Source of the DNA: an uncultured Lachnospiraceae bacterium
GTDB lineage: Bacteria; Bacillota; Clostridia; Lachnospirales; Lachnospiraceae
DNA: 64,000 nucleotides
Direction of reading: 5' to 3'
Assembly: GCA_902780385.1 (NCBI GenBank)
Contig: CACZFF010000036.1
Location: forward strand, 1-64,000
This document shows, piece after piece, positions 1 through 64,000 of this stretch. Each line of letters begins with the position of its first letter. The first letter of the stretch is position 1. Below the pieces are notes generated by a model. The model was not told the DNA's origin. It saw nothing but the letters and a program-made list of their open reading frames with translations, and searched no databases. The position numbers and the translations under genes were made by a program.

Positions 1-50
1 TAAAAAACAGCACGTACGAATTGCCAGCAATTTGAATAGTGAGATTTTAA

Positions 51-338
51 TTTGACGCATATTTGCAGTCGGGAGAGACGGTAAAAAGCCGCGTAACACC
101 GGACTGGGTGGTGGAAGTGATTTCCAAATCCACGCAGAAGATCGATTATGGCCTGAAGCTGTTTCTGTACAGGGAGGCGGGAGTGCGTGAATACTGGATC
201 ATCAATCCCGCCAACAGGACGGTCATGGTATATGTATTTGAAAGCGGGAGGGAAGACGCAGACCTGTATTCCTTTGATGATGCGGTGCCATGCCGCGTCT
301 TTCCGGGCCTGGCCATCCGTCTTTCAGACAGATTGTAA
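51..338 (+). pseudogene. Uma2-family (DUF820) nuclease-like remnant, 5' truncated
   Basis: The readable part (TTG at 63, about 91 codons) matches the C-terminal half of Uma2/DUF820 proteins, a PD-(D/E)XK-like family of putative endonucleases that is normally about 190 residues long. The family block is clear: PDWVVEVIS, then a conserved lysine region KLFLYREAGV, then REYWIINP. The frame is closed by TAA at 48-50 just upstream and no ribosome binding site precedes the TTG, so the N-terminal half is missing. Seen: truncation and family motifs. Inferred: a decaying gene. An insertion or rearrangement left of the window could explain the break, but the window starts too close to tell. Confidence 0.6.
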
Positions 339-448
339 GACTAAAACAGGTACTGGTTTTAGAGCAACAGCAGAAATCTAACCTGATTAAGATATCAGTG
401 AATCTTAGAAACTGGTGAATTTCAGATTCCAGCAAATAGATGAAAAAA

Positions 449-499
449 GAGCTGCTGCATAGCTGATGATGATTTCCATTCACAGCTATGCAGCAGCTC
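449..499. terminator. Strong bidirectional hairpin terminator
   Basis: Perfect 17-bp arms at 449-465 and 483-499 enclose a 17-base loop. An A-run precedes the left arm (443-448) and a short T-run follows the right arm. It lies between the Uma2 remnant and the convergent ABM gene, so it can stop transcription from both sides. The remainder of 339-611 shows nothing else recognisable. Confidence 0.75.
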
Positions 500-611
500 A
501 TTTGCCTGTTCAATGATTTATAATAAGGGCTTTATGTACAAAGTCTGCCGTCTTCCACCGGTTTCAGGATGGAAGGGGTTTCAGAATAGAAGACGGAATA
601 GATGGCGTGAA

Positions 612-896
612 TTATGCCTCGACAACCTGCTCGATGACGGGCTCTTTGGCCAGCATGGGCATGAAGGCGCCTGCGAACTTCTGGAAGTGTGCAGATGCAT
701 TGTGTGTCGCGATGGCTTCATCATCCTTCCAGACTTCTACGAAGAAATATTTGTTCTTGTCTTCTTTGCCCGTGTAGAAATTGTAGCTGACATTGCCTTC
801 TTCTTTGCGGGAGGCTTCTATGCACTCGGCAGCGAGGCCCTTAAAGGTCTCAACGCACTCGGGTTTAAGTTCAAAAATGGCAATAATGGTAATCAA
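612..896 (-). CDS. Small ABM-domain (antibiotic biosynthesis monooxygenase-like) protein
   Basis: A 94-residue protein of the ABM/YgiN dimeric alpha-beta barrel family, which includes small quinol and heme-modifying monooxygenases. The start ITIIAIFELKP and the core NVSYNFYTGKED followed by FFVEVWKDDEAIATHNASAHF are typical, including the conserved His in the HxxSxHF region. I choose the TTG at 894-896 because AGGAGA lies about 8 bases upstream on the minus strand; a longer frame to 977 would run through repeat DNA and has no ribosome binding site. Substrate cannot be told from sequence; many members are detoxifying or of unknown function. It is a single gene, convergent with the Uma2 remnant. 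Confidence 0.8.
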   Translation of the reverse strand: MITIIAIFELKPECVETFKGLAAECIEASRKEEGNVSYNFYTGKEDKNKYFFVEVWKDDEAIATHNASAHFQKFAGAFMPMLAKEPVIEQVVEA

Positions 897-920
897 GATG
901 GTGTCTCCTTTTGACTTTTT

Positions 921-1031
921 TGGACTTTGGATGGCAATCCGAACCGTCCCTCTGGCAACATGGACTTTGGATGGCAATCCGAACCGTCCCTCTGAGAGGA
1001 GTTGTCAGAAGAACCGTCCCCTTGACAACTC
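921..1031. repeat. Cluster of three GAACCGTCCC elements at the glgX 3' end
   Basis: Two direct copies of a 34-base sequence (921-954 and 961-994), each containing GAACCGTCCC, are followed by a hairpin with 9-bp arms GAGTTGTCA (999-1007) and TGACAACTC (1023-1031) around a GAACCGTCCCC loop. The hairpin overlaps the glgX stop codon (1030-1032). Related elements with different stems but the same loop lie at 13766-13829, 18897-18931 and 27090-27151. Confidence 0.8.
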
Positions 1032-3117
1032 AGCTAATGAGGACCGCGGTCTCGCGGGGACCAAGGGTAAACTGCGTCGGGACCTGGAGCCTTGTCTCTT
1101 CTCCGATGGGATTGCAGATGCCCCTGGAAGCGCAGAGGAGGAGCCACTGGAGTCCGCCGGGAAGCTCCGGCAGGGTAAAAGTGTGTTCCTCCCAGTGGGC
1201 GTTGACCAGGATGTAGAGGAATGCATCTTTTTCTGTTTTGTATTTCACATGGTCTTCGGCATAGAGCACGGCAAAGGTAAGGGCGGGTGCGTTTCTGTCC
1301 AGATTCCAGGGTGTTGTGGAGTGGAAGGAGAGTTCGGGGAGGCCGGTGCCGTTTATGCCGCTGTCAAAATGCGGCGCCCGCAGCACGGGATGGGCGCTGC
1401 GCAGGGCGATGAGGGTCTGCACATAGGTAAAGAGATCTCCGTATTTGCCGAGGCGTCCCCAGTCGAGCCAGGAAATCATGTTGTCGTGACAGTAGGCGTT
1501 GTTGTTTCCTTTTTGCGTGTTGGCAAATTCATCGCCGGACAGGAGCATGGGAACACCGCGGCTTGTCAGCAGAAGAGTCTGGAAATTGCGGATCTGCCTC
1601 ATGCGGAGCGCGAGGATTTCGGGATCATCGGTGTCGCCCTCTGTGCCGCAGTTCCAGCTGTCATTGCAATTTGTACCGTCCCGGTTGTCTTCGCCGTTGG
1701 CCTCATTGTGCTTTTCGTTGTAGGATACGAGATCGTACAATGTGAAGCCATCGTGGCAGGTGATGAAATTGATGGAGGCAGCGGGCCCGCGCCTGTTGTA
1801 GAGATCCTCGGATCCTGAGATGCGGCTGTAGAGCTCGGGCGCGCAGGCGGCATCGCCTTTGATAAATCTGCGCAGGCAGTCCCGGTACTTCCCGTTCCAT
1901 TCCGACCAGCGGTGCCAGGAGGGAAAATTGCCGACCTGATAAAGGCCGCCGGCATCCCAGGCCTCTGCGATCAGTCTGGTCCTGCCAAGTACCGCATCAT
2001 GTGCCAGGGTGTCGATGAGAGGCGGAGATACCATGGGATTTCCCTTGTTATCTCTTGTCAGGATGGAGGCCAGGTCGAAGCGGAAGCCGTCGATATGGTA
2101 GGAGGCCACCCAGTAGCGCAGACAGTCCAGAATGTGATTGCGGACCACAGCCTTGTTGCAGTTCATGGTGTTTCCGCAACCGCTGAAATTGACATATCCT
2201 CCCTCAGGTGTCAGCAGGTAATAGGTCCGGTTGTCGATTCCCTTATAGGAGATGGTCGGGCCATCTTCATTGCCTTCGGCAGTGTGGTTGAAAACAACGT
2301 CGAGGATGACAACTATTCCGTTCTGGTGCAGCTTTTTGATGAGATTTTTAAACTCGTCCGCTTCCATGCCGTAAGGTCCCGAAGCCGCGTACCCTGCCTT
2401 GGGCGCAAAGAAACACACGGTCGAGTAACCCCAGTAATTGAGGCGTTTGCCGGCACTTTTTCCATCTGAATATTCAAACTCGTCGAAGGCGAAAACGGGC
2501 ATGAGCTCAATACAGTTGATCCCCAGAGATTTGAGATAGGGGATTTTCTCCACAATGCCTGCGTAGGTTCCGCGGTATTTGATCTTACTGGAGGCGGCTC
2601 TTGTAAAACCTCTCACATGCATCTCATAGATGATCAGATCCTCCATGGGGATCTCCAGGGGTTTATCACCCTCCCAGTCGTAATCCTCACGGATGATCTG
2701 TCCGCGATGGACAAAAGAAGAATTCTGCATTTTGAATTTTCCCCAGATGCTGCGCCCGGAGACAGATTTCGCATAGGGATCCAGGAGCACCTTGTTTTTG
2801 TCAAAACGCAGTCCTCTGGCCGGGTCGTAGACACCGTCAAAACGATAGCCGTATTCGGTTGTCTCGATCGTTATGCCGAATACCATCATTGTATAGACAT
2901 TACCGATCCGGAACTCTTCCGGAAAGGGTATTTCCACAAAAGGCTCCTTTTCACCATGCCGGTAGAGCACCAGAGAACAGGAGACCGCGTCTCTGGAAAA
3001 AATACTGAAATTGACAGCGCTGTTTCCGATCAGCGTGGCGCCGAAGGGGAGCACTCGTCCGACCCTGTACTGTAGGCCATTTATTTCATTTGTGGGAAAT
3101 GTATCGATCAGCTTCAT
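1030..3117 (-). CDS. glgX: Glycogen debranching enzyme, GlgX/isoamylase type (GH13)
   Basis: A 695-residue GH13 protein of the isoamylase/GlgX group, which hydrolyses alpha-1,6 branches in glycogen and alpha-glucans. An N-terminal CBM48-like beta domain (about 10-150) precedes the catalytic barrel. The catalytic residues are visible: nucleophile Asp348 in DGFRFDLAS, acid Glu385 in IAEAWD, and Asp456 in ITCHDGF; barrel region I reads VVFNHT. The length fits the family. Start ATG at 3115-3117 is preceded by GGAGGAAGAGAG. It stands alone on the minus strand, divergent from def. The 3' end overlaps a GAACCGTCCCC hairpin, which may act as its transcript end. Cytoplasmic; likely part of glycogen turnover with the alpha-amylase at 55.9 kb (inference). 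Confidence 0.95.
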   Translation of the reverse strand: MKLIDTFPTNEINGLQYRVGRVLPFGATLIGNSAVNFSIFSRDAVSCSLVLYRHGEKEPFVEIPFPEEFRIGNVYTMMVFGITIETTEYGYRFDGVYDPARGLRFDKNKVLLDPYAKSVSGRSIWGKFKMQNSSFVHRGQIIREDYDWEGDKPLEIPMEDLIIYEMHVRGFTRAASSKIKYRGTYAGIVEKIPYLKSLGINCIELMPVFAFDEFEYSDGKSAGKRLNYWGYSTVCFFAPKAGYAASGPYGMEADEFKNLIKKLHQNGIVVILDVVFNHTAEGNEDGPTISYKGIDNRTYYLLTPEGGYVNFSGCGNTMNCNKAVVRNHILDCLRYWVASYHIDGFRFDLASILTRDNKGNPMVSPPLIDTLAHDAVLGRTRLIAEAWDAGGLYQVGNFPSWHRWSEWNGKYRDCLRRFIKGDAACAPELYSRISGSEDLYNRRGPAASINFITCHDGFTLYDLVSYNEKHNEANGEDNRDGTNCNDSWNCGTEGDTDDPEILALRMRQIRNFQTLLLTSRGVPMLLSGDEFANTQKGNNNAYCHDNMISWLDWGRLGKYGDLFTYVQTLIALRSAHPVLRAPHFDSGINGTGLPELSFHSTTPWNLDRNAPALTFAVLYAEDHVKYKTEKDAFLYILVNAHWEEHTFTLPELPGGLQWLLLCASRGICNPIGEETRLQVPTQFTLGPRETAVLIS

Positions 3118-3234
3118 TCTCTCTTCCTCCCATGCAGCTCTGCCATCTTTAGAATTCTATTTTACAGCATTTTCGCCGATTCTTCAGCATTTGGAGATTT
3201 ATGACATGACATAGAAAAGCGATCGAACTTGCTT

Positions 3235-3240
3235 TATAAT
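3235..3240 (+). promoter_or_regulatory. Perfect -10 box for def
   Basis: TATAAT at 3235-3240, with TAGAAA (3212-3217, 4 of 6 to TTGACA) 17 bases upstream. The box overlaps the first in-frame ATG (3239), so that ATG would not be on the transcript. This supports the internal def start at 3293. Confidence 0.55.
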
Positions 3241-3292
3241 GGATGAAAACAGTGAGCCAAATAGTGAATATATTCAGAACAGGATGACACAG

Positions 3293-3703
3293 ATGATCAA
3301 ACCAATAGTAAAAGATATTTTCTTTCTGGGGCAGAAATCCGAGCCTGCCTCAAAAAAGGACCTGTCTGTCGGACAGGACCTCATGGATACCCTGCGGGCA
3401 AATCAGGAGCGATGCGTCGGCATGGCGGCCAACATGATCGGGGTGAAGAAAAAGATCATTATCGTGAACATGGGGATCATGAATGTCGTGATGTATAATC
3501 CGGTCATAGTGAAGAAAGATACGCCTTATGAGACAGAGGAAGGATGCCTGTCACTGACCGGTACCCGGAAGACGACGCGGTATCAGAATATCGAGGTGGA
3601 ATACCTGGATGGCAGCTGGAAAAAGAAGCGGCAGAAATACTCCGGCTGGACGGCGCAGATCATTCAGCATGAGTGCGATCACCTGGAGGGGATTATCATA
3701 TGA
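3293..3703 (+). CDS. def: Peptide deformylase, short clostridial type
   Basis: Removes the formyl group from the N-terminal Met of new proteins; a cytoplasmic metalloenzyme. The three family motifs are present: GMAANMIG (motif 1, with Met where classic enzymes have Gln), EGCLSL with the metal-binding Cys, and QHECDHLEG with the two His and catalytic Glu. The 136-residue length fits the short anaerobe subgroup, whose proteins typically begin as here (MIKPIVKDIFFLGQ). I choose ATG 3293 because AGGA lies about 8 bases before it and the earlier ATG at 3239 sits in the -10 box. The stop overlaps the ATG of the next gene, so the two are probably translated together. Motif-1 Met for Gln may alter activity; function is otherwise well supported. 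Confidence 0.9.
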   Translation: MIKPIVKDIFFLGQKSEPASKKDLSVGQDLMDTLRANQERCVGMAANMIGVKKKIIIVNMGIMNVVMYNPVIVKKDTPYETEEGCLSLTGTRKTTRYQNIEVEYLDGSWKKKRQKYSGWTAQIIQHECDHLEGIII

Positions 3704-4005
3704 GCGCGCCGGAATCATGGAAAGCCGCTTATCGCGAGCTGATCGGGACCATTGTCCGAATGGGTTATCCGGAGGAATTCGGCAAGCTGATCGCCAGGAA
3801 TCTGGGCTCGGAAAAGACCATGCGCCGTATGACTGCTTATCTCCATTCAGCTAAGCCGCGGTCAGCCGAGGAGATTGCCGATGAGATGCTGGCGATCATG
3901 AGCGACCGGGAGCGCTGGATCCGCAAGAAAAAGGCCGAAGAAGCCAATGCCAGGTACAACGAACTGCTGTATTACGGGCTTGGCGGCATTGGAGAGGATG
4001 AATGA
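3700..4005 (+). CDS. Conserved-looking small protein coupled to deformylase, function unknown
   Basis: A 101-residue, mostly alpha-helical, charged protein that I do not recognise. The ATG at 3700 overlaps the def stop (ATGA), and GGAGGGG sits about 8 bases upstream inside def, which indicates translational coupling. The middle has SAEEIADEMLAIMSDRE and the end is rich in Lys/Glu/Asn. No signal peptide, Cys cluster or membrane segment is seen. Placement suggests a role near nascent-protein processing or simply shared transcription; that is inference only. Confidence 0.65.
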   Translation: MSAPESWKAAYRELIGTIVRMGYPEEFGKLIARNLGSEKTMRRMTAYLHSAKPRSAEEIADEMLAIMSDRERWIRKKKAEEANARYNELLYYGLGGIGEDE

Positions 4006-4085
4006 TAAGGACTGGATCCGGCGCAGCTGATCAACAGAGACGGCAGACTGCATATCGGATAGAACATATATGGAAAGAAAAAGAA

Positions 4086-5813
4086 ATGATGAAAACAAGA
4101 AGCTGTAAAAAAAGACTTCTATCTGTTCTGATCCTGTTCATCCTGACCCTGTCAGCGGTATTGCCGGCGGGCTGCAGGAGTGCAGGCAGTACAGAAAATT
4201 CTGCCGATCATTTTTCCCCGGATAGTTCCGGCACACGTGCCGCTGCGGAAGAGGCGGCTGTACCCAGCCAGGTGCCTGCTTCCGGAGAGGTCGAGGAAGG
4301 TCTCTTCCGTGCAGGGCTGGTCGAGGATATGGATACAATGGATGTACACCGGACGACCAGTGAGTATGTGGTGGCGATCAATGTTTTTGAGCGGCTTTTT
4401 GAGATCCGCCAGAATGATGACGAGACCACGGAACTGGTTCCCGGGCTTGCTGAAGATTATTCCCTGTCGGAAGACGGACGGGTCTATACTTTTACGCTTC
4501 GGGACGACGCGTTTTTTTCGGACGGGACACCGGTCAGGGCCTCTGATGTGGCTTTTACGTTTTCAAGAATGCTGTCTCTTCCGGACAGTATGCAGACGGA
4601 TTTTGCCGATATGATCCTCGGCGCGGATGCGGTAATGGCACACAAGACGGATACTCCGGAAGGGATCAGGGTTCTTGACGACAGGCGTGTCGAGATTACT
4701 CTGACTGAGCCTTTTGCGGGCTATATTTATCAGGTCGCTACGCCTTCCTGCAGTATCCTCAGTGAAAAATGCGTCCTGGATGCGGGAGATGATTACGGGA
4801 CATCCCCCAAAACGACCATTGGCTCAGGCCCCTATATGGTGACCGAATACAGAAGCGGTAAAGGGATGACACTGGAACTGAACCCTTACTGGAAGAAGGA
4901 AAAGCCCTCTGTCAAAAAGGCCCGGTTCCTAGTTCTTGATCCGGCACTCATGGATGCCGCCTTCCAGAAAGGGGAGCTGGATCTGCTCGATCTGGACGCC
5001 ATCCATACAGATACGATCAAATCTGTCTACAAATCCGACAAGTGGAAGGATCATCTGGTTCCCAAGGGATGTGTGGAGACCAATTACATGATGATGAATC
5101 TGGACACCCGCCCTCTGAACAACACCCGGGTCCGCAAAGCGGTCCAGATGGCGATCAACCGGCAGAAGATCGTGGATGAACTGTATGACGGCGAAGGAAC
5201 CCTGGTGGACGGCATTTTTCCCCGCGGCCTGCACGGTTACAGCGAAGAAAACCAGGGATGGCTGAAATACGACCCCGAGGGAGCCAGGCGGTATCTGAAA
5301 AGAGCCGGAAAAGACATCAAGACCCGCATTGAACTGGCTGCTGATTCCACGGCAAGCATGCGCGAATTGAATCTGCTCAATATGATCCGGCAGGACCTGC
5401 AGGCGGTAGGACTGCAGGTATCTATCGTGAGTTATGACCCGGAAAGCTGGATGTACCTGCGCACTCACGGAAAGCTTATGGCCTTCTGCAGTGTCTGGAG
5501 CGCGGATTACAATGACCCGGACAATTTTATCTATACTTTTTTCGGCAGCCGGGAAAAGACGCTCCGCCGTTCCGGCAACTTTGCCGAACAGAACGTCATG
5601 GATCGCATAGGCCGGGCAAGGACGATCCAGGATGACGATGCGCGCATGTCGGAATATGCCGCTCTGGAAACGCTGCTGATCCGGGACAAGGCACTCTGGG
5701 TCCCGCTCTTTTCCACCAACCATCTGTTTGTCCTGGGAGACAGGGTCGAGTCCTTTGTCCCCTACTGGGCAGGCTGGAATTCCATTCCGCTCAAAGACGT
5801 TGTACTGAAGTAA
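4086..5813 (+). CDS. Oligopeptide/solute-binding lipoprotein (SBP_bac_5 family)
   Basis: A 575-residue extracellular substrate-binding protein of the OppA/DppA type. The N-terminus has a basic stretch, a hydrophobic helix (about 11-26) and LPAGC with Cys30 as the likely lipidation site, though Pro at the -3 position is unusual for a lipobox. A Ser/Glu-rich spacer follows. The mature domain shows the family block ...GLAEDYSLSEDGRVYTF and the later VRKAVQMAINRQKIVDELY. I take ATG 4086 (4089 is also possible) because the upstream ATG at 4002, which overlaps the previous stop, would put 28 polar residues ahead of the signal. No permease or ATPase genes follow; instead the next gene is a sensor phosphatase, so it may act as a sensing partner or serve a permease encoded elsewhere (inference). 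Confidence 0.9.
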   Translation: MMKTRSCKKRLLSVLILFILTLSAVLPAGCRSAGSTENSADHFSPDSSGTRAAAEEAAVPSQVPASGEVEEGLFRAGLVEDMDTMDVHRTTSEYVVAINVFERLFEIRQNDDETTELVPGLAEDYSLSEDGRVYTFTLRDDAFFSDGTPVRASDVAFTFSRMLSLPDSMQTDFADMILGADAVMAHKTDTPEGIRVLDDRRVEITLTEPFAGYIYQVATPSCSILSEKCVLDAGDDYGTSPKTTIGSGPYMVTEYRSGKGMTLELNPYWKKEKPSVKKARFLVLDPALMDAAFQKGELDLLDLDAIHTDTIKSVYKSDKWKDHLVPKGCVETNYMMMNLDTRPLNNTRVRKAVQMAINRQKIVDELYDGEGTLVDGIFPRGLHGYSEENQGWLKYDPEGARRYLKRAGKDIKTRIELAADSTASMRELNLLNMIRQDLQAVGLQVSIVSYDPESWMYLRTHGKLMAFCSVWSADYNDPDNFIYTFFGSREKTLRRSGNFAEQNVMDRIGRARTIQDDDARMSEYAALETLLIRDKALWVPLFSTNHLFVLGDRVESFVPYWAGWNSIPLKDVVLK

Positions 5814-5832
5814 AGAAACAGGATTTACTTGC

Positions 5833-5886
5833 GGCCATGACCTCATGTTCACAAACATATACGATGAAAACTATGCGTGCTGCCGC
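5833..5886 (+). repeat. 54-bp dispersed repeat, copy 1
   Basis: A sequence beginning GGCCATGACCTCATGTTCAC is nearly the same as the reverse complement of 45164-45216, differing at only a few positions plus a one-base length change. Both copies lie just upstream of a coding start (the phosphatase here, the HAD gene there) but in opposite orientation relative to that gene. Confidence 0.75.
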
Positions 5887-5909
5887 AAAAAGGGAATGAT
5901 GTTTTGATT

Positions 5910-8234
5910 ATGAAAATGAACGAACTCTGGAAAAAGCTGTTCTCAAATAAGGAGAATGCTGCGGTTTCTGACAATGGAGATAATATAAAAAACAGTCTTC
6001 GTCAGAAGATATTCAGAATGAACATTCTGCTGGTGGCAGCCGCTGTCATTTTGTTTGCGATCGCCGGCGTTCTGCAGGTGAACCGGTTTGCCCGCCTGAT
6101 GGAGGATACGAGCAGGGAGGAGAACGCTGTCATCATGGATACCATGTCGGATTCGATGCGCGACATGGCAACAGAGAGCTTCCAGAAATACGTGATTTCC
6201 CAGGCCAACGTGGTGGACGGAGAGTTCTGGACCATGCGCCATGATCTTGAGATCCTGGCAAGACAGGTACAGATGGTACTGGAGTATCCGGATGCCTTCT
6301 CGCCCCTCGAGGTACCGCTTCCCTCCGAGGCGGACGCGGGGAAGCTGACACTGCAGCTGCTCTATTCAGAGAGCGCTGACAGGGAGGATCCGGAGCTGAA
6401 GGAACAGATCCTCCGGATCGGAGGACTCAGGAACATGATACTGGAGATCGTGGAGGGGGGCGACTCCCTGCTGGACTGCATGGTGTCCCTGCCCGGCGGA
6501 GCCAGCATCATCGCGGACCGCACGCCTGAGGGAAAGGTGGACGAAGACGGGGAGATCATGCCCTATAATGCTGACCGGCGTCCCTGGTATGTGGGAGCCC
6601 TGGTCCATGGGGAAACCTATTTCACTCCCGTCAATATGGACAACTATTTTACCAACTACGAAGTCATGGCCGGTGTTCCTGTCTATGTCGACGGCGAACT
6701 GGCTGCCGTCTGCGGTGGATCTGTCAACCTGGAGGACCTGGACGACATCGTCGCAAAGGCACAGCTGGGCGATCAGAGCGATACCTGTCTGATCAATGAG
6801 AACGGAAATGTGCTTTATTCCTCAAGGGAAAGCGGGGAACTGGCGCTGAGCACCAATGAACTCCGCAGCCTGAAGGAGAGCAGCAATCCTGAGCTGGTAT
6901 CTCTGGTGAACGAGGCTCTGGAGGGCGGGAGCGGGTTCTCGCTGCTCAATGTCGATGGGGAGGAAACCTATATCGCCTATGCGCCCCTGAAAACCATCGG
7001 CTGGACGCAGTTGCTGACCATCTCACAGGAAGACCTCAACAGCACAGCCTACCTGCTCATGCAGGAGACCGGCACGGTCATGGAGAACTCACTTGCCCGT
7101 TCCCACAGTAATGCCCGGACTATGACGATCATTACACTGCTCATCGGCATGGGACTCATCTCAATGGCGGTCGTCATGTCCCTGGTGTTTGCGGACCGTC
7201 TCGTAAAGCCGATCAAGAGGATGACCATGCGTGTCGCCAGCATGCACGGCGATGACATGAGCTTTGAAGTGGAAGACGTGTATCTCACCAAGGATGAGAT
7301 CGAAGTGCTGGCAAGAGCTTTTTCAAATATGTCAAAAAAGATGCGGGGATATGTGCGTGAGATCGTGGATATCACTGCAGAAAAGCAGCGCCTGGATACG
7401 GAGCTCTCGGTCGCTGCGGAGATTCAGTCCAACATGCTCCCCACCCATTTCCCGGCATTTCCGGACCGCAGGGAGTTTGACCTCTATGCGGTCATGGACC
7501 CCGCCAAAGAGGTGGGCGGCGATTTCTATGACTTTTTCATGATCGACGACGACCATCTGGCCCTGGTCATGGCGGATGTATCCGGCAAGGGCGTTCCGGC
7601 CGCACTTTTCATGGTCATCTCCAAGACTCTGATCAAAAACATCACCCTGTCCGGCAGCAGAAGCGGACCGGGCGACATCCTCAGCGACGTCAACGACCGC
7701 CTCTGCGAAGGAAATGAGGACTCCATGTTCGTGACAGTCTGGCTGGGTATCCTGACTATTTCGACAGGACAGCTTGTTTCCGCCTGCGCCGGTCACGAGT
7801 ACCCTGTCTTTTACCGCAGGGAGAGCGGATTCAGGATGGAAAAAGACCCCCATGGCCCTGCGCTGGGTACCATGGAGGGCTTGAGATACAGAGAGGCATA
7901 CTGGCAGATGAACCCCGGCGATCTCCTTTTCCTCTACACGGACGGTGTTCCCGAAGCGACCGATGCTTCCATGGAGCTCTTCGGAAATGAAAGGATGCTC
8001 GAAGCGCTGGCCGAGAGCTGGAGTCTGGAAAACCTGCAAAGCCGCCACAGCAATACAGATCAGAATGACGTCCAGACGGCTTCCGGGAAATGGAATTTTG
8101 AAGATCTCCAGACCTTCCTCACAATGTTCCGCAGACACGTGGACGACTTCGTCGGCGAGGCACCTCAGTTCGATGACCTCACCATGATGTGCTTTTCCTA
8201 CAACGGTTCATCGGAGACCCCGGAGAGCAGATAA
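5910..8234 (+). CDS. Membrane sensor Ser/Thr phosphatase: Cache-HAMP-PP2C (SpoIIE/RsbU type)
   Basis: A 774-residue signalling protein. Transmembrane helix 1 is at about 37-57, an extracellular double-Cache-like sensor at about 60-395 (note VDEDGEIMPYNADRRPWYVGA, typical of dCache), helix 2 at about 404-428, then HAMP and a SpoIIE-type PP2C phosphatase from about 503. The metal-binding motifs are intact: EVGGDFYDFF, MADVSGKGVPAALFM, and LYTDGVPEA. Such proteins dephosphorylate anti-sigma antagonists or similar partners. A polar insertion (SRHSNTDQNDVQTASG) interrupts the catalytic domain near its end. The start is uncertain: ATG 5910 gives the best N-terminus, but AAGGGA is 15 bases away; TTG 5904 would give better spacing. 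It follows the orphan binding protein by about 96 bases, hinting that they sense the same ligand. Confidence 0.9.
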   Translation: MKMNELWKKLFSNKENAAVSDNGDNIKNSLRQKIFRMNILLVAAAVILFAIAGVLQVNRFARLMEDTSREENAVIMDTMSDSMRDMATESFQKYVISQANVVDGEFWTMRHDLEILARQVQMVLEYPDAFSPLEVPLPSEADAGKLTLQLLYSESADREDPELKEQILRIGGLRNMILEIVEGGDSLLDCMVSLPGGASIIADRTPEGKVDEDGEIMPYNADRRPWYVGALVHGETYFTPVNMDNYFTNYEVMAGVPVYVDGELAAVCGGSVNLEDLDDIVAKAQLGDQSDTCLINENGNVLYSSRESGELALSTNELRSLKESSNPELVSLVNEALEGGSGFSLLNVDGEETYIAYAPLKTIGWTQLLTISQEDLNSTAYLLMQETGTVMENSLARSHSNARTMTIITLLIGMGLISMAVVMSLVFADRLVKPIKRMTMRVASMHGDDMSFEVEDVYLTKDEIEVLARAFSNMSKKMRGYVREIVDITAEKQRLDTELSVAAEIQSNMLPTHFPAFPDRREFDLYAVMDPAKEVGGDFYDFFMIDDDHLALVMADVSGKGVPAALFMVISKTLIKNITLSGSRSGPGDILSDVNDRLCEGNEDSMFVTVWLGILTISTGQLVSACAGHEYPVFYRRESGFRMEKDPHGPALGTMEGLRYREAYWQMNPGDLLFLYTDGVPEATDASMELFGNERMLEALAESWSLENLQSRHSNTDQNDVQTASGKWNFEDLQTFLTMFRRHVDDFVGEAPQFDDLTMMCFSYNGSSETPESR

Positions 8235-8292
8235 AATTATTCAGTGTTGTTTTTTCACTCCGGCATAGTCGGAAAGGCTGGCCTGCATGAAG

Positions 8293-8382
8293 CATCTGCT
8301 TCAGAGGATTCATCTGCTTCAGAGGATTCATCTGCTTCAGAGAATTCATCTGTTTCAGAGGATTCATTTGCTTCAGAGGATT
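8293..8382. repeat. 18-bp tandem repeat, five copies, over the SGNH hydrolase stop codon
   Basis: Five units of 18 bp (8293-8310, 8311-8328, 8329-8346, 8347-8364, 8365-8382) based on CATCTGCTTCAGAGGATT with one to two changes per degenerate unit. The hydrolase stop (8373-8375) is within the last unit, and the sequence before it (GAATCCTC on the minus strand) is the seed of the repeat. Read one frame over on the minus strand the repeat encodes MNPLKQ units. Confidence 0.9.
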
Positions 8383-9041
8383 CCCAGATCATTCATGCAT
8401 TTCATCCAGTTGTCGGCGATTTCCCGGTGTCCCTGCGCTGTCGGGTGAGCCCCGTCCAGAGTCTCATATCGGTCATTGCCGCGGCCAAGGTCTGCCAGAT
8501 AACAATGGTTTTCCTGTGCCACCCACCTTATTACATTATTGTAGTCTTCCAGTCCTATACCGGCCCAGTACTCCGGAAACTGCCAGCTGCGATCCCCTCT
8601 GACCCTTGTGCGCATAAGTGTTGCGCAGACCGTTTTGGCAGACGGATAGTTCTGCCTGATGGTCCTCAGCACTTGATCGTAGGAATCCTCGAATCCATAG
8701 TCGTCCAGACTGGAGATCAGCTCGGCCCCGCTCGCAAAATCGTTAAAACCTGCATAGATCAGGATATAATCGGGCTGAGATTCCTGCCTTCCCAGGTTCT
8801 GCAGCCGTTCCTCACATGCGGCTGCGGGAAAGGCATCTCCGGTGATCTTGCTGCCGGAATAGGAATTGTTCAGGCACAGGCGGGCATCCATACCTTTGAT
8901 CACTCTGGCCCACCATGTATCAGACACGCTGTTCAGCCCGTTTACCCTTTGCATCTGTGCATCATAAAATACGGAATAACCGCGCGGATTATATCCCTGG
9001 AAGGTGCTTACCGAATCCCCTAAGATTGATACCAGCTTCAT
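8373..9041 (-). CDS. SGNH/GDSL-family hydrolase
   Basis: A 222-residue esterase/lipase-like hydrolase. Block I GDSVST (Ser nucleophile at residue 10), block III YAGFNDF (the GxND-type Asn), and block V DGAHPTAQGH (Asp and His) are all present. There is no signal peptide or membrane segment, so it is probably cytoplasmic. The start has an excellent AGGAGGAG ribosome binding site. It is a single gene, divergent from nrdD. The substrate cannot be told; relatives act on acyl esters and acetylated sugars. The 3' end runs into an 18-bp tandem repeat. Confidence 0.9.
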   Translation of the reverse strand: MKLVSILGDSVSTFQGYNPRGYSVFYDAQMQRVNGLNSVSDTWWARVIKGMDARLCLNNSYSGSKITGDAFPAAACEERLQNLGRQESQPDYILIYAGFNDFASGAELISSLDDYGFEDSYDQVLRTIRQNYPSAKTVCATLMRTRVRGDRSWQFPEYWAGIGLEDYNNVIRWVAQENHCYLADLGRGNDRYETLDGAHPTAQGHREIADNWMKCMNDLGIL

Positions 9042-9300
9042 TTGCTCCTCCTCCTGAAACTCCTTTTCCTGAAAATGTTCTCTCTGTTTTTATATTACAA
9101 TCGTTTTCACCTTCCTCCAAGAGCCGTTTTCTGATGTTTTACCATGTCCGGCGGATCATGGTTACATGCTGCACATTTATAAGCCTTTCGAAGGATCCGT
9201 GCATGAAAGAGCCCTTCGGCAAATCTGCCGAAAAAAGATTGTCTGCTGTCTGTCTTTTTCTACTTTTCAAGATGGGGATTCTGTAGTATCATATTTTTCG

Positions 9301-9347
9301 ATACAATATGTGGACGAAAAAAAGCGCCAATCCACAATATTTGGTGC
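9301..9347 (+). promoter_or_regulatory. Candidate pair of NrdR boxes upstream of nrdD
   Basis: Two copies of an ACAATAT-centred motif: ATACAATATGTGGACG (9301-9316) and CCACAATATTTGGTGC (9332-9347). The CAATAT cores start at 9304 and 9335, exactly 31 bases apart, or about three helical turns, which is a spacing commonly seen for paired NrdR boxes upstream of ribonucleotide reductase genes. The second box also lies in a weak hairpin (AAAAAAAGCGCCAA / TTGGTGCTTTTTT), so a leader or attenuator role is an alternative. The rest of 9042-9531 shows no gene. Confidence 0.55.
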
Positions 9348-9531
9348 TTTTTTCATGCATTTGTCCATATAAAGAACACAAAACAGAACATGGCAGGCAG
9401 TATTCGCGGGGATCTTTGCCGGGAAACTCCTGCCGAAAGAGATTGTTAAAACAGCCGCCGGACAGCCCGCATTGCACAGCACCTGCGGCAGACTATACAC
9501 AGATATGGAAGAACAGGGAGGTGGAAAAGAT

Positions 9532-11733
9532 ATGGCAGAGTATTCGGGTGTGACAGTCACCACCAATATCATCAAGAGAGACGGTCAGGAGGTCACTTTT
9601 GATCTCTCCAAGATCGTCAATGCGATCAGCAAGGCCAACAAAGAGGTGGACCCGATCCATCAGCTCAATGAGTATCAGATCATCGCGGTCGCCGAGAAGA
9701 TCGCCAAGGAGGTGCAGCAGTCCACGCACGCGGTGAACGTCGAGGATATCCAGGATATGGTCGAGACCGGCATCATGGAGATGCGGGGCTACGAAGTTGC
9801 GCAGAAATATGTCCGCTATCGTTTCCGCCGCGAGCTTTCCCGAAAGTCCAATACGACCGACAACGGGATCCTTGCCCTGATCGAGCAGATCAATGAGGAA
9901 GTCAAGCAGGAGAATTCCAACAAGAACCCTGTCATTAATTCCACGCAGCGCGATTATATGGCCGGTGAGGTCTCCAAGGACCTGACCCGCCGTGTCCTTC
10001 TGCCTGCCGACATCGTGAAAGCCCACGAAGAGGGTATCATCCACTTCCACGATTCCGATTATTATGCCCAGAAGGAGCACAACTGCGACCTTATCAACCT
10101 TGAGGACATGCTGCAGAACGGCACCGTCATCAGCGAGACCCTGATCGAGAAGCCCCACAGCTTCTATACCGCCTGCAATGTGACGACACAGATCGTCGCC
10201 CAGGTTGCCTCCAACCAGTACGGCGGCCAGTCCTTCTCCCTGGCGCACCTGGCTCCCTTCGTTGATGTGAGCCGCAGGAAGATCCGCAAGCAGGTCGTGG
10301 AAGAGCGCGAAGCCTGCGGCGAGCCTATGGTCGACGAGATCATCGACAAGGTCGTCGAGTTCCGTCTGGCCGAGGAGATCAAGAGCGGAATCCAGACTAT
10401 CCAGTATCAGCTCATTACCCTGATGACCTGCAACGGCCAGGCTCCCTTCGTCACCATGTACATGTACCTGGATGAGGTGCCCGCCGGCCGTACACGCGAT
10501 GACCTTGCCATGCTGATCAAAGAGGTCATGATCCAGCGCATGCAGGGTGTCAAGAATGAAAAAGGCATCTGGATCACACCCGCCTTCCCCAAGCTCATCT
10601 ATGTGCTGGACGAGGACAATATCGTCCCCGGTTCCAGATATTACGGCCTGACCGAACTGGCCGCAAAGTGCACCGCCAAGCGCATGGTGCCCGACTACAT
10701 CTCCGCAAAGGTGATGAAGGAGTACAAAAACGGCGATGTTTATCCCTGCATGGGATGCCGGTCCTTCCTGACCCCTGACACCGTGGGCCTGGGCGAAAAC
10801 GGCGAGCACAAATACTATGGACGCTTTAACCAGGGCGTCGTCACCATCAATCTCGTCGATGTCGCCTGCTCCTCTTACGGAGATATGGACAAGTTCTGGG
10901 AGATCCTGGAGGAGCGTCTGGAACTCTGCCACCGCGCCCTGCGCTGCCGCCATGAAAGACTGCTCGGCACTGTCTCCGATGTCGCCCCGATCCTCTGGCA
11001 GTACGGTGCCATCGCACGCCTGAAAAAAGGTGAGAAGATCGACCGTCTGCTCTACGACAACTACAGCACGATCAGCCTGGGCTACGCAGGTCTCTATGAG
11101 ATGTGCGTGCGCATGACAGGCAAGTCCCACACCTCTGACGAGGGCCGGGAGTTCAGTCTCAAGGTCATGCAGCGTCTCAACGACAAGTGCGCCGAGTGGC
11201 GCGCCGCGGAGCGCATCAGCTACTCTGTATACGGCACACCCATGGAGTCCACGACCTACAAGTTTGCCAAGTGCCTGCAGAAGCGCTTCGGCATCATCAA
11301 GGGCGTCACGGACAAAAACTACATCACCAACAGCTATCACGTACACGTGACTGAGGAGATCGACGCCTTCCACAAGCTGAAATTCGAGGCCGATTTCCAG
11401 AAGCTCTCCCCCGGCGGTGCCATCAGCTACGTCGAGGTTCCCAACATGCAGAACAACATTCCCGCTGTTCTGGCTGTGATGAAGTATATCTACGACAACA
11501 TCATGTACGCCGAACTCAACACCAAGAGCGATTACTGTGAGTGCTGCGGTTATGACGGCGAGATCATGGTCGTCGAGGACGATGCCGGCAAGCTGGTCTG
11601 GGAGTGCCCTGTCTGCGGCAACCGCGACCAGTCCCGCATGAGCGTTGCCCGCCGCACCTGCGGTTACATCGGCACCCAGTTCTGGAACCAGGGCCGCACC
11701 CAGGAGATCCGCGAGCGCGTGCTCCATCTGTAA
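9532..11733 (+). CDS. nrdD: Anaerobic ribonucleoside-triphosphate reductase (class III)
   Basis: A 733-residue glycyl-radical enzyme that makes deoxynucleotides from NTPs without oxygen. An N-terminal ATP-cone (about 8-100, starting TNIIKRDGQEVTFDLSKI) gives allosteric control. The C-terminus has the zinc-binding pair CECCG and CPVCGN and the radical site RRTCGYIG, with the radical-bearing glycine predicted at Gly711. I choose ATG 9532, behind GGAGGTGG; a longer frame from 9472 has no reason to be used. The activase gene nrdG, often next door, is not within this window. Likely NrdR boxes sit upstream. A hairpin terminator follows, so it appears monocistronic. Confidence 0.97.
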   Translation: MAEYSGVTVTTNIIKRDGQEVTFDLSKIVNAISKANKEVDPIHQLNEYQIIAVAEKIAKEVQQSTHAVNVEDIQDMVETGIMEMRGYEVAQKYVRYRFRRELSRKSNTTDNGILALIEQINEEVKQENSNKNPVINSTQRDYMAGEVSKDLTRRVLLPADIVKAHEEGIIHFHDSDYYAQKEHNCDLINLEDMLQNGTVISETLIEKPHSFYTACNVTTQIVAQVASNQYGGQSFSLAHLAPFVDVSRRKIRKQVVEEREACGEPMVDEIIDKVVEFRLAEEIKSGIQTIQYQLITLMTCNGQAPFVTMYMYLDEVPAGRTRDDLAMLIKEVMIQRMQGVKNEKGIWITPAFPKLIYVLDEDNIVPGSRYYGLTELAAKCTAKRMVPDYISAKVMKEYKNGDVYPCMGCRSFLTPDTVGLGENGEHKYYGRFNQGVVTINLVDVACSSYGDMDKFWEILEERLELCHRALRCRHERLLGTVSDVAPILWQYGAIARLKKGEKIDRLLYDNYSTISLGYAGLYEMCVRMTGKSHTSDEGREFSLKVMQRLNDKCAEWRAAERISYSVYGTPMESTTYKFAKCLQKRFGIIKGVTDKNYITNSYHVHVTEEIDAFHKLKFEADFQKLSPGGAISYVEVPNMQNNIPAVLAVMKYIYDNIMYAELNTKSDYCECCGYDGEIMVVEDDAGKLVWECPVCGNRDQSRMSVARRTCGYIGTQFWNQGRTQEIRERVLHL

Positions 11734-11761
11734 GAAATTGGCAGGGATTTATAAGCAGTAG

Positions 11762-11812
11762 AAAAAAAGTACTTCCGCCGATGTGAACATATTCCGGCGG
11801 AAGTCTTTTTCT
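11762..11812 (+). terminator. nrdD terminator
   Basis: Arms ACTTCCGCCG (771-780 of the 11-kb block) and CGGCGGAAGT (795-804) form a 10-bp stem, followed by CTTTTTCTC; an A-run on the left side makes it usable from both strands. Confidence 0.85.
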
Positions 11813-11875
11813 CAAAAACGGAATTTGATTCCTGTTCGGGACTTCCTGTTGAAAGATGAAAAAGAAGTCCTGACC

Positions 11876-11966
11876 GGCTTTAAACCGGGTCTTAAGCAGG
11901 TTTAAACCGGATCTCAAGCAGGTTTTAAACCGGATTTTAAACAGGTTTTTAAACGGGATCTGAGCA
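11876..11966. repeat. Degenerate 23-bp tandem repeat, four copies
   Basis: Units at 11876-11898, 11899-11920, 11921-11943 and 11944-11966, based on GGTTTTAAACCGGATCTTAAG, each with an internal TTTAAA-type palindrome. It ends 30 bases before the start of the hydrolase gene and may lie in its leader. Confidence 0.7.
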
Positions 11967-11995
11967 AAGTAAGCAATGCTCAAGGAGAGGACCAG

Positions 11996-12898
11996 ATGAG
12001 AGAGAGCAGAGAGTTTTATATATCGGATGACGGGATCCGGCTGCATTTAAAGCTGGATTTCCCGCAGGAAAACTGTGATGAAAACAGTGATGAAAGCTGT
12101 GGTAAAAGCGGCGGCGAAAGCTTTGGCGAGGGCTGCTTAGCCCTTCCGTCAGAGACAAGCAGGACAGAGAAGGCGGCGAAGGCAGAGGAGATAAAGAAGA
12201 CAGAGGGGGCAGAGAAAGCAGAGAAACTGCCTCTGATGATCCTGGTCCACGGCTTCACCGGCGATATGGAGGAGACACACATACGCGCGGTTCAGCGCAC
12301 GGCCAACGAGGAGGGCTTCGCGGTCCTCAGGGCAGAGATGTACGGCCACGGCCAGTCAGGCGGCAGCTTCGGAGATCACACTCTCATGAAATGGATCAGC
12401 AATATCCTGACTGTGATCGACTACGCCCGCTCCCTGGATTTTGTCTCGGATCTCTATCTGTGCGGTCACTCCCAGGGAGGCCTTCTGACCATGCTGGCAG
12501 GTGCCATGGAAAGGGACAGGCTGAAAGCCATTCTCCCTCTTTCACCGGCTTCCATGATCCCCGAAATCGCGCGGCAGGGGGAGATCCTGGGCGTTCCCTT
12601 TGACCTGGATCATATCCCGGCGGAGCTGGACGCGGGAAAGTCCCTGACCCTTCGTGAAAACTATATCCGCGTCGCACAGCTGATCGACGTGGACCTTGCG
12701 ATCACACGCTATAACGGACCTGTCCTGATCGTCCATGGAACCGGCGATGAATCTGTGCCTTATCATTACTCCGAAAAAGCCGCGGCAAAATATGCCAATG
12801 CCAGGCTTGTTCCCATTCCCGGAGATACACACTGCTACGATCTGCACCTGGATCAGGTCACAGAGGCAGTCCGGGCCTTTTTGCGGGAGATGAAGTAA
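11996..12898 (+). CDS. Alpha/beta hydrolase with a low-complexity insertion
   Basis: A 300-residue serine hydrolase. The nucleophile elbow GHSQGG gives Ser159, with Asp251 in HGTGDES and His279 in GDTHCYD completing the triad; the oxyanion-side motif is VHGFTGD. The start has GGAGAGG. Unusual: between the first beta strands, residues about 22-76 form an acidic, Ser/Gly then Lys/Glu/Ala-rich stretch (ending EGAEKAEKL) that is not part of the fold. It may be a flexible loop or a repeat-driven expansion. No signal peptide; cytoplasmic. Family relatives include feruloyl-esterase and acylglycerol-lipase-like enzymes, but the substrate is not predictable. Confidence 0.9.
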   Translation: MRESREFYISDDGIRLHLKLDFPQENCDENSDESCGKSGGESFGEGCLALPSETSRTEKAAKAEEIKKTEGAEKAEKLPLMILVHGFTGDMEETHIRAVQRTANEEGFAVLRAEMYGHGQSGGSFGDHTLMKWISNILTVIDYARSLDFVSDLYLCGHSQGGLLTMLAGAMERDRLKAILPLSPASMIPEIARQGEILGVPFDLDHIPAELDAGKSLTLRENYIRVAQLIDVDLAITRYNGPVLIVHGTGDESVPYHYSEKAAAKYANARLVPIPGDTHCYDLHLDQVTEAVRAFLREMK

Positions 12899-12976
12899 AC
12901 TTTCTGCGGGAGATGAAGAAAAAAAAAAAACAGGATACTGCTCTTTCGGCCGCTGTCACGGGAAAGGTATCAATAT

Positions 12977-13024
12977 AAAAAAGCAGAGGATATGCAGTTT
13001 TGAATGCACATCCTCTGCTTTTTT
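12977..13024. terminator. Bidirectional terminator between hydrolase and XRE gene
   Basis: Near-perfect 20-base arms (12977-12996 and 13005-13024) with A-run and T-run ends and an 8-base loop. It serves the two convergent genes. Confidence 0.88.
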
Positions 13025-13103
13025 CTTTTTCTTAATTATCCGCATTATCTGCTGACTGCTTTTCAGGCACGCTTTTTATCCAATATAACCGCTATCTAAC
13101 TCG

Positions 13104-13670
13104 TCAGCTGTCCTGGTTTTCTTCACTTTCTCCGTCTTCGGGAATCACCGGTCCCTTTGTTGTGCCGCTTCCTTTGCCGGACAAAAGAGATCCGAGAAGG
13201 TCGCCGGCCATGGAGGAGACGTCGTTTTTGCCTGTCAGAAGTGTGCCGAAGAGCTCCAGGGCGTTTCCCTCTCCCTTGAGCAGATTCATGGCAGCCTTCT
13301 TTGTGCTGCTGTCGGCCTTCCTGTAGAGTTCGACCAGCTTTTTCTCCGTCGCTGTCAGGGTAAGCGCCTTAGATGAGGAGGACGAGGAGGAGATCTTTTT
13401 CTTTGCAGCGGTTTTCCCGCTGCCGGAGGTTTTGGCGGAAGAAGACGATTTTGCGCCTGAACCCTGTGCGGCGTCGAGCAGCGACTTCTGCGTCACCCCC
13501 AGAACCTTTGCCATTTTTTTGAGAATATCCTGCGTGGGCTCTTTTTCACCCCGCTCGATTTTGCCGACATCGGAGGAGGTGATCCCGCCTACCTTGTCCG
13601 CAAGAGCCGCCTGTGTCAGCCCCTTTGCAGTGCGTGCTTCCTTGACCAGATTTCCGAGTTTTTTTGACAT
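13104..13670 (-). CDS. XRE-family HTH protein with Ser/Lys-rich linker
   Basis: A 188-residue protein. Residues about 4-58 form a Cro/CI-type helix-turn-helix (GLTQAALADKVGGITSSDVG then KIERGEKEPTQDIL). A long Ser/Lys/Gly linker (about 72-102, with a run of seven Ser) leads to a helical C-terminal region ending in an acidic tail. ATG at 13668-13670 is behind GGGAGG; an upstream ATG at 13691 would place the ribosome binding site inside the gene. Probably a transcription regulator; targets unknown. A related DNA hairpin lies just upstream at 13766-13829. No neighbour in the same direction. Confidence 0.85.
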   Translation of the reverse strand: MSKKLGNLVKEARTAKGLTQAALADKVGGITSSDVGKIERGEKEPTQDILKKMAKVLGVTQKSLLDAAQGSGAKSSSSAKTSGSGKTAAKKKISSSSSSSKALTLTATEKKLVELYRKADSSTKKAAMNLLKGEGNALELFGTLLTGKNDVSSMAGDLLGSLLSGKGSGTTKGPVIPEDGESEENQDS

Positions 13671-13765
13671 AACGATACCTCCCTGAAACATCTTCTGAAA
13701 AGCTCAAATAAAGCCTGATTTATTTTACCATCAGGCGGGAAAAAATAGAAGATACAGGGGAGACG

Positions 13766-13829
13766 GGGAGACAGGGGACGGTTCTATGTCTCCTCCTCGG
13801 AGGAGACATAGAACCGTCCCCTGTCTCCC
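13766..13829. repeat. Inverted double GAACCGTCCCC element (perfect 31-bp arms)
   Basis: Arms 13766-13796 and 13799-13829 are perfect reverse complements with a 2-base loop. Each arm is itself a unit: GGAGACA, a GAACCGTCCCC core, TGTCTCC. It lies between the divergent XRE and bcp genes, upstream of both promoters. The 27090-27151 element is a near copy. Confidence 0.9.
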
Positions 13830-13845
13830 GAAACCCTCCCCCTCA

Positions 13846-13874
13846 TTGTGAATTTGCTGAAAATATATTAGAAT
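13846..13874 (+). promoter_or_regulatory. Promoter of bcp
   Basis: TTGTGA (13846-13851), a 17-base spacer, and TAGAAT (13869-13874), about 105 bases before the bcp start. Matches sigma-A type at 4/6 and 5/6. Confidence 0.5.
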
Positions 13875-13979
13875 CAAAAGGATTGGAAGAGACGTTATTT
13901 TGTGTCTTTTAAATCATAAGAACCCGGAGTAAGACCAGGGGACTGGTTTGATAAATCAGTTGTTCAGGAGGTAAATAAT

Positions 13980-14441
13980 ATGCTGGAAGTTGGAACAAAA
14001 GCTCCCGATTTTACGCTGCCGGACCAGAACGGTCAAATGCATTCTTTGTCCGATTATCAGGGGCAGAAGGTGATCCTTTATTTTTATCCCAAAGATATGA
14101 CAGCAGGCTGCACCAAACAGGCATGTGCTTTTGGTGAACTGTATCCGCAGTTCCGTGAAAAAGGCGCGGTCGTTCTGGGGGTGAGCAAGGATTCAGTGGC
14201 TTCCCATAAGCGGTTTGAGGAAAAGCACGGCCTTCCCTTTACGCTCTTGTCCGATGTGGACAGGGAAGTGATCCAGTCCTACGACGTCTGGAAGGAAAAG
14301 AAGAACTACGGAAAGGTTTCCATGGGGGTGTTGCGTACCACCTATCTGATCGATGAGAACGGCATCATCATCAAAGGGTTTGACAAGGTCAAGGCGGCGG
14401 ACAATCCTGCGCAGATGCTCAGCGTGCTGGAGGCTGAGTAA
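13980..14441 (+). CDS. bcp: Thiol peroxidase, Bcp/AhpC-type peroxiredoxin
   Basis: A 153-residue peroxiredoxin that reduces hydrogen peroxide and organic peroxides using thioredoxin. The active site reads PKDMTAGCTKQAC: peroxidatic Cys44 and the resolving Cys49 five residues on, as in atypical 2-Cys Bcp enzymes. Typical start APDFTLPDQNG. AGGAGGT stands just before ATG 13980. The next gene (LUD protein) follows after 49 bases in the same direction and may be cotranscribed. Cytoplasmic oxidative-stress defence. Confidence 0.95.
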   Translation: MLEVGTKAPDFTLPDQNGQMHSLSDYQGQKVILYFYPKDMTAGCTKQACAFGELYPQFREKGAVVLGVSKDSVASHKRFEEKHGLPFTLLSDVDREVIQSYDVWKEKKNYGKVSMGVLRTTYLIDENGIIIKGFDKVKAADNPAQMLSVLEAE

Positions 14442-14490
14442 TGTTAAAAAGAAAAAAGAAACAGAAGGAAACAGAAAGAAAGGAAAAAAC

Positions 14491-15120
14491 ATGAACGAGA
14501 ATATTACAAAGCGTTATGAACTGATGGCCAAGAAAGTGATCAAGGGGCTTGAGTCCCGTCAGATGAGCGGTTACTATGCCGCGGATAAGGAAGAGGCACT
14601 CAGGATTGCCCTGTCTCTGATCCCCGAGGGCAGTACCGTGACCATGGGCGGCGCTATGAGCGCACATGAGATCGGACTGCCCGCAGCGCTTGCAGAGGGT
14701 AACTACAATTTCATTGACCGCGATAAGATGGAAGACAAGCGCGCGGCCATGCTGGCAGCCTATGACGCTGACTTTTTCCTTGCCAGCGCCAATGCCATGA
14801 CCGAGGACGGTGTGATCATCAATATCGACGGCAATGCCAACCGCGTATCCGCAATTGCCCAGGGCCCCAGACATGTCCTTTTTATCGTAGGTATGAACAA
14901 GATCTGTGATGATGTGGACGGTGCCCTCAAGCGCGCCCGCAATGTGGCCGCCCCGATCAACGCCCAGCGCTTCGGTCTTAACACACCCTGCACAAAGACC
15001 GGCTCCTGCATGGACTGCAAGACGCCCGATACGATCTGCTGCCAGTTCCTGATCACACGTTATTCCAAGCATCCGGGGCGCATCCATGTTATCCTTGTCA
15101 ACGATTTTCTCGGTTTCTGA
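14491..15120 (+). CDS. LUD-domain protein (LutC/YkgG-like)
   Basis: A 209-residue single-domain LUD (lactate utilisation) protein. Family features: GSTVTMGGAMSAHEIGLPAAL, then DADFFLASANAMTEDGVIINIDGNANRVSAI. The C-terminal part has a Cys set (CTKTGSCMDCKTPDTICC) that might bind metal or serve redox. The partners LutA and LutB are absent here, so a role in lactate oxidation is not assured; stand-alone versions of this form are common in Clostridia. ATG 14491 is preceded by AAAGGA. Its 3' end overlaps the convergent membrane-protein gene by 23 bases. Confidence 0.85.
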   Translation: MNENITKRYELMAKKVIKGLESRQMSGYYAADKEEALRIALSLIPEGSTVTMGGAMSAHEIGLPAALAEGNYNFIDRDKMEDKRAAMLAAYDADFFLASANAMTEDGVIINIDGNANRVSAIAQGPRHVLFIVGMNKICDDVDGALKRARNVAAPINAQRFGLNTPCTKTGSCMDCKTPDTICCQFLITRYSKHPGRIHVILVNDFLGF

Positions 15121-17869
15121 ATGAGTGTCTTTTCAGGGCGGCAGCAGCCGCAAGCGCACAGATGCCGAGTATACTGAGCACGATCCCGGGGCGGAGTCCC
15201 GGAGCTGTGTAGGTCATTTGAATATGGTTTTCGCCATCCCTCAGGGGTATGCAGATCAGACAGTTTTCAAAGAGAACGGGGGTTATTTTATCCCCGTTCC
15301 TTTTTATTGTCCAGCCATCATCATAGGGGATGGAAGTGAACAGGATTTCCCCGTCACTGCCCCGGGTATCGATCGATACTTTCCCTTTTCCGAGGGAGAG
15401 TGAGGCGGGTGCGCTTTCCCTCAGATGATCTGTGAGATCCCGGAAGGTATCGAGATTGAGACCGTAGAACTTCACATCGTTGATCCTGCTGAGAGATTCA
15501 GCCTTGTATCTGACAGTCACCGTCTGCTGGTCTGCATCGGAAGGAATGTTGAAGACCTGTACTGCCTGCCACCTTGCGTAGGGAATGTTGAACCGGTCGT
15601 TCAGATTAAGATAGGCGTTGGCGTCTTTGCGGTGGGTGATGTTTCCGTACACTGCATAATTACCTTGGGGGACATTGATCGTATACAGAATTTCTCCGTC
15701 CGATTTATCCCGGGTGTATTCGAGCTCTTCCATTATCTCCCGGTCCGAACCCGACAGGGCGCAGTAGACCTTATTCCAGTATTCAAATGGAGCTGCCGCA
15801 TTTTTTTCAGCTGCAGCCTGATCGGAATCGTTCCCGGCATCTGTATGCAGACCTGCCCGTGAATCCTGATCAGACTGTGAATCCCGGTCAGCCCGTGAAT
15901 CCTGATTAAACCGTGAATCCTGGTCAGCCCGTGAATCCTGATTAAACTGTGAATCCCGGTCAGCCTGTATATCCGCATTCGATTGTGGATCCGGATCCGA
16001 CAGAAAGGAACTGCCGGATGGCAGAGCGCTGCGGAAAGCGAGCGGGAGAGCGTAATCGTTGCGGTAGACGAGTTTTCCGTTCAGAGGCTCTGACGGGCCG
16101 GTTTTCCCGACGCCGCGGACTTCATAGGGGGACAGGAGATAGCGCACACCCAACAGGGAATCCACCGGCTGCAGGAAGGTGCTCTTGGGCAGGATCCTGT
16201 CGGAATAGACGGGATAGCCAAAGCGGTCCAGCATGTCCATCTGGGTGTTCTGAGGGCAGGAAGTATAGTTCTCGACAGCCATGTAGTCAAATCCCATGCT
16301 CTCATTCAGATTGGCGGTCGTCCAGTGATAGTCCATGCTTCTGGTCATGTTCTGGGTGATCCTGTAAAAACCATCCTCTGTTTTTTTGACGGCGTTCACC
16401 AGCCGCTCCTGGCTGCCGTTGTATTCTTGGCAGGCAAGTGCGTCGTCGCGAAGGTAATGTGAAGCCACATGAGATCCGCTGACCGACAGCTCTGCAGAAG
16501 ACAGCAGCAGCAGAAGGACCAGAAAAGCCGGATGGGGACGGATGGTATTTGCTGTCAGCAGCATGCATGCCGCAGCAGCGAGCCCGAGTCCCAGACGGAA
16601 CAAGGCGGCATTTTCATGGGGCAGAGAATTGTCCATTAACACAGCCAGGATCAGGCAGACAACGATAGTGACCGCAAATGGGATCCGGCGGATGGCTTTA
16701 TGGTCTCGCAGAAACTGTGCCGATGTAATGATGAGAAAAATTTCCGTCACATAAGAGTACCGGTACCAGTAGCTTCCGGCTTCTTTGAGCAGGGAGAAAA
16801 CCATAAAGAGAGGGCGCCAGTAGAGAGAGAGTATTGAGACGAAAAGAAGCAGCAAAAAGGCTGTCTTTTCCCTGACCCGCCGACCGCGGAGCGAAAAATA
16901 TCCCAGGCTCCCCAATAAGGGAAGGCTTCCGCAATAGAGCGCGGCGTATCCTTCTGAACTGATCTCGCCGGGAGCATAGCCGCTGATGACTGAGAGCGGA
17001 CTGCCCAGCAGTTCGTTTCTGATCAGAGCCCAGTCCAGGGCGCCTCCCCTTCCGGTGCGCATAGCGAAGACCGTTGGCAGGAAGAGAAAAGCACTGACCG
17101 CGAGGCCGGTCAGCATTGCAGCAATAAAGAGCAGTGAGCTGTGGATAAACTGCGGGAGAGCGGACTGCTTTCTCTTGCTGTAGTCTTTCATGCAGCACTC
17201 GACCGGATAGTACATGGAGGCCGCCAGGAAGTTAATGCCGCCTGTATACCAGCAGAAAAGGACGGACAGAGCGACCGTGATGCTGAGAAAGATGGTATCC
17301 CCGCGGTCGACCAGCCTGTATACCCCCAGCAGGATCAGAGGGAGCATGTAGACCCCGTCGATCCACATCAGGTTGCTGGACTGCGAGAAGTTGTACTGCA
17401 TAAGGCCGCAGCAGAGCGAAAGGATCAGCACAAAACAGGGCTGCAGTTTCCTGACCCGCTCCTGCAGATAGACAGCCATAGTGCAGGAACAGGCGGCCAT
17501 TTTCAGCCCGATGACGATATTGAAAAATACCTGTATTTTCGTCTTGGGGAAGAAGAGGAGAAGCAGATTGAAGGGGGACGCCAGATAATAACTGAAAATA
17601 CCGGCGGAATTCTGGCCGAGAGAGCTGCTGAAGGTATACCAGATCGATTGCTTTCCCGTCAGGATGTCTTTAAACCAGCCCAGAAAATCCAGATACTGGT
17701 AGAAGGCATCAGCCCACACAAGAGTATTGGGGCCTTCCCTGGAAAAAGGAAATACCTGCAGGCTCCGGCAGACAATGATGTAAATGATGAATGTAAGCAG
17801 TGCGGAGAGGGCAGGTATGAAAGCTTTAGGCAAACGCCTGCCCCTTGTTTCTTTGTGTGTTGTATTCAT
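15098..17869 (-). CDS. YfhO-family polytopic membrane protein (GT-C-like)
   Basis: A 923-residue membrane protein. It starts with a short basic segment and about a dozen hydrophobic helices, then a large extracytoplasmic domain (about 480-890), then a final helix near the C-terminus followed by basic residues. The pattern and motifs such as YQYLDFLGWFKDIL and YYLASPFNLLL fit YfhO, which in B. subtilis works with the glycosyltransferase CsbB to add GlcNAc to lipoteichoic acid. A CsbB/GtrB-like gene is at 27.4 kb (pairing inferred). The extracytoplasmic domain carries hexapeptide repeats encoded by the 18-bp array at 15858-16001. Start ATG at 17867-17869 has only a weak GGAAAG site. Confidence 0.85.
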   Translation of the reverse strand: MNTTHKETRGRRLPKAFIPALSALLTFIIYIIVCRSLQVFPFSREGPNTLVWADAFYQYLDFLGWFKDILTGKQSIWYTFSSSLGQNSAGIFSYYLASPFNLLLLFFPKTKIQVFFNIVIGLKMAACSCTMAVYLQERVRKLQPCFVLILSLCCGLMQYNFSQSSNLMWIDGVYMLPLILLGVYRLVDRGDTIFLSITVALSVLFCWYTGGINFLAASMYYPVECCMKDYSKRKQSALPQFIHSSLLFIAAMLTGLAVSAFLFLPTVFAMRTGRGGALDWALIRNELLGSPLSVISGYAPGEISSEGYAALYCGSLPLLGSLGYFSLRGRRVREKTAFLLLLFVSILSLYWRPLFMVFSLLKEAGSYWYRYSYVTEIFLIITSAQFLRDHKAIRRIPFAVTIVVCLILAVLMDNSLPHENAALFRLGLGLAAAACMLLTANTIRPHPAFLVLLLLLSSAELSVSGSHVASHYLRDDALACQEYNGSQERLVNAVKKTEDGFYRITQNMTRSMDYHWTTANLNESMGFDYMAVENYTSCPQNTQMDMLDRFGYPVYSDRILPKSTFLQPVDSLLGVRYLLSPYEVRGVGKTGPSEPLNGKLVYRNDYALPLAFRSALPSGSSFLSDPDPQSNADIQADRDSQFNQDSRADQDSRFNQDSRADRDSQSDQDSRAGLHTDAGNDSDQAAAEKNAAAPFEYWNKVYCALSGSDREIMEELEYTRDKSDGEILYTINVPQGNYAVYGNITHRKDANAYLNLNDRFNIPYARWQAVQVFNIPSDADQQTVTVRYKAESLSRINDVKFYGLNLDTFRDLTDHLRESAPASLSLGKGKVSIDTRGSDGEILFTSIPYDDGWTIKRNGDKITPVLFENCLICIPLRDGENHIQMTYTAPGLRPGIVLSILGICALAAAAALKRHSFRNRENR
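15858..16001. repeat. 18-bp tandem repeat coding for hexapeptides in the YfhO-like protein
   Basis: Eight 18-bp units based on CGTGAATCCTGATTAAAC, degenerate at the left-gene end. On the minus strand they encode D-S-R/Q-A/F-D/N-Q/R units in the external domain. The unit length keeps the reading frame, so copy-number change would vary only surface length. Confidence 0.88.
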
Positions 17870-17923
17870 TTTGGACTTTCCGTAAATTATATTCAGGTAA
17901 AACAAAAGGTGCGTTCTAATAAT

Positions 17924-18073
17924 ATGATGTTGAGGTCAAAAGGTGGTTAAGGGAACACCGTCTCGTCAAGTTGCACAAACGCCTTGGGCACGCTCTCGCT
18001 CTACCCTCGCTGGCAGCGGTATGCAACTTGACGAGACTCAGAGCCATTAGATACCTTTTGACCTTTACATCAT
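17924..18073. mobile_element. 150-bp nested inverted-repeat element (MITE-like)
   Basis: Outer terminal inverted repeats of 21 bp (17924-17944 and 18053-18073, 19 of 21 matching, containing AGGTCAAAAGGT) flank inner 16-bp arms GTCTCGTCAAGTTGCA (17960-17975) and its reverse complement (18022-18037). No coding capacity. The size and nested termini fit a miniature inverted-repeat element or a structured RNA; no target duplication was evident. Confidence 0.6.
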
Positions 18074-18304
18074 AATATACGAAATATATACAAAATGAAA
18101 TATCAAAGTTTTTCCAGGTCCCGCGGATGAATTGTTTTTGTCATATTTTTTACGATCGAATATTCCATGTAATATCGCTGTATGCGCCGATTTTCATATG
18201 GTACAATATGTATATAGGCTTTTTTGTATGGTTTAAAAAACGGTCATAGCCGGCGAATTGACAATGAACTGTGAACCGTACCGGGTGAAAGGCGGTGGCA
18301 TATC

Positions 18305-18724
18305 GTGAAGGTGAATTATAAATATGTCCGCATCCAGGGGCTGGAACTGGCAGAGAATACCATGTATGCAAAGGGAATTTTCAGCATGTGCTGGCAGTTG
18401 ATTCAGGATGAGGTGATGGAGGGTGAGGATGCCGATCTTTACAGGGAGATCGACGGATGGTTTGCAGAGAATCTTCCCTGGCCCCCTCCCTGCAAAAATC
18501 AGGAAAAAGTAGTGTGTTTTTTTAAGACCGAGAACTCGGAAGAGATGATGAAGATGATCAGGCCTGCACTGTGGCTGCTGGAAAGATACCATCACCCCTA
18601 TTTTCTTGTTTATACCAATACGCCCGGTGAGATTGTCTATGAGGACAAATATCAGGTGGCAGTGAAGGTCCCGGGTTATTTGAAAATTGAGAAAGTGCAG
18701 GAAAACTGGTCTCCCCAGGATTAA
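18305..18724 (+). CDS. Unknown 139-residue protein
   Basis: A soluble, mixed alpha/beta protein that I do not recognise. The start is GTG 18305 behind AAAGGCGG about 9 bases upstream. Visible features: an acidic middle (EVMEGEDADLYREIDGWF), the string LPWPPPCKNQ, and an aromatic region RYHHPYFLVYTNTPGE. No membrane segment or signal. A terminator hairpin follows, so it is probably transcribed alone. The 150-bp inverted-repeat element lies upstream. Confidence 0.6.
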   Translation: MKVNYKYVRIQGLELAENTMYAKGIFSMCWQLIQDEVMEGEDADLYREIDGWFAENLPWPPPCKNQEKVVCFFKTENSEEMMKMIRPALWLLERYHHPYFLVYTNTPGEIVYEDKYQVAVKVPGYLKIEKVQENWSPQD

Positions 18725-18770
18725 GCACCGGATAAAAATACATGGGCAGGACCCGGCTTAAAAAGCGGGA

Positions 18771-18845
18771 AAAAAAAGGGCGGTTCCCGATGACCCGCAG
18801 AAATCAAAGAAGATTCTGACTGGTCGGCGGGAGCCGCCCCTCTTT
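18771..18845. terminator. Hairpin terminator after the 139-residue gene
   Basis: Arms GGGCGGTTCCCG (18778-18789) and CGGGAGCCGCCC (18828-18839) with one G-T pair, flanked by an A-run on the left and CTCTTTTATT on the right. Usable in both directions. Confidence 0.7.
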
Positions 18846-18896
18846 TATTGTCAAATGCTTGCTTCGCCTATCAATATCCCGGCTTTTCAGTTTCGG

Positions 18897-18931
18897 AATG
18901 AGTCAGGCAGAACCGTCCCCGGTGACTCATT
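18897..18931. repeat. GAACCGTCCCC hairpin element
   Basis: Arms AATGAGTCA (18897-18905) and TGACTCATT (18923-18931) enclose a loop containing GAACCGTCCCC. A different stem from the other family members but the same loop. Just to the right GGGACA (18948) and TGTCCC form a second small inverted repeat before the symporter's 3' end. Confidence 0.78.
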
Positions 18932-18985
18932 TTCCGAGGTCAGAATGGGACAGACAGAAGTGTCTTTGGTGTCCCGCAGGGGCAT

Positions 18986-20416
18986 TTATTCTTCATCATT
19001 CTGGCTTCCGCAGTCAAAGGTCACATAGGGAGGATTCTTGCCGGCTTCTTTCTCCGGCAGGTAGCGCTTCCAGAAGTCGTCGAAGAGGCGGAAGATCTCC
19101 TTGCGTTTCGCAACGATGATGAAAACTGTGATCAGCACGTAGAGAGCGGAAAGAATGTCGGTGAAGGCCCAGAGGGCATCCGCCTCGATGTTGTAGAAGA
19201 TGACGCAGGGGAGCATGTAATAGACCATGTAGATGGGCATCATCCTGCGGTTCCTCTCGGTGTCTCCGAAGGCGTAGTTGACGGATTTCTCGCAGGTGTA
19301 ATACATGCCGATAATGGTCGTCCAGGCGAAGACGGCGATGGCGACCGCAGTGAGTTTGCCCCCCGTGGCGCCGTAGGCGTTGGTGAAAGCCACGGTTGTC
19401 AGGGCACCGCTGGTGGCGTCGCTGGTCGTGTAGGAGCCCGTCATGATGATCGTGAAGGCAGTGATGGAGCAGATGATAAAGGTATCGATGAAGACTTCGC
19501 CCCATCCCCAGAGAGACTGGCGGACCGGGTGGTCGGTCTGGGCGGAGGCATGGGCGATCATGCCGTAGCCTGTGCCTGCGTCGTTGGAATAAATGCCGCG
19601 GGCGACGCCGTACTTGATGGCATCACGGACCGTTGCTCCGGCAAAGCCTCCTACTGCAGCGGTGGGGCTGAAAGCGCTTTTGAAGATCAGGGCGATGACA
19701 GCGGGGATATGCTGGAAATTCAGGATCAGGACGCCCAGTCCCATGATGATATAGAGGACAGCCATGATCGGCACTGCCCGGGACATGACGTCGGAGATAC
19801 GGCGAAGGCCGCCCCAGATGGTCACGAAGCAGGTGATGCCGATGAGGATGACCGAGATCAGGGGACTGATCCCGAAGGCCTCTTTCATGGAGCTGGTTAC
19901 AGCTTCTGTCTGGACACAGCAGGTCCAGGGTCCGAAGAGGAAGCAGAAGACAGCCAGAGTGACTGCGCCTTTTTTCCAGCCAAAGGCGTTTTTGAGAACG
20001 AACGAGCGGTCGCATACATACTCATTCATGGACTTTTTGTAATGCTCGCGGTAGCGCTGACCGATGATGATCTCGCAGGCCTTTGTGGACATGCCGAAAA
20101 AGGCGGAGACCCACATCCAGACAAGGGCACCCGGACCGCCGCTGACGATCGCCGTCGCGACGCCGCTGATGTTACCTGTGCCAACGGTGTTGGCCAGAGC
20201 CGTGCAGGCGGCGCGAAAGCCGGAAATGGTTCCCTCGCCCTCGCCCTTGGCACCGATCTTGCCGTAAGTATTCTTAAAATTGAAAACAATCTTCCGCTGG
20301 TAGCGGAAAGCAAAACGGATACTGAGTACAACGCCGATGCCCACTAGGAGAATGGTCATCCAGGTCCCCCATAGAAAGTCATCGATCATATATAAAAAAT
20401 CAGTAACAGCAGCCAT
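18986..20416 (-). CDS. Alanine/glycine:cation symporter (AGCS family)
   Basis: A 476-residue polytopic membrane protein that imports alanine or glycine with sodium. Family motifs: GxGNISGVATAIVSGGPGALVWMW, then GVARGIYSNDAGTGYG, and GWGEVFIDTFIICSITAF. About 10-11 membrane helices are visible. AAGGGGG stands 8 bases before the ATG. The homocysteine methyltransferase gene precedes it on the same strand with a 64-base gap, so they may be cotranscribed. Confidence 0.93.
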   Translation of the reverse strand: MAAVTDFLYMIDDFLWGTWMTILLVGIGVVLSIRFAFRYQRKIVFNFKNTYGKIGAKGEGEGTISGFRAACTALANTVGTGNISGVATAIVSGGPGALVWMWVSAFFGMSTKACEIIIGQRYREHYKKSMNEYVCDRSFVLKNAFGWKKGAVTLAVFCFLFGPWTCCVQTEAVTSSMKEAFGISPLISVILIGITCFVTIWGGLRRISDVMSRAVPIMAVLYIIMGLGVLILNFQHIPAVIALIFKSAFSPTAAVGGFAGATVRDAIKYGVARGIYSNDAGTGYGMIAHASAQTDHPVRQSLWGWGEVFIDTFIICSITAFTIIMTGSYTTSDATSGALTTVAFTNAYGATGGKLTAVAIAVFAWTTIIGMYYTCEKSVNYAFGDTERNRRMMPIYMVYYMLPCVIFYNIEADALWAFTDILSALYVLITVFIIVAKRKEIFRLFDDFWKRYLPEKEAGKNPPYVTFDCGSQNDEE

Positions 20417-20480
20417 AATGGTTTCCCCCTTCTTATGATTTGATTGAGGCTTTTGCAGAACGAAATGAGTTTTCGTACGT

Positions 20481-21488
20481 TTAACGGGCGGTCATTGCCC
20501 GGGCGGATCCTCCGGCCAGGAAAGCTTCTTTGGCTGCGATGACCTGCTCCACATGGGAGGCAACGGTCGTGCAACAGCCGCCGGCAGCATCTGCGCCTGC
20601 CCTCATGTAATCCAGAGCGTATTCCCCGAAGTTTTTGGAATCCCCGACGCCGTGCCAGGTCTTGGTGACAGGATCATACTCCTCGCCGCTGTTGGGATAG
20701 ACACCGATGGGGATTTTCTTTCCCTGCTCTGTGGTGTTGAGTCCGGCACGAAGCTCTTTGATCAGGCCTGTGATAAAGGCTGGTTTTGTGCAGTTGACAC
20801 CGATCATCTGCAGGTGCGGATGCCCCTTGGCAAAGGCTTCTGCGCATTTGCGGATAGGATCCCCTTCGCAGATGTGTTTGTCGTCCATGCAGGAGAAACT
20901 GATCCAGTAGTCGGCACCCAGTTCCTCGGCTATGCCTGCCGCAAGAAGTGCCTCGTGCAGAGAAGGCTGTGTCTCGATGAGAAGAATGTCCGCACCCGCC
21001 TCGTGCAGGATCTCCATTCTGCGGCGGTGGAATTCATCCAGCACAGAATCATCTACGCCGTAATGTCCGCGGTACTCCGAACCGTCTGCCAGATAGGCAC
21101 CGTAAGGGCCGATGCCGGCCAGGCACAGAGGCCATGCGCGGCCTGCCTTCTCACCTTCTTCTTCCCACCACTGCTCCCTTGCTTCTTTAAAAATCTCCAC
21201 AGAGCGCGCGATCAGCTTCTCTGCTTCTTCCCGGGTGGAACCGTTTGCCATCAGGCCGGGGATCGTCGCCTGGTAACTGCAGGTGATCCCGCAGTCCGCG
21301 CCTGCCCTGAAATAATCCAGATGGACCTGTCTGACCAGATCCGGAGACTCCTCAAGCGCCTTTGCCGTCCACAATTTTGAATTCAGGTTGGCTCCCAGAT
21401 GCTCAAGGGCGGTGGACATGGACCCGTCGATGACCATGACCTTGTTTTTTTCGATGATCTCTGCGATGGTGCTGTGCTTGTTTTCCAT
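20481..21488 (-). CDS. mmuM: Homocysteine S-methyltransferase family protein (MmuM-like)
   Basis: A 335-residue zinc enzyme that transfers a methyl group to homocysteine, making methionine; MmuM uses S-methylmethionine. The zinc-binding cysteines are seen in GVNCTKP and the C-terminal GGCCTT. N-terminal DGSMSTALEHLG resembles the family DGGMGTLLE start. AGGGG precedes the ATG. It lies directly upstream of an amino-acid symporter; in other bacteria MmuM pairs with an S-methylmethionine permease (MmuP, a different family), so the link here is only suggestive. Confidence 0.9.
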   Translation of the reverse strand: MENKHSTIAEIIEKNKVMVIDGSMSTALEHLGANLNSKLWTAKALEESPDLVRQVHLDYFRAGADCGITCSYQATIPGLMANGSTREEAEKLIARSVEIFKEAREQWWEEEGEKAGRAWPLCLAGIGPYGAYLADGSEYRGHYGVDDSVLDEFHRRRMEILHEAGADILLIETQPSLHEALLAAGIAEELGADYWISFSCMDDKHICEGDPIRKCAEAFAKGHPHLQMIGVNCTKPAFITGLIKELRAGLNTTEQGKKIPIGVYPNSGEEYDPVTKTWHGVGDSKNFGEYALDYMRAGADAAGGCCTTVASHVEQVIAAKEAFLAGGSARAMTAR

Positions 21489-21769
21489 ATACGTTCCCCT
21501 TTATATTCAATCTTTTACACACCTGCCCCTTATAACGGAGCACTTTTGTCCTTTTATCATACATATGTGCGGGCACCCGCCCATGACCACAGGTATGTCA
21601 ATAGATTTATAGTAATGGAATTTCATGGGAAAAACAAGAAAGACACAGACGTAATAATGTAGAGAGTTTCAGGCGGGGCTGTACAGATCAGTAACTGTTT
21701 AACGAAGGATCAGGGACTGCGGGCTTTTTTTTATGTCCGTTTTATGTCAATGATGCAGGCAGTTTTTTA

Positions 21770-21798
21770 TTGCTATCGTCAGGAAGGAATGTTATACT
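21770..21798 (+). promoter_or_regulatory. Promoter of ddh
   Basis: TTGCTA (21770-21775), a 17-base spacer, and TATACT (21793-21798). Between mmuM and ddh (21489-21984) there is nothing else I recognise except this promoter and a weak GC stem with a T-run near 21718-21732. Confidence 0.6.
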
Positions 21799-21984
21799 AA
21801 TTTCTTGTTAAAACACTTTAACACATTTATGTGCTGAAGCGCCTGAAGAGACGACTGCCGGGACAGTGCAGTATGGGAAACAGAAAACAAAAAACAGAAA
21901 AAAAACAGAAAATCAAATCAGGCACTTTGGCAAATATCATATCAGGTAATTCGAGCAAGTAATTCAAGCAAGGAGATAGCAGGA

Positions 21985-22971
21985 ATGAGTATCAAAATCG
22001 GAATTCTCGGTTACGGCAATCTGGCAAAGGGTGTGGAGAGCGCCATTATGCAGAACGATGATCTGGAGCTGGCAGCTGTTTTTACACGCCGTGATCCCGC
22101 GTCTGTGAAAATCCGCACAGAGGGTGTGCCGGTACTTTCCCAGGATGCGGCAGCGGACATGAAGGACAAAATTGATGTCCTGGTGATCTGCGGCGGCAGC
22201 GCGACGGATCTTCCCGTACAGACTCCCAAATATGCGGAGATGTTCAACGTGGTGGACAGCTTTGATACTCACAAAAATATCCCGACTCATTTTGCGAACG
22301 TGGATGCGGCAGCGAAAAAGGGCGGCAATGTAGGTCTGATCTCCTGCGGCTGGGATCCCGGCATGTTCTCCCTGAATCGTCTTTACATGAACTGCATCCT
22401 GCCCGAGGGCAGGGACTACACATTCTGGGGCAAGGGTGTCAGCCAGGGCCACTCCGATGCAGTCCGCAGGATCGAGGGCGTCGCTGATGCGCGCCAGTAC
22501 ACGATCCCCGTGGATGCGGCAGTCGAGAGCGTCCGCAAGGGAGAGAATCCCGAGCTCACAACCCGCCAGAAACATACCAGAGAGTGCTTCGTCGTCGCAA
22601 AGGAAGGTGCTGATCTTGCCCGCATCGAGAACGAGATCAAGACCATGCCCAACTATTTCGACGAGTACGATACCACCGTGCATTTCATCAGCGCGGAGGA
22701 GATGAAGCGAGATCACTCCGGACTTCCTCACGGCGGCAGTGTCATCCGCAGCGGCGTTACCGGCATCAACAAAGAGCACGGCCATGTCATTGAGTACAGC
22801 CTCAAACTTGATTCCAATCCCGAGTTCACCGGCTCTGTCCTTGCAGCCTATGCTCGTGCCGTTGCCAGAATGAGCAAAGAAGGCCGCACCGGCGCCATCA
22901 CGGTTTTCGACGTCGCACCTGCTTACCTGAGCGCTTCCGCACCCGAAGAGCTGAGGGCACACCTGCTGTGA
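21985..22971 (+). CDS. ddh: meso-Diaminopimelate D-dehydrogenase
   Basis: A 328-residue NADP enzyme of the one-step lysine/wall-precursor branch: it converts tetrahydrodipicolinate and ammonia into meso-diaminopimelate. Rossmann start KIGILGYGNLAKGVESAI; later SCGWDPGMFSLNRLY and the substrate region GKGVSQGHSDAVRRI are family hallmarks. Length is normal. AAGGAGATAGCAGGA precedes the ATG. Single gene with its own promoter and terminator. As an ammonia-fixing step it fits with gdhA and asnA. Confidence 0.96.
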   Translation: MSIKIGILGYGNLAKGVESAIMQNDDLELAAVFTRRDPASVKIRTEGVPVLSQDAAADMKDKIDVLVICGGSATDLPVQTPKYAEMFNVVDSFDTHKNIPTHFANVDAAAKKGGNVGLISCGWDPGMFSLNRLYMNCILPEGRDYTFWGKGVSQGHSDAVRRIEGVADARQYTIPVDAAVESVRKGENPELTTRQKHTRECFVVAKEGADLARIENEIKTMPNYFDEYDTTVHFISAEEMKRDHSGLPHGGSVIRSGVTGINKEHGHVIEYSLKLDSNPEFTGSVLAAYARAVARMSKEGRTGAITVFDVAPAYLSASAPEELRAHLL

Positions 22972-23048
22972 CCTGCGCGTAAGCAATGAGACCAGCCTTC
23001 CAATCGGGCTGAACATGAGTGAAGAAAAAGACTGAACAGGTCCTGCAG

Positions 23049-23090
23049 GCCTTTTCCGGAAACATTTTCCGGGAAGGGCCTTTCTTCATC
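23049..23090 (+). terminator. ddh terminator
   Basis: Arms 23049-23062 and 23067-23080 pair with two G-T wobbles and are followed by TTTCTT. Confidence 0.7.
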
Positions 23091-23268
23091 ATCTTCAGAA
23101 AAAGCGTCAGGAAGGAGGATTCATTCCGGACGTGCAGTGAAAACGGTTACAGTACAGGCCCTTCAAGGGGGTGTGTCCTGTAAAGTGAAGAAGTCATCGC
23201 GAATGATTCTGATGCCGGACATTTGTTTTTATGTTACTATAAAAACAGTCCGCAATTTTGCGAAGACA

Positions 23269-23382
23269 CTATCTCATATAAAAGCAGCCGGCGGTTTGCA
23301 CAGGTACTGCCTCATATAAAACAGCAGGCGGTTTTGCACAGGTACTGCCTCATATAAAAAAGCAGGCGGTTTTGCGCAGGCT
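23269..23382. repeat. 38-bp tandem repeat, three copies plus a partial
   Basis: Units at 23269-23306, 23307-23344 and 23345-23382 share CTGCCTCATATAAAA and GCGGTTTTGCACAGG. A degenerate partial copy precedes them (about 23237-23268). The array ends 60 bases before the ATPase start and each unit contains a TATAAA-like string, so it could hold repeated promoter or operator sites. Confidence 0.85.
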
Positions 23383-23441
23383 CTGTTCCTTCTTTGCAGA
23401 ATGTGAACACAAGAGAAAAAGCGTTTTCAAGGAGTGTTACT

Positions 23442-24857
23442 ATGTACAGACTGACTTCAAAATTAATCGTATATCGTGAGATCGGAGAGGACAGCATTCT
23501 GATGCAGCTCGCACAGGTATGCAGGGATTTTGACCGCGGAGAGTATGACAAAGAGGCTCTGACAGGGCGTATTCTGGACCAGATCCACAGACTGCTGGAT
23601 CTGGCGACACGCTATGGTTTTAACAAGAATCTCTGGCATAACTACCTGGCCTTTCTGCTCGCCATGACAGAGACTCCTTTTACCCTGGTTTCCGAGAAGA
23701 CAGGTGCCAACGAAGGATCTGTCAATCATTTTGTAAAGAATGATCTGCGTGTTTTTAAAAAGCTGTTTGACTACGATTTTTCTCCGCTGGAAGAGGCGCT
23801 GGAAACGGACGTTTTTTCGGTGATCGAGGATTATCACGCAGTCGGCAAGAAGGAGAGAGTCTACAATCACAGTGTCTCCGAGAAGGTGCAGGAGCTCAGC
23901 GAGAATCTGGAAAAGGCCGCGGACGAGAATGATATGTACAGGGTCGTCACGGACTTCTATCGGGACTACGGCGTGGGAATGTTCGGCCTCAACAAGGCAT
24001 TTCGTATCAACGAGAGATGGAGCAGCGCCGCCGACGTCCCCGGACAGGGTCAGAACCCCGCAGCAGGACCTGCAGCGGCTTCTGTTTCCTGCGTGGGCAG
24101 CACGGCAAAGCCGGTGGATTACGCGGCAGCGGGAGAGGACGATTTCCTGATCCCCATAACGGCTACCAGCGATGTGGTCCTCGATGACCTCATCGGCTAC
24201 GAGCTGCAGAAGGAGAAACTGATCGCCAATACCGAGGCCTTTGTCAGCGGGCGCGCGGCCAACAATGTCCTTTTGTACGGCGATGCGGGTACCGGAAAAT
24301 CCACCAGTATCAAAGCCATTTTGAATCAATATTACGACCGGGGCCTGCGCATGATCGAGGTCTACAAGCATGAGTTCCGCTACCTGCAGAGAATCCTTGC
24401 AGAGGTAAAAAACCGCAACTACCGTTTCATTATCTATATGGACGACCTTTCCTTCGAGGAATTCGAGATCGAGTACAAATATCTCAAGGCCGTCATCGAG
24501 GGCGGTCTGGAGACCAAACCCGAGAATGTACTGATTTACGCCACATCCAACCGCCGCCACCTGATCCGTGAGACCTGGTCAGACAGGGCAGACCGGGATG
24601 ATGAGCTCCACCGCTCGGACACCATGCAGGAGAAACTCTCCCTCGTGGCGCGCTTCGGTATTTCCATCGGCTATATGAAGCCCTCCCACAAAGAGTACCT
24701 GCACATTGTCAGGGAACTGGCCGCCCGCTACCCCCAGATCACTCTCAGCGAGGAAGAACTTACCCTCAAAGCCAACCAGTGGGAACTCCGCTCCGGCGGT
24801 GCCACCGGGCGTTCCGCACAGCAGTTCATCAACTACCTCGCGGGAGCATCAGACTAA
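23442..24857 (+). CDS. AAA+ ATPase of the DUF815 family
   Basis: A 471-residue protein. The first ~230 residues are helical and poorly conserved; the C-terminal half is an AAA+ module with Walker [10 protein letters not shown] near residue 280 and Walker [14 protein letters not shown]. Typical DUF815 text includes [20 protein letters not shown]. The cellular role of DUF815 is not established. AAGGAGTG precedes ATG 23442. The UvrD-type helicase begins 20 bases after the stop, so the two form an operon. Confidence 0.88.
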
Positions 24858-24877
24858 ACAATTTTTGAAGGAGTGTC

Positions 24878-27070
24878 ATGCACGAAAACGACTACGGTGA
24901 TTTTCAGGACATACAGGAGCTGGAGGGGCTCAATGCCGCGCAGCTGGAAGCGGTCACTTCGACAGAAGGGTTCGTGCGCGTGATCGCCGGCGCAGGTTCA
25001 GGCAAGACGCGTGCACTCTCGCACCGGTTCGCTTTCCTGGTCAATGAGATCGGTATTCTGCCGGGAAATATACTGTGTGTGACCTTTACCAACAAGTCGG
25101 CCAACGAGATGCGCCAGCGGATCCACATGCTGACAGGAGACAATGACACCGGCTATATCAATACTTTCCACGGCTTCTGCGTCTCGGTCCTGCAGGAGGA
25201 CAGCAATGCGGTCCAGTATCCCAAGAGCTTCCTGGTGCTGGACAATGCGGACATCGACGCCATGCTGGGCACCATTTACGAGGAGCGCGGGCTGACGCTG
25301 CGGGATATGACCTACGCGCAGGCGCGGGACATGATCGAGATCCGCAAGATCTTCAAGGAGCCGCAGTACTATCTGGATATGATCACCATGTCTCTGGATA
25401 CCCTGCGTGAAAAATACCTGCAGTCCGGGGAAGCCTCCGACATCATTTTTTACGGGTATTTATATCAGGAGAAGAAATGCTTCGGTCTGGATTACAACGA
25501 CCTGATCAAATTCTCCCTCTACATTTTTTCCGCCAGACCGGATATCCGCCTCAAGTGGCAGAGCCGCCTCGAGTACATCATGATCGATGAGTTCCAGGAT
25601 ATCGACGATCTGCAGTATGAACTCATGACTGTGCTCTGCGGTCATCACAAGAATCTTTTCATTGTCGGCGATCCTGATCAGACGATCTATACCTGGCGGG
25701 GCGCAAATGTGAAGTACCTGCTGGACTTTGAAAATCATTTTCCGGGCGCGAAGACGGTCATGATGATGGAAAACTACCGCTCGACGCCCCAGATCCTGGA
25801 TGCGGCAAATTCATTGATCGGCAAAAATACGATCCGCATCAAAAAGGATCTCATACCGACCCTTCCGGACGGTTTTGTGCCGGTCTGCCACCACGCCAAA
25901 ACGACTGCCGATGAGGCTCAGTGGATCGCCGAAAAGATCGAGGATCTGCATACGCAGAAGGAGATTCCTTACCGGGACATCACTGTGCTCTATCGGGCCC
26001 ACCATGTGACCCGCAGTGTGGAGGAAGCCTTCCTGAAGAAAAAAATCCCCTACACGATCTACAGCGGTGTGCAGTTTTTCGGGCGCATGGAGATCAAGGA
26101 TGCACTATGTTATCTGCGCATGATCGCTTATAAGGATGATCTTTCCTTCGCACGCATTGTCAACCGCCCCCGCCGGAATATGGGAGAACGCCGGATGGCC
26201 TTCCTGCGCGAAATGGCAGAGGCGGCTAAGATGTCGCTCTACCAGGCTCTTGTCAGGTACATTGACAATGATATTTTCAAGGGGACAAAGGCAAAGCAGT
26301 TCATTGAACTCATTGAGCGCTTTTCTTCCGAATCCGCCGCAAGGCCTGTCTCCGAGGTGCTCTCCGCGATCCTTGACGAGAGCGGCTATGAGACGGCACT
26401 GCGCACAGAAGGAAGTCAGGAACGTCTCGACAATCTGGCGGAACTCAAACAGTCTGTCTATATTTACGAGACCACCTGCGGAGAGGAGACGACGCTCGAG
26501 GATTATCTGCGTCATGCGGCCCTTTTTTCCAACAGCGACGCGGACGCAGGGACCAATGACAGGGTGCGCATGATGACTGTGCATACCGCAAAGGGCCTGG
26601 AATTTCCCTATGTCTTTCTTTGCGGCATGAACGAGGGGATCTTCCCCTCCCGCAAGACCCGGACTCTGGAGGGGATGGAAGAGGAAAGGCGTCTGGCTTT
26701 TGTCGCCCTGACAAGGGCGCAGCAGGGACTTTACATGAGCGAGGCCCAGGGGCGAAACTTTGACGGCTCCCCGCGTTATCCTTCGCGCTTTATCCTCGAT
26801 ATCGATCCTGCTCTCATCAGTTTCGTCCCCGACATGGACGAAAACCTGATCCGGGAGGCCAAAGCCCGGATCCGTCTGAGTGACCGCGGCCTGCGCCCCG
26901 AAAAAGACGACAATCTTCTGAAGGAAGGAGACCGGATCAGACACCGCATCTTCGGCCCGGGCACCATCACAGGCGTGGACACGGACCGGTCAGCCTACAT
27001 TATCAGATTTGATGATATGGATACTGACAGGCGGATCACATTCCGGGCCAAGATAGAAAAAATCCAGTGA
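24878..27070 (+). CDS. UvrD/PcrA-like superfamily 1 DNA helicase
   Basis: A 730-residue 3'-5' DNA helicase with all SF1 motifs: I GAGSGKTRAL, Ia TFTNKSANEM, II DEFQDIDDLQ, III GDPDQTIYTWRGA, IV ENYRSTPQIL, V VHTAKGLEFPYVF, VI VALTRAQQGLY. The C-terminus has a small Tudor-like domain (GDRIRHRIFGPGTI then GVDTDRSAYIIRFDD) like the RNA-polymerase-binding end of PcrA. AAGGAGTG precedes ATG 24878. Likely roles are DNA repair, replication restart or clearing protein from DNA. It is cotranscribed with the DUF815 ATPase. Confidence 0.95.
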   Translation: MHENDYGDFQDIQELEGLNAAQLEAVTSTEGFVRVIAGAGSGKTRALSHRFAFLVNEIGILPGNILCVTFTNKSANEMRQRIHMLTGDNDTGYINTFHGFCVSVLQEDSNAVQYPKSFLVLDNADIDAMLGTIYEERGLTLRDMTYAQARDMIEIRKIFKEPQYYLDMITMSLDTLREKYLQSGEASDIIFYGYLYQEKKCFGLDYNDLIKFSLYIFSARPDIRLKWQSRLEYIMIDEFQDIDDLQYELMTVLCGHHKNLFIVGDPDQTIYTWRGANVKYLLDFENHFPGAKTVMMMENYRSTPQILDAANSLIGKNTIRIKKDLIPTLPDGFVPVCHHAKTTADEAQWIAEKIEDLHTQKEIPYRDITVLYRAHHVTRSVEEAFLKKKIPYTIYSGVQFFGRMEIKDALCYLRMIAYKDDLSFARIVNRPRRNMGERRMAFLREMAEAAKMSLYQALVRYIDNDIFKGTKAKQFIELIERFSSESAARPVSEVLSAILDESGYETALRTEGSQERLDNLAELKQSVYIYETTCGEETTLEDYLRHAALFSNSDADAGTNDRVRMMTVHTAKGLEFPYVFLCGMNEGIFPSRKTRTLEGMEEERRLAFVALTRAQQGLYMSEAQGRNFDGSPRYPSRFILDIDPALISFVPDMDENLIREAKARIRLSDRGLRPEKDDNLLKEGDRIRHRIFGPGTITGVDTDRSAYIIRFDDMDTDRRITFRAKIEKIQ

Positions 27071-27089
27071 TCGGGGAAAGGGACGGTTA

Positions 27090-27151
27090 GGAGACAGGGG
27101 ACGGTTCTTTGTCTCCTCAGGGGAGGAGACAAAAAACCGTCCCCTGTCTCC
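27090..27151. repeat. Inverted double GAACCGTCCCC element (29-bp arms)
   Basis: Arms 27090-27118 and 27123-27151 pair with one mismatch. Nearly the same sequence as 13766-13829. It lies 20 bases after the helicase stop and could serve as its transcript end. The remainder of 27152-27397 shows no gene or clear signal. Confidence 0.9.
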
Positions 27152-27397
27152 CCCCTTGTCTCTTCTCCTGAGCAAAACAGAAGCGGAAAAAGAAGCGGGA
27201 TTTCTTGCTTTTTTCCATGCGCATGTTTACAATACTTGTTACGGAGATGAAGCAAGGGTCTCTGAACTGCGTCTGGCAAAGGGACTTTTGCGCGTCTTTT
27301 TTGCGCGTAAAAATGAGTTACTGTCACGTCATCGATCGGCCGTGAACAGCCGGGGATTCGATTACAGGGCATCCTGTTTGTATGTGGGCATTCGGCT

Positions 27398-28417
27398 ATG
27401 AACTCAGGAAACGACAATTTGAAAAAGAATATGCATAGAAGCCTGCCCGTTTTGTGGATCGTGATCCCCTGTTATAACGAGCAGGAGGTTCTGCCGATCA
27501 CGGCGCCGATGTTCCTTGAGAAGATCATTCAGCTGCAGCAGGACGGGCTGATCGATAAGGAAAGCCGGATCCTGTTTGTCAACGACGGCTCAAAAGACAG
27601 GACATGGGAGATCATTCAGTCTCTTGCGGCGGATGATCCCCGCTATATCGGGATCGCACAGAGCCGCAACCGCGGACACCAGAATGCGGTTCTGGCCGGT
27701 CTTATGGAGGCCAAGGAGTATTGCGATATCACGATTTCCATCGACTGTGACGGGCAGGACGATATCAATGCCATGGACAAGATGGTCAAACAATATCACG
27801 ATGGCTGTGAGATCGTTTACGGAGTCCGTTCCCGCAGAGATACGGACACCTGGTTCAAGAGTGTCACCGCCGAGGGCTTTTACAGGATGATGAACGGCAT
27901 GGGCGCAGAGGTGGTCTACAACCATGCCGACTATCGCCTGGTTTCTGCCAAAGCCCTGCGTGCGTTTGAGAGTTTTCACGAAGTGAATCTGTTTCTCCGC
28001 GGTATGTTTCCGCTTGTGGGCTTTAAAAGCACTTCTGTCTATTATGAGCGCCGCGAGAGGATTGCGGGAAAGAGCCATTATCCGCTCTCCAAGATGCTTG
28101 CACTTGCCATGGACGGCATTACGAGCATGAGCACCAAGCCGATCCGCCTGATCATGGGTTTCGGCTGTCTGGTGGCCGTTATCAGTTTTATCGGTGTCAT
28201 CTGGTCGATCGCGGCACATTTTATGGGGGTTACGGTCGCAGGCTGGTCCAGTATGGTCTGTATCCTTTGTTTTTTGGGCGGCATCCAGCTGCTGGGCATC
28301 GGAATTATCGGTGAATATGTAGGAAAGACCTATATGGAGACCAAACACCGGCCCAGATACATTATCAGTGAAAAGACCTGGGAGGATCCGGAGGACACGG
28401 ATATCCGGATCGGATAG
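27398..28417 (+). CDS. Family 2 glycosyltransferase, GtrB/CsbB/DPM1-like
   Basis: A 339-residue polyprenyl-phosphate sugar transferase. N-terminal GT-A domain: VIPCYNEQEVL, FVNDGSKDRTW, and the DCDGQDD motif. Two membrane helices follow at about 251-274 and 286-305, then EYVGKTYMETKHRPRYII, as in GtrB. Such enzymes load a sugar on undecaprenyl phosphate for transfer outside the cell. A YfhO-like GT-C protein (15.1-17.9 kb) is a plausible partner. The start is uncertain: neither ATG 27398 nor 27431 has a good ribosome binding site. Confidence 0.9.
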   Translation: MNSGNDNLKKNMHRSLPVLWIVIPCYNEQEVLPITAPMFLEKIIQLQQDGLIDKESRILFVNDGSKDRTWEIIQSLAADDPRYIGIAQSRNRGHQNAVLAGLMEAKEYCDITISIDCDGQDDINAMDKMVKQYHDGCEIVYGVRSRRDTDTWFKSVTAEGFYRMMNGMGAEVVYNHADYRLVSAKALRAFESFHEVNLFLRGMFPLVGFKSTSVYYERRERIAGKSHYPLSKMLALAMDGITSMSTKPIRLIMGFGCLVAVISFIGVIWSIAAHFMGVTVAGWSSMVCILCFLGGIQLLGIGIIGEYVGKTYMETKHRPRYIISEKTWEDPEDTDIRIG

Positions 28418-28595
28418 TTTTTCCGGTTTTTCCGGACGATTCCCGGCTGCACGAAAGCGCAGTTTTTTCAGCGTAGTTTTATTCATATGTATCTGCGGGT
28501 GTGAGATCATAGCCGCAGGTATAAACAGAGTTGCAGTATTATTAACAGAGTTGCAGTCTAAAGATGTTTTCATGGAGGAAAGAGAGGATTAAAGG

Positions 28596-29792
28596 ATGAT
28601 TCGTACCGCTGATTTTGATTATTATGCACCTACAAAAGTCATTTTCGGAAAAGGCGCGGAGAACAGACTCGGAGAGCTGGTCCGCGCGCAGGGCTGCAAG
28701 AAGGTCCTGATCCATTACGGCGGCAAGAGCGCGATCCGCTCCGGCCTGATCGACAGAGTCCGCGCCTCTCTCGACGCAGAAGGCATCGGCCATGTTTCTC
28801 TGGGCGGTGTTGTTCCCAATCCTCATCTGGGCCTCATCTATGAGGGGATTGAACTGGGAAAGAAAGAAGGCGTCGATTTTATCCTGGCAGTCGGCGGCGG
28901 CAGTGTCATTGACTCCGCCAAGGGTATTGCCTACGGAATCGCGGATCCTGAGCAGGGCGATGTCTGGGATTTCTATGTAAAGAAGAGAAAATCCACCGCC
29001 TGCCTGCCGGTGGGTGTTGTTCTGACCATAGCGGCAGCCGGCTCCGAGATGAGCAATGACTCTGTTGTCACCAATGAGAAGACAGGCATCAAGCGCGGCC
29101 ACGGCAACGACATTTCCCGCGCGAAATTCGCCGTCATGAATCCCGAGCTCACCATGACCCTGCCGGATTACCAGTCCATGAGCGGCTGCACCGATATCAT
29201 GATGCATACCATGGAGCGTTATTTTACCAATAACGGAAACATGGAACTGACCGACAGCATCGCAGAGGGTCTTCTGCGCACAGTCAAGAAATATACGGAG
29301 ATCATCCATGCGGAGCCCGACAACTATGAGGCACGCGCGGAAGTGATGTGGGCGGGAAGCCTTTCCCACAACGGCCTGACCGGATGCGGCGCCAAGGAGC
29401 GCGATTTCGCAAGCCACATCCTGGAGCATGAACTGGGCGGTATGTTTGATGTCACACACGGTGCCGGCCTCGCGGCGATCTGGGGCACATGGGCGCGTTA
29501 CGTCTACAAAAACTGCCTCGACAGATTTGTGAAGTTTGCCGTCAATGTTATGGAAGTCGAGCCCGGCGCGAACGATGAAGAGACAGCCCTCAAGGGCATC
29601 GAGGCTATGGAAGCTTTCTATCGCAGGATCGGCATGCCCACCAGTATTCACGAGCTGGGTGTGGATCCGACAGAAGAGCAGATCAAGATCATGGCACACA
29701 ACGCGATCATCGCCTCAGGCGGCAAGCGCGGCAGTGCCCGTGTCCTCTATGAGGATGATTTCATTGAGATTTATAAAGCGGCTTTGAAGTAA
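28596..29792 (+). CDS. Iron-containing alcohol dehydrogenase (butanol dehydrogenase type)
   Basis: A 398-residue group III NAD(P)-dependent dehydrogenase, similar to YugJ/BdhA. Nucleotide-binding GGGSVIDSAKGIA; metal ligands in SGCTDIMMHTMERYF and EHELGGMFDVTHGAGLAAIW (Asp and three His). Start FDYYAPTKVIFGKGAE is typical. AGAGAGGATTAAAGG precedes ATG 28596. It likely reduces aldehydes during fermentation. A three-hairpin element follows at 29811. Confidence 0.95.
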   Translation: MIRTADFDYYAPTKVIFGKGAENRLGELVRAQGCKKVLIHYGGKSAIRSGLIDRVRASLDAEGIGHVSLGGVVPNPHLGLIYEGIELGKKEGVDFILAVGGGSVIDSAKGIAYGIADPEQGDVWDFYVKKRKSTACLPVGVVLTIAAAGSEMSNDSVVTNEKTGIKRGHGNDISRAKFAVMNPELTMTLPDYQSMSGCTDIMMHTMERYFTNNGNMELTDSIAEGLLRTVKKYTEIIHAEPDNYEARAEVMWAGSLSHNGLTGCGAKERDFASHILEHELGGMFDVTHGAGLAAIWGTWARYVYKNCLDRFVKFAVNVMEVEPGANDEETALKGIEAMEAFYRRIGMPTSIHELGVDPTEEQIKIMAHNAIIASGGKRGSARVLYEDDFIEIYKAALK

Positions 29793-29810
29793 CAGCACAG
29801 ACCCGCCTGA

Positions 29811-29943
29811 AACTCGAGATGTTTTCGCGGTTTTTTCGCGAAAAACCCCGTGTTGTACGATGAAAATCGCATGCGTAAGCACATTGGAATGCGATTTTCG
29901 CCAGTTACATGTACACGCCCTTCAAGAGAGCGTGTACTGTAAC
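29811..29943. repeat. Three-hairpin element, copy 1
   Basis: Hairpin A arms TTTTCGCG/CGCGAAAA (29822-29829, 29837-29844); hairpin B arms GAAAATCGCAT/ATGCGATTTTC (29862-29872, 29889-29899); hairpin C arms GTTACATGTACACGC/GCGTGTACTGTAAC (29904-29918, 29930-29943). The same order, with shared words ACTCG, TGTTTTC and CCAGTTAC but different stems, occurs at 52349-52514. A hairpin-C relative lies at 23147-23186. It may also end transcription of the dehydrogenase gene. Confidence 0.7.
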
Positions 29944-30015
29944 GCTTTGAACAGATAAACGGCAGTTTATCGACAGATTCTGGTTTGGGCTGTACGCAGA
30001 TGGAATGAGGTGTTT

Positions 30016-32115
30016 ATGGCTCTGCGCAGGAATGGAAAAGACGACAGACAATTGAACAGAAAAAACTATCGGCGCCCTTCCGGCAGAACGGCCGAGTTTT
30101 TTGATCTGCGTGAAACCGACCAGGACAGTTATTCTGACAGCAATTCCGGTTCCTATTCCGGTTCTTATTCCGGCAGATCTTCCGGCAGACCGGGTGATTC
30201 TGATTCCGCGCGTCCTTATCGCGAGCGTCACCGCGTGGAGGTGAACACGCAGGACTACTATTACGGGAGCGGAGAAAACAGAGCAGGCGGATACAGCGGC
30301 CGGACAGAGGACATGTACGGCGGACAGCAGAGCAGCGGCCGGATCGTTCACGGGAATGCTCCCGGAAACCGCAGCAGCAGGACGCAGACAAGCGACAGGA
30401 GAGATATTGCTCCGGATCTCCTCTACGGAAGCAGTACAGGCTCAAACACCGCAGGAAACGGAAGAAGCGGAGCAAACAGCAGGACCGGAAGCAGAAATGC
30501 GGGCACAGCAGGCCGGGGGGATTCCCCCGGCATGACTGGACGCAGCAGTTATTCCGCTTATGGCGCGGGTTATAACTCCGGCCGGTCGGGGAGCACATAC
30601 TCTTCCTACGGCAGAAGTGACAGGACTTACAGCACTGCCGGCGGGAACAGACAGAACACCGCAGGAAGCGGCTCCTACTCATCCTACAGCAGAAACGACT
30701 ACAACAGAAACGACTACAACAGAAACGACTACAACAGAAACGATAACAGCGGAAGAGATTACAATGGCCGTGATTACCGCCGTGCGGGCACATATTCAGA
30801 CCGCAGGTACGCGGATGAAACGTATGCCGGTGAAGAATATCCGGAGGAAATCTACAGAGACAGCCTCCCTCAGGACGGGACGGAATACGATGACCTCTAT
30901 GATGAAAGAGATTATTCCGGCGAAGAGACATTAGACAGCAGAGAGAATCTCGGCAGGAGACTGCGCCAGCGGGCACAGTCGCGCAAAGATAGAGAAATGC
31001 AGCTCCGCGCATTTTATATCCGGATCGGAGCCGGGGCGGCTGTCCTGCTGCTTCTCCTCATATTCATCCTTCCGCGCGTGATCGGCCGGCTGACTTCTGG
31101 AAAAGAAGGAAAAGAGCAGACCCAGACGGCCGCTGAGACGCAGGGCAGTCAGGGAACTGCCGATCAGGAGAAGGAGGCAGAAGCATCCGCAGATCAAAAA
31201 GACACAGCCGATGAAGAAAACGCAGCGGACGGGGAAGACGCAGATGCTGCCGCACAGGCCCCTGATTCTGGACAGACCGGGACGGAAGGCGGCGGCAGCG
31301 GCCAGACGGAATCCAGTCAGGAAGATGGACAGCAAGTTGGTCAGCAAGAAGGACAGGAGCAGGCGATCAATGGCTCAGGATATCCCGAAGGCGGTGAGGA
31401 CACAGGAACGAGTCAGAGTGCTGACGGGACCGTTGCAGGCCAGACCGAAACTGCACAGACAAGTCCTGCGGCCGACCAGCCTGTGGACCAGCCCGTGAGT
31501 CCTTCCGGGACCCCTGTTGAAACAGCAGCTGCCTCAGGCCTGTATACAAAACAGGACGACTGGCATTTTATTCTGGTAAACCCCTGGTATCTACTGCCGG
31601 AGGAATATGCGGAAGTCACTACTTCATCGCTCCCCAACGGGGAATCAGTGGATACCCGCTGTTACAGTGACCTTGTGAAGATGCTGGATGACTGCCGTAC
31701 TGCGGGTGGAGAGCCTGTTGTATGCTCTTCCTATCGCCCGCATTCAAAGCAGGAGGATCTTTACCGGCAGCAGGTCAAAGATCTGATGGCAAAGGGCATG
31801 AAGAAAGAAGAAGCGGAAGCTGAAGCCGGCACAACCGTGGCCCTTCCGGGGACCAGTGAGCACGAACTGGGACTGGCTGTCGATATTTGCGATTATGACT
31901 ACCAGGCCCTGGATGATGCACAGGCAGATACGGCCACACAGAAGTGGCTGATGAAACATTCATGGGAATACGGCTTTATTCTCCGCTATCCCAAGAATAA
32001 ATCAGATATTACCGGAATCATATATGAACCATGGCACTATCGATATGTAGGTAAGGAAGCAGCAGAGGAGATTACCAGGAAGGGCATATGCCTGGAGGAA
32101 TACCTTGCGCGTTAG
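30016..32115 (+). CDS. Membrane-anchored D-alanyl-D-alanine carboxypeptidase (VanY domain) with long disordered region
   Basis: A 699-residue protein. Residues about 1-310 are cytoplasmic, rich in Ser/Gly/Arg/Tyr/Asn, including three exact YNRND repeats. One membrane helix lies at about 336-358; residues 360-505 are an acidic Gln/Gly/Thr/Pro spacer; the VanY (peptidase M15) domain occupies about 510-699. Zinc ligands: His616 and Asp623 in SEHELGLAVD, His674 in EPWHYRYVG. It should trim the terminal D-Ala of wall peptides outside the membrane. ATG 30016 has GAGGTG 4 bases before it. The stop TAG comes from the structured repeat that begins at 32107. Confidence 0.9.
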   Translation: MALRRNGKDDRQLNRKNYRRPSGRTAEFFDLRETDQDSYSDSNSGSYSGSYSGRSSGRPGDSDSARPYRERHRVEVNTQDYYYGSGENRAGGYSGRTEDMYGGQQSSGRIVHGNAPGNRSSRTQTSDRRDIAPDLLYGSSTGSNTAGNGRSGANSRTGSRNAGTAGRGDSPGMTGRSSYSAYGAGYNSGRSGSTYSSYGRSDRTYSTAGGNRQNTAGSGSYSSYSRNDYNRNDYNRNDYNRNDNSGRDYNGRDYRRAGTYSDRRYADETYAGEEYPEEIYRDSLPQDGTEYDDLYDERDYSGEETLDSRENLGRRLRQRAQSRKDREMQLRAFYIRIGAGAAVLLLLLIFILPRVIGRLTSGKEGKEQTQTAAETQGSQGTADQEKEAEASADQKDTADEENAADGEDADAAAQAPDSGQTGTEGGGSGQTESSQEDGQQVGQQEGQEQAINGSGYPEGGEDTGTSQSADGTVAGQTETAQTSPAADQPVDQPVSPSGTPVETAAASGLYTKQDDWHFILVNPWYLLPEEYAEVTTSSLPNGESVDTRCYSDLVKMLDDCRTAGGEPVVCSSYRPHSKQEDLYRQQVKDLMAKGMKKEEAEAEAGTTVALPGTSEHELGLAVDICDYDYQALDDAQADTATQKWLMKHSWEYGFILRYPKNKSDITGIIYEPWHYRYVGKEAAEEITRKGICLEEYLAR

Positions 32116-32288
32116 CAATGAGCCATGCGTGGACGAAAAATACTGCAGACGCTGCGAGCTCGCTCGCAAGCGGATGAAGGATTTTTCGGACACATACGGC
32201 GAATGCCGCGACAGCGAGCAAATGCCCTGCATTTGCGAGCCTGTCGTGCATTTGCGAGCCTGTCGGCATGGCGAATTGCGTCCGGCCC
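32107..32288 (+). repeat. Structured repeat family TTAGCAATGAGCCATGC, copy A
   Basis: Begins GCGCGTTAGCAATGAGCCAT and ends CTGTCGGCATGGCGAATTGC. Inner hairpin 1: TGCGAG-CTCG-CTCGCA (32153-32168). Then the shared block ATACGGCGAATGCCGCGACA. Inner hairpin 2: CAAATGC/GCATTTG (32219-32225, 32229-32235). Its first bases provide the stop codon of the upstream carboxypeptidase gene. A partial duplication of CGAGCCTGTCG lies near the right end. Confidence 0.85.
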
Positions 32289-32340
32289 GACACAACATAA
32301 TCTCGTTAGACTGTAACACAGAAAGCAGATCACAGAAAAC

Positions 32341-33462
32341 ATGCAACCAGACTCCGATACTAACAGGACAAAAATAAATGCCTCAGGGACTGCCGGCAGG
32401 ATCTTGAAAGGAATCCCGGCTTTTCTGACTGACCAGAAGCGGACCGTCTTATCCGTTTACGGCAGAATTGCCGCTGCCTGCAGCAATGCCACAGATCTGC
32501 AAAAGGCAGCAGCTGCAGTTCTGGTACTGGTCATCTCCATAGTGACACTTGTTCATGAGACAAATGCCCTGCATTCGGCAAAGCTGCAGGACACAGCCGG
32601 GGACAGGATAGTGATGGCGTCCGCGGCGCAGGATGCGGCGGAGAGTGCGGCGTCTGAAGTACTTCAGAGCTTTATGAGTATGGAGCTCTGGGACGCGAGA
32701 GCGCATCTGGAGTCCGATCTCAACAGGCAGACAGCTTCCCTGCGCAGCGAATATATGAAAATTCTGGACAGAGGAGAAGGGGATTCATTTCATCCCGGAT
32801 CCGAAACGGAAAGAAAGCTATGGGAAACGGTACGAGCCCGGCGCAAAAAAGAACTCAGTGAGGATCCCTATCTGATCCTTGTAAACAAATGGCATTATCT
32901 TCCGGATGACTATGAGGCGGATCCGGTCACACTTCCCAACGGACAGATGATCGGGAGCCAATGCTTCGAGCCCCTGATGAAGATGCTGGAAGACTGCGCG
33001 GAAGCGGGCGGAACCCCCATTGTCTGTTCCGGCTACAGGCCCCATGACAAGCAGGTATATCTCTTCGGAGAACAGATCAACCGCTGGCTTTATGCCGGCT
33101 ACGGGCAGGAGGACGCCGAAGATCTGGCCGCCACCGCCGTCGCCATTCCCGGCACCAGTGAGCACGAACTGGGCTTCGCGGCGGATATCTATTCATCCGA
33201 AAATATGAGTCTTGACGAAAGCCAGGTTCAAACCTTTACTCAGCAGTGGCTCATGGAAAACTGCTGGCGGTATGGGTTCGTTCTGCGATATCCGAAAGAT
33301 AAGAGCGATATCACAGGAATCATATTCGAGCCATGGCATTACAGGTATGTCGGAGATGAACATGCTCATAAGATCCATGAAGCAGGGATCTGCCTCGAGG
33401 AATATCTGGACGAGACAGATCATCCCGACCATGCAGAGGACTCCGATGAACCGGAGGACTGA
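32341..33462 (+). CDS. Second VanY-type D-alanyl-D-alanine carboxypeptidase
   Basis: A 373-residue relative of the upstream gene. A short polar N-terminus, one membrane helix (about 58-76, VLVLVISIVTLVHE), a helical spacer, then the M15 domain from about 178. Zinc ligands are intact: His275 and Asp282 in SEHELGFAAD, His333 in EPWHYRYVG. The two domains are clearly paralogous (shared text GFxLRYPKxKSDITGII). It ends with an acidic tail. No convincing ribosome binding site is seen before ATG 32341. The repeat element separates the two copies. Confidence 0.88.
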   Translation: MQPDSDTNRTKINASGTAGRILKGIPAFLTDQKRTVLSVYGRIAAACSNATDLQKAAAAVLVLVISIVTLVHETNALHSAKLQDTAGDRIVMASAAQDAAESAASEVLQSFMSMELWDARAHLESDLNRQTASLRSEYMKILDRGEGDSFHPGSETERKLWETVRARRKKELSEDPYLILVNKWHYLPDDYEADPVTLPNGQMIGSQCFEPLMKMLEDCAEAGGTPIVCSGYRPHDKQVYLFGEQINRWLYAGYGQEDAEDLAATAVAIPGTSEHELGFAADIYSSENMSLDESQVQTFTQQWLMENCWRYGFVLRYPKDKSDITGIIFEPWHYRYVGDEHAHKIHEAGICLEEYLDETDHPDHAEDSDEPED

Positions 33463-33569
33463 GGAGATCCGCAGGACGACCGCTCCTCTTGATAACAGTT
33501 TTTTCTCTTTGATCAGGCATAAACGGTAACCTGTCACCCCTATACACTACTATATTAATGAGGTAAAAA

Positions 33570-35207
33570 ATGAAACAGGATGTTATTTATATAACTGGTC
33601 ATCAGCACCCGGATACAGACTCTATTGCGGCAGCCATCGGTTATGCTTTTTTTAAGAGGGCAAACGGTGTAAAAGCGATTCCCTGCCGTCTGGGCAAGAT
33701 CGGAACAGAGACCAGATATCTTCTGGACAGGTTTGGCTTCCCGGAGCCTATGCTCCTGGAGGACGCCCGTGTCAAGATGTCCGAGATCGAGATTGATGAG
33801 CCGACTACGATCATGCCCGATAAGACTATCTATGAGGCGATTCAGGTCATGCACGGTGCAGGCAAGCAGACCTGCGGCGTTGTGGATGAGGAGAATCGTG
33901 TCGTGGGCATGCTCACCATGAATGATATAGCCCTGGTCGCCATGGGCGATACAGCCGAGACAGAAAAGCTGCTGGAGGATGTCTCTCCGGAAAACATCAA
34001 TACAGCGATCAGCGGCAGGATCATCTACCGTGCTCCCGACCGCCACATCCGCGGCCGTGTCTCCGTTGTAGCTATCACAAAAGAAGATATCGCGATCCAC
34101 GATATCAAGAACAAGATCGTTGTGGCAGGTGATGATCCGGAAGCCCAGAAGCACATTATCGAGATGGGCGCCGGCCTTCTGATCCTTGTGCGTACCGACA
34201 ATGTGTCTGATGAAGTCCTGGAAGTGGCGAAGAAGTACGGCTGTACCGTGATCATTTCCGGACACAGCACTATGAACACTTCCCGTTATGCCTATTTCGC
34301 ACCGCCCATCAGCAAGATCATGGCGACCAAGGTCGTCAAGTTCTATGCCAATGAGCTTGCGGAGGATGTGGGAACCAAGATGATGCGAACCCGTTTCCAC
34401 GCCTATCCCATCGTTGATGAGAACGAAAGGATCGTCGGCTGCGCGTCGCGCTACCACATCATGAACAGCCGCAACAAGAAGATCATTCTTGTGGACCACA
34501 ACGAGTTCTCCCAGTCCGTCCGCGCCATTGACAAGGCGGAGGTTCTGGAGGTTATCGACCACCACAGGATCAATGATTTCTCGACCAAGCGTCCTGTCGC
34601 TTTCCGAAATGAGATCATCGGCAGTACCGCTACTATCGTTGCGACCATGTTCCGTGAGAACCAGATCCCGATCCCGCAGAACCTTGCAGGTCTGCTTCTG
34701 GGCGCGATCCTCTCCGACACACTGAAGTTCCAGTCTCCGACGACCACTGAAAAGGACAGGCGCACTGCCAACATCCTTGCGGCAATCGCAGACCTGGATA
34801 TCGACGAGTTCGCAGCCGATATGTTCTCTGTCGGCGCGGACATCAAGGGAAAGAGCATCTCCGAACTGCTCAACCAGGATATCAAGTATTTTGAGATCGA
34901 GAGCTGCAAGACCATGGTCTCCCAGGTCATCATTTCTACTTTCAACGCGCTGGAAGGAAAGGAAGACGAGATCCAGGAAGTCCTGAATGAATTTACCCGG
35001 AAAAAGAATCTCGATCTGTGCCTGATGGTCTTCACCAGTATCCTGGACAACGGTTCGATCGTGTTCCGCTCCGGCGAAAAATCAGACTGGGCCCTGGAGG
35101 CATTCCCGAACAAGGAAAACGAGGCACACTCTCTGCAGGAGGGTATCCTGTCCAGAAAGTCCCAGATCATCCCGATCCTGACCGGGACCATTCAGAAATA
35201 CTCATAA
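33570..35207 (+). CDS. ppaC: Manganese-dependent inorganic pyrophosphatase with CBS and DRTGG domains
   Basis: A 545-residue family II pyrophosphatase (DHH superfamily) that hydrolyses pyrophosphate. N-terminal HQHPDTDS has the metal ligands; the signature DHH is in VIDHHRIND; the DHHA2 domain ends the protein. A regulatory insert (about 70-310) contains two CBS segments (TIYEAIQVMHGAGKQTCGVV; MRTRFHAYPIVDENERIVGC) around a DRTGG domain, as in enzymes inhibited by AMP/ADP and activated by ATP or Ap4A. GAGGT precedes ATG 33570. Hsp33 follows 63 bases downstream. Confidence 0.96.
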   Translation: MKQDVIYITGHQHPDTDSIAAAIGYAFFKRANGVKAIPCRLGKIGTETRYLLDRFGFPEPMLLEDARVKMSEIEIDEPTTIMPDKTIYEAIQVMHGAGKQTCGVVDEENRVVGMLTMNDIALVAMGDTAETEKLLEDVSPENINTAISGRIIYRAPDRHIRGRVSVVAITKEDIAIHDIKNKIVVAGDDPEAQKHIIEMGAGLLILVRTDNVSDEVLEVAKKYGCTVIISGHSTMNTSRYAYFAPPISKIMATKVVKFYANELAEDVGTKMMRTRFHAYPIVDENERIVGCASRYHIMNSRNKKIILVDHNEFSQSVRAIDKAEVLEVIDHHRINDFSTKRPVAFRNEIIGSTATIVATMFRENQIPIPQNLAGLLLGAILSDTLKFQSPTTTEKDRRTANILAAIADLDIDEFAADMFSVGADIKGKSISELLNQDIKYFEIESCKTMVSQVIISTFNALEGKEDEIQEVLNEFTRKKNLDLCLMVFTSILDNGSIVFRSGEKSDWALEAFPNKENEAHSLQEGILSRKSQIIPILTGTIQKYS

Positions 35208-35270
35208 ATGAATACTCAAAAGTGATAGATGGTCCGTACCGCGCTCTGCAGCGGGGACCAAAAGGAAGAA

Positions 35271-36170
35271 ATGGAAGAATACAAAGATTATATGATCCGC
35301 GCCGTAGCGGCAAATGCGCAGATCCGCGCATTTGCTGTTACTGCCAGAGATTTGACAGAAACTGCAAGAAAGGCACATAACACCAGTCCGATCGCCACGG
35401 CTGCTCTCGGAAGAGCCATGTCGGGCGCCCTTATGATGGCGGACATGCTCAAGGGTCCCCGTGACCTTCTGACCATTCAGATTGACGGCGACGGCCCCCT
35501 CCAGGGGCTGGTCGTGACCGCTGACAATCAGGGCCACGTCAAAGGATATGTAAAAAATACGAATGTGATCCTTCCTCCCAACGAGCAGGGGCATCTGAAC
35601 GTGGGAGGAGCAATAGGCAGGGGAACACTCACCGTGATCCGCGACATGAATCTGAAGGACCCCTATATCGGACAGATTCCTCTTGTGACAGGCGAGATTG
35701 CCGAGGACCTGACGGCTTATTATGCTCAGTCTGAGCAGATCCCGTCTTCCGTGGGACTCGGTGTCCTGATGAACAAAGAGAATACAGTGCGCAGGGCAGG
35801 CGGTTTTGTCGTGCAGCTCATGCCTTTTGCCGATGACGAGGTGATCAGCAGGCTGGAGAATAATATCCGGAAAATCAGCTCTGTCACCAGCATCCTGGAA
35901 GAGGATCCCAGGCCGGAACATCTTCTGGACTTTGTTCTGGAGGGATTTGATATCCAGATCACTTCCAAAGAGGATGTCAGCTTTTTCTGCAACTGCAGCC
36001 GCGAAAGATTTGAGCGGGGCCTGATCCTTTTGGGAAAAGAAGAGCTGGAAAGTATCATAGCAGACGGGGAAGACATCGAGCTTGCCTGCCAGTTCTGCAG
36101 CAAAAAATATAAATATACGACAGAGGAAGTGAAAAAGCTCCTTTCCCGGGCAAAGAATGAAAAAAGCTAA
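35271..36170 (+). CDS. hslO: Redox-regulated chaperone Hsp33
   Basis: A 299-residue heat-shock chaperone activated by oxidation. C-terminal zinc cysteines: CNC in FFCNCSRERF and CQFC, giving the CxC...CxxC switch. Core motifs GALMMADMLKGPRDLLT and NQGHVKGYVKN are typical. ATG 35271 is behind AAGGAAGAA; a longer frame from 35229 adds 14 residues without a ribosome binding site. Probably cotranscribed with ppaC. Confidence 0.96.
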   Translation: MEEYKDYMIRAVAANAQIRAFAVTARDLTETARKAHNTSPIATAALGRAMSGALMMADMLKGPRDLLTIQIDGDGPLQGLVVTADNQGHVKGYVKNTNVILPPNEQGHLNVGGAIGRGTLTVIRDMNLKDPYIGQIPLVTGEIAEDLTAYYAQSEQIPSSVGLGVLMNKENTVRRAGGFVVQLMPFADDEVISRLENNIRKISSVTSILEEDPRPEHLLDFVLEGFDIQITSKEDVSFFCNCSRERFERGLILLGKEELESIIADGEDIELACQFCSKKYKYTTEEVKKLLSRAKNEKS

Positions 36171-36173
36171 GGA

Positions 36174-36202
36174 TTGAAAAACCTTTAATCCATGCTTATA
36201 AT
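36174..36202 (+). promoter_or_regulatory. Near-consensus promoter of the zinc-ribbon gene
   Basis: TTGAAA (36174-36179), a 17-base spacer, TATAAT (36197-36202). It begins directly after the hslO stop, about 95 bases before the next start. Confidence 0.75.
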
Positions 36203-36295
36203 GGGTACTATTCTGTTTTAAGTACTTGCCGCTTTTTTGAAGTCTGCGGCGAATGATTTACGGCGGCTGTCGGCCGCGTACGAGGATATATAAAG

Positions 36296-37759
36296 ATGTT
36301 TTGTGCAAAATGCGGTGCTGTTCTGGCGGACGATGCCAGAAAATGCGATAAATGCGGTGCGCCTGTACGGATCCGTCCCAATCAGCCGGACAAGAAGGGC
36401 AGGGGCGGAAAATCTGCTTTTTCTGTGCCCGATGAATCCGATCTGCCATCCCGGGAGGCTGTTGAAAACAGTCTTCAGCAGGATTTATTCATGGATCCAG
36501 TGTTTTTCCAGGAAGCGGACGAAAATCTGGACGTAGATACCATTATTAAGATTGCGCGCGGGGAAGACCCGGGCATTATAGAGCATGCTCCTGAACCGGA
36601 GCCTGAACCGGAGCCGGAGCTGGATATGGAAACTTATCTGCAGAGTCTGCCCCTGATCGAAAAGATACGGCGGCGGCTCCAGGCACGGCATCATGCCAGG
36701 GAAGAAGCCGCTGATGATAAGCGCATGAAGAAGCATCTCGAGAGAGCTTCGAAGCATTTTTCAGAAGCGGAAAATGCTGCAATACATGCAGAGGAGATGC
36801 GGCTTGAAGAGGCGGCTCGCCGCAAGCGGGAGAAAGCCCGTGCCGAGGCAGAGCGCGTCCGCATGCAGCAGCAAGAGGCGGCCCGTCGGCAGGAAGAAAA
36901 ACTCCTTGCCGAAAAAGCCGAGGCCGAAAGAGCGGAGGCCGAAAGAGAGGCATTCCGAAAGGCAGAAGCGGAAAAAGCGGAAGCAGAAAGAGAGGAATTC
37001 CGAAAGGCAGAGGCTGAGAGGGCAGAGGCTGAAAAAGAAGAATTCCGAAGAGCCGAGGCTGAAAAAGCCGAAGCTGCAGCTCGTCTTCAGAAAGAGCAAG
37101 AGCAGACAGAGCGCACTGATCATCAGGAAAGAGAAGGCCTGGAAGTAATCCGTCTGCAGAAGGCGGCTGTCACCCGCGAGGATCAGCGCACCGCCGACGA
37201 ACGTGCCGCAGAGGAGGCTTTACAGCGGGAGGCCATGCTCGCAGAGCAGGCGGCCCTCAGACGGGAAGAAGCAAAACGTGCAGAAGCACAGCGCGCGCAG
37301 GCAGAGAAGACGATCCGTTTACAGGAGGAAAAAGCATCCGTTCAGAAAAATCTGCATGGCGTGCTGCATGACCCTGATTCATTCAAAACCTTTGATGAAC
37401 ATGGCAGGAAAGAACTTACCGCAGCGGAACGGGAGATGGAAGTACTGCGCCGCAAGCGCAAGTACCGCAGTAATCAGCCGGACCGCTTTGATGAGTATCT
37501 GGGCATGTACGGTCTGACAAAAGAGATCGCTGTGCGGATCGCGACACTTTTCCTCATTGTTCTTCTCAGCGTGATCTATGTCATGGGAAGAGGCAGTAAG
37601 AATACCGCCTCTGCACCCGCTCCTGCCAATGCGGGAAGTGCGGCGACAGGCTTCGATGCTGCAGAAGAACAGCCTGATGATGAAACAGGAGCAGTGCCTT
37701 CACAGGATGCAGGAGAGACTGAAGTTCCCACCGGCGGAGGTGATTTTGAGAATAACTGA
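36296..37759 (+). CDS. Zinc-ribbon, coiled-coil, single-pass membrane protein, function unknown
   Basis: A 487-residue protein. Residues 3-22 are a zinc ribbon (CAKCG, CDKCG). An acidic Glu-Pro repeat lies near residue 100; a long Ala/Glu/Arg/Lys coiled coil spans about 140-355, with repeated AEAEKAEAER-type units. A membrane helix is at about 410-430 (RIATLFLIVLLSVIYVMG) and a short Ala/Gly/Glu tail follows. It has its own strong promoter. Function is unknown; such zinc-ribbon membrane proteins are frequent in Clostridia. Confidence 0.8.
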   Translation: MFCAKCGAVLADDARKCDKCGAPVRIRPNQPDKKGRGGKSAFSVPDESDLPSREAVENSLQQDLFMDPVFFQEADENLDVDTIIKIARGEDPGIIEHAPEPEPEPEPELDMETYLQSLPLIEKIRRRLQARHHAREEAADDKRMKKHLERASKHFSEAENAAIHAEEMRLEEAARRKREKARAEAERVRMQQQEAARRQEEKLLAEKAEAERAEAEREAFRKAEAEKAEAEREEFRKAEAERAEAEKEEFRRAEAEKAEAAARLQKEQEQTERTDHQEREGLEVIRLQKAAVTREDQRTADERAAEEALQREAMLAEQAALRREEAKRAEAQRAQAEKTIRLQEEKASVQKNLHGVLHDPDSFKTFDEHGRKELTAAEREMEVLRRKRKYRSNQPDRFDEYLGMYGLTKEIAVRIATLFLIVLLSVIYVMGRGSKNTASAPAPANAGSAATGFDAAEEQPDDETGAVPSQDAGETEVPTGGGDFENN

Positions 37760-37860
37760 CCGGCATGGGGCACTGTGCACAGCCTGAAAGCACAGCTTCG
37801 GAACAGATGTTACATTTATACAGTAGAGATTTTACATAAAGGTTGGGAAACAAAAAAACA

Positions 37861-39216
37861 ATGCAAAGAGAAACTTTAGGCAGTCGTTTAGGTTTTATTT
37901 TGATCAGCGCAGGATGCGCGATCGGTATCGGTAATGTATGGAGATTCCCGTATCTGTGCGGACAGTACGGCGGCGGAGCATTTGTGCTGGTCTATCTCTT
38001 CTTTCTCGCCATCCTGGGCCTTCCGGCCATGTGCATGGAGTTTGCAGTAGGCCGTGCAGCCCGCAAGAGCCCGATCCGCATGTATCAGGAGATTGAGCCC
38101 GAGGGAACAAAATGGCATATCCACGGTCTGTTCTGCATGGCGGGCAACTACATTCTGATGATGTTCTATACCACTGTAGCAGGATGGATGCTGCAGTACT
38201 TTTTCCAGGAAGCCTCAGGAAAATTTGAAGGACTGGACGCCGATGGTGTCGCAAATGTTTTTTCGGAGGGCCTTCTGAATCCTGCCCTGCAGGTCGGCTT
38301 TATGGCAGTAGTCGTTGTACTTGGTTTCTTTGTCAACATGCGGGGACTTCAGAGCGGTCTGGAGAGGGTCACAAAAGTGATGATGACTCTTCTGATCGTC
38401 ATCATGGCGGTTCTCGCGATCAACAGTCTGTTCCTCCCGGGAGCAGCAGAGGGGATCCGTTATCTGCTCGTCCCTGATTTCGCCAGAATGCGGCAGCAGG
38501 GCGTCTGGAACGTTGTTGTCGCGGCTATGAACCAGGCATTCTTTACGCTGAGTATCGGAATCGGTTCCATGGCCATTTTCGGCAGCTATATCAACAGGGA
38601 ACAGTCTCTTCTGGGAGAATCCGTGAATATCGTTCTTCTGGACACACTGGTCGCGATCAGCTCCGGACTGATCATTATCCCCGCCTGCTTTGCATACGGT
38701 GTTGAGTCCACTGCGGGCCCCGGACTGATCTTCATCACGCTTCCCAATATCTTTAACCACATGCCTCTGGGCAGACTCTGGGGAAGCCTCTTCTTCGTAT
38801 TTATGACCTTTGCAGCCTTTTCCACTGTTCTCGCCGTGTTTGAAAACATCATGGCCATGTGCATGGATCTGTTTGGCTGGAACAGGACAAAAACAGGACT
38901 GATCAATATCGTGGCCCTGTTTATCCTCTCTCTCCCCTGCTCGCTGGGATTCAATGTTCTGTCATTCATCCAGCCCAAGGGCGAGGGAAGTACCTTCCTC
39001 GATCTCGAGGACTATATTGTCAGTAACTTCCTGCTGCCTCTCGGCGCGCTTGTTTTTGTTCTTTTCTGCACCCGCAAATCCGGATGGGGCTGGGAGAACT
39101 TCAAGTCGGAATCCGATGAGGGCGAAGGGCTGAAGATACAGGACTGGATGCGCCCTTACATCACATGGGTCCTTCCGATCCTGATCATCTTTGTCTTTAT
39201 CATGGGACTGGTCTGA
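37861..39216 (+). CDS. Neurotransmitter:sodium symporter family transporter (NSS/SNF)
   Basis: A 451-residue polytopic membrane protein that imports amino acids with sodium. The first helix reads GFILISAGCAIGIGNVWRFP, the sodium-site region of LeuT/MhsT relatives, followed by YGGGAFVLVYL. About 11 helices, as in most bacterial NSS members. I take ATG 37861; a TTG at 37843 is possible but AAAGG is too close to it. Substrate probably a hydrophobic or aromatic amino acid (by family). Confidence 0.92.
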   Translation: MQRETLGSRLGFILISAGCAIGIGNVWRFPYLCGQYGGGAFVLVYLFFLAILGLPAMCMEFAVGRAARKSPIRMYQEIEPEGTKWHIHGLFCMAGNYILMMFYTTVAGWMLQYFFQEASGKFEGLDADGVANVFSEGLLNPALQVGFMAVVVVLGFFVNMRGLQSGLERVTKVMMTLLIVIMAVLAINSLFLPGAAEGIRYLLVPDFARMRQQGVWNVVVAAMNQAFFTLSIGIGSMAIFGSYINREQSLLGESVNIVLLDTLVAISSGLIIIPACFAYGVESTAGPGLIFITLPNIFNHMPLGRLWGSLFFVFMTFAAFSTVLAVFENIMAMCMDLFGWNRTKTGLINIVALFILSLPCSLGFNVLSFIQPKGEGSTFLDLEDYIVSNFLLPLGALVFVLFCTRKSGWGWENFKSESDEGEGLKIQDWMRPYITWVLPILIIFVFIMGLV

Positions 39217-39419
39217 GCTGCAGTACAGGCAGGCACCTATTTTCAGGCCTTTCCAGGCAGGACTGAAAAATTATACAGGCATTATGCAGCGGCAGGAGCG
39301 AATGCTCAGGCGTTATGAGCCGGTCAGGGAGGAAGCGAAAAACACACAGAGATAATAGAATAGCACTGTGATACATGCTGCTTTCTGACAGTTCCAGAAG
39401 AAAGGAATGTACACGGAAG

Positions 39420-40868
39420 ATGTCGTCGGACCGCCGAAGAAAAAAACGATATAATTCCGCGAAAAAGAGAGCACGGCAGGGAAAAATGTGGATTTTTCCG
39501 GTCGTGCTTCTTTTGTGTGTTCTGGTGGGACTGGCAGGCGCGGCAGCGATCTACTTTGTTTACTCTCCTCTGAAATACAGTGATGAGGAAGTCAGTGATT
39601 ATGTTCACAGTATTTACGGCGACTCATGGACCCTTGTCAGAAAAAAGAAAGCGGACGGGGAGCAGGGCGGAATGAATACCTATCTTTATGAAAATAAAGG
39701 GGAAGGCTCTTTTTCGGTCTTTTCCATGTCCGTCCCGCTGGAGGAAGACGGAATCTCTTCAGGTTACAGCCGCAAGGCCCTCTATGACAATTACTTCAGG
39801 ACCAGGATCGAGAATAACATAGAAGAAATCGAGAAGCTGGCAAAGCAGACCCGGGACAATTATGGTCCGGAACTGTCTGTTGAAGTGACAGGAGAGTCTG
39901 CCGGCGCTTTCGGGGCACAGTATTCATTTCATCTGTATCTGGAGAACCCCCGTCAGATAGAATCCGCGGCATCCCTCATCGCGCAGATGGACAAAATGCT
40001 TTCCTTCTCCTGTGAGGAAGGCAAGGAACCCTGGAGCCGGATGCGTCCGAAGATGCCATGTGTCCATCTGTACATGCGGCCAAACCGGGGCGTCACAGGC
40101 GGTGCGGATGCCGTCACTGCGGCGGCCAAAAGAGGGTCTGATCCGGACGCGGCGGCCGCTCTGACCGTTCCTGTCGACTGGCGCAGCACCGATGTGCGCG
40201 CGGGCTATGAGATCTGCACGATTCCTTTCACAGACCTCTCATCGCCGTCCCGGCTCACATCACAGGGCCTTTTTACCCGCATAGAAAATGACTATGTCGA
40301 TGCTGCCAGGACTTTCGGAAAGGAGCACTATTCGGTCACCGACGAGCAGGTGGAAAAATATCCCGCCCCGGTCCTGACCCTGATCAATGTGGGGGGACAC
40401 GATCTTACAGGTAAGAATCAACGGGCTTATACCTATCAGTTCGTGTACTGCCGGGAGACCGGAACCTACTGGATGACAGGCCTGGATCCCTGCGAGGACT
40501 TTGATGGAAATCCGTACGGAGACTACCCGCGGAGGGGGGCTTTTTCCAACCTTGTCACATGGCTCGGCGGCAGCTTTACCGCACAGGACTGGACCGGCAG
40601 CTGGCGCATCGGATCCACCAGGTGGGAGGCAGCCCTGGATACTAAGAAAATGCCCGGCCTTCCTTATGCCTACAAGAGCCTGAAGCTCACCTGCGACGGC
40701 AACATCACTCTCCTGGACAAAGTACCGGAAATATTTTCCGGCACGGGAGCAGTGCCCTCCGGCAGGCCTTTCAGTATCCGCGATCTCATCAGGATGCTGG
40801 ATGTGCGTATTACGATCAATCAGAAAAAGATGACCGCGGTCATGTTCAGGGATTTTGAGGATGAATAA
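39420..40868 (+). CDS. Membrane-anchored extracytoplasmic protein, function unknown
   Basis: A 482-residue protein with a very basic start (SSDRRRKKR...KKRARQGK), one membrane helix at about 23-46 (WIFPVVLLLCVLVGLAGAAAIYFV), and a large external domain. I recognise no family. It has two stretches of Ala-rich sequence near residues 220-245, and acidic and aromatic residues throughout. The start could also be at 39375; 39420 puts the basic end right at the membrane. The VanZ gene overlaps its stop, so they are translated as a unit. Confidence 0.7.
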   Translation: MSSDRRRKKRYNSAKKRARQGKMWIFPVVLLLCVLVGLAGAAAIYFVYSPLKYSDEEVSDYVHSIYGDSWTLVRKKKADGEQGGMNTYLYENKGEGSFSVFSMSVPLEEDGISSGYSRKALYDNYFRTRIENNIEEIEKLAKQTRDNYGPELSVEVTGESAGAFGAQYSFHLYLENPRQIESAASLIAQMDKMLSFSCEEGKEPWSRMRPKMPCVHLYMRPNRGVTGGADAVTAAAKRGSDPDAAAALTVPVDWRSTDVRAGYEICTIPFTDLSSPSRLTSQGLFTRIENDYVDAARTFGKEHYSVTDEQVEKYPAPVLTLINVGGHDLTGKNQRAYTYQFVYCRETGTYWMTGLDPCEDFDGNPYGDYPRRGAFSNLVTWLGGSFTAQDWTGSWRIGSTRWEAALDTKKMPGLPYAYKSLKLTCDGNITLLDKVPEIFSGTGAVPSGRPFSIRDLIRMLDVRITINQKKMTAVMFRDFEDE

Positions 40869-41418
40869 TAAACGCATACTGTGCAGAGCAGTGCTGACTG
40901 TCTTGACCCTGCTGTGGATGCTGCTGATCTTTATGATGTCCGGAGCGGACGACGATGAATCCAGAGCCCAGAGCGGGTCAATCTGCAGATTTCTCTGCGA
41001 GACCTTTGTGGAGGGCTTTGAAGATATGCCGCCGGAAAAGCAGCTGGAGATTGAGAAATCCCTCACTTTCCCGGTCAGAAAAAGCGCGCATTTTACAGAG
41101 TATGCTATTCTCGGTATGTTGCTGACATTGACGACGGCAGCATGGCTTTTGCCGGGACAAAAGGATACGGTACATTTGCATGCCTGCCCGCCTGCAGCAG
41201 GTTTTCTGTCCGCCGGGGCAGGCTTTATCCTGCCCTTTTTGATCGGCGTCCTGTATGCGGTCAGTGACGAGATCCATCAGACTTTCGTACCCGGACGCGC
41301 CGGTCAGCTCCGGGATGTCCTGATCGATTCCTGCGGGGTCCTGGCCGGAAGCTGTATTATAAAGGTCCTGCGCCGCTTCCATGCTCTGCGCAGGGCAGGC
41401 AGAAAAGCAAAAGCCTGA
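40861..41418 (+). CDS. VanZ-family membrane protein
   Basis: A 185-residue membrane protein. Family features: RKSAHFTEYAILGMLL and DEIHQTFVPGRAGQLRDVL, with about four helices. VanZ relatives affect teicoplanin resistance and lipid properties, but the biochemical role is not settled. ATG 40861 overlaps the stop of the previous gene (TAA 40866-40868), with AGGG about 9 bases upstream. Confidence 0.88.
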   Translation: MNNKRILCRAVLTVLTLLWMLLIFMMSGADDDESRAQSGSICRFLCETFVEGFEDMPPEKQLEIEKSLTFPVRKSAHFTEYAILGMLLTLTTAAWLLPGQKDTVHLHACPPAAGFLSAGAGFILPFLIGVLYAVSDEIHQTFVPGRAGQLRDVLIDSCGVLAGSCIIKVLRRFHALRRAGRKAKA

Positions 41419-41436
41419 AAATGAGCAAAAAAATAA

Positions 41437-41519
41437 TGCAGCTAACAGGACTTGAACCTGCACGGGGGTTGCCCAACAGAACCTAAATCTGCCGCGTCTG
41501 CCAATTCCGCCATAGCTGC
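41437..41519 (-). tRNA. tRNA-Leu (TAG anticodon)
   Basis: 83 nt; acceptor GCAGCTA/TAGCTGC, long variable arm, GTTCAAGTC T-loop, anticodon TAG within GATTTAGGTT. Confidence 0.95.
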
Positions 41520-41539
41520 ATAGAAGAGATGTATTAAAT

Positions 41540-41776
41540 TGTCGCGGCATTCGCCGTATGCATCCAATCCGTAAGCCCTCCGCTTGAGAGCGGGTACGGA
41601 GCGGACATGGCGCATAGACTACGCAATTCGCCATGCCGACAGGCTCGCGAACGCGAGACGTTCGCTCGCTGTCGCGGCATTCGCCGTATGCATCCAATCC
41701 GTAAGCCCTCCGCTTGAGAGCGAGCTCTCAGCGGATGTCTTCCGTCTTGTCTGCGCATGGCTCATTGCTAACACGC
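41540..41776 (-). repeat. Structured repeat family TTAGCAATGAGCCATGC, copy B, with partial duplication
   Basis: Full copy on the minus strand at about 41613-41776: hairpin 1 TGAGAG-CGAG-CTCTCA (41715-41730), hairpin 2 GCGAACG/CGTTCGC (41647-41653, 41659-41665). A second partial copy, identical to 41670-41721, lies at 41540-41591, 130 bases away. The element separates the Leu and Lys tRNA genes. Confidence 0.85.
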
Positions 41777-41841
41777 AAAATGCGACGACGCAATGTTATT
41801 GTGCCGCCGCAGAAAAAAGGAAAAAGAAAATAAGAAAAAAG

Positions 41842-41914
41842 TGAGACATGGGGGACTCGAACCCCCGACAACTTGATTAAAAGTCAAGTGCTCTACCATC
41901 TGAGCTAATGTCCC
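41842..41914 (-). tRNA. tRNA-Lys (TTT anticodon)
   Basis: 73 nt; acceptor GGGACAT/ATGTCTC, anticodon TTT in GACTTTTAATC, T-arm GGGTTCGAGTC. Confidence 0.95.
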
Positions 41915-41919
41915 GTAAA

Positions 41920-41991
41920 CTGGGCTAGTTGGAATCGAACCAACGATACAGCAGTCAAAGTGCTGTGCCTTAACCGCTTGGCGATAGCCCA
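41920..41991 (-). tRNA. tRNA-Gln (TTG anticodon)
   Basis: 72 nt; acceptor TGGGCTA/TAGCCCA with discriminator G, anticodon TTG in CACTTTGACTG. Confidence 0.95.
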
Positions 41992-42035
41992 TCAGTTTGA
42001 CCGCCCATAAAGGCTGCATCTTTACATAAAAAAAG

Positions 42036-42110
42036 GGTGGGTAATGGGACTCGAACCCACGGTCTCCAGAACCACAATCTGGCGCGCTAACCAACTACGC
42101 CATACCCACC
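42036..42110 (-). tRNA. tRNA-His (GTG anticodon)
   Basis: 75 nt including the encoded extra 5' G (position -1) paired with C73; anticodon GTG in GATTGTGGTTC. Confidence 0.95.
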
Positions 42111-42145
42111 ATATAAATCAGGAGAGAAGATGATCATCTCCTGCG

Positions 42146-42219
42146 TATGCCCGGGGGGACTCGAACCCCCGACACCCGGCTTAGAAGGCCGGTGCTCTAT
42201 CCAACTGAGCTACGGACAC
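42146..42219 (-). tRNA. tRNA-Arg (TCT anticodon)
   Basis: 74 nt; anticodon TCT in GCCTTCTAAGC; acceptor GTGTCCG/CGGGCAT has a G-T first pair. Confidence 0.93.
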
Positions 42220-42261
42220 ATAAGCCGTTCGCAATCGCCCCTGCGGATTTACAATTACGAA

Positions 42262-42332
42262 AGCGGGTGATGGGAATCGAACCCACATATCTAGCTTGGA
42301 AGGCTAGTGTTCTACCACTGAACTACACCCGC
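42262..42332 (-). tRNA. tRNA-Gly (TCC anticodon)
   Basis: 71 nt; acceptor GCGGGTG/CACCCGC, anticodon TCC in GCCTTCCAAGC. Confidence 0.95.
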
Positions 42333-42363
42333 ACAAAAACTGAGTATGAAGTTGTGTGATTCA

Positions 42364-42438
42364 TCGGGGTGACAGGATTCGAACCTGCGACCTCCTGGTC
42401 CCAAACCAGGCGCTCTAGCCAAACTGAGCCACACCCCG
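42364..42438 (-). tRNA. tRNA-Pro (TGG anticodon)
   Basis: 75 nt; acceptor CGGGGTG/CACCCCG, anticodon TGG in GGTTTGGGACC. First gene of the minus-strand cluster. Confidence 0.95.
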
Positions 42439-42605
42439 GTGGAGACCTCTGTCTCACATGCAAGAGAAATTATATCTAATAATCTGCCCAATGTCAACGA
42501 CAAAATAATAAAATAATATTAACGTAATAACGTATATAAATCCCTTCCGCACTTTTGGCCGGTACTTCCTGTTTGTTATTTCCGGTCCGGTATACCTGCG
42601 GCATA

Positions 42606-42649
42606 TATTCGAAAGCTGCAGATTTTCAGGAACCTGCAGCTTTCGAATA
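42606..42649. terminator. Hairpin after rdgB
   Basis: Perfect 16-bp arms (42606-42621, 42634-42649; TATTCGAAAGCTGCAG) 8 bases past the rdgB stop. No T-run follows on the minus strand, so it may stabilise the 3' end instead of stopping transcription on its own. Confidence 0.6.
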
Positions 42650-42657
42650 CAATATGC

Positions 42658-43299
42658 TCAGATCAGACCCAGTTCGCCCAGCATTTTGCGTAGTGCCTGG
42701 CCTCTATGGCTGATGCTGTTTTTTTCCTCCGGAGAGATCTCGGCGCTGGTTTTTCCGTACTGAGGAAGATAGAAGAAGGGATCATAGCCGAAGCCGTTTT
42801 CTCCGGCTATGGAGTGGCCGATCCTGCCTTCCATGGCGCCGCGCACGACGCGGGACTGTCCATCAGGAAGAATTGCAGCGACGGCTGCTACGAAACGTGC
42901 TGTGCGCTTTTCATCGGGCACGTCTTTCATCAGGTCCAGAATGTGCTCCATGCGCAGGCGGTAATCGGTGTCGTAGCCCATATAGCGGGCAGAATGGACG
43001 CCCGGAGCCCCGTCAAGGGCATCGATGACAAGGCCGGAGTCATCGCTCATGACGATTCGGGTCGTGTTTTCGGGAACGGGGCGGGAGAGGAGAAGGTCAT
43101 ATACGGCCTGAGCTTTAATGAGGGCATTGTCCTCAAAATCGGCGCCGTTTTCTTCCGGGTCTGCCACGACATCTGCTTCGCGCATGGAGAGGACTTCAAT
43201 ATTTTCCGCATTGCGGCCGGCAGCCACGATCTCCTTGATCTCACGGATCTTTCCCTTGTTTCCTGTTGCAAAAATAATCTGGTATTTGTTCTTTTCCAT
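42658..43299 (-). CDS. rdgB: Non-canonical purine NTP pyrophosphatase (RdgB/HAM1)
   Basis: A 213-residue Maf/Ham1-type enzyme that removes dITP and XTP. N-terminal FATGNKGKIREI (substrate Lys), then SDDSGLVIDALDGAPGVHSARY and the C-terminal NSISHRGQALRKM. Start ATG behind GAAAGAAG. The THUMP methyltransferase gene lies upstream on the same strand, separated by tandem repeats. Confidence 0.95.
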   Translation of the reverse strand: MEKNKYQIIFATGNKGKIREIKEIVAAGRNAENIEVLSMREADVVADPEENGADFEDNALIKAQAVYDLLLSRPVPENTTRIVMSDDSGLVIDALDGAPGVHSARYMGYDTDYRLRMEHILDLMKDVPDEKRTARFVAAVAAILPDGQSRVVRGAMEGRIGHSIAGENGFGYDPFFYLPQYGKTSAEISPEEKNSISHRGQALRKMLGELGLI

Positions 43300-43374
43300 T
43301 ATTGTTCTTCTTTCAATTTGTATTTACACAACAGATGCTCCCCCCTGTGCGGAGGGAGCATTTTATCATTCTCA

Positions 43375-43490
43375 CAAATTCATTCTCCCGGATTCGTTTT
43401 CTCGGATCCATTCTCCTGGATCTATTCTCCCGGATCTATTCTCTGAGATTCATTCTCTGAGATACTTTCTCTCAGACACTTTCTCTGGAA
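43375..43490. repeat. 14-15-bp tandem repeat extending from the methyltransferase stop codon
   Basis: About eight units based on AGAGAATGAATCTC (minus strand), with units of 13-15 bases. The first unit includes the last codons and stop (43472-43474) of the methyltransferase gene; the others lie beyond it. The pattern is like the 18-bp array at the SGNH hydrolase stop. Confidence 0.82.
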
Positions 43491-44695
43491 CCGGTCCTGC
43501 GTCTGGGAGGGCGCGGGCCGGGAAACTGGTAGAAATATGTCTTGAGCATTCCGTTGTAGATTTTCCTGTTCCGGGCAGCCTTTTTGCCGATGGCTTCCTC
43601 ACATCCTTCGTAGGATGTGATCAGGTAGAGGGACCAGGTGTCCATGGCACGGAAGCGCTCCCCCAATGTCTCATACAGTTCCCTGAGGGCATTTGTATTG
43701 ACCCGGGAACGGGCGATGTCATTCTGGTCGGCCTCTGTCAGGGCCTCCGAACCGGGCGACAGGCGCTCGCCGTAGGGCGGGTTTGTGACGATAAAGCCGT
43801 ATTTTTTTGGATGGGAGAGTGCGGAAATCGGGCGTGTCTGGAAGTGGATCAGCTTCTCCACACCCGCAAGCCGGGCATTTTCCCTCGCAGCCGCGATCGC
43901 TTCAGGGTCAATGTCATATCCCTGCAGGTCTGTATCCACTGACAGGTCGATCATATCCCTTGCCTCTTCACGCGCATCTGCCCAGACATTCGAAGGAATG
44001 ATCTCTGTCCAGTCTTCGGCGATGAAATGCCGGTAGAGGCCGGGGGCGATATTGGCGGACATGAGCGCTGCCTCGATCAGGAAGGTGCCGCTGCCGCAGA
44101 AGGGATCCACCAGGACTCTGCCGGGCTGCCAGGGGGTCAGCATGAGCAGACCTGCAGCCAGATTTTCAGCGATCGGCGCCTTGACTTTCATGCGGCGGTA
44201 TCCGCGCTTGTGCAGAGAATCGCCGGAAGTGTCGATAGCCGCAGTGACCTCATCCTTGTAGATGAATACCCGCACCGGATAGTCGGAACCGGTCTCCGGG
44301 AAATAGTCGATGGGATATTTCTGCTTCATGCGCTCGACCATGGCCTTCTTCATGACCGACTGGATATCAGAGGGGGAGAATACCTTGCTCTTGATGCTGG
44401 CGGCTTTTTTGATCCAGAAACGGGATTCCCTGGGCAGGAACTGCTCCCATGGCAGGGACATGGTCCCCTGGAAGAGCTCCTCAAAGTTTTCCGCATGAAA
44501 AGACCCCACTTTGAGCAGGATCCGCTCGGCGGTCCGCAGGCATATATTGGCGCGGGCGATGGCTTCTTCATCCCCGATAAAAGTGACTCTGCCATCGGTC
44601 ACTTCTGTTACGTCGTATCCGATTTCATAGATCTCGTTCTTGACTACGCTCTCCATGCCGAAATGACAGGGCGCGATCAGTTCAAACTGACGCAT
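43472..44695 (-). CDS. THUMP-domain class I RNA methyltransferase (RlmL/YpsC-like)
   Basis: A 407-residue predicted 23S rRNA guanine-N2 methyltransferase. An N-terminal ferredoxin-like plus THUMP region (about 1-165), then a Rossmann methyltransferase: DPFCGSGTFLIEAAL binds SAM and TNPPYGERL is the catalytic NPPY motif. The C-terminus is Arg/Pro-rich and flows into a tandem repeat. Start ATG has AAGGATG about 9 bases upstream. Confidence 0.93.
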   Translation of the reverse strand: MRQFELIAPCHFGMESVVKNEIYEIGYDVTEVTDGRVTFIGDEEAIARANICLRTAERILLKVGSFHAENFEELFQGTMSLPWEQFLPRESRFWIKKAASIKSKVFSPSDIQSVMKKAMVERMKQKYPIDYFPETGSDYPVRVFIYKDEVTAAIDTSGDSLHKRGYRRMKVKAPIAENLAAGLLMLTPWQPGRVLVDPFCGSGTFLIEAALMSANIAPGLYRHFIAEDWTEIIPSNVWADAREEARDMIDLSVDTDLQGYDIDPEAIAAARENARLAGVEKLIHFQTRPISALSHPKKYGFIVTNPPYGERLSPGSEALTEADQNDIARSRVNTNALRELYETLGERFRAMDTWSLYLITSYEGCEEAIGKKAARNRKIYNGMLKTYFYQFPGPRPPRRRTGSRESV

Positions 44696-44779
44696 AGGTC
44701 ACATCCTTCCCGGATCATCTGCAAGGGCACAAACCTTTTGAGAGTGCCTCAACTGCTCATGCGGCGGGGTTTTTTCAAC

Positions 44780-44805
44780 TAATAATCACTATTAATAATC
44801 ACTAT
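44780..44805. repeat. 13-bp tandem duplication in the methyltransferase upstream region
   Basis: TAATAATCACTAT at 44780-44792 and again at 44793-44805. Next to it, GATTTCAG/CTGAAATC forms a small hairpin near 44824-44846. The rest of 44696-45163 has no gene; it contains weak imperfect CTGAATACTGCGG-type repeats near 45040-45090. Confidence 0.6.
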
Positions 44806-45163
44806 GTATGAAAAAACACCCTGATTTCAGCGTAATACTGAAATCGGTCATGATGAGTTGTATAAAACTTTATTTGATGCAACTGGCTTGTGCGTAAAAA
44901 ATCCCTGATGATAATTTTACCTTATAAAAAGCAAGTTGTAAACGAATTCGGTAAAAAAGCACTATAATCCATGGTAAAAAAACATCTTTTGTCCAAGGAT
45001 TCTCTCCATGGAGCGGAGCCGCATACTACGGTCATGTACTATAGCCGAATACTGGCTGAATACTGCGGCCGGATACTGCGTATGGATAAAACTGCGCATC
45101 ATGCAGCCTGCCTGTGATACAATAAAAGTGCAGATGAAAACAGCGGGCCAGGAGCGGGTAAGC

Positions 45164-45216
45164 GCGGCAGCACACGTTTTTTCATCATATATGTTTGTGA
45201 ACAGGAGGTCATAGCC
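45164..45216 (-). repeat. 54-bp dispersed repeat, copy 2
   Basis: The reverse complement closely matches 5833-5886. Its outer end provides the AGGAGGT ribosome binding site candidate for the HAD gene. Confidence 0.75.
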
Positions 45217-45222
45217 AAAGGT

Positions 45223-46047
45223 ATGAAGAGGGAAAAAATCAGTCTGATCGCTCTGGATATGGACGGGACACTTCTGATGTCCGACAAGAGTATTCATCCG
45301 GACACGATCTCGGATATCGCCTTTGCCGCGGAGCAGGGGGTCCGGATGGTCTACTGTTCAGGAAGGGATATTGTTGAACTGGAACCATACACAGGCGATC
45401 TTCCGCAGATCCGCTACGGAATCTGCACCAGCGGCTCGGTCGTCTATGATTTTCAGGAGAAAAAGAATATCTTCCGGCTTGCCGTTCCGCAGGAGACCGT
45501 GCTGGAGATCATCCGCCTGGTGGGGGAAAAGACCGGCATGATCCATTTTCTGGGAGACGGAAAATCGATCACATGCAGGGAACAGATCGAACATATGGAA
45601 GATTACCGGATGGGAATCTATAAAGAGCTGTATCGCCGTGTCGCAACCGCTGTAGAGAGCATGCAGGAGGAGGCTCTGCGCCACGATTCGATCGCCAAGG
45701 TGAATATTTATTTCCGCTCGGCAGAGGATCGGGACATGGCCTTTCAAAAGCTGAAACACCTGCCCCTGAGCTTTGCCCGCGCGGAGGAGACTTCTCTGGA
45801 AATGACCGCCCCCGGCGTCTCCAAGGCGCTTGGACTGGAAAAGCTTGCGGAGCATCTGGGAATTCCCATGGAGGAGACCGCGGGTATCGGCGATTCCGAC
45901 AACGACAGTGCGGTCCTGAAGGCGGCGGGGCTCTCCGTCGCCATGGGAAACGCGGAAGATAAGATCAAAGAGATGTGCGACCTGCTGACAGATGACAATG
46001 ACCACAACGGTGTAGGCAAGGCGATCCGGCAGATTATCGGCGCATAG
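45223..46047 (+). CDS. Cof-type HAD-superfamily phosphatase
   Basis: A 274-residue HAD hydrolase with a C2-type cap. Motif I LDMDGTLL has catalytic Asp12 and Asp14; motif IV GIGDSDNDSAVLKAAG; the substrate-cap region is between. Relatives dephosphorylate sugar phosphates, FMN or pyridoxal phosphate; substrate not predictable. The UvrA homologue follows after 39 bases. Confidence 0.9.
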   Translation: MKREKISLIALDMDGTLLMSDKSIHPDTISDIAFAAEQGVRMVYCSGRDIVELEPYTGDLPQIRYGICTSGSVVYDFQEKKNIFRLAVPQETVLEIIRLVGEKTGMIHFLGDGKSITCREQIEHMEDYRMGIYKELYRRVATAVESMQEEALRHDSIAKVNIYFRSAEDRDMAFQKLKHLPLSFARAEETSLEMTAPGVSKALGLEKLAEHLGIPMEETAGIGDSDNDSAVLKAAGLSVAMGNAEDKIKEMCDLLTDDNDHNGVGKAIRQIIGA

Positions 46048-46086
46048 TCTGCTGATTCAGGTAAGACTTATAACGAAAGGGGCATC

Positions 46087-48609
46087 ATGGCGAAAGACAA
46101 AAAAATGCTCCCGCGAAATATGGAGGTGCGGGGGGCACGTGTACATAACCTGAAAAATATAGATGTGGATATTCCGCTGAACACAATCACGGCGATCGCG
46201 GGCGTCTCGGGATCGGGTAAATCCTCCCTTGCTCTGGGGGTTCTTTATGCGGAGGGATCCAGACGCTATCTGGAATCTCTTTCAACTTATACCCGCCGCA
46301 GGATGACACAGGCCGCACGGGCGCATGTGGACGATGTCCGCTATGTTCCTGCCTCGCTGGCGCTTCACCAGCGCCCCGGTGTCCCCGGGATCCGCTCTAC
46401 CTTCGGGACCATGACAGAGCTGCTCAACAGCCTGCGCCTCATGTTCTCGCGTCTTGCCAGCCACCGCTGCCCCAACGGCCACTATGTAGAGCCTTCCATG
46501 GATGTGGCGGCCATGCGGGAGACCATCTGTCCGGTCTGCGGTGCGGGCTTTTACGGGCCGGGAGCAGAGGAACTGGCCTTCAACAGCAGCGGGGCATGTC
46601 CCACCTGCGGCGGTACCGGAATCACCCGCACAGTCGACGAGTCAACCCTTGTGCCCAATGAGGAGCTGACCATCGACGAGGGCGCGGTCGTGGTCTGGGG
46701 GACCCTCATGTGGTCCCTGATGAAGGATGTGTGCCGCGAGATGGGCGTGCGGACGGATGTGCCCTTCAAAGACCTCACTGCGGAAGAAAAGGAGATGGTC
46801 TATCACGGCCCCGCCGAGAAGAAGCATATCTTTTATATGAATCCGCAGACAAAGCAGACTGCTGAAATGGATTTTACCTATTTCAATGCGGTCTATACCG
46901 TGGAAAATGCCCTGTCCAAGGTCAAGGACGAGAAGGGCATGAAGCGGATCGAACGCTTCCTCAAGGAGGGAGTCTGCCCGGATTGCCAGGGGACACGGCT
47001 TTCCGAGGCATCCAGGGCGCCCCGTCTGCGGGGGATCGGCCTCGACCAGGCGACTGCCATGACCCTCTCGGATCTCATTCCCTGGGTCAAAGGAGTGCCC
47101 GGATCCCTGCCCGAACCCATGCGTCCCATGGCTCAAAATATCGTGGAATCCTTTTTGGACACCTCTGTGCGGCTGATGGACCTTGGGCTGGGTTATCTTT
47201 CCCTGGACCGAGCAGCATCGACACTGTCCACCGGAGAGCGCCAGCGGGTGCAGCTGGCCAGAGCAGTCCGCAACCGGACCACAGGCGTCCTCTATGTACT
47301 GGATGAGCCCTCCATAGGCCTGCATCCCTACAACCTGAAGGGCCTGACCGGTGTCATGGATGACCTTGCGGCGGACGGCAATACAGTGGTAGTCGTGGAT
47401 CACGATACACAGGTACTGTCCCATGCGGACTGGATGATCGAAATGGGCCCCGGAGCCGGCACTGCGGGCGGCACAGTGATCGCAGAGGGCACCATTGAGG
47501 AGATCGAACAGGATCCGGAATCCGTGATCGGCCCCTATCTCTCGGGAGATTTGACAGTACCCTGTAAAAATACAGAAGAAAACCTTTTTTCAAAGGGGAC
47601 CATTCGCATGCAGACCGGCCCGATCCACACGGTGCATCCGCTGGATGTCAGGATTCCCATGGGCAGGCTGACGGTGGTCACCGGCGTCTCCGGCTCCGGC
47701 AAGACGACCATGGTCCTGGAGAGCCTGATCCCTGCCCTTTCCGCTTCAGTGAATGGGAAAAAACTTCCCGTCCATGTGAAATCCATCGAGGCTCCGGGCA
47801 TCCATCAGGTGAAGCTGATCGACGCGACACCCATCGGCATCAATGTGCGCTCCACAGTTGCCACCTATGCAAATGTCCACGATGAACTGCGCAAGATCTA
47901 CGCCCGTACGCCGGATGCGAAGACGCGGGGATACAAGGCGGGAGATTTTTCCTATAATACGGGGAAACTGCGCTGTCCGACCTGCGACGGGACCGGTCAG
48001 ATCTCTCTGGATGTGCAGTTTCTGCCGGATGTCGATATCCCCTGCCCGGACTGCCGCGGCAGGCGTTACCGCAGGGAGGCGCATGACATACTGCGCAGGG
48101 CAAAGAACGGGACTTCCTACAGCCTGCCGGATCTGATGTCCATGAGCGTCGACGAGGCTATGCAAGCATGTTCAGATCTGGCGACAACCCGCAGACGCCT
48201 GCAGGTCCTGCATGATCTGGGTCTGGGTTACCTGACCCTGGGAGAGGAGACACCCGGCCTGTCCGGCGGCGAGGCACAGCGCCTCAAGCTGGCCAGCGAA
48301 ATGGGCAGAGGGCAGGAGGATTCCGTCTTCGTCTTTGATGAACCCACGATCGGCCTTCATCCCAAAGACGTCCGTGTTCTCCTGGAGGTCTTCCGGAGCC
48401 TGCTCGACCACGGCGCCACAGTGATCGTTATCGAGCATGATCTCGATGTGATCCGCAGCGCGGACTACATTGTCGATATGGGTCCCGGAGGAGGCGCAGA
48501 GGGCGGCCGCATTGTAGTGAGCGGAAGACCGGCTGAAATCCGCGCCTGCCCCGAGAGCCTGACCGGACAGAACATGCGCGTTAGCAATGAGCCATGCACG
48601 TCCAACTAA
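46087..48609 (+). CDS. UvrA-like ABC ATPase lacking the UvrB-binding domain (UvrA2 type)
   Basis: An 840-residue double ABC ATPase. First module: GVSGSGKSSLALG, signature LSTGERQRVQLARA, Walker B YVLDEPSIGLHP. Second: GVSGSGKTTMVLE, LSGGEAQRLKLASE, FVFDEPTIGLHP. Zinc cysteines: CPVCG...CPTCGG and CPTCDG...CPDCRG. Between SRRYLESLSTYTRRRM and the first zinc site, the ~120-residue UvrB-binding domain of normal UvrA is absent, as in UvrA2/DrrC-type proteins linked to drug tolerance. AAAGGGG precedes ATG 46087. The last ~11 residues (MRVSNEPCTSN) are encoded by the structured repeat. Confidence 0.92.
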   Translation: MAKDKKMLPRNMEVRGARVHNLKNIDVDIPLNTITAIAGVSGSGKSSLALGVLYAEGSRRYLESLSTYTRRRMTQAARAHVDDVRYVPASLALHQRPGVPGIRSTFGTMTELLNSLRLMFSRLASHRCPNGHYVEPSMDVAAMRETICPVCGAGFYGPGAEELAFNSSGACPTCGGTGITRTVDESTLVPNEELTIDEGAVVVWGTLMWSLMKDVCREMGVRTDVPFKDLTAEEKEMVYHGPAEKKHIFYMNPQTKQTAEMDFTYFNAVYTVENALSKVKDEKGMKRIERFLKEGVCPDCQGTRLSEASRAPRLRGIGLDQATAMTLSDLIPWVKGVPGSLPEPMRPMAQNIVESFLDTSVRLMDLGLGYLSLDRAASTLSTGERQRVQLARAVRNRTTGVLYVLDEPSIGLHPYNLKGLTGVMDDLAADGNTVVVVDHDTQVLSHADWMIEMGPGAGTAGGTVIAEGTIEEIEQDPESVIGPYLSGDLTVPCKNTEENLFSKGTIRMQTGPIHTVHPLDVRIPMGRLTVVTGVSGSGKTTMVLESLIPALSASVNGKKLPVHVKSIEAPGIHQVKLIDATPIGINVRSTVATYANVHDELRKIYARTPDAKTRGYKAGDFSYNTGKLRCPTCDGTGQISLDVQFLPDVDIPCPDCRGRRYRREAHDILRRAKNGTSYSLPDLMSMSVDEAMQACSDLATTRRRLQVLHDLGLGYLTLGEETPGLSGGEAQRLKLASEMGRGQEDSVFVFDEPTIGLHPKDVRVLLEVFRSLLDHGATVIVIEHDLDVIRSADYIVDMGPGGGAEGGRIVVSGRPAEIRACPESLTGQNMRVSNEPCTSN

Positions 48610-48770
48610 AAATACAGGCGCATCGAGCTCGCTCGAAAGCGCCTGTATTTTTAGTTGGACGTATACGGCGAATGCCGCGACAGCGAGCGATCGTAAGATT
48701 GCGAGCCTGTCGGCATGGCTCATTCCGTCCGGCCAAAGGCTGTATTTTTAGTTGGACGTATACGGCGAAT
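48576..48770 (+). repeat. Structured repeat family TTAGCAATGAGCCATGC, copy C
   Basis: Terminal words AATGAGCCATGC (48586-48597) and GCATGGCTCATT (48713-48724) are inverted repeats. Inside, a perfect 24-bp stem (48598-48621 with 48639-48662) encloses TCGAG-CTCG-CTCGA; hairpin 2 is CGATC/GATTG (48688-48692, 48697-48701). A partial second copy of the right half follows to about 48770. The left end is coding sequence of the UvrA-like gene and provides its stop. Confidence 0.88.
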
Positions 48771-48785
48771 GAATTATCAAAAAAA

Positions 48786-48825
48786 GCGCAGGTACCGGAA
48801 AACCGGATGCCTGCGCATTTTTATG
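48786..48825. terminator. Bidirectional terminator between uvrA-like gene and gdhA
   Basis: GCGCAGG-TA-CCGG/CCGG-AT-GCCTGCGC stem (48786-48816) with T-runs on both sides: ATTTTTA to the right, TTTTTTTGATA on the minus strand. It is the natural end for gdhA. Confidence 0.9.
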
Positions 48826-48922
48826 TGTTGATTCAAAAGAAGGCCTTGTGCGGATCTTTTCAGAAGAGTCCGCCGCGTCAATCATATGACGATCTTATGT
48901 AATTATTATGCAATATTGGATA

Positions 48923-50269
<1,347 letters not shown>

Positions 50270-50360
50270 TTAATGTGGTCTGCCGAAAGGCTCCGGTACA
50301 GTAACGGTCAGAGAATGTGCCGTGTGCTGCAAACAGGATCATAGTTCTGATTGGTCCGGA

Positions 50361-50410
50361 ATGTATACAAAGTGTCCGAAATAGCAACATAATGCATTAT
50401 TGTATACAAT
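50361..50410. promoter_or_regulatory. Two TGTATACAA sites in the gdhA leader
   Basis: ATGTATACAA at 50361-50370 and the perfect palindrome ATTGTATACAAT at 50399-50410, both downstream of the gdhA promoter. The shape resembles operators of GntR/FadR-type regulators (B. subtilis GntR has a TTGTATACAA core). Confidence 0.55.
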
Positions 50411-50503
50411 CGACAGGTCAAAAAATTTTTCAGAAACCGATCTGCTGCGGAATTGGAATCGCAAACAGGTTCGTATTTCTTCAAAAAAACAACTATACGT
50501 TGC

Positions 50504-50532
50504 ATTATACTGCCTGAAAAGCCATACGACAA
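50504..50532 (-). promoter_or_regulatory. gdhA promoter
   Basis: On the minus strand TTGTCG (50527-50532), a 17-base spacer, TATAAT (50504-50509). Confidence 0.8.
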
Positions 50533-50590
50533 GAGAAAATTGTAAAAAATCCCCAAAAAATGAATATATGGATATTTGAATTCTGGAATA

Positions 50591-50610
50591 ATTGTATACA
50601 TCGATACAAT
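50591..50610. promoter_or_regulatory. Candidate operator upstream of gdhA
   Basis: ATTGTATACATCGATACAAT, which has the form wTTGTATACAnnGATACAAw, about 60 bases upstream of the gdhA -35 box. The same 20-base form occurs upstream of asnA at 52257-52276. Confidence 0.65.
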
Positions 50611-50658
50611 TTTAAGGCATTTGTTTGAATTTTTACTTTTTCTAATTTTAAGCAAGGG

Positions 50659-51020
50659 TGATTTTTTGTTTTTCTGGTCGTCGGGTCGCTTTGCTTATTC
50701 GAGGCATGCGTGACCTTTTGCTTTTCCAGCCGCCCGGTCGCTTCTGTCTCCCGTCCGCAGTAGTGACCTTTCCCTTTCGGGACATCTATGTCGCTTTGCT
50801 TTTTCAAAACATGCGTGACCTTTTGCTTTTTGAGTCCCTTGGTCGCTTCTGTCTCCCGTCCGCAGTAGTGACCTTTCCCTTTTAAGACATCTATGTCGCT
50901 TTGCTCTTGCGAGGTATGCGTGACCTTTTGCTCTTTGAGTCCCCTGGTCGCTTTGCTGCCTCATCCGCAGTAGTGACCTTTCCCTTTTAAGACATCTATG
51001 TCGCTTTGCTTTTTCAACGG
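50659..51020. repeat. Phased tandem array between asnA and gdhA
   Basis: GTGACCTT occurs at 50710, 50763, 50815, 50868, 50920 and 50973 (degenerate copy at 50659), with steps of 51-53. GTCGCT occurs at 50685, 50737, 50790, 50842, 50895, 50947 and 51000, with steps of 52-53. The two boxes alternate about every 26 bases, and the full sequence repeats every 105. No believable gene is seen in it: the only long frame starts inside the asnA terminator. Confidence 0.85.
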
Positions 51021-51032
51021 TTGATAAAAAAC

Positions 51033-51068
51033 AGGCTGCGGCACCGTTCATAGTCGGTACCGCAGCCT
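51033..51068 (-). terminator. asnA terminator
   Basis: Minus-strand stem AGGCTGCGGTACCG / CGGTGCCGCAGCCT followed by GTTTTTTA, 23 bases after the asnA stop. Confidence 0.9.
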
Positions 51069-51090
51069 AAGAGGCCTTTACAAAAGTCCT

Positions 51091-52101
51091 TTACAGGAGA
51101 CGGATCCCGGCTTCCTGAAGTGCTTTCTCGGTCTCTTCGGGCCAGAGCGAAGACTGGACTTCGCCGATGTGGGCCTTGCGGAGGAAGAACATGCAGATGC
51201 GGGACTGTCCGATACCGCCGCCGATGGTGTAGGGAAGTTCATCGTTCAGGATAGCCTTCTGGAAAGGAAGTTCTGCGCGCTCTTCACAGCCGGCTTTTTT
51301 GAGCTGTTCCGCGAGGGATTTTGCGTCTACGCGGATGCCCATGGAAGAGAGCTCGAGGGCGATATCCAGGACAGGATAGTAGACCAGGATATCCGCGTTC
51401 AGCTGCCAGTCGTCATAGTCCGGGGCGCGTCCGTCATGGGGAGCGCCGCTGCGGAGCTTGTCGCCGATCTGCATGATGCAAACGGCGCCCTTGGCGCGGC
51501 TGATGATGTACTCGCGCTCCTTGGGAGTCTTGTCCGGGAAGCGGGCTTCCAGCTCAGAGGTGGTGATGAAATAGATCTCTCTGGGAAGGGTCTCTTCAAT
51601 ATAGTCGTAGCGGATGGACATATAGCGCTCCGTCATGCGGAGTGCCCTGTAGACATCGCGGACGACCGCCTTGAGGGTCTCGAGGTTTCTGTCCTCTTTG
51701 CGGATGATCTTTTCCCAGTCCCACTGGTCTACATAGATGGAGTGGATATTGTCAGTGATCTCATCGCGGCGGATGGCGCTCATATCGGTATAGAGACCTT
51801 CGCCCACCTGGAATCCGTATTTTTTCAGGGCGTAGCGTTTCCACTTTGCCAGGGACTGTACAACTTCGCCCATGCGGCCGTTCTGTTCCAGGATATCGAA
51901 ATTGACGGGACGCTCGACACCGTTCAGGTTGTCGTTCAGTCCGGAAGAGGGATCGACAAAGAGCGGTGCGGAAACACGCAGGAGATTGAGTCTCTCGGCA
52001 AGCATGCCCTGGAAAAAGTCCTTGACAGTCTTGATGCCGACCTGCGTATCATGCAGATTCAGCGCGGAATGGTAATCTTCGGGAATCATTGTGTTTTTCA
52101 T
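51091..52101 (-). CDS. asnA: Aspartate-ammonia ligase (asparagine synthetase A)
   Basis: A 336-residue class II tRNA-synthetase-like enzyme that makes asparagine from aspartate, ammonia and ATP. Core text: DPSSGLNDNLNGVERPV, YTDMSAIRRDE, YVDQWDWEKII and the C-terminal GGGIGQSRICMFFL. ATG at 52099-52101 is behind AGGAGGAAAA; an upstream frame to 52146 lacks support. It uses free ammonia, in keeping with neighbouring gdhA, and shares that gene's candidate operator. Confidence 0.97.
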   Translation of the reverse strand: MKNTMIPEDYHSALNLHDTQVGIKTVKDFFQGMLAERLNLLRVSAPLFVDPSSGLNDNLNGVERPVNFDILEQNGRMGEVVQSLAKWKRYALKKYGFQVGEGLYTDMSAIRRDEITDNIHSIYVDQWDWEKIIRKEDRNLETLKAVVRDVYRALRMTERYMSIRYDYIEETLPREIYFITTSELEARFPDKTPKEREYIISRAKGAVCIMQIGDKLRSGAPHDGRAPDYDDWQLNADILVYYPVLDIALELSSMGIRVDAKSLAEQLKKAGCEERAELPFQKAILNDELPYTIGGGIGQSRICMFFLRKAHIGEVQSSLWPEETEKALQEAGIRLL

Positions 52102-52256
52102 GATTTTCCTCCTCATACGCCTCATATATGTACACTGTGGCTGCAAGTGATACTTGCGCCACGCCAGAGGTATTTTCTCAGGTTACTGCCGCGTCCTCGA
52201 GGGGGCGCAAACAATAATGTATATAGTTAACACCATTCTTTCAAAAAATGCAATAC

Positions 52257-52276
52257 TTTGTATACAAGGATACAAA
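52257..52276. promoter_or_regulatory. Candidate operator upstream of asnA
   Basis: TTTGTATACAAGGATACAAA matches the gdhA upstream site (50591-50610) at 16 of 20 positions including both half sites. A possible minus-strand promoter (TTGAAA with a 17-base spacer to TACATT, about 52215-52243) lies just downstream of it. Confidence 0.65.
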
Positions 52277-52348
52277 GAAATGGGTTCCAAGTGAAATCGC
52301 TTCCGGGTGTGTTATAATAGATTATCCGTCACAAGTCACACCTGCACC

Positions 52349-52514
52349 AGACTCGGGTGTTTTCTCGCGTTCTTTGCGTGAAAACACGAGTTAAACAGCG
52401 AATGCCCATCCCCGATGGGGATTTGGAACGGACATTCGCAACGCTGCCCGGTCACAACCTGGTCAGGTTGTGACCAGTTACGTTTATCCTGTCGTCTGGC
52501 AGAACTGTAATTGT
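52349..52514. repeat. Three-hairpin element, copy 2, with an extra stem
   Basis: Hairpin A CTCG..TGTTTTC..CGC / GCG..GAAAACA..CGAG (52352-52390); hairpin B GCGAATG/CATTCGC (52398-52404, 52433-52439) with an inner ATCCCC/GGGGAT; an extra stem GGTCACAACCT/AGGTTGTGACC (52450-52460, 52465-52475); then CAGTTAC...GTAA. Same layout as 29811-29943. It occupies the gap between the divergent asnA and helicase genes. Confidence 0.7.
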
Positions 52515-52673
52515 GTCATGCTGTCATGCCTCAGTATGCGGTAGTAAAATGATCCGGAGATTTGTGACTCAAATGGACCGGACCTCCGATGGGCGTGCCG
52601 GCTGCAAGGGATATAACTCCGGCGTAAATTGTTTCAGAATTGACCGGGATTTTCGGGGAGAGGCATCTGTTCA

Positions 52674-55547
52674 ATGGAGAAGGAAGAAAACATCATTCGG
52701 ATATCGGTACGTGCGCTCGTAGAGTTTCTCCTGCGCAGGGGGTCTCTGGATACGCAGGCGGGTCCTTCTTCCGAGGCGGCCATGCTGGAGGGTGCGAGGA
52801 TCCACCGCAGACTTCAGAAAAAAGAGGGTGAAGGCTATCAGGCGGAGGTCCCTCTCCGCATGGATGTGCCCGTGGGGCAGGCTGTCCTGCGGCTGGAGGG
52901 ACGTGCGGACGGTATTTTTTGCATGAAAAGTGCGAAAAGTGCGAAAAGTGCGAAAGGTGCGAAAGGAGCGAAAGACGCGAAAGACGCGGATCTGGGGATC
53001 GATAAGTCTTCTGCCCCTCTTTGGACGATCGATGAGATCAAGACAGTGTTCCGTGGACTCGGGAGTATGGAAGGGCCTGTGGATGTCCATCTGGCCCAGG
53101 CCCGCTGCTATGCCTATATGTATGCCTGCCGGGAAGGCCTTGACAGGATCCGGATCCGCATGACCTACTGCAGTCAGGCGACGGGTGATGTGAGGTATTT
53201 TTATGAAGCGCTGTCCTTTGAGGTTCTGGAAGAGTGGTTTGAGGAACTGATCGGAGCATATGAGCCATGGGTCGGCATGCGCCTGTCCTTTGGCGAGGCG
53301 AGAAGCAGCACCATCCGGCAGATGGTCTTTCCTTTTCCCTATCGGGAAGGGCAGTATGACCTTGCCGCAGGGGTCTACAGAACCATCGTGCATGGCAAAA
53401 AGCTTTTCCTGCAGGCGCCCACAGGCACCGGGAAAACGATGGCGGTCCTGTTTCCGGCCCTCAAGGCGGTCGGCGCAAAAAAGGCGGAGAGGATCTTTTA
53501 CCTGACTGCAAAAGGCGTCACAGGCTCAGTGGCACAGGAGGCACTTTCTCTCCTCCATAATAAGGGACTCAGTATCCGCAGCCTTTCTCTGGTCTCGAAG
53601 GAACGTGCCTGCCCCTGCACCCAGGTCGACTGCCGGCCGGAGGTATGTGGACGGGCTGACGGTCACTTTGACAGGGTCAACGCTGCTCTTTGGGAGCTTC
53701 TGCAGGGGGCGGCCGAAGGCGCGCCGATGACTGCGCAGGCAGTCGCGGAGTGCGCCCGCAGGCACAATGTATGTCCGTATTCACTCTCTCTGGATGCGGC
53801 CGAATTCGCGGATGTGATCATCTGCGATTATAATTATGCTTTTCACCCCCAGGCCAGGCTGACTCGCTTTTTTGACGGCAAAAACAATTCGATCCTGCTG
53901 ATCGATGAAGCGCATAATCTTCTGGAGCGCGGACGGGATATGTACAGCGCGCAGCTCTCTTACAGCCAGGTGAGGCGGTTCCGCAAATCAGTAAAGACCG
54001 TCTGGCCGCGGCTCTGGAAAAAGATGAAAAACCTTGTGCAGATTCTGCGCCGGCTGGAAAAGGATACCGCACAGGACGACAGGAGGATCACTGTTTTCAA
54101 CGATTGGACAGCTGAGGAAACAGAGGCCGAAAGCCCTGCCGATGCTGCCGCTGCCAATGATGCGGCGCCTGAAGTACCTGATGCAATGCCGGTCAGGCGT
54201 TCACAGCTCTATTATGCGGTGGAGGAAGTGAGGGATCAGATCCAGTGGATCCTGGAGCAGGAAAACAGGAGCGCCGCTCTGTATGGGGAGGCGCGGGATT
54301 CTGCTGCTGCCCCGGATTCTGCCTTGGACGCTGCCTTAGACTCCGTCTCGCATTCTGCCTCGGATGCAGGTGATTCCGGTGACCACAGAGATGATGATCC
54401 GAAGGCGGACGGGACTGCAAAAACAGACTCCGGGCCCGCCGGGATCCCGGAACTTCTGGAATTCTACTTCGGCCTGTCGCATTTTAGCCAGATGCTCCGC
54501 GAACTCGATGCTCATTATATCGTCTACGCGGAAAAAGGGGGCGGAAGTCAGCCGGGAAAAGGTCCTTCCGCCGGAGGAGGTTCCGGGAGTTCCCGCTCCT
54601 TAAGCTCTCATGGAGGATTTACAGTGCATCTGTATTGCGCTGATCCGTCCGGACATCTGCGGGAATGTATGGAAGGCCTGACGTCGGCGGTCTTTTTCTC
54701 GGCGACATTTCTGCCCATCCAGTACTACAAGAGTCTTTTGGGAGGAAAGCCGGAGGATTTCGAGATGTATGCCAGATCCTCCTTTTCTCCTGAACGGCGC
54801 AAGGTCGTCATCGTGCGTGATGTGACCAGCCGCTACAGGGACCGGAACGAAGAGACCTACACGCGGATCGCCCGCAGCATCGGGCGGATCGTGGCCTGCC
54901 GCCCCGGCAACTATATGGCATATTTTCCGTCCTATGCCTTTCTGGAAAATGTCCTGGATGCCTTCCGCAGAGAATGCCATCCGGAGGGACTGTCTCTGCG
55001 GGAGCCGTCGGAGCTGCCGGAACAGTCGGATATTGCCGACAGACCTGTCGGCCTTGACACATCCTCCCGGGTATGTGTTCTTGCCCAGAAGAGAGAGATG
55101 GGGGATGTGGAGCGGGCAGCATTTCTGCAGGCGTTTGAAGACGTGCGAAGCGACCGTCATCTGATCGGTTTCTGTGTGCTGGGCGGCATGTTCGGAGAGG
55201 GCATAGATCTCAGGAGCGACCGGCTTATTGGAAGCCTGGTCGTGGGGACGGGGATTCCGCCGGTGGAGCCTCAGCGGGAGCTGCTGCGCGAGTATTTTTC
55301 GTCATGGGGCAGAAACGGTTATGACTTTGCCTATCGTTTTCCCGGCATGAACAAAGTGCTGCAAGCGGCCGGACGTGTCATACGGACGGCAGATGATACA
55401 GGAATTGTTGTTCTGATGGATGGGAGGTTTTCTGAAGGGGCAAACCGGGAACTTTTTCCTCTGGAATGGGGGCAGCCGGAGTCGGCTGGAAGCGACATGG
55501 CAGCAGAGATCATCCGTCATTTCTGGGAAAAAACGTCTCCCTCATAG
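52674..55547 (+). CDS. PD-(D/E)XK nuclease fused to XPD/DinG-type helicase
   Basis: A 957-residue DNA helicase. Residues about 1-200 look like a RecB/Cas4-type nuclease (GRADGIF then IDEIKT, giving the D...ExK set). The superfamily 2 helicase follows: Walker A APTGTGKT near 247-254, four Cys for an iron-sulfur cluster (CPC, C, CP between about 312 and 370), LLIDEAHNL, and near the end GGMFGEGIDL and QAAGRVIRT. Two low-complexity inserts: SAKSAKSAKGAKGAKDAKD (about 84-102, from a 9-bp repeat at 52924-52990) and an Ala/Asp/Ser stretch near 540-590. GGGGAGAGG lies about 10 bases before ATG 52674. Role: DNA repair or processing. Confidence 0.92.
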   Translation: MEKEENIIRISVRALVEFLLRRGSLDTQAGPSSEAAMLEGARIHRRLQKKEGEGYQAEVPLRMDVPVGQAVLRLEGRADGIFCMKSAKSAKSAKGAKGAKDAKDADLGIDKSSAPLWTIDEIKTVFRGLGSMEGPVDVHLAQARCYAYMYACREGLDRIRIRMTYCSQATGDVRYFYEALSFEVLEEWFEELIGAYEPWVGMRLSFGEARSSTIRQMVFPFPYREGQYDLAAGVYRTIVHGKKLFLQAPTGTGKTMAVLFPALKAVGAKKAERIFYLTAKGVTGSVAQEALSLLHNKGLSIRSLSLVSKERACPCTQVDCRPEVCGRADGHFDRVNAALWELLQGAAEGAPMTAQAVAECARRHNVCPYSLSLDAAEFADVIICDYNYAFHPQARLTRFFDGKNNSILLIDEAHNLLERGRDMYSAQLSYSQVRRFRKSVKTVWPRLWKKMKNLVQILRRLEKDTAQDDRRITVFNDWTAEETEAESPADAAAANDAAPEVPDAMPVRRSQLYYAVEEVRDQIQWILEQENRSAALYGEARDSAAAPDSALDAALDSVSHSASDAGDSGDHRDDDPKADGTAKTDSGPAGIPELLEFYFGLSHFSQMLRELDAHYIVYAEKGGGSQPGKGPSAGGGSGSSRSLSSHGGFTVHLYCADPSGHLRECMEGLTSAVFFSATFLPIQYYKSLLGGKPEDFEMYARSSFSPERRKVVIVRDVTSRYRDRNEETYTRIARSIGRIVACRPGNYMAYFPSYAFLENVLDAFRRECHPEGLSLREPSELPEQSDIADRPVGLDTSSRVCVLAQKREMGDVERAAFLQAFEDVRSDRHLIGFCVLGGMFGEGIDLRSDRLIGSLVVGTGIPPVEPQRELLREYFSSWGRNGYDFAYRFPGMNKVLQAAGRVIRTADDTGIVVLMDGRFSEGANRELFPLEWGQPESAGSDMAAEIIRHFWEKTSPS
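52924..52990. repeat. 9-bp in-frame microsatellite in the helicase gene
   Basis: About seven units of GCGAAAAGT-type sequence encode Ala-Lys-Ser/Gly/Asp triplets in the nuclease domain between its Asp and Glu motifs. Confidence 0.85.
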
Positions 55548-55648
55548 GAATATATTTTTGTTAACTTTGAAAAGGCAGAATACTCTGTAAATTAGGTGAA
55601 TTAAGCCCGAAAACCCGCAAAATCAAAAAAATCAGACATCTAAGTCAT

Positions 55649-55777
55649 TGTGGATAACTCTGTGGATTCTGGGGATATCTGGGTGAAAAGCAGAAAAAAC
55701 ATGTGGAAAAGTCAATTTTATGTGGACGAAATAGCAAGCACTTTGAAAGTGCCAAAAAAATTGACTGATTTGGATAA
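55649..55777 (+). other. Cluster of DnaA-box-like sequences in AT-rich DNA
   Basis: TGTGGATAA (55649-55657, exact complement of TTATCCACA), TGTGGATTC (55661), TGTGGAAAA (55702), TGTGGACGA (55721) and TTTGGATAA (55769), all in the same orientation. The surrounding 55548-55850 is much more AT-rich than the rest of the window. No dnaA or dnaN is near, so this is not shown to be an origin; it may be a DnaA-binding regulatory or titration site. A short open frame here (55650-55832) has no ribosome binding site. Confidence 0.5.
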
Positions 55778-55786
55778 CGAACATTT

Positions 55787-55816
55787 TTGTCAACTTTTAT
55801 TGAAGGCCGTTATAAA
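55787..55816 (+). promoter_or_regulatory. Probable promoter of the alpha-amylase gene
   Basis: TTGTCA (55787-55792), an 18-base spacer, TATAAA (55811-55816). Confidence 0.5.
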
Positions 55817-55908
55817 AATGGCATTTACATAGATACAAAAAGTCCTGTCGATTGTACAATAACTGCAGAAATACTTTCAGGAGGATATACTACAGGAGGA
55901 TAGACTAT

Positions 55909-57234
55909 ATGTGGGCATTCAACAGCGTGTTTTATCAGATTTATACTTTGGGATTCTGCGGAGCTCCTTTTGCCAATGACAAGGATCCGGAAGAGGAAAT
56001 GGCACAGCACAGGATCCGAAAAGTGACGGAGTGGATTCCTCATATGAAGAAACTGGGGATCGACGCAGTCTATTTCTGCCCTCTGTTTGAGTCTGACACG
56101 CATGGTTATAATACAAGAGACTATAAAAAGATCGACGTCCGCCTGGGGACCAACGAGGATTTCCGGGAGGTCTGCAGGGAACTTCACGAGAACGGGATCC
56201 GCGTCGTTCTGGACGGTGTCTTCAACCATGTGGGCCGCGGTTTCGCGCAGTTCCGGGACGTGGTCAAAAACAGGGAAAACTCCCCTTACAGGGACTGGTT
56301 CCACATCAATTTTTACGGGAATTCCAACTACAACGACGGCCTCTGGTACGAGGGATGGGAAGGAAATTACGATCTCGTCAAACTCAATCTCTGCAACGAG
56401 GAAGTGATCGGACATATTTTTGATGCCATCCGCTACTGGGTGGAGTACTTTGAGATTGACGGTCTCAGACTGGACGTGGCTTACTGCCTGGACAGGGATT
56501 TTATCCACAGGCTGCGCGCTTTTACGGATTCCCTCAAGGAGGATTTCTTCCTGGTCGGCGAGATCCTGGGAGGGGATTATAAGGTCATCATGGGAGACGG
56601 AAAGCTCCACTCCGCGACCAATTATGAGTGTTACAAGGGCATCCATTCTGCCTTCAACAGCATGAATATGTTCGAGATCGTCCACTCCCTGATCCGGCAG
56701 TTCGGTTCCGATCCCTGGACTTTGTACCACGGATATCACCTGCTGTCCTTCGTCGACAACCACGATGTGAGCAGGATCGCGACGATTCTGGAGAAAAAAG
56801 AGCACCTTCCCCTGGTCTATGCCATGTGCTTCGGCATGCCTGGAATTCCCTGCATCTATTATGGAAGCGAATGGGGGGCGGAGGGAGACAAGAAAAACGG
56901 CGATCCCTCGCTGCGTCCCTGTTTTGATGAGCCGGAGTGGAACAGGCTCAGTGACTGGATAAGTCATCTTGCCGCGGCAAAGAAAAAGTCCCAGGCTCTC
57001 TGCAATGGAGACTTCCGAAGCGTGCTTTTGACCAACAAGCAGTGTATCTTTGAACGCAAGACCGATCAGGAGCGTGTGCTTGTCGCAATCAACGCCGATG
57101 GCGAGGAATATGTCGCGCATTTTAATGCCGGCTGCGGATTGGCTGTAGATCTTATCACCGGGAAAAAGCATGATTTCGGAGGCGGAAGCCATCTGCCTCC
57201 CTACAGTGCGGCTTTCTGGCTGATGGAGAAATAA
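55909..57234 (+). CDS. Alpha-amylase family glycosidase (GH13), intracellular
   Basis: A 441-residue GH13 enzyme acting on alpha-1,4 glucans. Region I DGVFNHVGR; nucleophile Asp189 in DGLRLDVAY; acid Glu218 in LVGEILG; Asp286 in DNHDVSR. It begins with FNSVFYQIYTLGF, a form seen in cytoplasmic maltodextrin-acting members; no signal peptide. ATG 55909 follows a tandem copy of CAGGAGGATA (55879 and 55894 region), the second giving the right spacing. gshA follows 46 bases later. Confidence 0.93.
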   Translation: MWAFNSVFYQIYTLGFCGAPFANDKDPEEEMAQHRIRKVTEWIPHMKKLGIDAVYFCPLFESDTHGYNTRDYKKIDVRLGTNEDFREVCRELHENGIRVVLDGVFNHVGRGFAQFRDVVKNRENSPYRDWFHINFYGNSNYNDGLWYEGWEGNYDLVKLNLCNEEVIGHIFDAIRYWVEYFEIDGLRLDVAYCLDRDFIHRLRAFTDSLKEDFFLVGEILGGDYKVIMGDGKLHSATNYECYKGIHSAFNSMNMFEIVHSLIRQFGSDPWTLYHGYHLLSFVDNHDVSRIATILEKKEHLPLVYAMCFGMPGIPCIYYGSEWGAEGDKKNGDPSLRPCFDEPEWNRLSDWISHLAAAKKKSQALCNGDFRSVLLTNKQCIFERKTDQERVLVAINADGEEYVAHFNAGCGLAVDLITGKKHDFGGGSHLPPYSAAFWLMEK

Positions 57235-57280
57235 AGATCCGGCCGCAGGCAATCATTGTAAGTAAAAGAGGAGGATCTCA

Positions 57281-58588
57281 ATGCTTCATCTTGAATCTCC
57301 TGAAGTTCGAAAATGTCTCCTGCAGGGAAAATTCGGACTGGAAAAGGAAGGCCTGCGTGTATATGAAGACGCCTCAATGGCACATACCCCGCACCCTTTT
57401 CCGAATGACAGCCATATTACCCGTGATTTCTCTGAAAACCAGGTAGAGATCAACACCTGTGCCGAGCCCTCGGCCGAGGGGGCTGTCCTTGCGCTGGAGG
57501 CCTACAGCCGACAGGTCCGGAAGACGATCGGTGCACTTCCGCGCCCGGAGTATATCTGGCCCTTCTCCAATCCGCCCTTTCTGGCGGGGGAGGAGGATAT
57601 TCCCATTGCGCAGTTTACAGGTCCGCTGGCATCGAAGACCGTTTACCGGGAATATCTGGCAAGGCAGTATGGACGCTATAAGATGACTTTTTCCGGCATC
57701 CATGTGAACTATTCCTTTTCCGAGGAGCTTCTCAGGGAAGAGTTTTCTCTCAGGGGCACCGGCCGGTCCAGGTCCTTCCGTGACAGTTTTTATCTGGAAC
57801 TGGCGGAAAAGGCGGCCGCCTATGGCTGGCTCCTTGTCATCCTGACGGCGGCCAGTCCGGTGCTGGATGCAAGTTATTTTGAGCACGCAGACAAGGCAGG
57901 CAGGATCACTGGACGGGATGTCTTTTCGGGAATGGCCAGTGTCCGCTGCAGCGAGCTGGGCTACTGGAACGCTTTCGCGCCGGTATTCGATTACGCCAAT
58001 ATCCAGAGGTATTCGGACGGGATCAGAAAATATGTGGAGTCCGGTCTGTTGTCCGCTGTCTCAGAACTCTACTACCCGGTCCGCCTAAAATCCAAGGGAG
58101 AGAACAACCTCAATTCCCTCAAAGAAACAGGTGTGGATCACATTGAGCTGCGCATGTTCGATCTCAATCCTCTGGCCGGGGCCGGACTGGATGTGCGGGA
58201 TGTGCAGTTTACTCAGCTTTTCCTGGTCTGGCTGGCTTCGCTCCCCAGGAGAAACATGTCGGTCGCGGACCAGGTTCTGGCTGTGCAGAATTTCAAAAAT
58301 GCTGCTCACTATGATCTGCGCACTGTGCGCATTGTCATGCCGGAGCTCAAAGAGCAGGCAGCAGATACTGCGCAGGATGCGGCTCTGTACGTAATGGAGA
58401 GGATCCGGCGCTTTTACCGTCCCCTTCTTCCGGACCTTCCCGACTGGGTGGATGAGATCCTTCATTTCGAATATCAAAAGCTGAAACATCCTGAAAAGCG
58501 GTATGCAGCTCTTGTGCGGGAGAAGTTTTCCGGAACTTTCCTTGAAAAGGGGATCCGTCACTGTATGCACCCCGACGAGGGTGAGTAA
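57281..58588 (+). CDS. gshA: Glutamate-cysteine ligase, GshAB-type N-terminal half only
   Basis: A 435-residue gamma-glutamylcysteine synthetase, first step of glutathione synthesis. Family text: GKFGLEKEGLRV, ITRDFSENQVEINT, YIWPFSNPP, and GIHVNYSF. In many Firmicutes this domain is fused to a GshB-like ATP-grasp domain; here the protein ends after the ligase domain and no second half follows, so it may make gamma-glutamylcysteine as the end thiol, or another gene may complete glutathione. AGGAGGATCTCA precedes ATG 57281. Confidence 0.9.
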   Translation: MLHLESPEVRKCLLQGKFGLEKEGLRVYEDASMAHTPHPFPNDSHITRDFSENQVEINTCAEPSAEGAVLALEAYSRQVRKTIGALPRPEYIWPFSNPPFLAGEEDIPIAQFTGPLASKTVYREYLARQYGRYKMTFSGIHVNYSFSEELLREEFSLRGTGRSRSFRDSFYLELAEKAAAYGWLLVILTAASPVLDASYFEHADKAGRITGRDVFSGMASVRCSELGYWNAFAPVFDYANIQRYSDGIRKYVESGLLSAVSELYYPVRLKSKGENNLNSLKETGVDHIELRMFDLNPLAGAGLDVRDVQFTQLFLVWLASLPRRNMSVADQVLAVQNFKNAAHYDLRTVRIVMPELKEQAADTAQDAALYVMERIRRFYRPLLPDLPDWVDEILHFEYQKLKHPEKRYAALVREKFSGTFLEKGIRHCMHPDEGE

Positions 58589-58812
58589 GTTTCAGGTGGA
58601 TTTATACTGTAACCGGTAATCTGTATAACAGCTGACCGCACCTGCTTTGCGGATTGAAACACAGGCGCGCAGGTACTATAATAAGACTGCAGCGAATGGC
58701 TTGGGGAAGGCCGCATCAGACGGTCATCCCGGGAGGCCTTCTACAAGTTCTGAAGACAGGATTTGTCATACGATATGCTATTTGCATGACGGGAAGAGAG
58801 AAGGGAGTGACT

Positions 58813-60888
58813 GTGGAAAGAGATAAGAACAATACCGCCAATACAGGGGCGGGCAGCATTGACATCGATGAAGAGGTGTCTGTATTACAGGACGGCGGCA
58901 TCGAGCAGATGACGTTTGAGGACATCTGTGCCCTGGCAGAGGAGAACATGCGTCTGAAGCAGGAGCTTCGGATCAGAGATAATGATATCCTCAGCCATGA
59001 TCAGGTCTTCGACTCGATCGTCAGCGGGACACTGAATCTGATCCTTGTAATGTCTGTTACCACCTTTAAGGCGGAGTTCATCACTTCCAATATCGATACC
59101 GCACTCGGAGTCAGCCGCAGTGAGGCCATGGAGGATGTGCGCAATATCAGTCATGTCTTTGACGACATCGAACAGCACAACGGGCTGGAAGAGTTTTTTA
59201 TCCACCGGAAGAACGGGGCGCGCCGCCAGTATCTGATCTACGTGATCCATCTTCCTTACGGACGCTCTGACCGGGTCGCTGTGGTTTTGCTGTGCAAATC
59301 CAACGCGTCGAAAACAGATCTCGAAGAGATCATGATCCGGCAGACGCAGGATGCCAACCGGGCTGCGGGCTATTTCCTTGCCAGCATGTCACACGACTTC
59401 CGGGTGCCGATCAACTCGATCTCCGGATTTGTCATGCTGCTGATGAAGAATGCCAACAATCCGTCCAAAGTCATGGAATATTCCCACCGGATCGGACTGG
59501 CCTGCCAGGAGATTCTGACTACTGTCGACCAGATCCTGGATATGAGCCGTATAGAGACATTGGAGGCCGAACTGGCATCTGAGGAATTCGGTCTCGGCCT
59601 GGTTCTGGAGGAGGTCTCTTCCATTATTAAAAGTCTCGCGAAAGCACGGGACCAGAAATTCGTTTTTTCTGCTGTGGGGATCGAGCACGACATTGTCCTG
59701 GGAGACAGGGACAGGATCACAGAGATCCTGCGCGGCATTCTTTCCAACGCAGTCAAATATACACCTCCGGGCGGACGGGTGGAACTCACCGTCACAGGCG
59801 TCCCGGATGAAAATAATGAAAATGTCGCCCTGATCTTCGAGGTGCGGGATACCGGCATCGGAATGGAAAAAGATCAGCTGCAGAAATATTTCCGGGACGA
59901 GATTCCGGAAAATGCGGATGGCAGGCCCGGACGCGGAACAGGCATCTGGCTTGTGCGCAGACTGATTGAGATGATGGGCGGAAGCATATCGGCCCAGAGT
60001 CTGCCGGGGGAGGGGACGATCATATGGATCCGTCTGCAGCTCAAGATGGTCAACAGCGGCGGCTCAGACTTCTGGAAACAGCACGGGATCCAGAACATAC
60101 TGGTCGTCAACAATAACCTGCAGGAGGCCGCGAGGATCCGGAATCTGATGGAGAGCGCGGGTGTTACTGCGACCAGCACTTCCAGCGGATATGGAACGAT
60201 TAAATTGATCGAGCAGGCGGCTGTCGCTGAGAACGAGTTTGATCTGCTCCTTCTGGATGAGGATCTTCAGGATATGGACTGGCATGAGGTCGTGAACAGC
60301 GTGCGCAGAATGTCCTGGATCCGGATGCCCCATATTTTCCTGATGACCAGCCGTCATATGTATGACGAGGAACGGCGCGGTGCAGGGATAGGACAGACTC
60401 TTCAGAAACCTTTTTATGTCTCGGGACTGCACAGGCTGGTCGATCAGGTCTGCGAAGTATCCGGAAACGGTATCGGCGACTATGAGGATGGTGAACAGTC
60501 CATGGACGGACTGCGTTTCCTGATCGCGGAAGACAATACCATCAATGCCGCCATGCTCAAGGAACTCCTGGAGATGACCGGCGCCCGCTGCGAGATCGCC
60601 GGAAACGGCAGGGCGGCACTGGCTATGTTCAGCAATTCCAGGCCGGGCTTTTATGATGTGATCCTCATGGATCTGCAGATGCCCGTGATAGACGGTTATG
60701 CCGCAGCGGAAGCAATCCGGGCCCTGGACCGCGAAGACGCAAAGACGATCCCGATTTTTGCCATGACAGGCAACAATAATGAAGAGGACCTGAACCGCAC
60801 TTTTGAGGCCGGGATGAATGCGCATATCACCAAGCCCATTGATATCCGGGTGCTGCAGAATCACGTGCGCCGTGTCCGCGGCAGTTGA
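58813..60888 (+). CDS. Hybrid sensor histidine kinase with two receiver domains
   Basis: A 691-residue soluble kinase. A helical and PAS-like N-terminus (about 40-170); HisKA with SHDFRVPINSISG, phosphorylated His194; HATPase with LSNAVKYTPPGG, VRDTGIGM and GRGTGIWLVRRL; a divergent receiver-like domain (NILVVNNN..., Asp482 in LLDEDLQ); and a normal receiver ending the protein (IAEDNTIN, Asp620 in LMDLQMP, then KPID). No membrane helix. I choose GTG 58813, with AAGGGAG 5 bases upstream; longer frames lack a site. No response regulator gene is adjacent. Confidence 0.9.
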   Translation: MERDKNNTANTGAGSIDIDEEVSVLQDGGIEQMTFEDICALAEENMRLKQELRIRDNDILSHDQVFDSIVSGTLNLILVMSVTTFKAEFITSNIDTALGVSRSEAMEDVRNISHVFDDIEQHNGLEEFFIHRKNGARRQYLIYVIHLPYGRSDRVAVVLLCKSNASKTDLEEIMIRQTQDANRAAGYFLASMSHDFRVPINSISGFVMLLMKNANNPSKVMEYSHRIGLACQEILTTVDQILDMSRIETLEAELASEEFGLGLVLEEVSSIIKSLAKARDQKFVFSAVGIEHDIVLGDRDRITEILRGILSNAVKYTPPGGRVELTVTGVPDENNENVALIFEVRDTGIGMEKDQLQKYFRDEIPENADGRPGRGTGIWLVRRLIEMMGGSISAQSLPGEGTIIWIRLQLKMVNSGGSDFWKQHGIQNILVVNNNLQEAARIRNLMESAGVTATSTSSGYGTIKLIEQAAVAENEFDLLLLDEDLQDMDWHEVVNSVRRMSWIRMPHIFLMTSRHMYDEERRGAGIGQTLQKPFYVSGLHRLVDQVCEVSGNGIGDYEDGEQSMDGLRFLIAEDNTINAAMLKELLEMTGARCEIAGNGRAALAMFSNSRPGFYDVILMDLQMPVIDGYAAAEAIRALDREDAKTIPIFAMTGNNNEEDLNRTFEAGMNAHITKPIDIRVLQNHVRRVRGS

Positions 60889-60895
60889 CGGCAGG

Positions 60896-60955
60896 AAATG
60901 CCCGGAAATGCCCGGTAATAACCGGTAATAAACGGTAATGCCCGGAAATGCCCGG
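60896..60955. repeat. 10-bp tandem repeat, six copies
   Basis: Six exact-length units: AAATGCCCGG (three times), TAATAACCGG, TAATAAACGG and TAATGCCCGG. It starts 8 bases after the kinase stop and ends 29 bases before the acylphosphatase start. Copy change would shift the distance by about one helical turn per unit. Confidence 0.9.
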
Positions 60956-60984
60956 GAAAACTCCCTGTTCAGGAATATGCAGGA

Positions 60985-61455
60985 ATGGAAAATAACAGTT
61001 TTTTTCAGAGATTGATCCGCAGGATCCGGGAATGGCTGCAGAAGCTTCTGCAGATCCTGTTTCCGGCAGATGTCCTCGATCGTATCAGACAGACTGATGC
61101 GGACGCAGATGATGCGCCAATTGGGGAGGGACCTCCGGAGCTCACGGAGGAAGAGAGGAGACGCATGATGGAGACACCCGTTGAGAGGCGGCATATCAGA
61201 TTTTACGGCCGTGTGCAGGGTGTCGGTTTCCGCTATCATATGATGTATGATGCGAGAAATCATGGCCTCACCGGCTGGGTCCAGAATCTGGCGGACGGAA
61301 GCGTCGAGGTGGAGATCCAGGGGCCTTCCGCGGTCATTGATTTTGTGATCAACAATCTCGGAAGAGGGCGCTGGATCCGTGTGGACGAAATGGACTGCGA
61401 GAAGATTCCTGTCGTGCAGGGTGAACATGGTTTCAAGGTGACAGGATACTATTGA
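60985..61455 (+). CDS. Acylphosphatase with amphipathic N-terminal extension
   Basis: A 156-residue protein. The last ~90 residues are acylphosphatase: RVQGVGFRYH with catalytic Arg83, and GWVQNLADGSVEVEIQG with Asn101. Acylphosphatases hydrolyse acyl phosphates such as acetyl phosphate. The first ~60 residues are an added amphipathic basic helix (RLIRRIREWLQKLLQIL), which might bind membranes, and an acidic linker. GCAGGA precedes ATG 60985. A short hairpin terminator follows. Confidence 0.9.
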   Translation: MENNSFFQRLIRRIREWLQKLLQILFPADVLDRIRQTDADADDAPIGEGPPELTEEERRRMMETPVERRHIRFYGRVQGVGFRYHMMYDARNHGLTGWVQNLADGSVEVEIQGPSAVIDFVINNLGRGRWIRVDEMDCEKIPVVQGEHGFKVTGYY

Positions 61456-61473
61456 AGATACAAAAAACCATAT

Positions 61474-61499
61474 GCCGTCGGTACCATCCGGCGGCTTAT
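61474..61499 (+). terminator. Acylphosphatase terminator
   Basis: GCCGTCGG / CCGGCGGC stem (61474-61481, 61488-61495) followed by TTATTT. Confidence 0.65.
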
Positions 61500-61513
61500 T
61501 TACTGTAAAAGTT

Positions 61514-61683
61514 CGATCAAGCGGCTGCGCGGATGGGCGTGCTCGCACGCACAGACGTGCAGACATTTGATCGGACCCCCATGTATGAGACAAAAAGCTA
61601 CGCGCAGCGAAGCAAGCGGAGCGATTGTGTCGAATACATGGGGGCGATTGCGGGAGTGCGGCCTAAGCCGCACGGAGCAATCG
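61514..61683. repeat. Three consecutive inverted repeats before the Nudix gene
   Basis: CGATCAA/TTGATCG (61514-61520, 61567-61573); CCCCCATGTAT/ATACATGGGGG (61576-61586, 61634-61644); and a compound stem CGATTGC..GTGCGGC-CTAA-GCCGCAC..GCAATCG (61645-61683). It may be a further structured repeat family; no second copy is in the window. Confidence 0.7.
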
Positions 61684-61761
61684 ACTTTTACTCCCTTGGT
61701 GAAGGCAGTTTTCTATAAGATAAAGAGGCCGGTGAAAACACGATCGGCGGGAGAGAAGAAG

Positions 61762-62892
61762 ATGAGAAAAAGTGCGGCACTGAGTACGCTATGCTACATG
61801 GAAAAAGACGGAAAATACCTTATGCTGCATCGCACAGTCAAAAAGAACGATGTGAACAAGGATAAGTGGATCGGTGTCGGCGGCCATTTTGAGGCCGATG
61901 AGAGTCCGGAGGAGTGTCTTCTGCGGGAGGTCCGCGAGGAGACCGGCTACCGGCTTACTTCCTGGAGGTTCAGGGGGATCGTCACCTTTGTCTCAGGGGA
62001 CGGCGTCACGGAATATATGCATCTGTTCACTGCAGACGGCTTCGAGGGAGAGCCCATAGCCTGCGATGAGGGGCAGCTGGAATGGGTGGATATAGCCCGG
62101 GTCTGGAAGCTCAATATCTGGGAGGGGGACAAGATCTTTTTCCGCCTGATCGACGAGAATGTCCCGTTCTTTTCTCTCAAGCTTGTCTACAACGGAAGCG
62201 GCGGACTTGTATCCGCAGTCCTGAACGGGGAGCCGATGGAGCTCTTCGACATCCTCAATGAAGACGGGACCAGGACGGGGATTGTGCGGGAGAGGGGTGT
62301 CGCGCACCGCGACGGAAGTCTCCATGAGACTGTGCACACCTGGATCGTCAGGCGGGCGCAGCAAGCAACCGCGGAAGAGGGGGAAAAATCATCTTCTGAC
62401 GCCTCTGCTGAAGATGAAAAGAAGGCAGGCACTGAAGAGGAAAATACGACAGGCGCTGAAGAGGGAAAGCACTGGGAGGTGCTGCTGCAGAAACGCAGCG
62501 CGGTCAAGGATTCCAATCCCGGCTGTTATGATATTTCCTCCGCAGGCCACCTTTCGAGCGGGGATATTGCTCTTGAGGGCGCGCTGCGGGAACTGAAGGA
62601 GGAACTGGGTGTCACAGCCTCTCCGGAGGACCTGCACTACATCGGGAAACACCGCGGATCATTCCAGGCACCCTTTCACGGAAGGATGTTCCGCGACAAT
62701 GAACTCAGCAATGTCTATGTCATCACGAAGTATATCGATGAGAGCAGGCTGCGTCTCCAGGAGAGCGAAGTCGAATCCGTCATGTGGATGGATTACGAGA
62801 CCTGCAGGAGACAGATCCATGAGGGGACCCTCCCCAACTGTATTTATGAAGATGAATTTGACATGGTCGGAGAGTATCTGAAGCATTTATGA
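61762..62892 (+). CDS. Fused double Nudix hydrolase (MutT-like plus IDI-like)
   Basis: A 376-residue protein with two Nudix domains. The first (1-150) looks like an 8-oxo-dGTP diphosphatase with an intact box at 41-63 (GHFEADESPEECLLREVREE then TGY). The second (about 160-376) is like isopentenyl-diphosphate isomerase relatives (ELFDILNEDGTRTG...), with a box at 262-284 where the first Glu is Asp (GHLSSGDIALEGALRELKEE). A Glu/Lys/Ala-rich insert sits at about 205-232 inside the second domain. GGGAGAGAAGAAG precedes ATG 61762. Likely removes damaged or unwanted nucleotides. Confidence 0.88.
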   Translation: MRKSAALSTLCYMEKDGKYLMLHRTVKKNDVNKDKWIGVGGHFEADESPEECLLREVREETGYRLTSWRFRGIVTFVSGDGVTEYMHLFTADGFEGEPIACDEGQLEWVDIARVWKLNIWEGDKIFFRLIDENVPFFSLKLVYNGSGGLVSAVLNGEPMELFDILNEDGTRTGIVRERGVAHRDGSLHETVHTWIVRRAQQATAEEGEKSSSDASAEDEKKAGTEEENTTGAEEGKHWEVLLQKRSAVKDSNPGCYDISSAGHLSSGDIALEGALRELKEELGVTASPEDLHYIGKHRGSFQAPFHGRMFRDNELSNVYVITKYIDESRLRLQESEVESVMWMDYETCRRQIHEGTLPNCIYEDEFDMVGEYLKHL

Positions 62893-62980
62893 TCCGGCAG
62901 GACGGATGATCGCAGGAAAAGGCACAGCCGGATATGGCGGCTGTTCGTTTGGAAGTCGTGAATTGACAGAGGTAAAAGAC

Positions 62981-64000
62981 ATGGCATTATCTACGTATAC
63001 TTATGAGCAGCAGGGGTTAGGAGCAGAGCTCGGACTTCTGACCGATAAGGAAAAAGACGCTTTGGAAAAGTCCTGGGCGGCAGCCTTTGCGTCGGATATT
63101 TTTCCCTATATCGATGAGAAGATTTTCATCCCCCTCTACAGCGAGAGAAAGTCCAGAAGAAATGTTCCGGTCAACGTGCTGGCGGGAGCCCTGCTCCTGC
63201 AGAAGATCCGCGGAATGACGGATGAAGATCTGGTGGAGGCGGCCATGTTTGACCTCCGCCTGCGGACCGCCCTTCATATCACCAATGCGGTCGGACAGCC
63301 CCTGAGCCTGCGCACCATACAGAGGTTCCGGACCCGCCTCAAGAGGCACAAAGAGACTTCCGGCGATGATCTTCTGAAGATCTGCTATGACGGAATTTCA
63401 GACAGACTGACTCCTTTTCTGGAAAAATACGCCAAATATATGGCCAATCCTGCCCAGCCTGATCCGGAGAACAGGGAGCGGCGCAGGGATCCCGGAACCC
63501 GGGCGGCAGGGAAAAAAGACGCATCGTCTGTTTCCGCTTCCGGCACAGTATCATCCGCAAAAGCAGACGGGACAGCTCTTGATGCCGGGCCGGAGCCGGG
63601 ACGGGAAAAAGCGTCCGGGTTTGATCTCTCCATTCTGGCGGATCCGGCCGTTTTCAAGGTAAACTGTCTTCCCGCCCACTCGGACCATATGTTTTTTGCG
63701 GATGAAAGGGAACTGGAAAAGGGCGCCGGGGAGCCGGCCGGAACCGCAGGTTCATCGGTATTGCGCTATTCCCTGAACGGCCTCTGGAAGTTTTCCTATT
63801 CGGAAAAGCCGGCGGACGCGCCCGCAGGCTTTGAAGCCCTCTCTTATGACTGCCGCACATGGGCGGACATCCGTGTCCCTGCCCATATTCAGATGGAAGG
63901 GTATGATGTTCCCGCCTATATCAATTATCAATATCCCTGGGACGGCAGGGAGGATATCATTCCCGGCGAGATTCCGGAGCACTATAATCCCACGGCGTCC
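62981..64000 (+). CDS. Transposase N-terminal domain (DUF772) fused to LacZ-type beta-galactosidase, runs off the window
   Basis: An uninterrupted frame of 340 codons from ATG 62981 (AGAGGTAAAAGAC upstream) to the window edge. Residues about 8-145 match the DUF772/InsH N-terminal domain of IS5/IS1182-type transposases: RKSRRNVPVNVLAGALLLQK, MTDEDLVEAAMFDLRLRTAL, and PLSLRTIQRFRTRL. A charged linker follows (about 155-213). From about 216 the sequence is the N-terminus of a GH2 beta-galactosidase: ADPAVFKVNCLPAHSDHMFF, SLNGLWKFSY (264 on), and IRVPAHIQMEGYDVPAYIN. No DDE transposase domain is present. No good internal start precedes the LacZ part (nearest in-frame ATG at residue 154, no ribosome site), so one protein is expected. 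The catalytic domain of LacZ is beyond the window. Confidence 0.85.
   Translation, partial: MALSTYTYEQQGLGAELGLLTDKEKDALEKSWAAAFASDIFPYIDEKIFIPLYSERKSRRNVPVNVLAGALLLQKIRGMTDEDLVEAAMFDLRLRTALHITNAVGQPLSLRTIQRFRTRLKRHKETSGDDLLKICYDGISDRLTPFLEKYAKYMANPAQPDPENRERRRDPGTRAAGKKDASSVSASGTVSSAKADGTALDAGPEPGREKASGFDLSILADPAVFKVNCLPAHSDHMFFADERELEKGAGEPAGTAGSSVLRYSLNGLWKFSYSEKPADAPAGFEALSYDCRTWADIRVPAHIQMEGYDVPAYINYQYPWDGREDIIPGEIPEHYNPTAS

Follow-up and report, generated by a model that had tools for sequence, protein, structure and literature searches.

A transposase-derived module fused to beta-galactosidase is kept under constraint across a Lachnospiraceae genus, also where the enzyme is dead or lost

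In a genus of Lachnospiraceae, the N-terminal part of a transposase is joined in frame to a complete LacZ-type beta-galactosidase, and in all pairs compared purifying selection acts more strongly on this transposase module than on the LacZ part that follows it. It stays constrained in three species where the enzyme is dead, reduced to a remnant or gone, and it probably works on its own, beyond LacZ.

The window analysed is the stretch of 64,000 nucleotides at the start of contig CACZFF010000036.1, and it ends inside the fusion gene. As read from the sequence, the fusion frame begins with the ATG at 62981 and has no stop up to the window end at 64000. On the complete contig of 71,632 bases it goes on to a stop codon at 67145–67147, and encodes 1,388 amino acids (1,388 codons). 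A preliminary description of the window had noted an uninterrupted frame from a transposase domain into LacZ, and had proposed extending it past 64000 in search of a full GH2 protein. The frame proved intact to 67147, as it is in relatives, and the extension supplied a complete LacZ. The ribosome binding site mentioned there can be identified with a Shine-Dalgarno-like AGAGG; purine-rich G stretches also occur in many of the 18 relatives for which the 20 bases upstream of the same ATG were inspected. The features of the gene are the following.

62968–62972, plus strand: Shine-Dalgarno-like AGAGG, 8 nt upstream of the ATG, read from the sequence.
62981–63430, plus strand: transposase-derived N-terminal module, residues 1–150, from the alignment with 13 transposase sequences, the transposase profile and the tree branch shared with other fusions.
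63155–63352, plus strand: DUF772 (PF05598), residues 59–124, from Pfam on the full protein (E 3.1e-8).
63308–63361, plus strand: basic helix of the structural model, residues 110–127, a candidate DNA-contacting helix.
63431–63634, plus strand: low-complexity, fast-evolving linker, about residues 151–218, from linker dN/dS.
63635–64000, plus strand: start of the LacZ-type beta-galactosidase, running on past the window to 67147, from the NF052611 match beginning at residue 219.

From its N-terminus, the protein consists of about 147 residues of an IS1182-like transposase (DUF772), the fast-evolving linker and the complete LacZ; "IS1182-like" stands here for a likeness and not for a formal assignment, since four relatives scanned against NCBIfam NF033551 scored 89–131 bits, under its cut-off of 270. 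In the window-only protein, Pfam detected DUF772 at residues 59–128 (E 7.5e-9) and the start of Glyco_hydro_2_N at residues 264–331, the latter under its curated score owing to truncation at the window end. In the full protein of 1,388 residues, all five GH2/LacZ domains were above their curated scores: Glyco_hydro_2_N (264–440), Glyco_hydro_2 (442–551), the TIM barrel (575–868), LacZ_4 (876–971) and Bgal_small_N (1043–1384). The NCBIfam model beta_gal_Bga2A (NF052611) matched residues 219–1385, over model positions 2–1004 of 1007, with 1226.8 bits for a cut-off of 999. Glu 709 and Glu 776 are both present, and we take them to be the catalytic residues by analogy with E. coli LacZ. The fusion therefore shares with LacZ-type GH2 enzymes of the Bga2A family the complete domain set, a score above cut-off and both glutamates, but it differs from them in carrying about 218 residues of transposase module and linker in front, and in that one relative is a pseudoenzyme. 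As the preliminary description had it, the DDE catalytic part is absent: no DDE_Tnp domain was matched in the 1,388-residue fusion at E ≤ 0.1 (Pfam), and a match was present in both long relatives scanned (L178, L183). Besides the fusion, no second DUF772 was found in the source genome, and at E ≤ 1e-50 it holds one other LacZ relative, unfused and 37% identical.

Distribution of the fusion was examined at several levels. When the first 160 residues were used to search 61 genomes, 22 gave matches, namely 18 fusions (source included), a module standing alone in G013, and three other pieces. A profile search in all 62 genomes of the genus found the module domain in 32, and in 18 of the 26 that have a completeness of at least 90% and a contamination of at most 5%. 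By frame reading, 28 of the 32 module-bearing genomes have a one-frame LacZ fusion, G013 and G466 have the module with little or no LacZ, G470 has a frame-shifted transposase and G036 a weak match in a 231-codon frame; fragments in G020 and G459, as well as a locus with a broken LacZ (L168), were left out. Twenty-five of the 28 fusions reach their stop within the contig and three run off its end. Both catalytic glutamates are present in 24 of the 25 complete ones (L177 reads DNES), and L034 has neither. Among the 18 fusions scanned with Pfam, Glyco_hydro_2_N, Glyco_hydro_2, the TIM barrel and LacZ_4 were found in all 18, Bgal_small_N in 17 (the exception is cut by its contig) and DUF772 (PF05598) at E ≤ 0.001 in 17; all 18 matched NF052611 at E ≤ 1e-5. 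Two overlapping samples were searched, 397 genomes from the family and 392 from the order; the source genome belongs to both and one more member of the genus to the family sample, and at most nine candidates were scored per genome. No fusion was seen outside the genus in them: every module match scored in another genus lay in a frame of 576 codons or fewer, which leaves no room for a LacZ fusion. A scan of database contigs gave 23 loci, mostly titled Lachnospiraceae or wider groups, with the gut of sheep, goat or deer as the source of some; two of the 23 (L096, L101) are transposase-like. Another of them is entered as Sarcina sp. DSM 11001, placed by NCBI in Clostridiaceae, and carries the fusion; as this is a named strain, the fusion is open to testing.

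The fusion is confirmed as real. The genomes include many metagenome assemblies, as would suit an assembly artefact or a recent insertion, but the same type of fusion recurs in 28 genomes, Sarcina sp. DSM 11001 included, its module identity to the source module goes down to 38%, and the modules form a single branch; these observations refute that explanation, to which we give a negligible probability. The preliminary description had called for a search for relatives with the same architecture and had counted their lack against the fusion, an objection that falls with 28 of the 62 genus genomes carrying it.

Differences between clades were seen within the LacZ part. In the source clade (L002, L032, L033, L037, L038, L171), long and fast-changing insertions interrupt the LacZ domains, and the proteins are 1,388–1,542 residues long, versus 1,209–1,332 for complete fusions of the other clades.

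The transposase origin of the module was examined with a profile of 11 transposase sequences (L181 and L182 were omitted from it and from the site comparison). In all 28 fusions its match starts at residue 1 and ends between residues 139 and 167, with E ≤ 1.3e-36. The position first proposed for the domain, residues ~8–145, was close, except that the match begins at residue 1. In the alignment, the transposase methionine is the start of 28 out of 28 fusions, so that the module begins with the transposase's own start codon, and 27 positions are conserved in fusions and transposases alike. Among the 13 transposase sequences, some are truncated or frame-shifted (L158, L192, L193). IS1182-like transposases (best NCBIfam model NF033551; PF05598 with PF13751, DDE_Tnp_1_6) and the fusions thus have in common an N-terminal alignment from the methionine to residues 139–167, whereas the fusions have LacZ in place of the DDE catalytic region and a tree branch of their own. 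The linker varies from about 10 to 100 residues across fusions, and the LacZ start that follows resembles that of unfused relatives. In many fusions with a shorter linker, a RLDADEIASRI-like stretch aligns with RMDSMMIESNI of the transposase, a region which presumably holds its first catalytic aspartate. This is suggestive of a break point in the transposase just after that region.

In the module tree, the 28 fusions form one branch separate from the 13 transposase sequences (support 97/95). Three subclades have the same members in the module tree (100/99, 89/69 and 80/52) and in the LacZ tree (100/100, 86/100 and 94/82), as fits a shared descent of module and LacZ; the LacZ tree was built without L169, which is too short, and without L035 and L156, which have no or little LacZ. 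Nine unfused close LacZ relatives (L157, L159–L166) are not cleanly outside the fused LacZ parts in this tree, and a single clade of the 27 fused LacZ parts was rejected (cost of 20.4 log units, p-AU 0.012). Since the module nevertheless forms one branch, the trees make it likely that some lineages lost or exchanged the module later, and two independent fusions are less likely.

Selection was estimated by simple Nei-Gojobori counting, with terminal branches obtained from triplets. In all 13 pairs, hand-picked among close relatives, dN/dS was lower for the module (0.015–0.156) than for the LacZ part (0.074–0.232), ratios that are rough because dS was near or above 1 in many pairs. The narrowest pair had 0.156 for the module versus 0.158 for LacZ. 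For the linker, nine pairs were computable, five with ratios of 0.40–0.62 and four with 0.00–0.17, and dS was saturated in the other four; within the source clade, the four pairs with unsaturated dS gave 0.40–0.46. The module could be tolerated ballast that supplies a start codon and a ribosome binding site, its constraint reflecting the avoidance of misfolding. That the transposase methionine starts all 28 fusions agrees with this, as does the finding that in 16 of 26 fusions tested (L167 and L169 were not included) the linker holds no in-frame start accompanied by at least 4 bases of Shine-Dalgarno-like match. Ballast, however, is expected to shrink or drift, and yet all 13 pairs give the module a lower dN/dS than the enzyme, and the value remains 0.06 in species whose LacZ is dead or has disappeared. 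We consider this explanation improbable. The capture of a transposase module by a sugar enzyme, as initially suggested, is seen across the genus, and its constraint shows that it functions as protein.

Three species serve as a natural experiment in which the two functions come apart. In G009 (L034; G009:C3:86000-102000, minus strand), the LacZ barrel lacks its centre, and with it both catalytic glutamates, and erosion has reached other active-site motifs, while the frame is still open over 1,359 codons. The terminal dN/dS of its LacZ part was 0.26, as compared with 0.11–0.14 in three relatives (one short domain gave meaningless ratios), and it has no stop, versus at least 17 in every neutral simulation with substitutions only. 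By these sequence criteria, the G009 LacZ is an open, constrained pseudoenzyme, and the accumulated change shows that the loss is not very recent. In G013 (L035, 6539–7081) the module alone is left, with 181 amino acids, and in G466 (L156, minus strand) the module and a remnant of LacZ make up a frame of 330 codons. Synteny with the source locus was found on one side, upstream for G013 and downstream for G009 and G466, which shows the three to be the same locus as the source fusion. With one assembly each, simple counting and high dS, module terminal dN/dS was 0.065, 0.068 and 0.060 in these three species, versus 0.064–0.088 in three species with an intact fusion. A module constrained at about 0.06 in species without a working LacZ probably has a role of its own, and no other observation points to this as strongly. 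The retention speaks against the ballast explanation and also against the module being an assembly or stability part.

According to the latter explanation, a multimerisation surface of the transposase would aid LacZ oligomerisation or folding, with no DNA involved. Transposases and GH2 LacZ enzymes both act as oligomers, and the module is a compact, strongly constrained helical domain, as would be expected. However, it remains constrained where LacZ is missing or a remnant (G013, G466), the nine unfused close LacZ relatives manage without it, and its basic helix is not only retained but more basic than in transposases. On balance we find a purely structural role unlikely, although it is the strongest of the competing explanations.

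Structural models were obtained for the source module (pLDDT 81.7, pTM 0.78) and for that of a 44% identical relative (89.2 and 0.83). Both show an all-helical domain with a long basic helix at residues 110–127. R115, F116 and R117 are each conserved in at least 90% of the 28 fusions and of the 11 transposases, and the net charge of the helix is +2 to +7 in fusions versus 0 to +3 in transposases. Fold searches gave no firm DNA-binding match. DDE transposases of the Tc1/mariner type use their N-terminal domains to bind transposon ends (PMC2170065); because of this precedent, which is that of Tc1/mariner and not of DUF772 itself, and because the basic helix is kept, we infer that the module binds DNA.

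Possible targets were looked for near the gene. In the 400 bases upstream of 30 loci, no terminal repeats of the IS1182-like type were recognised, the best score being 9.0 versus 22–28 for real ends. End-like sites at p<0.05 relative to single-base shuffles were found upstream of five of the 30 loci (L002, L033, L040, L171, L177), for about 1.5 expected, and the best such site of the source locus sits within the NUDIX coding sequence. That the protein binds its own promoter, as proposed earlier, is still a hypothesis: upstream end-like sites score far below real ends, and fold searches gave no firm match. Three sister species (L039, L040, L174) have in common a conserved palindromic element, AATGGCGTGCCAAAG, near a TATACT box some 60 nt ahead of the fusion start. 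No further exact copies of AATGGCGTGCCAAAG were found in the assemblies of these species, one genome having a copy with one mismatch, and a consensus scan revealed no sigma-70-type promoter next to the element. As a candidate dedicated operator, it is a lead and nothing more. In the source genome, an element at about 895–2415 of L217 (G000:C11:27500-30800) has inverted ends with the ACCTTGAAAAC core common to IS1182-like elements; its transposase has DDE_5 and DDE_Tnp_1 domains and no DUF772.

DNA binding could also serve a domesticated inhibitor of IS1182-like transposition, which would bind the ends or mix with the transposase, LacZ being a mere carrier. Retention of the module upon LacZ loss would agree with this, and IS1182-like frames of 545–574 amino acids exist in genomes of the genus (G026, G028, G464, G019). 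But the source genome has no other DUF772, as is expected if inhibition works and equally in the absence of any target, it holds few ACCTTGAAAA-type sites (5, close to the 3 of a backward-pattern control), and LacZ as a carrier has no explanation. We hold an inhibitor to be improbable.

The reading that we tentatively prefer, at somewhat less than even confidence, is a DNA-binding beta-galactosidase working as a trigger enzyme, for which both hydrolysis and binding are predicted. In an ancestor of the genus, the first ~150 codons of an IS1182-like transposase gene became the 5' part of a beta-galactosidase gene, as the sequences show. The fused protein is probably cytoplasmic, because it opens with the module and a secretion domain was not detected. 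Substitution counts show that the module has kept its fold and basic helix and has been selected as protein even with LacZ dead or gone. The protein might sit as a LacZ oligomer on one or a few chromosomal sites, held there by the module, and binding or turnover of a galactoside by the LacZ part might alter DNA binding, as in an enzyme-regulator of the PutA type. Where LacZ lacks both catalytic residues, the protein would be a regulator only. The fuller scenario, in which a beta-galactosidase turned into a sugar-sensing DNA-binding regulator and, in a sub-lineage, the enzyme part became a dead sensor or was discarded, leaving a free-standing regulator, is possible but more doubtful. If it were true, the enzyme best known as a reporter, LacZ, would be a transcription factor in its own right, and if the module does bind DNA, it illustrates a route from enzyme to regulator.

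To our knowledge, host genes that captured transposase domains have been described mainly in eukaryotes, and the present case is an old and conserved capture at the level of a bacterial genus, with a metabolic enzyme as the partner. Host-transposase fusions have precedents, as do trigger enzymes, and a trigger-type combination of a transposase module with a metabolic enzyme was not found in the open-licence literature. Trigger enzymes such as PutA, described in PMC5052742 as metabolic enzymes that also bind DNA in response to substrate, would share the proposed working principle, but here the enzyme is another one and the putative DNA-binding part derives from a transposase. In vertebrate host-transposase fusions (PMC8700633), the captured transposase part is under purifying selection, as it is here, whereas the present fusion is bacterial and on a metabolic enzyme. 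TldR proteins, nuclease-dead TnpB repressors, are likewise bacterial transposon proteins that became regulators after loss of catalysis, but they are RNA-guided and unrelated, and the available part of that source mentions no enzyme fusion (PMC13418256).

Regulation of lactose genes had also been put forward in the preliminary description. The fusion loci show no steady lac operon, but their surroundings do hold sugar genes and one LacI-type regulator. Upstream of the source fusion are NUDIX and acylphosphatase genes, and no sugar gene was found among the few neighbours scanned. Neighbours vary by clade in the 19 loci listed (up to three frames per side, most without a Pfam scan). Six of these 19 fusions have a PTS EIIC_2-type gene no more than three frames away, in five cases on the other strand (the copy at L043 was scanned with Pfam). 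Downstream of L176 (1235–6599, G475:C9) are a GH94 gene, a LacI-type regulator and a further frame without Pfam match, and this regulator could control the fusion there. Directly downstream of the source fusion, on the minus strand, lies a gene for an NrtR-type regulator (NUDIX with NrtR winged helix; L002 5291–6082, contig 67291–68082), itself an enzyme-like regulator. It is followed, at L002 6447–7790 on the minus strand, by a divergent adenylosuccinate-synthetase-like protein of 447 amino acids (67.7 bits, Pfam), relatives of which are also found beside the locus in G026 and G009.
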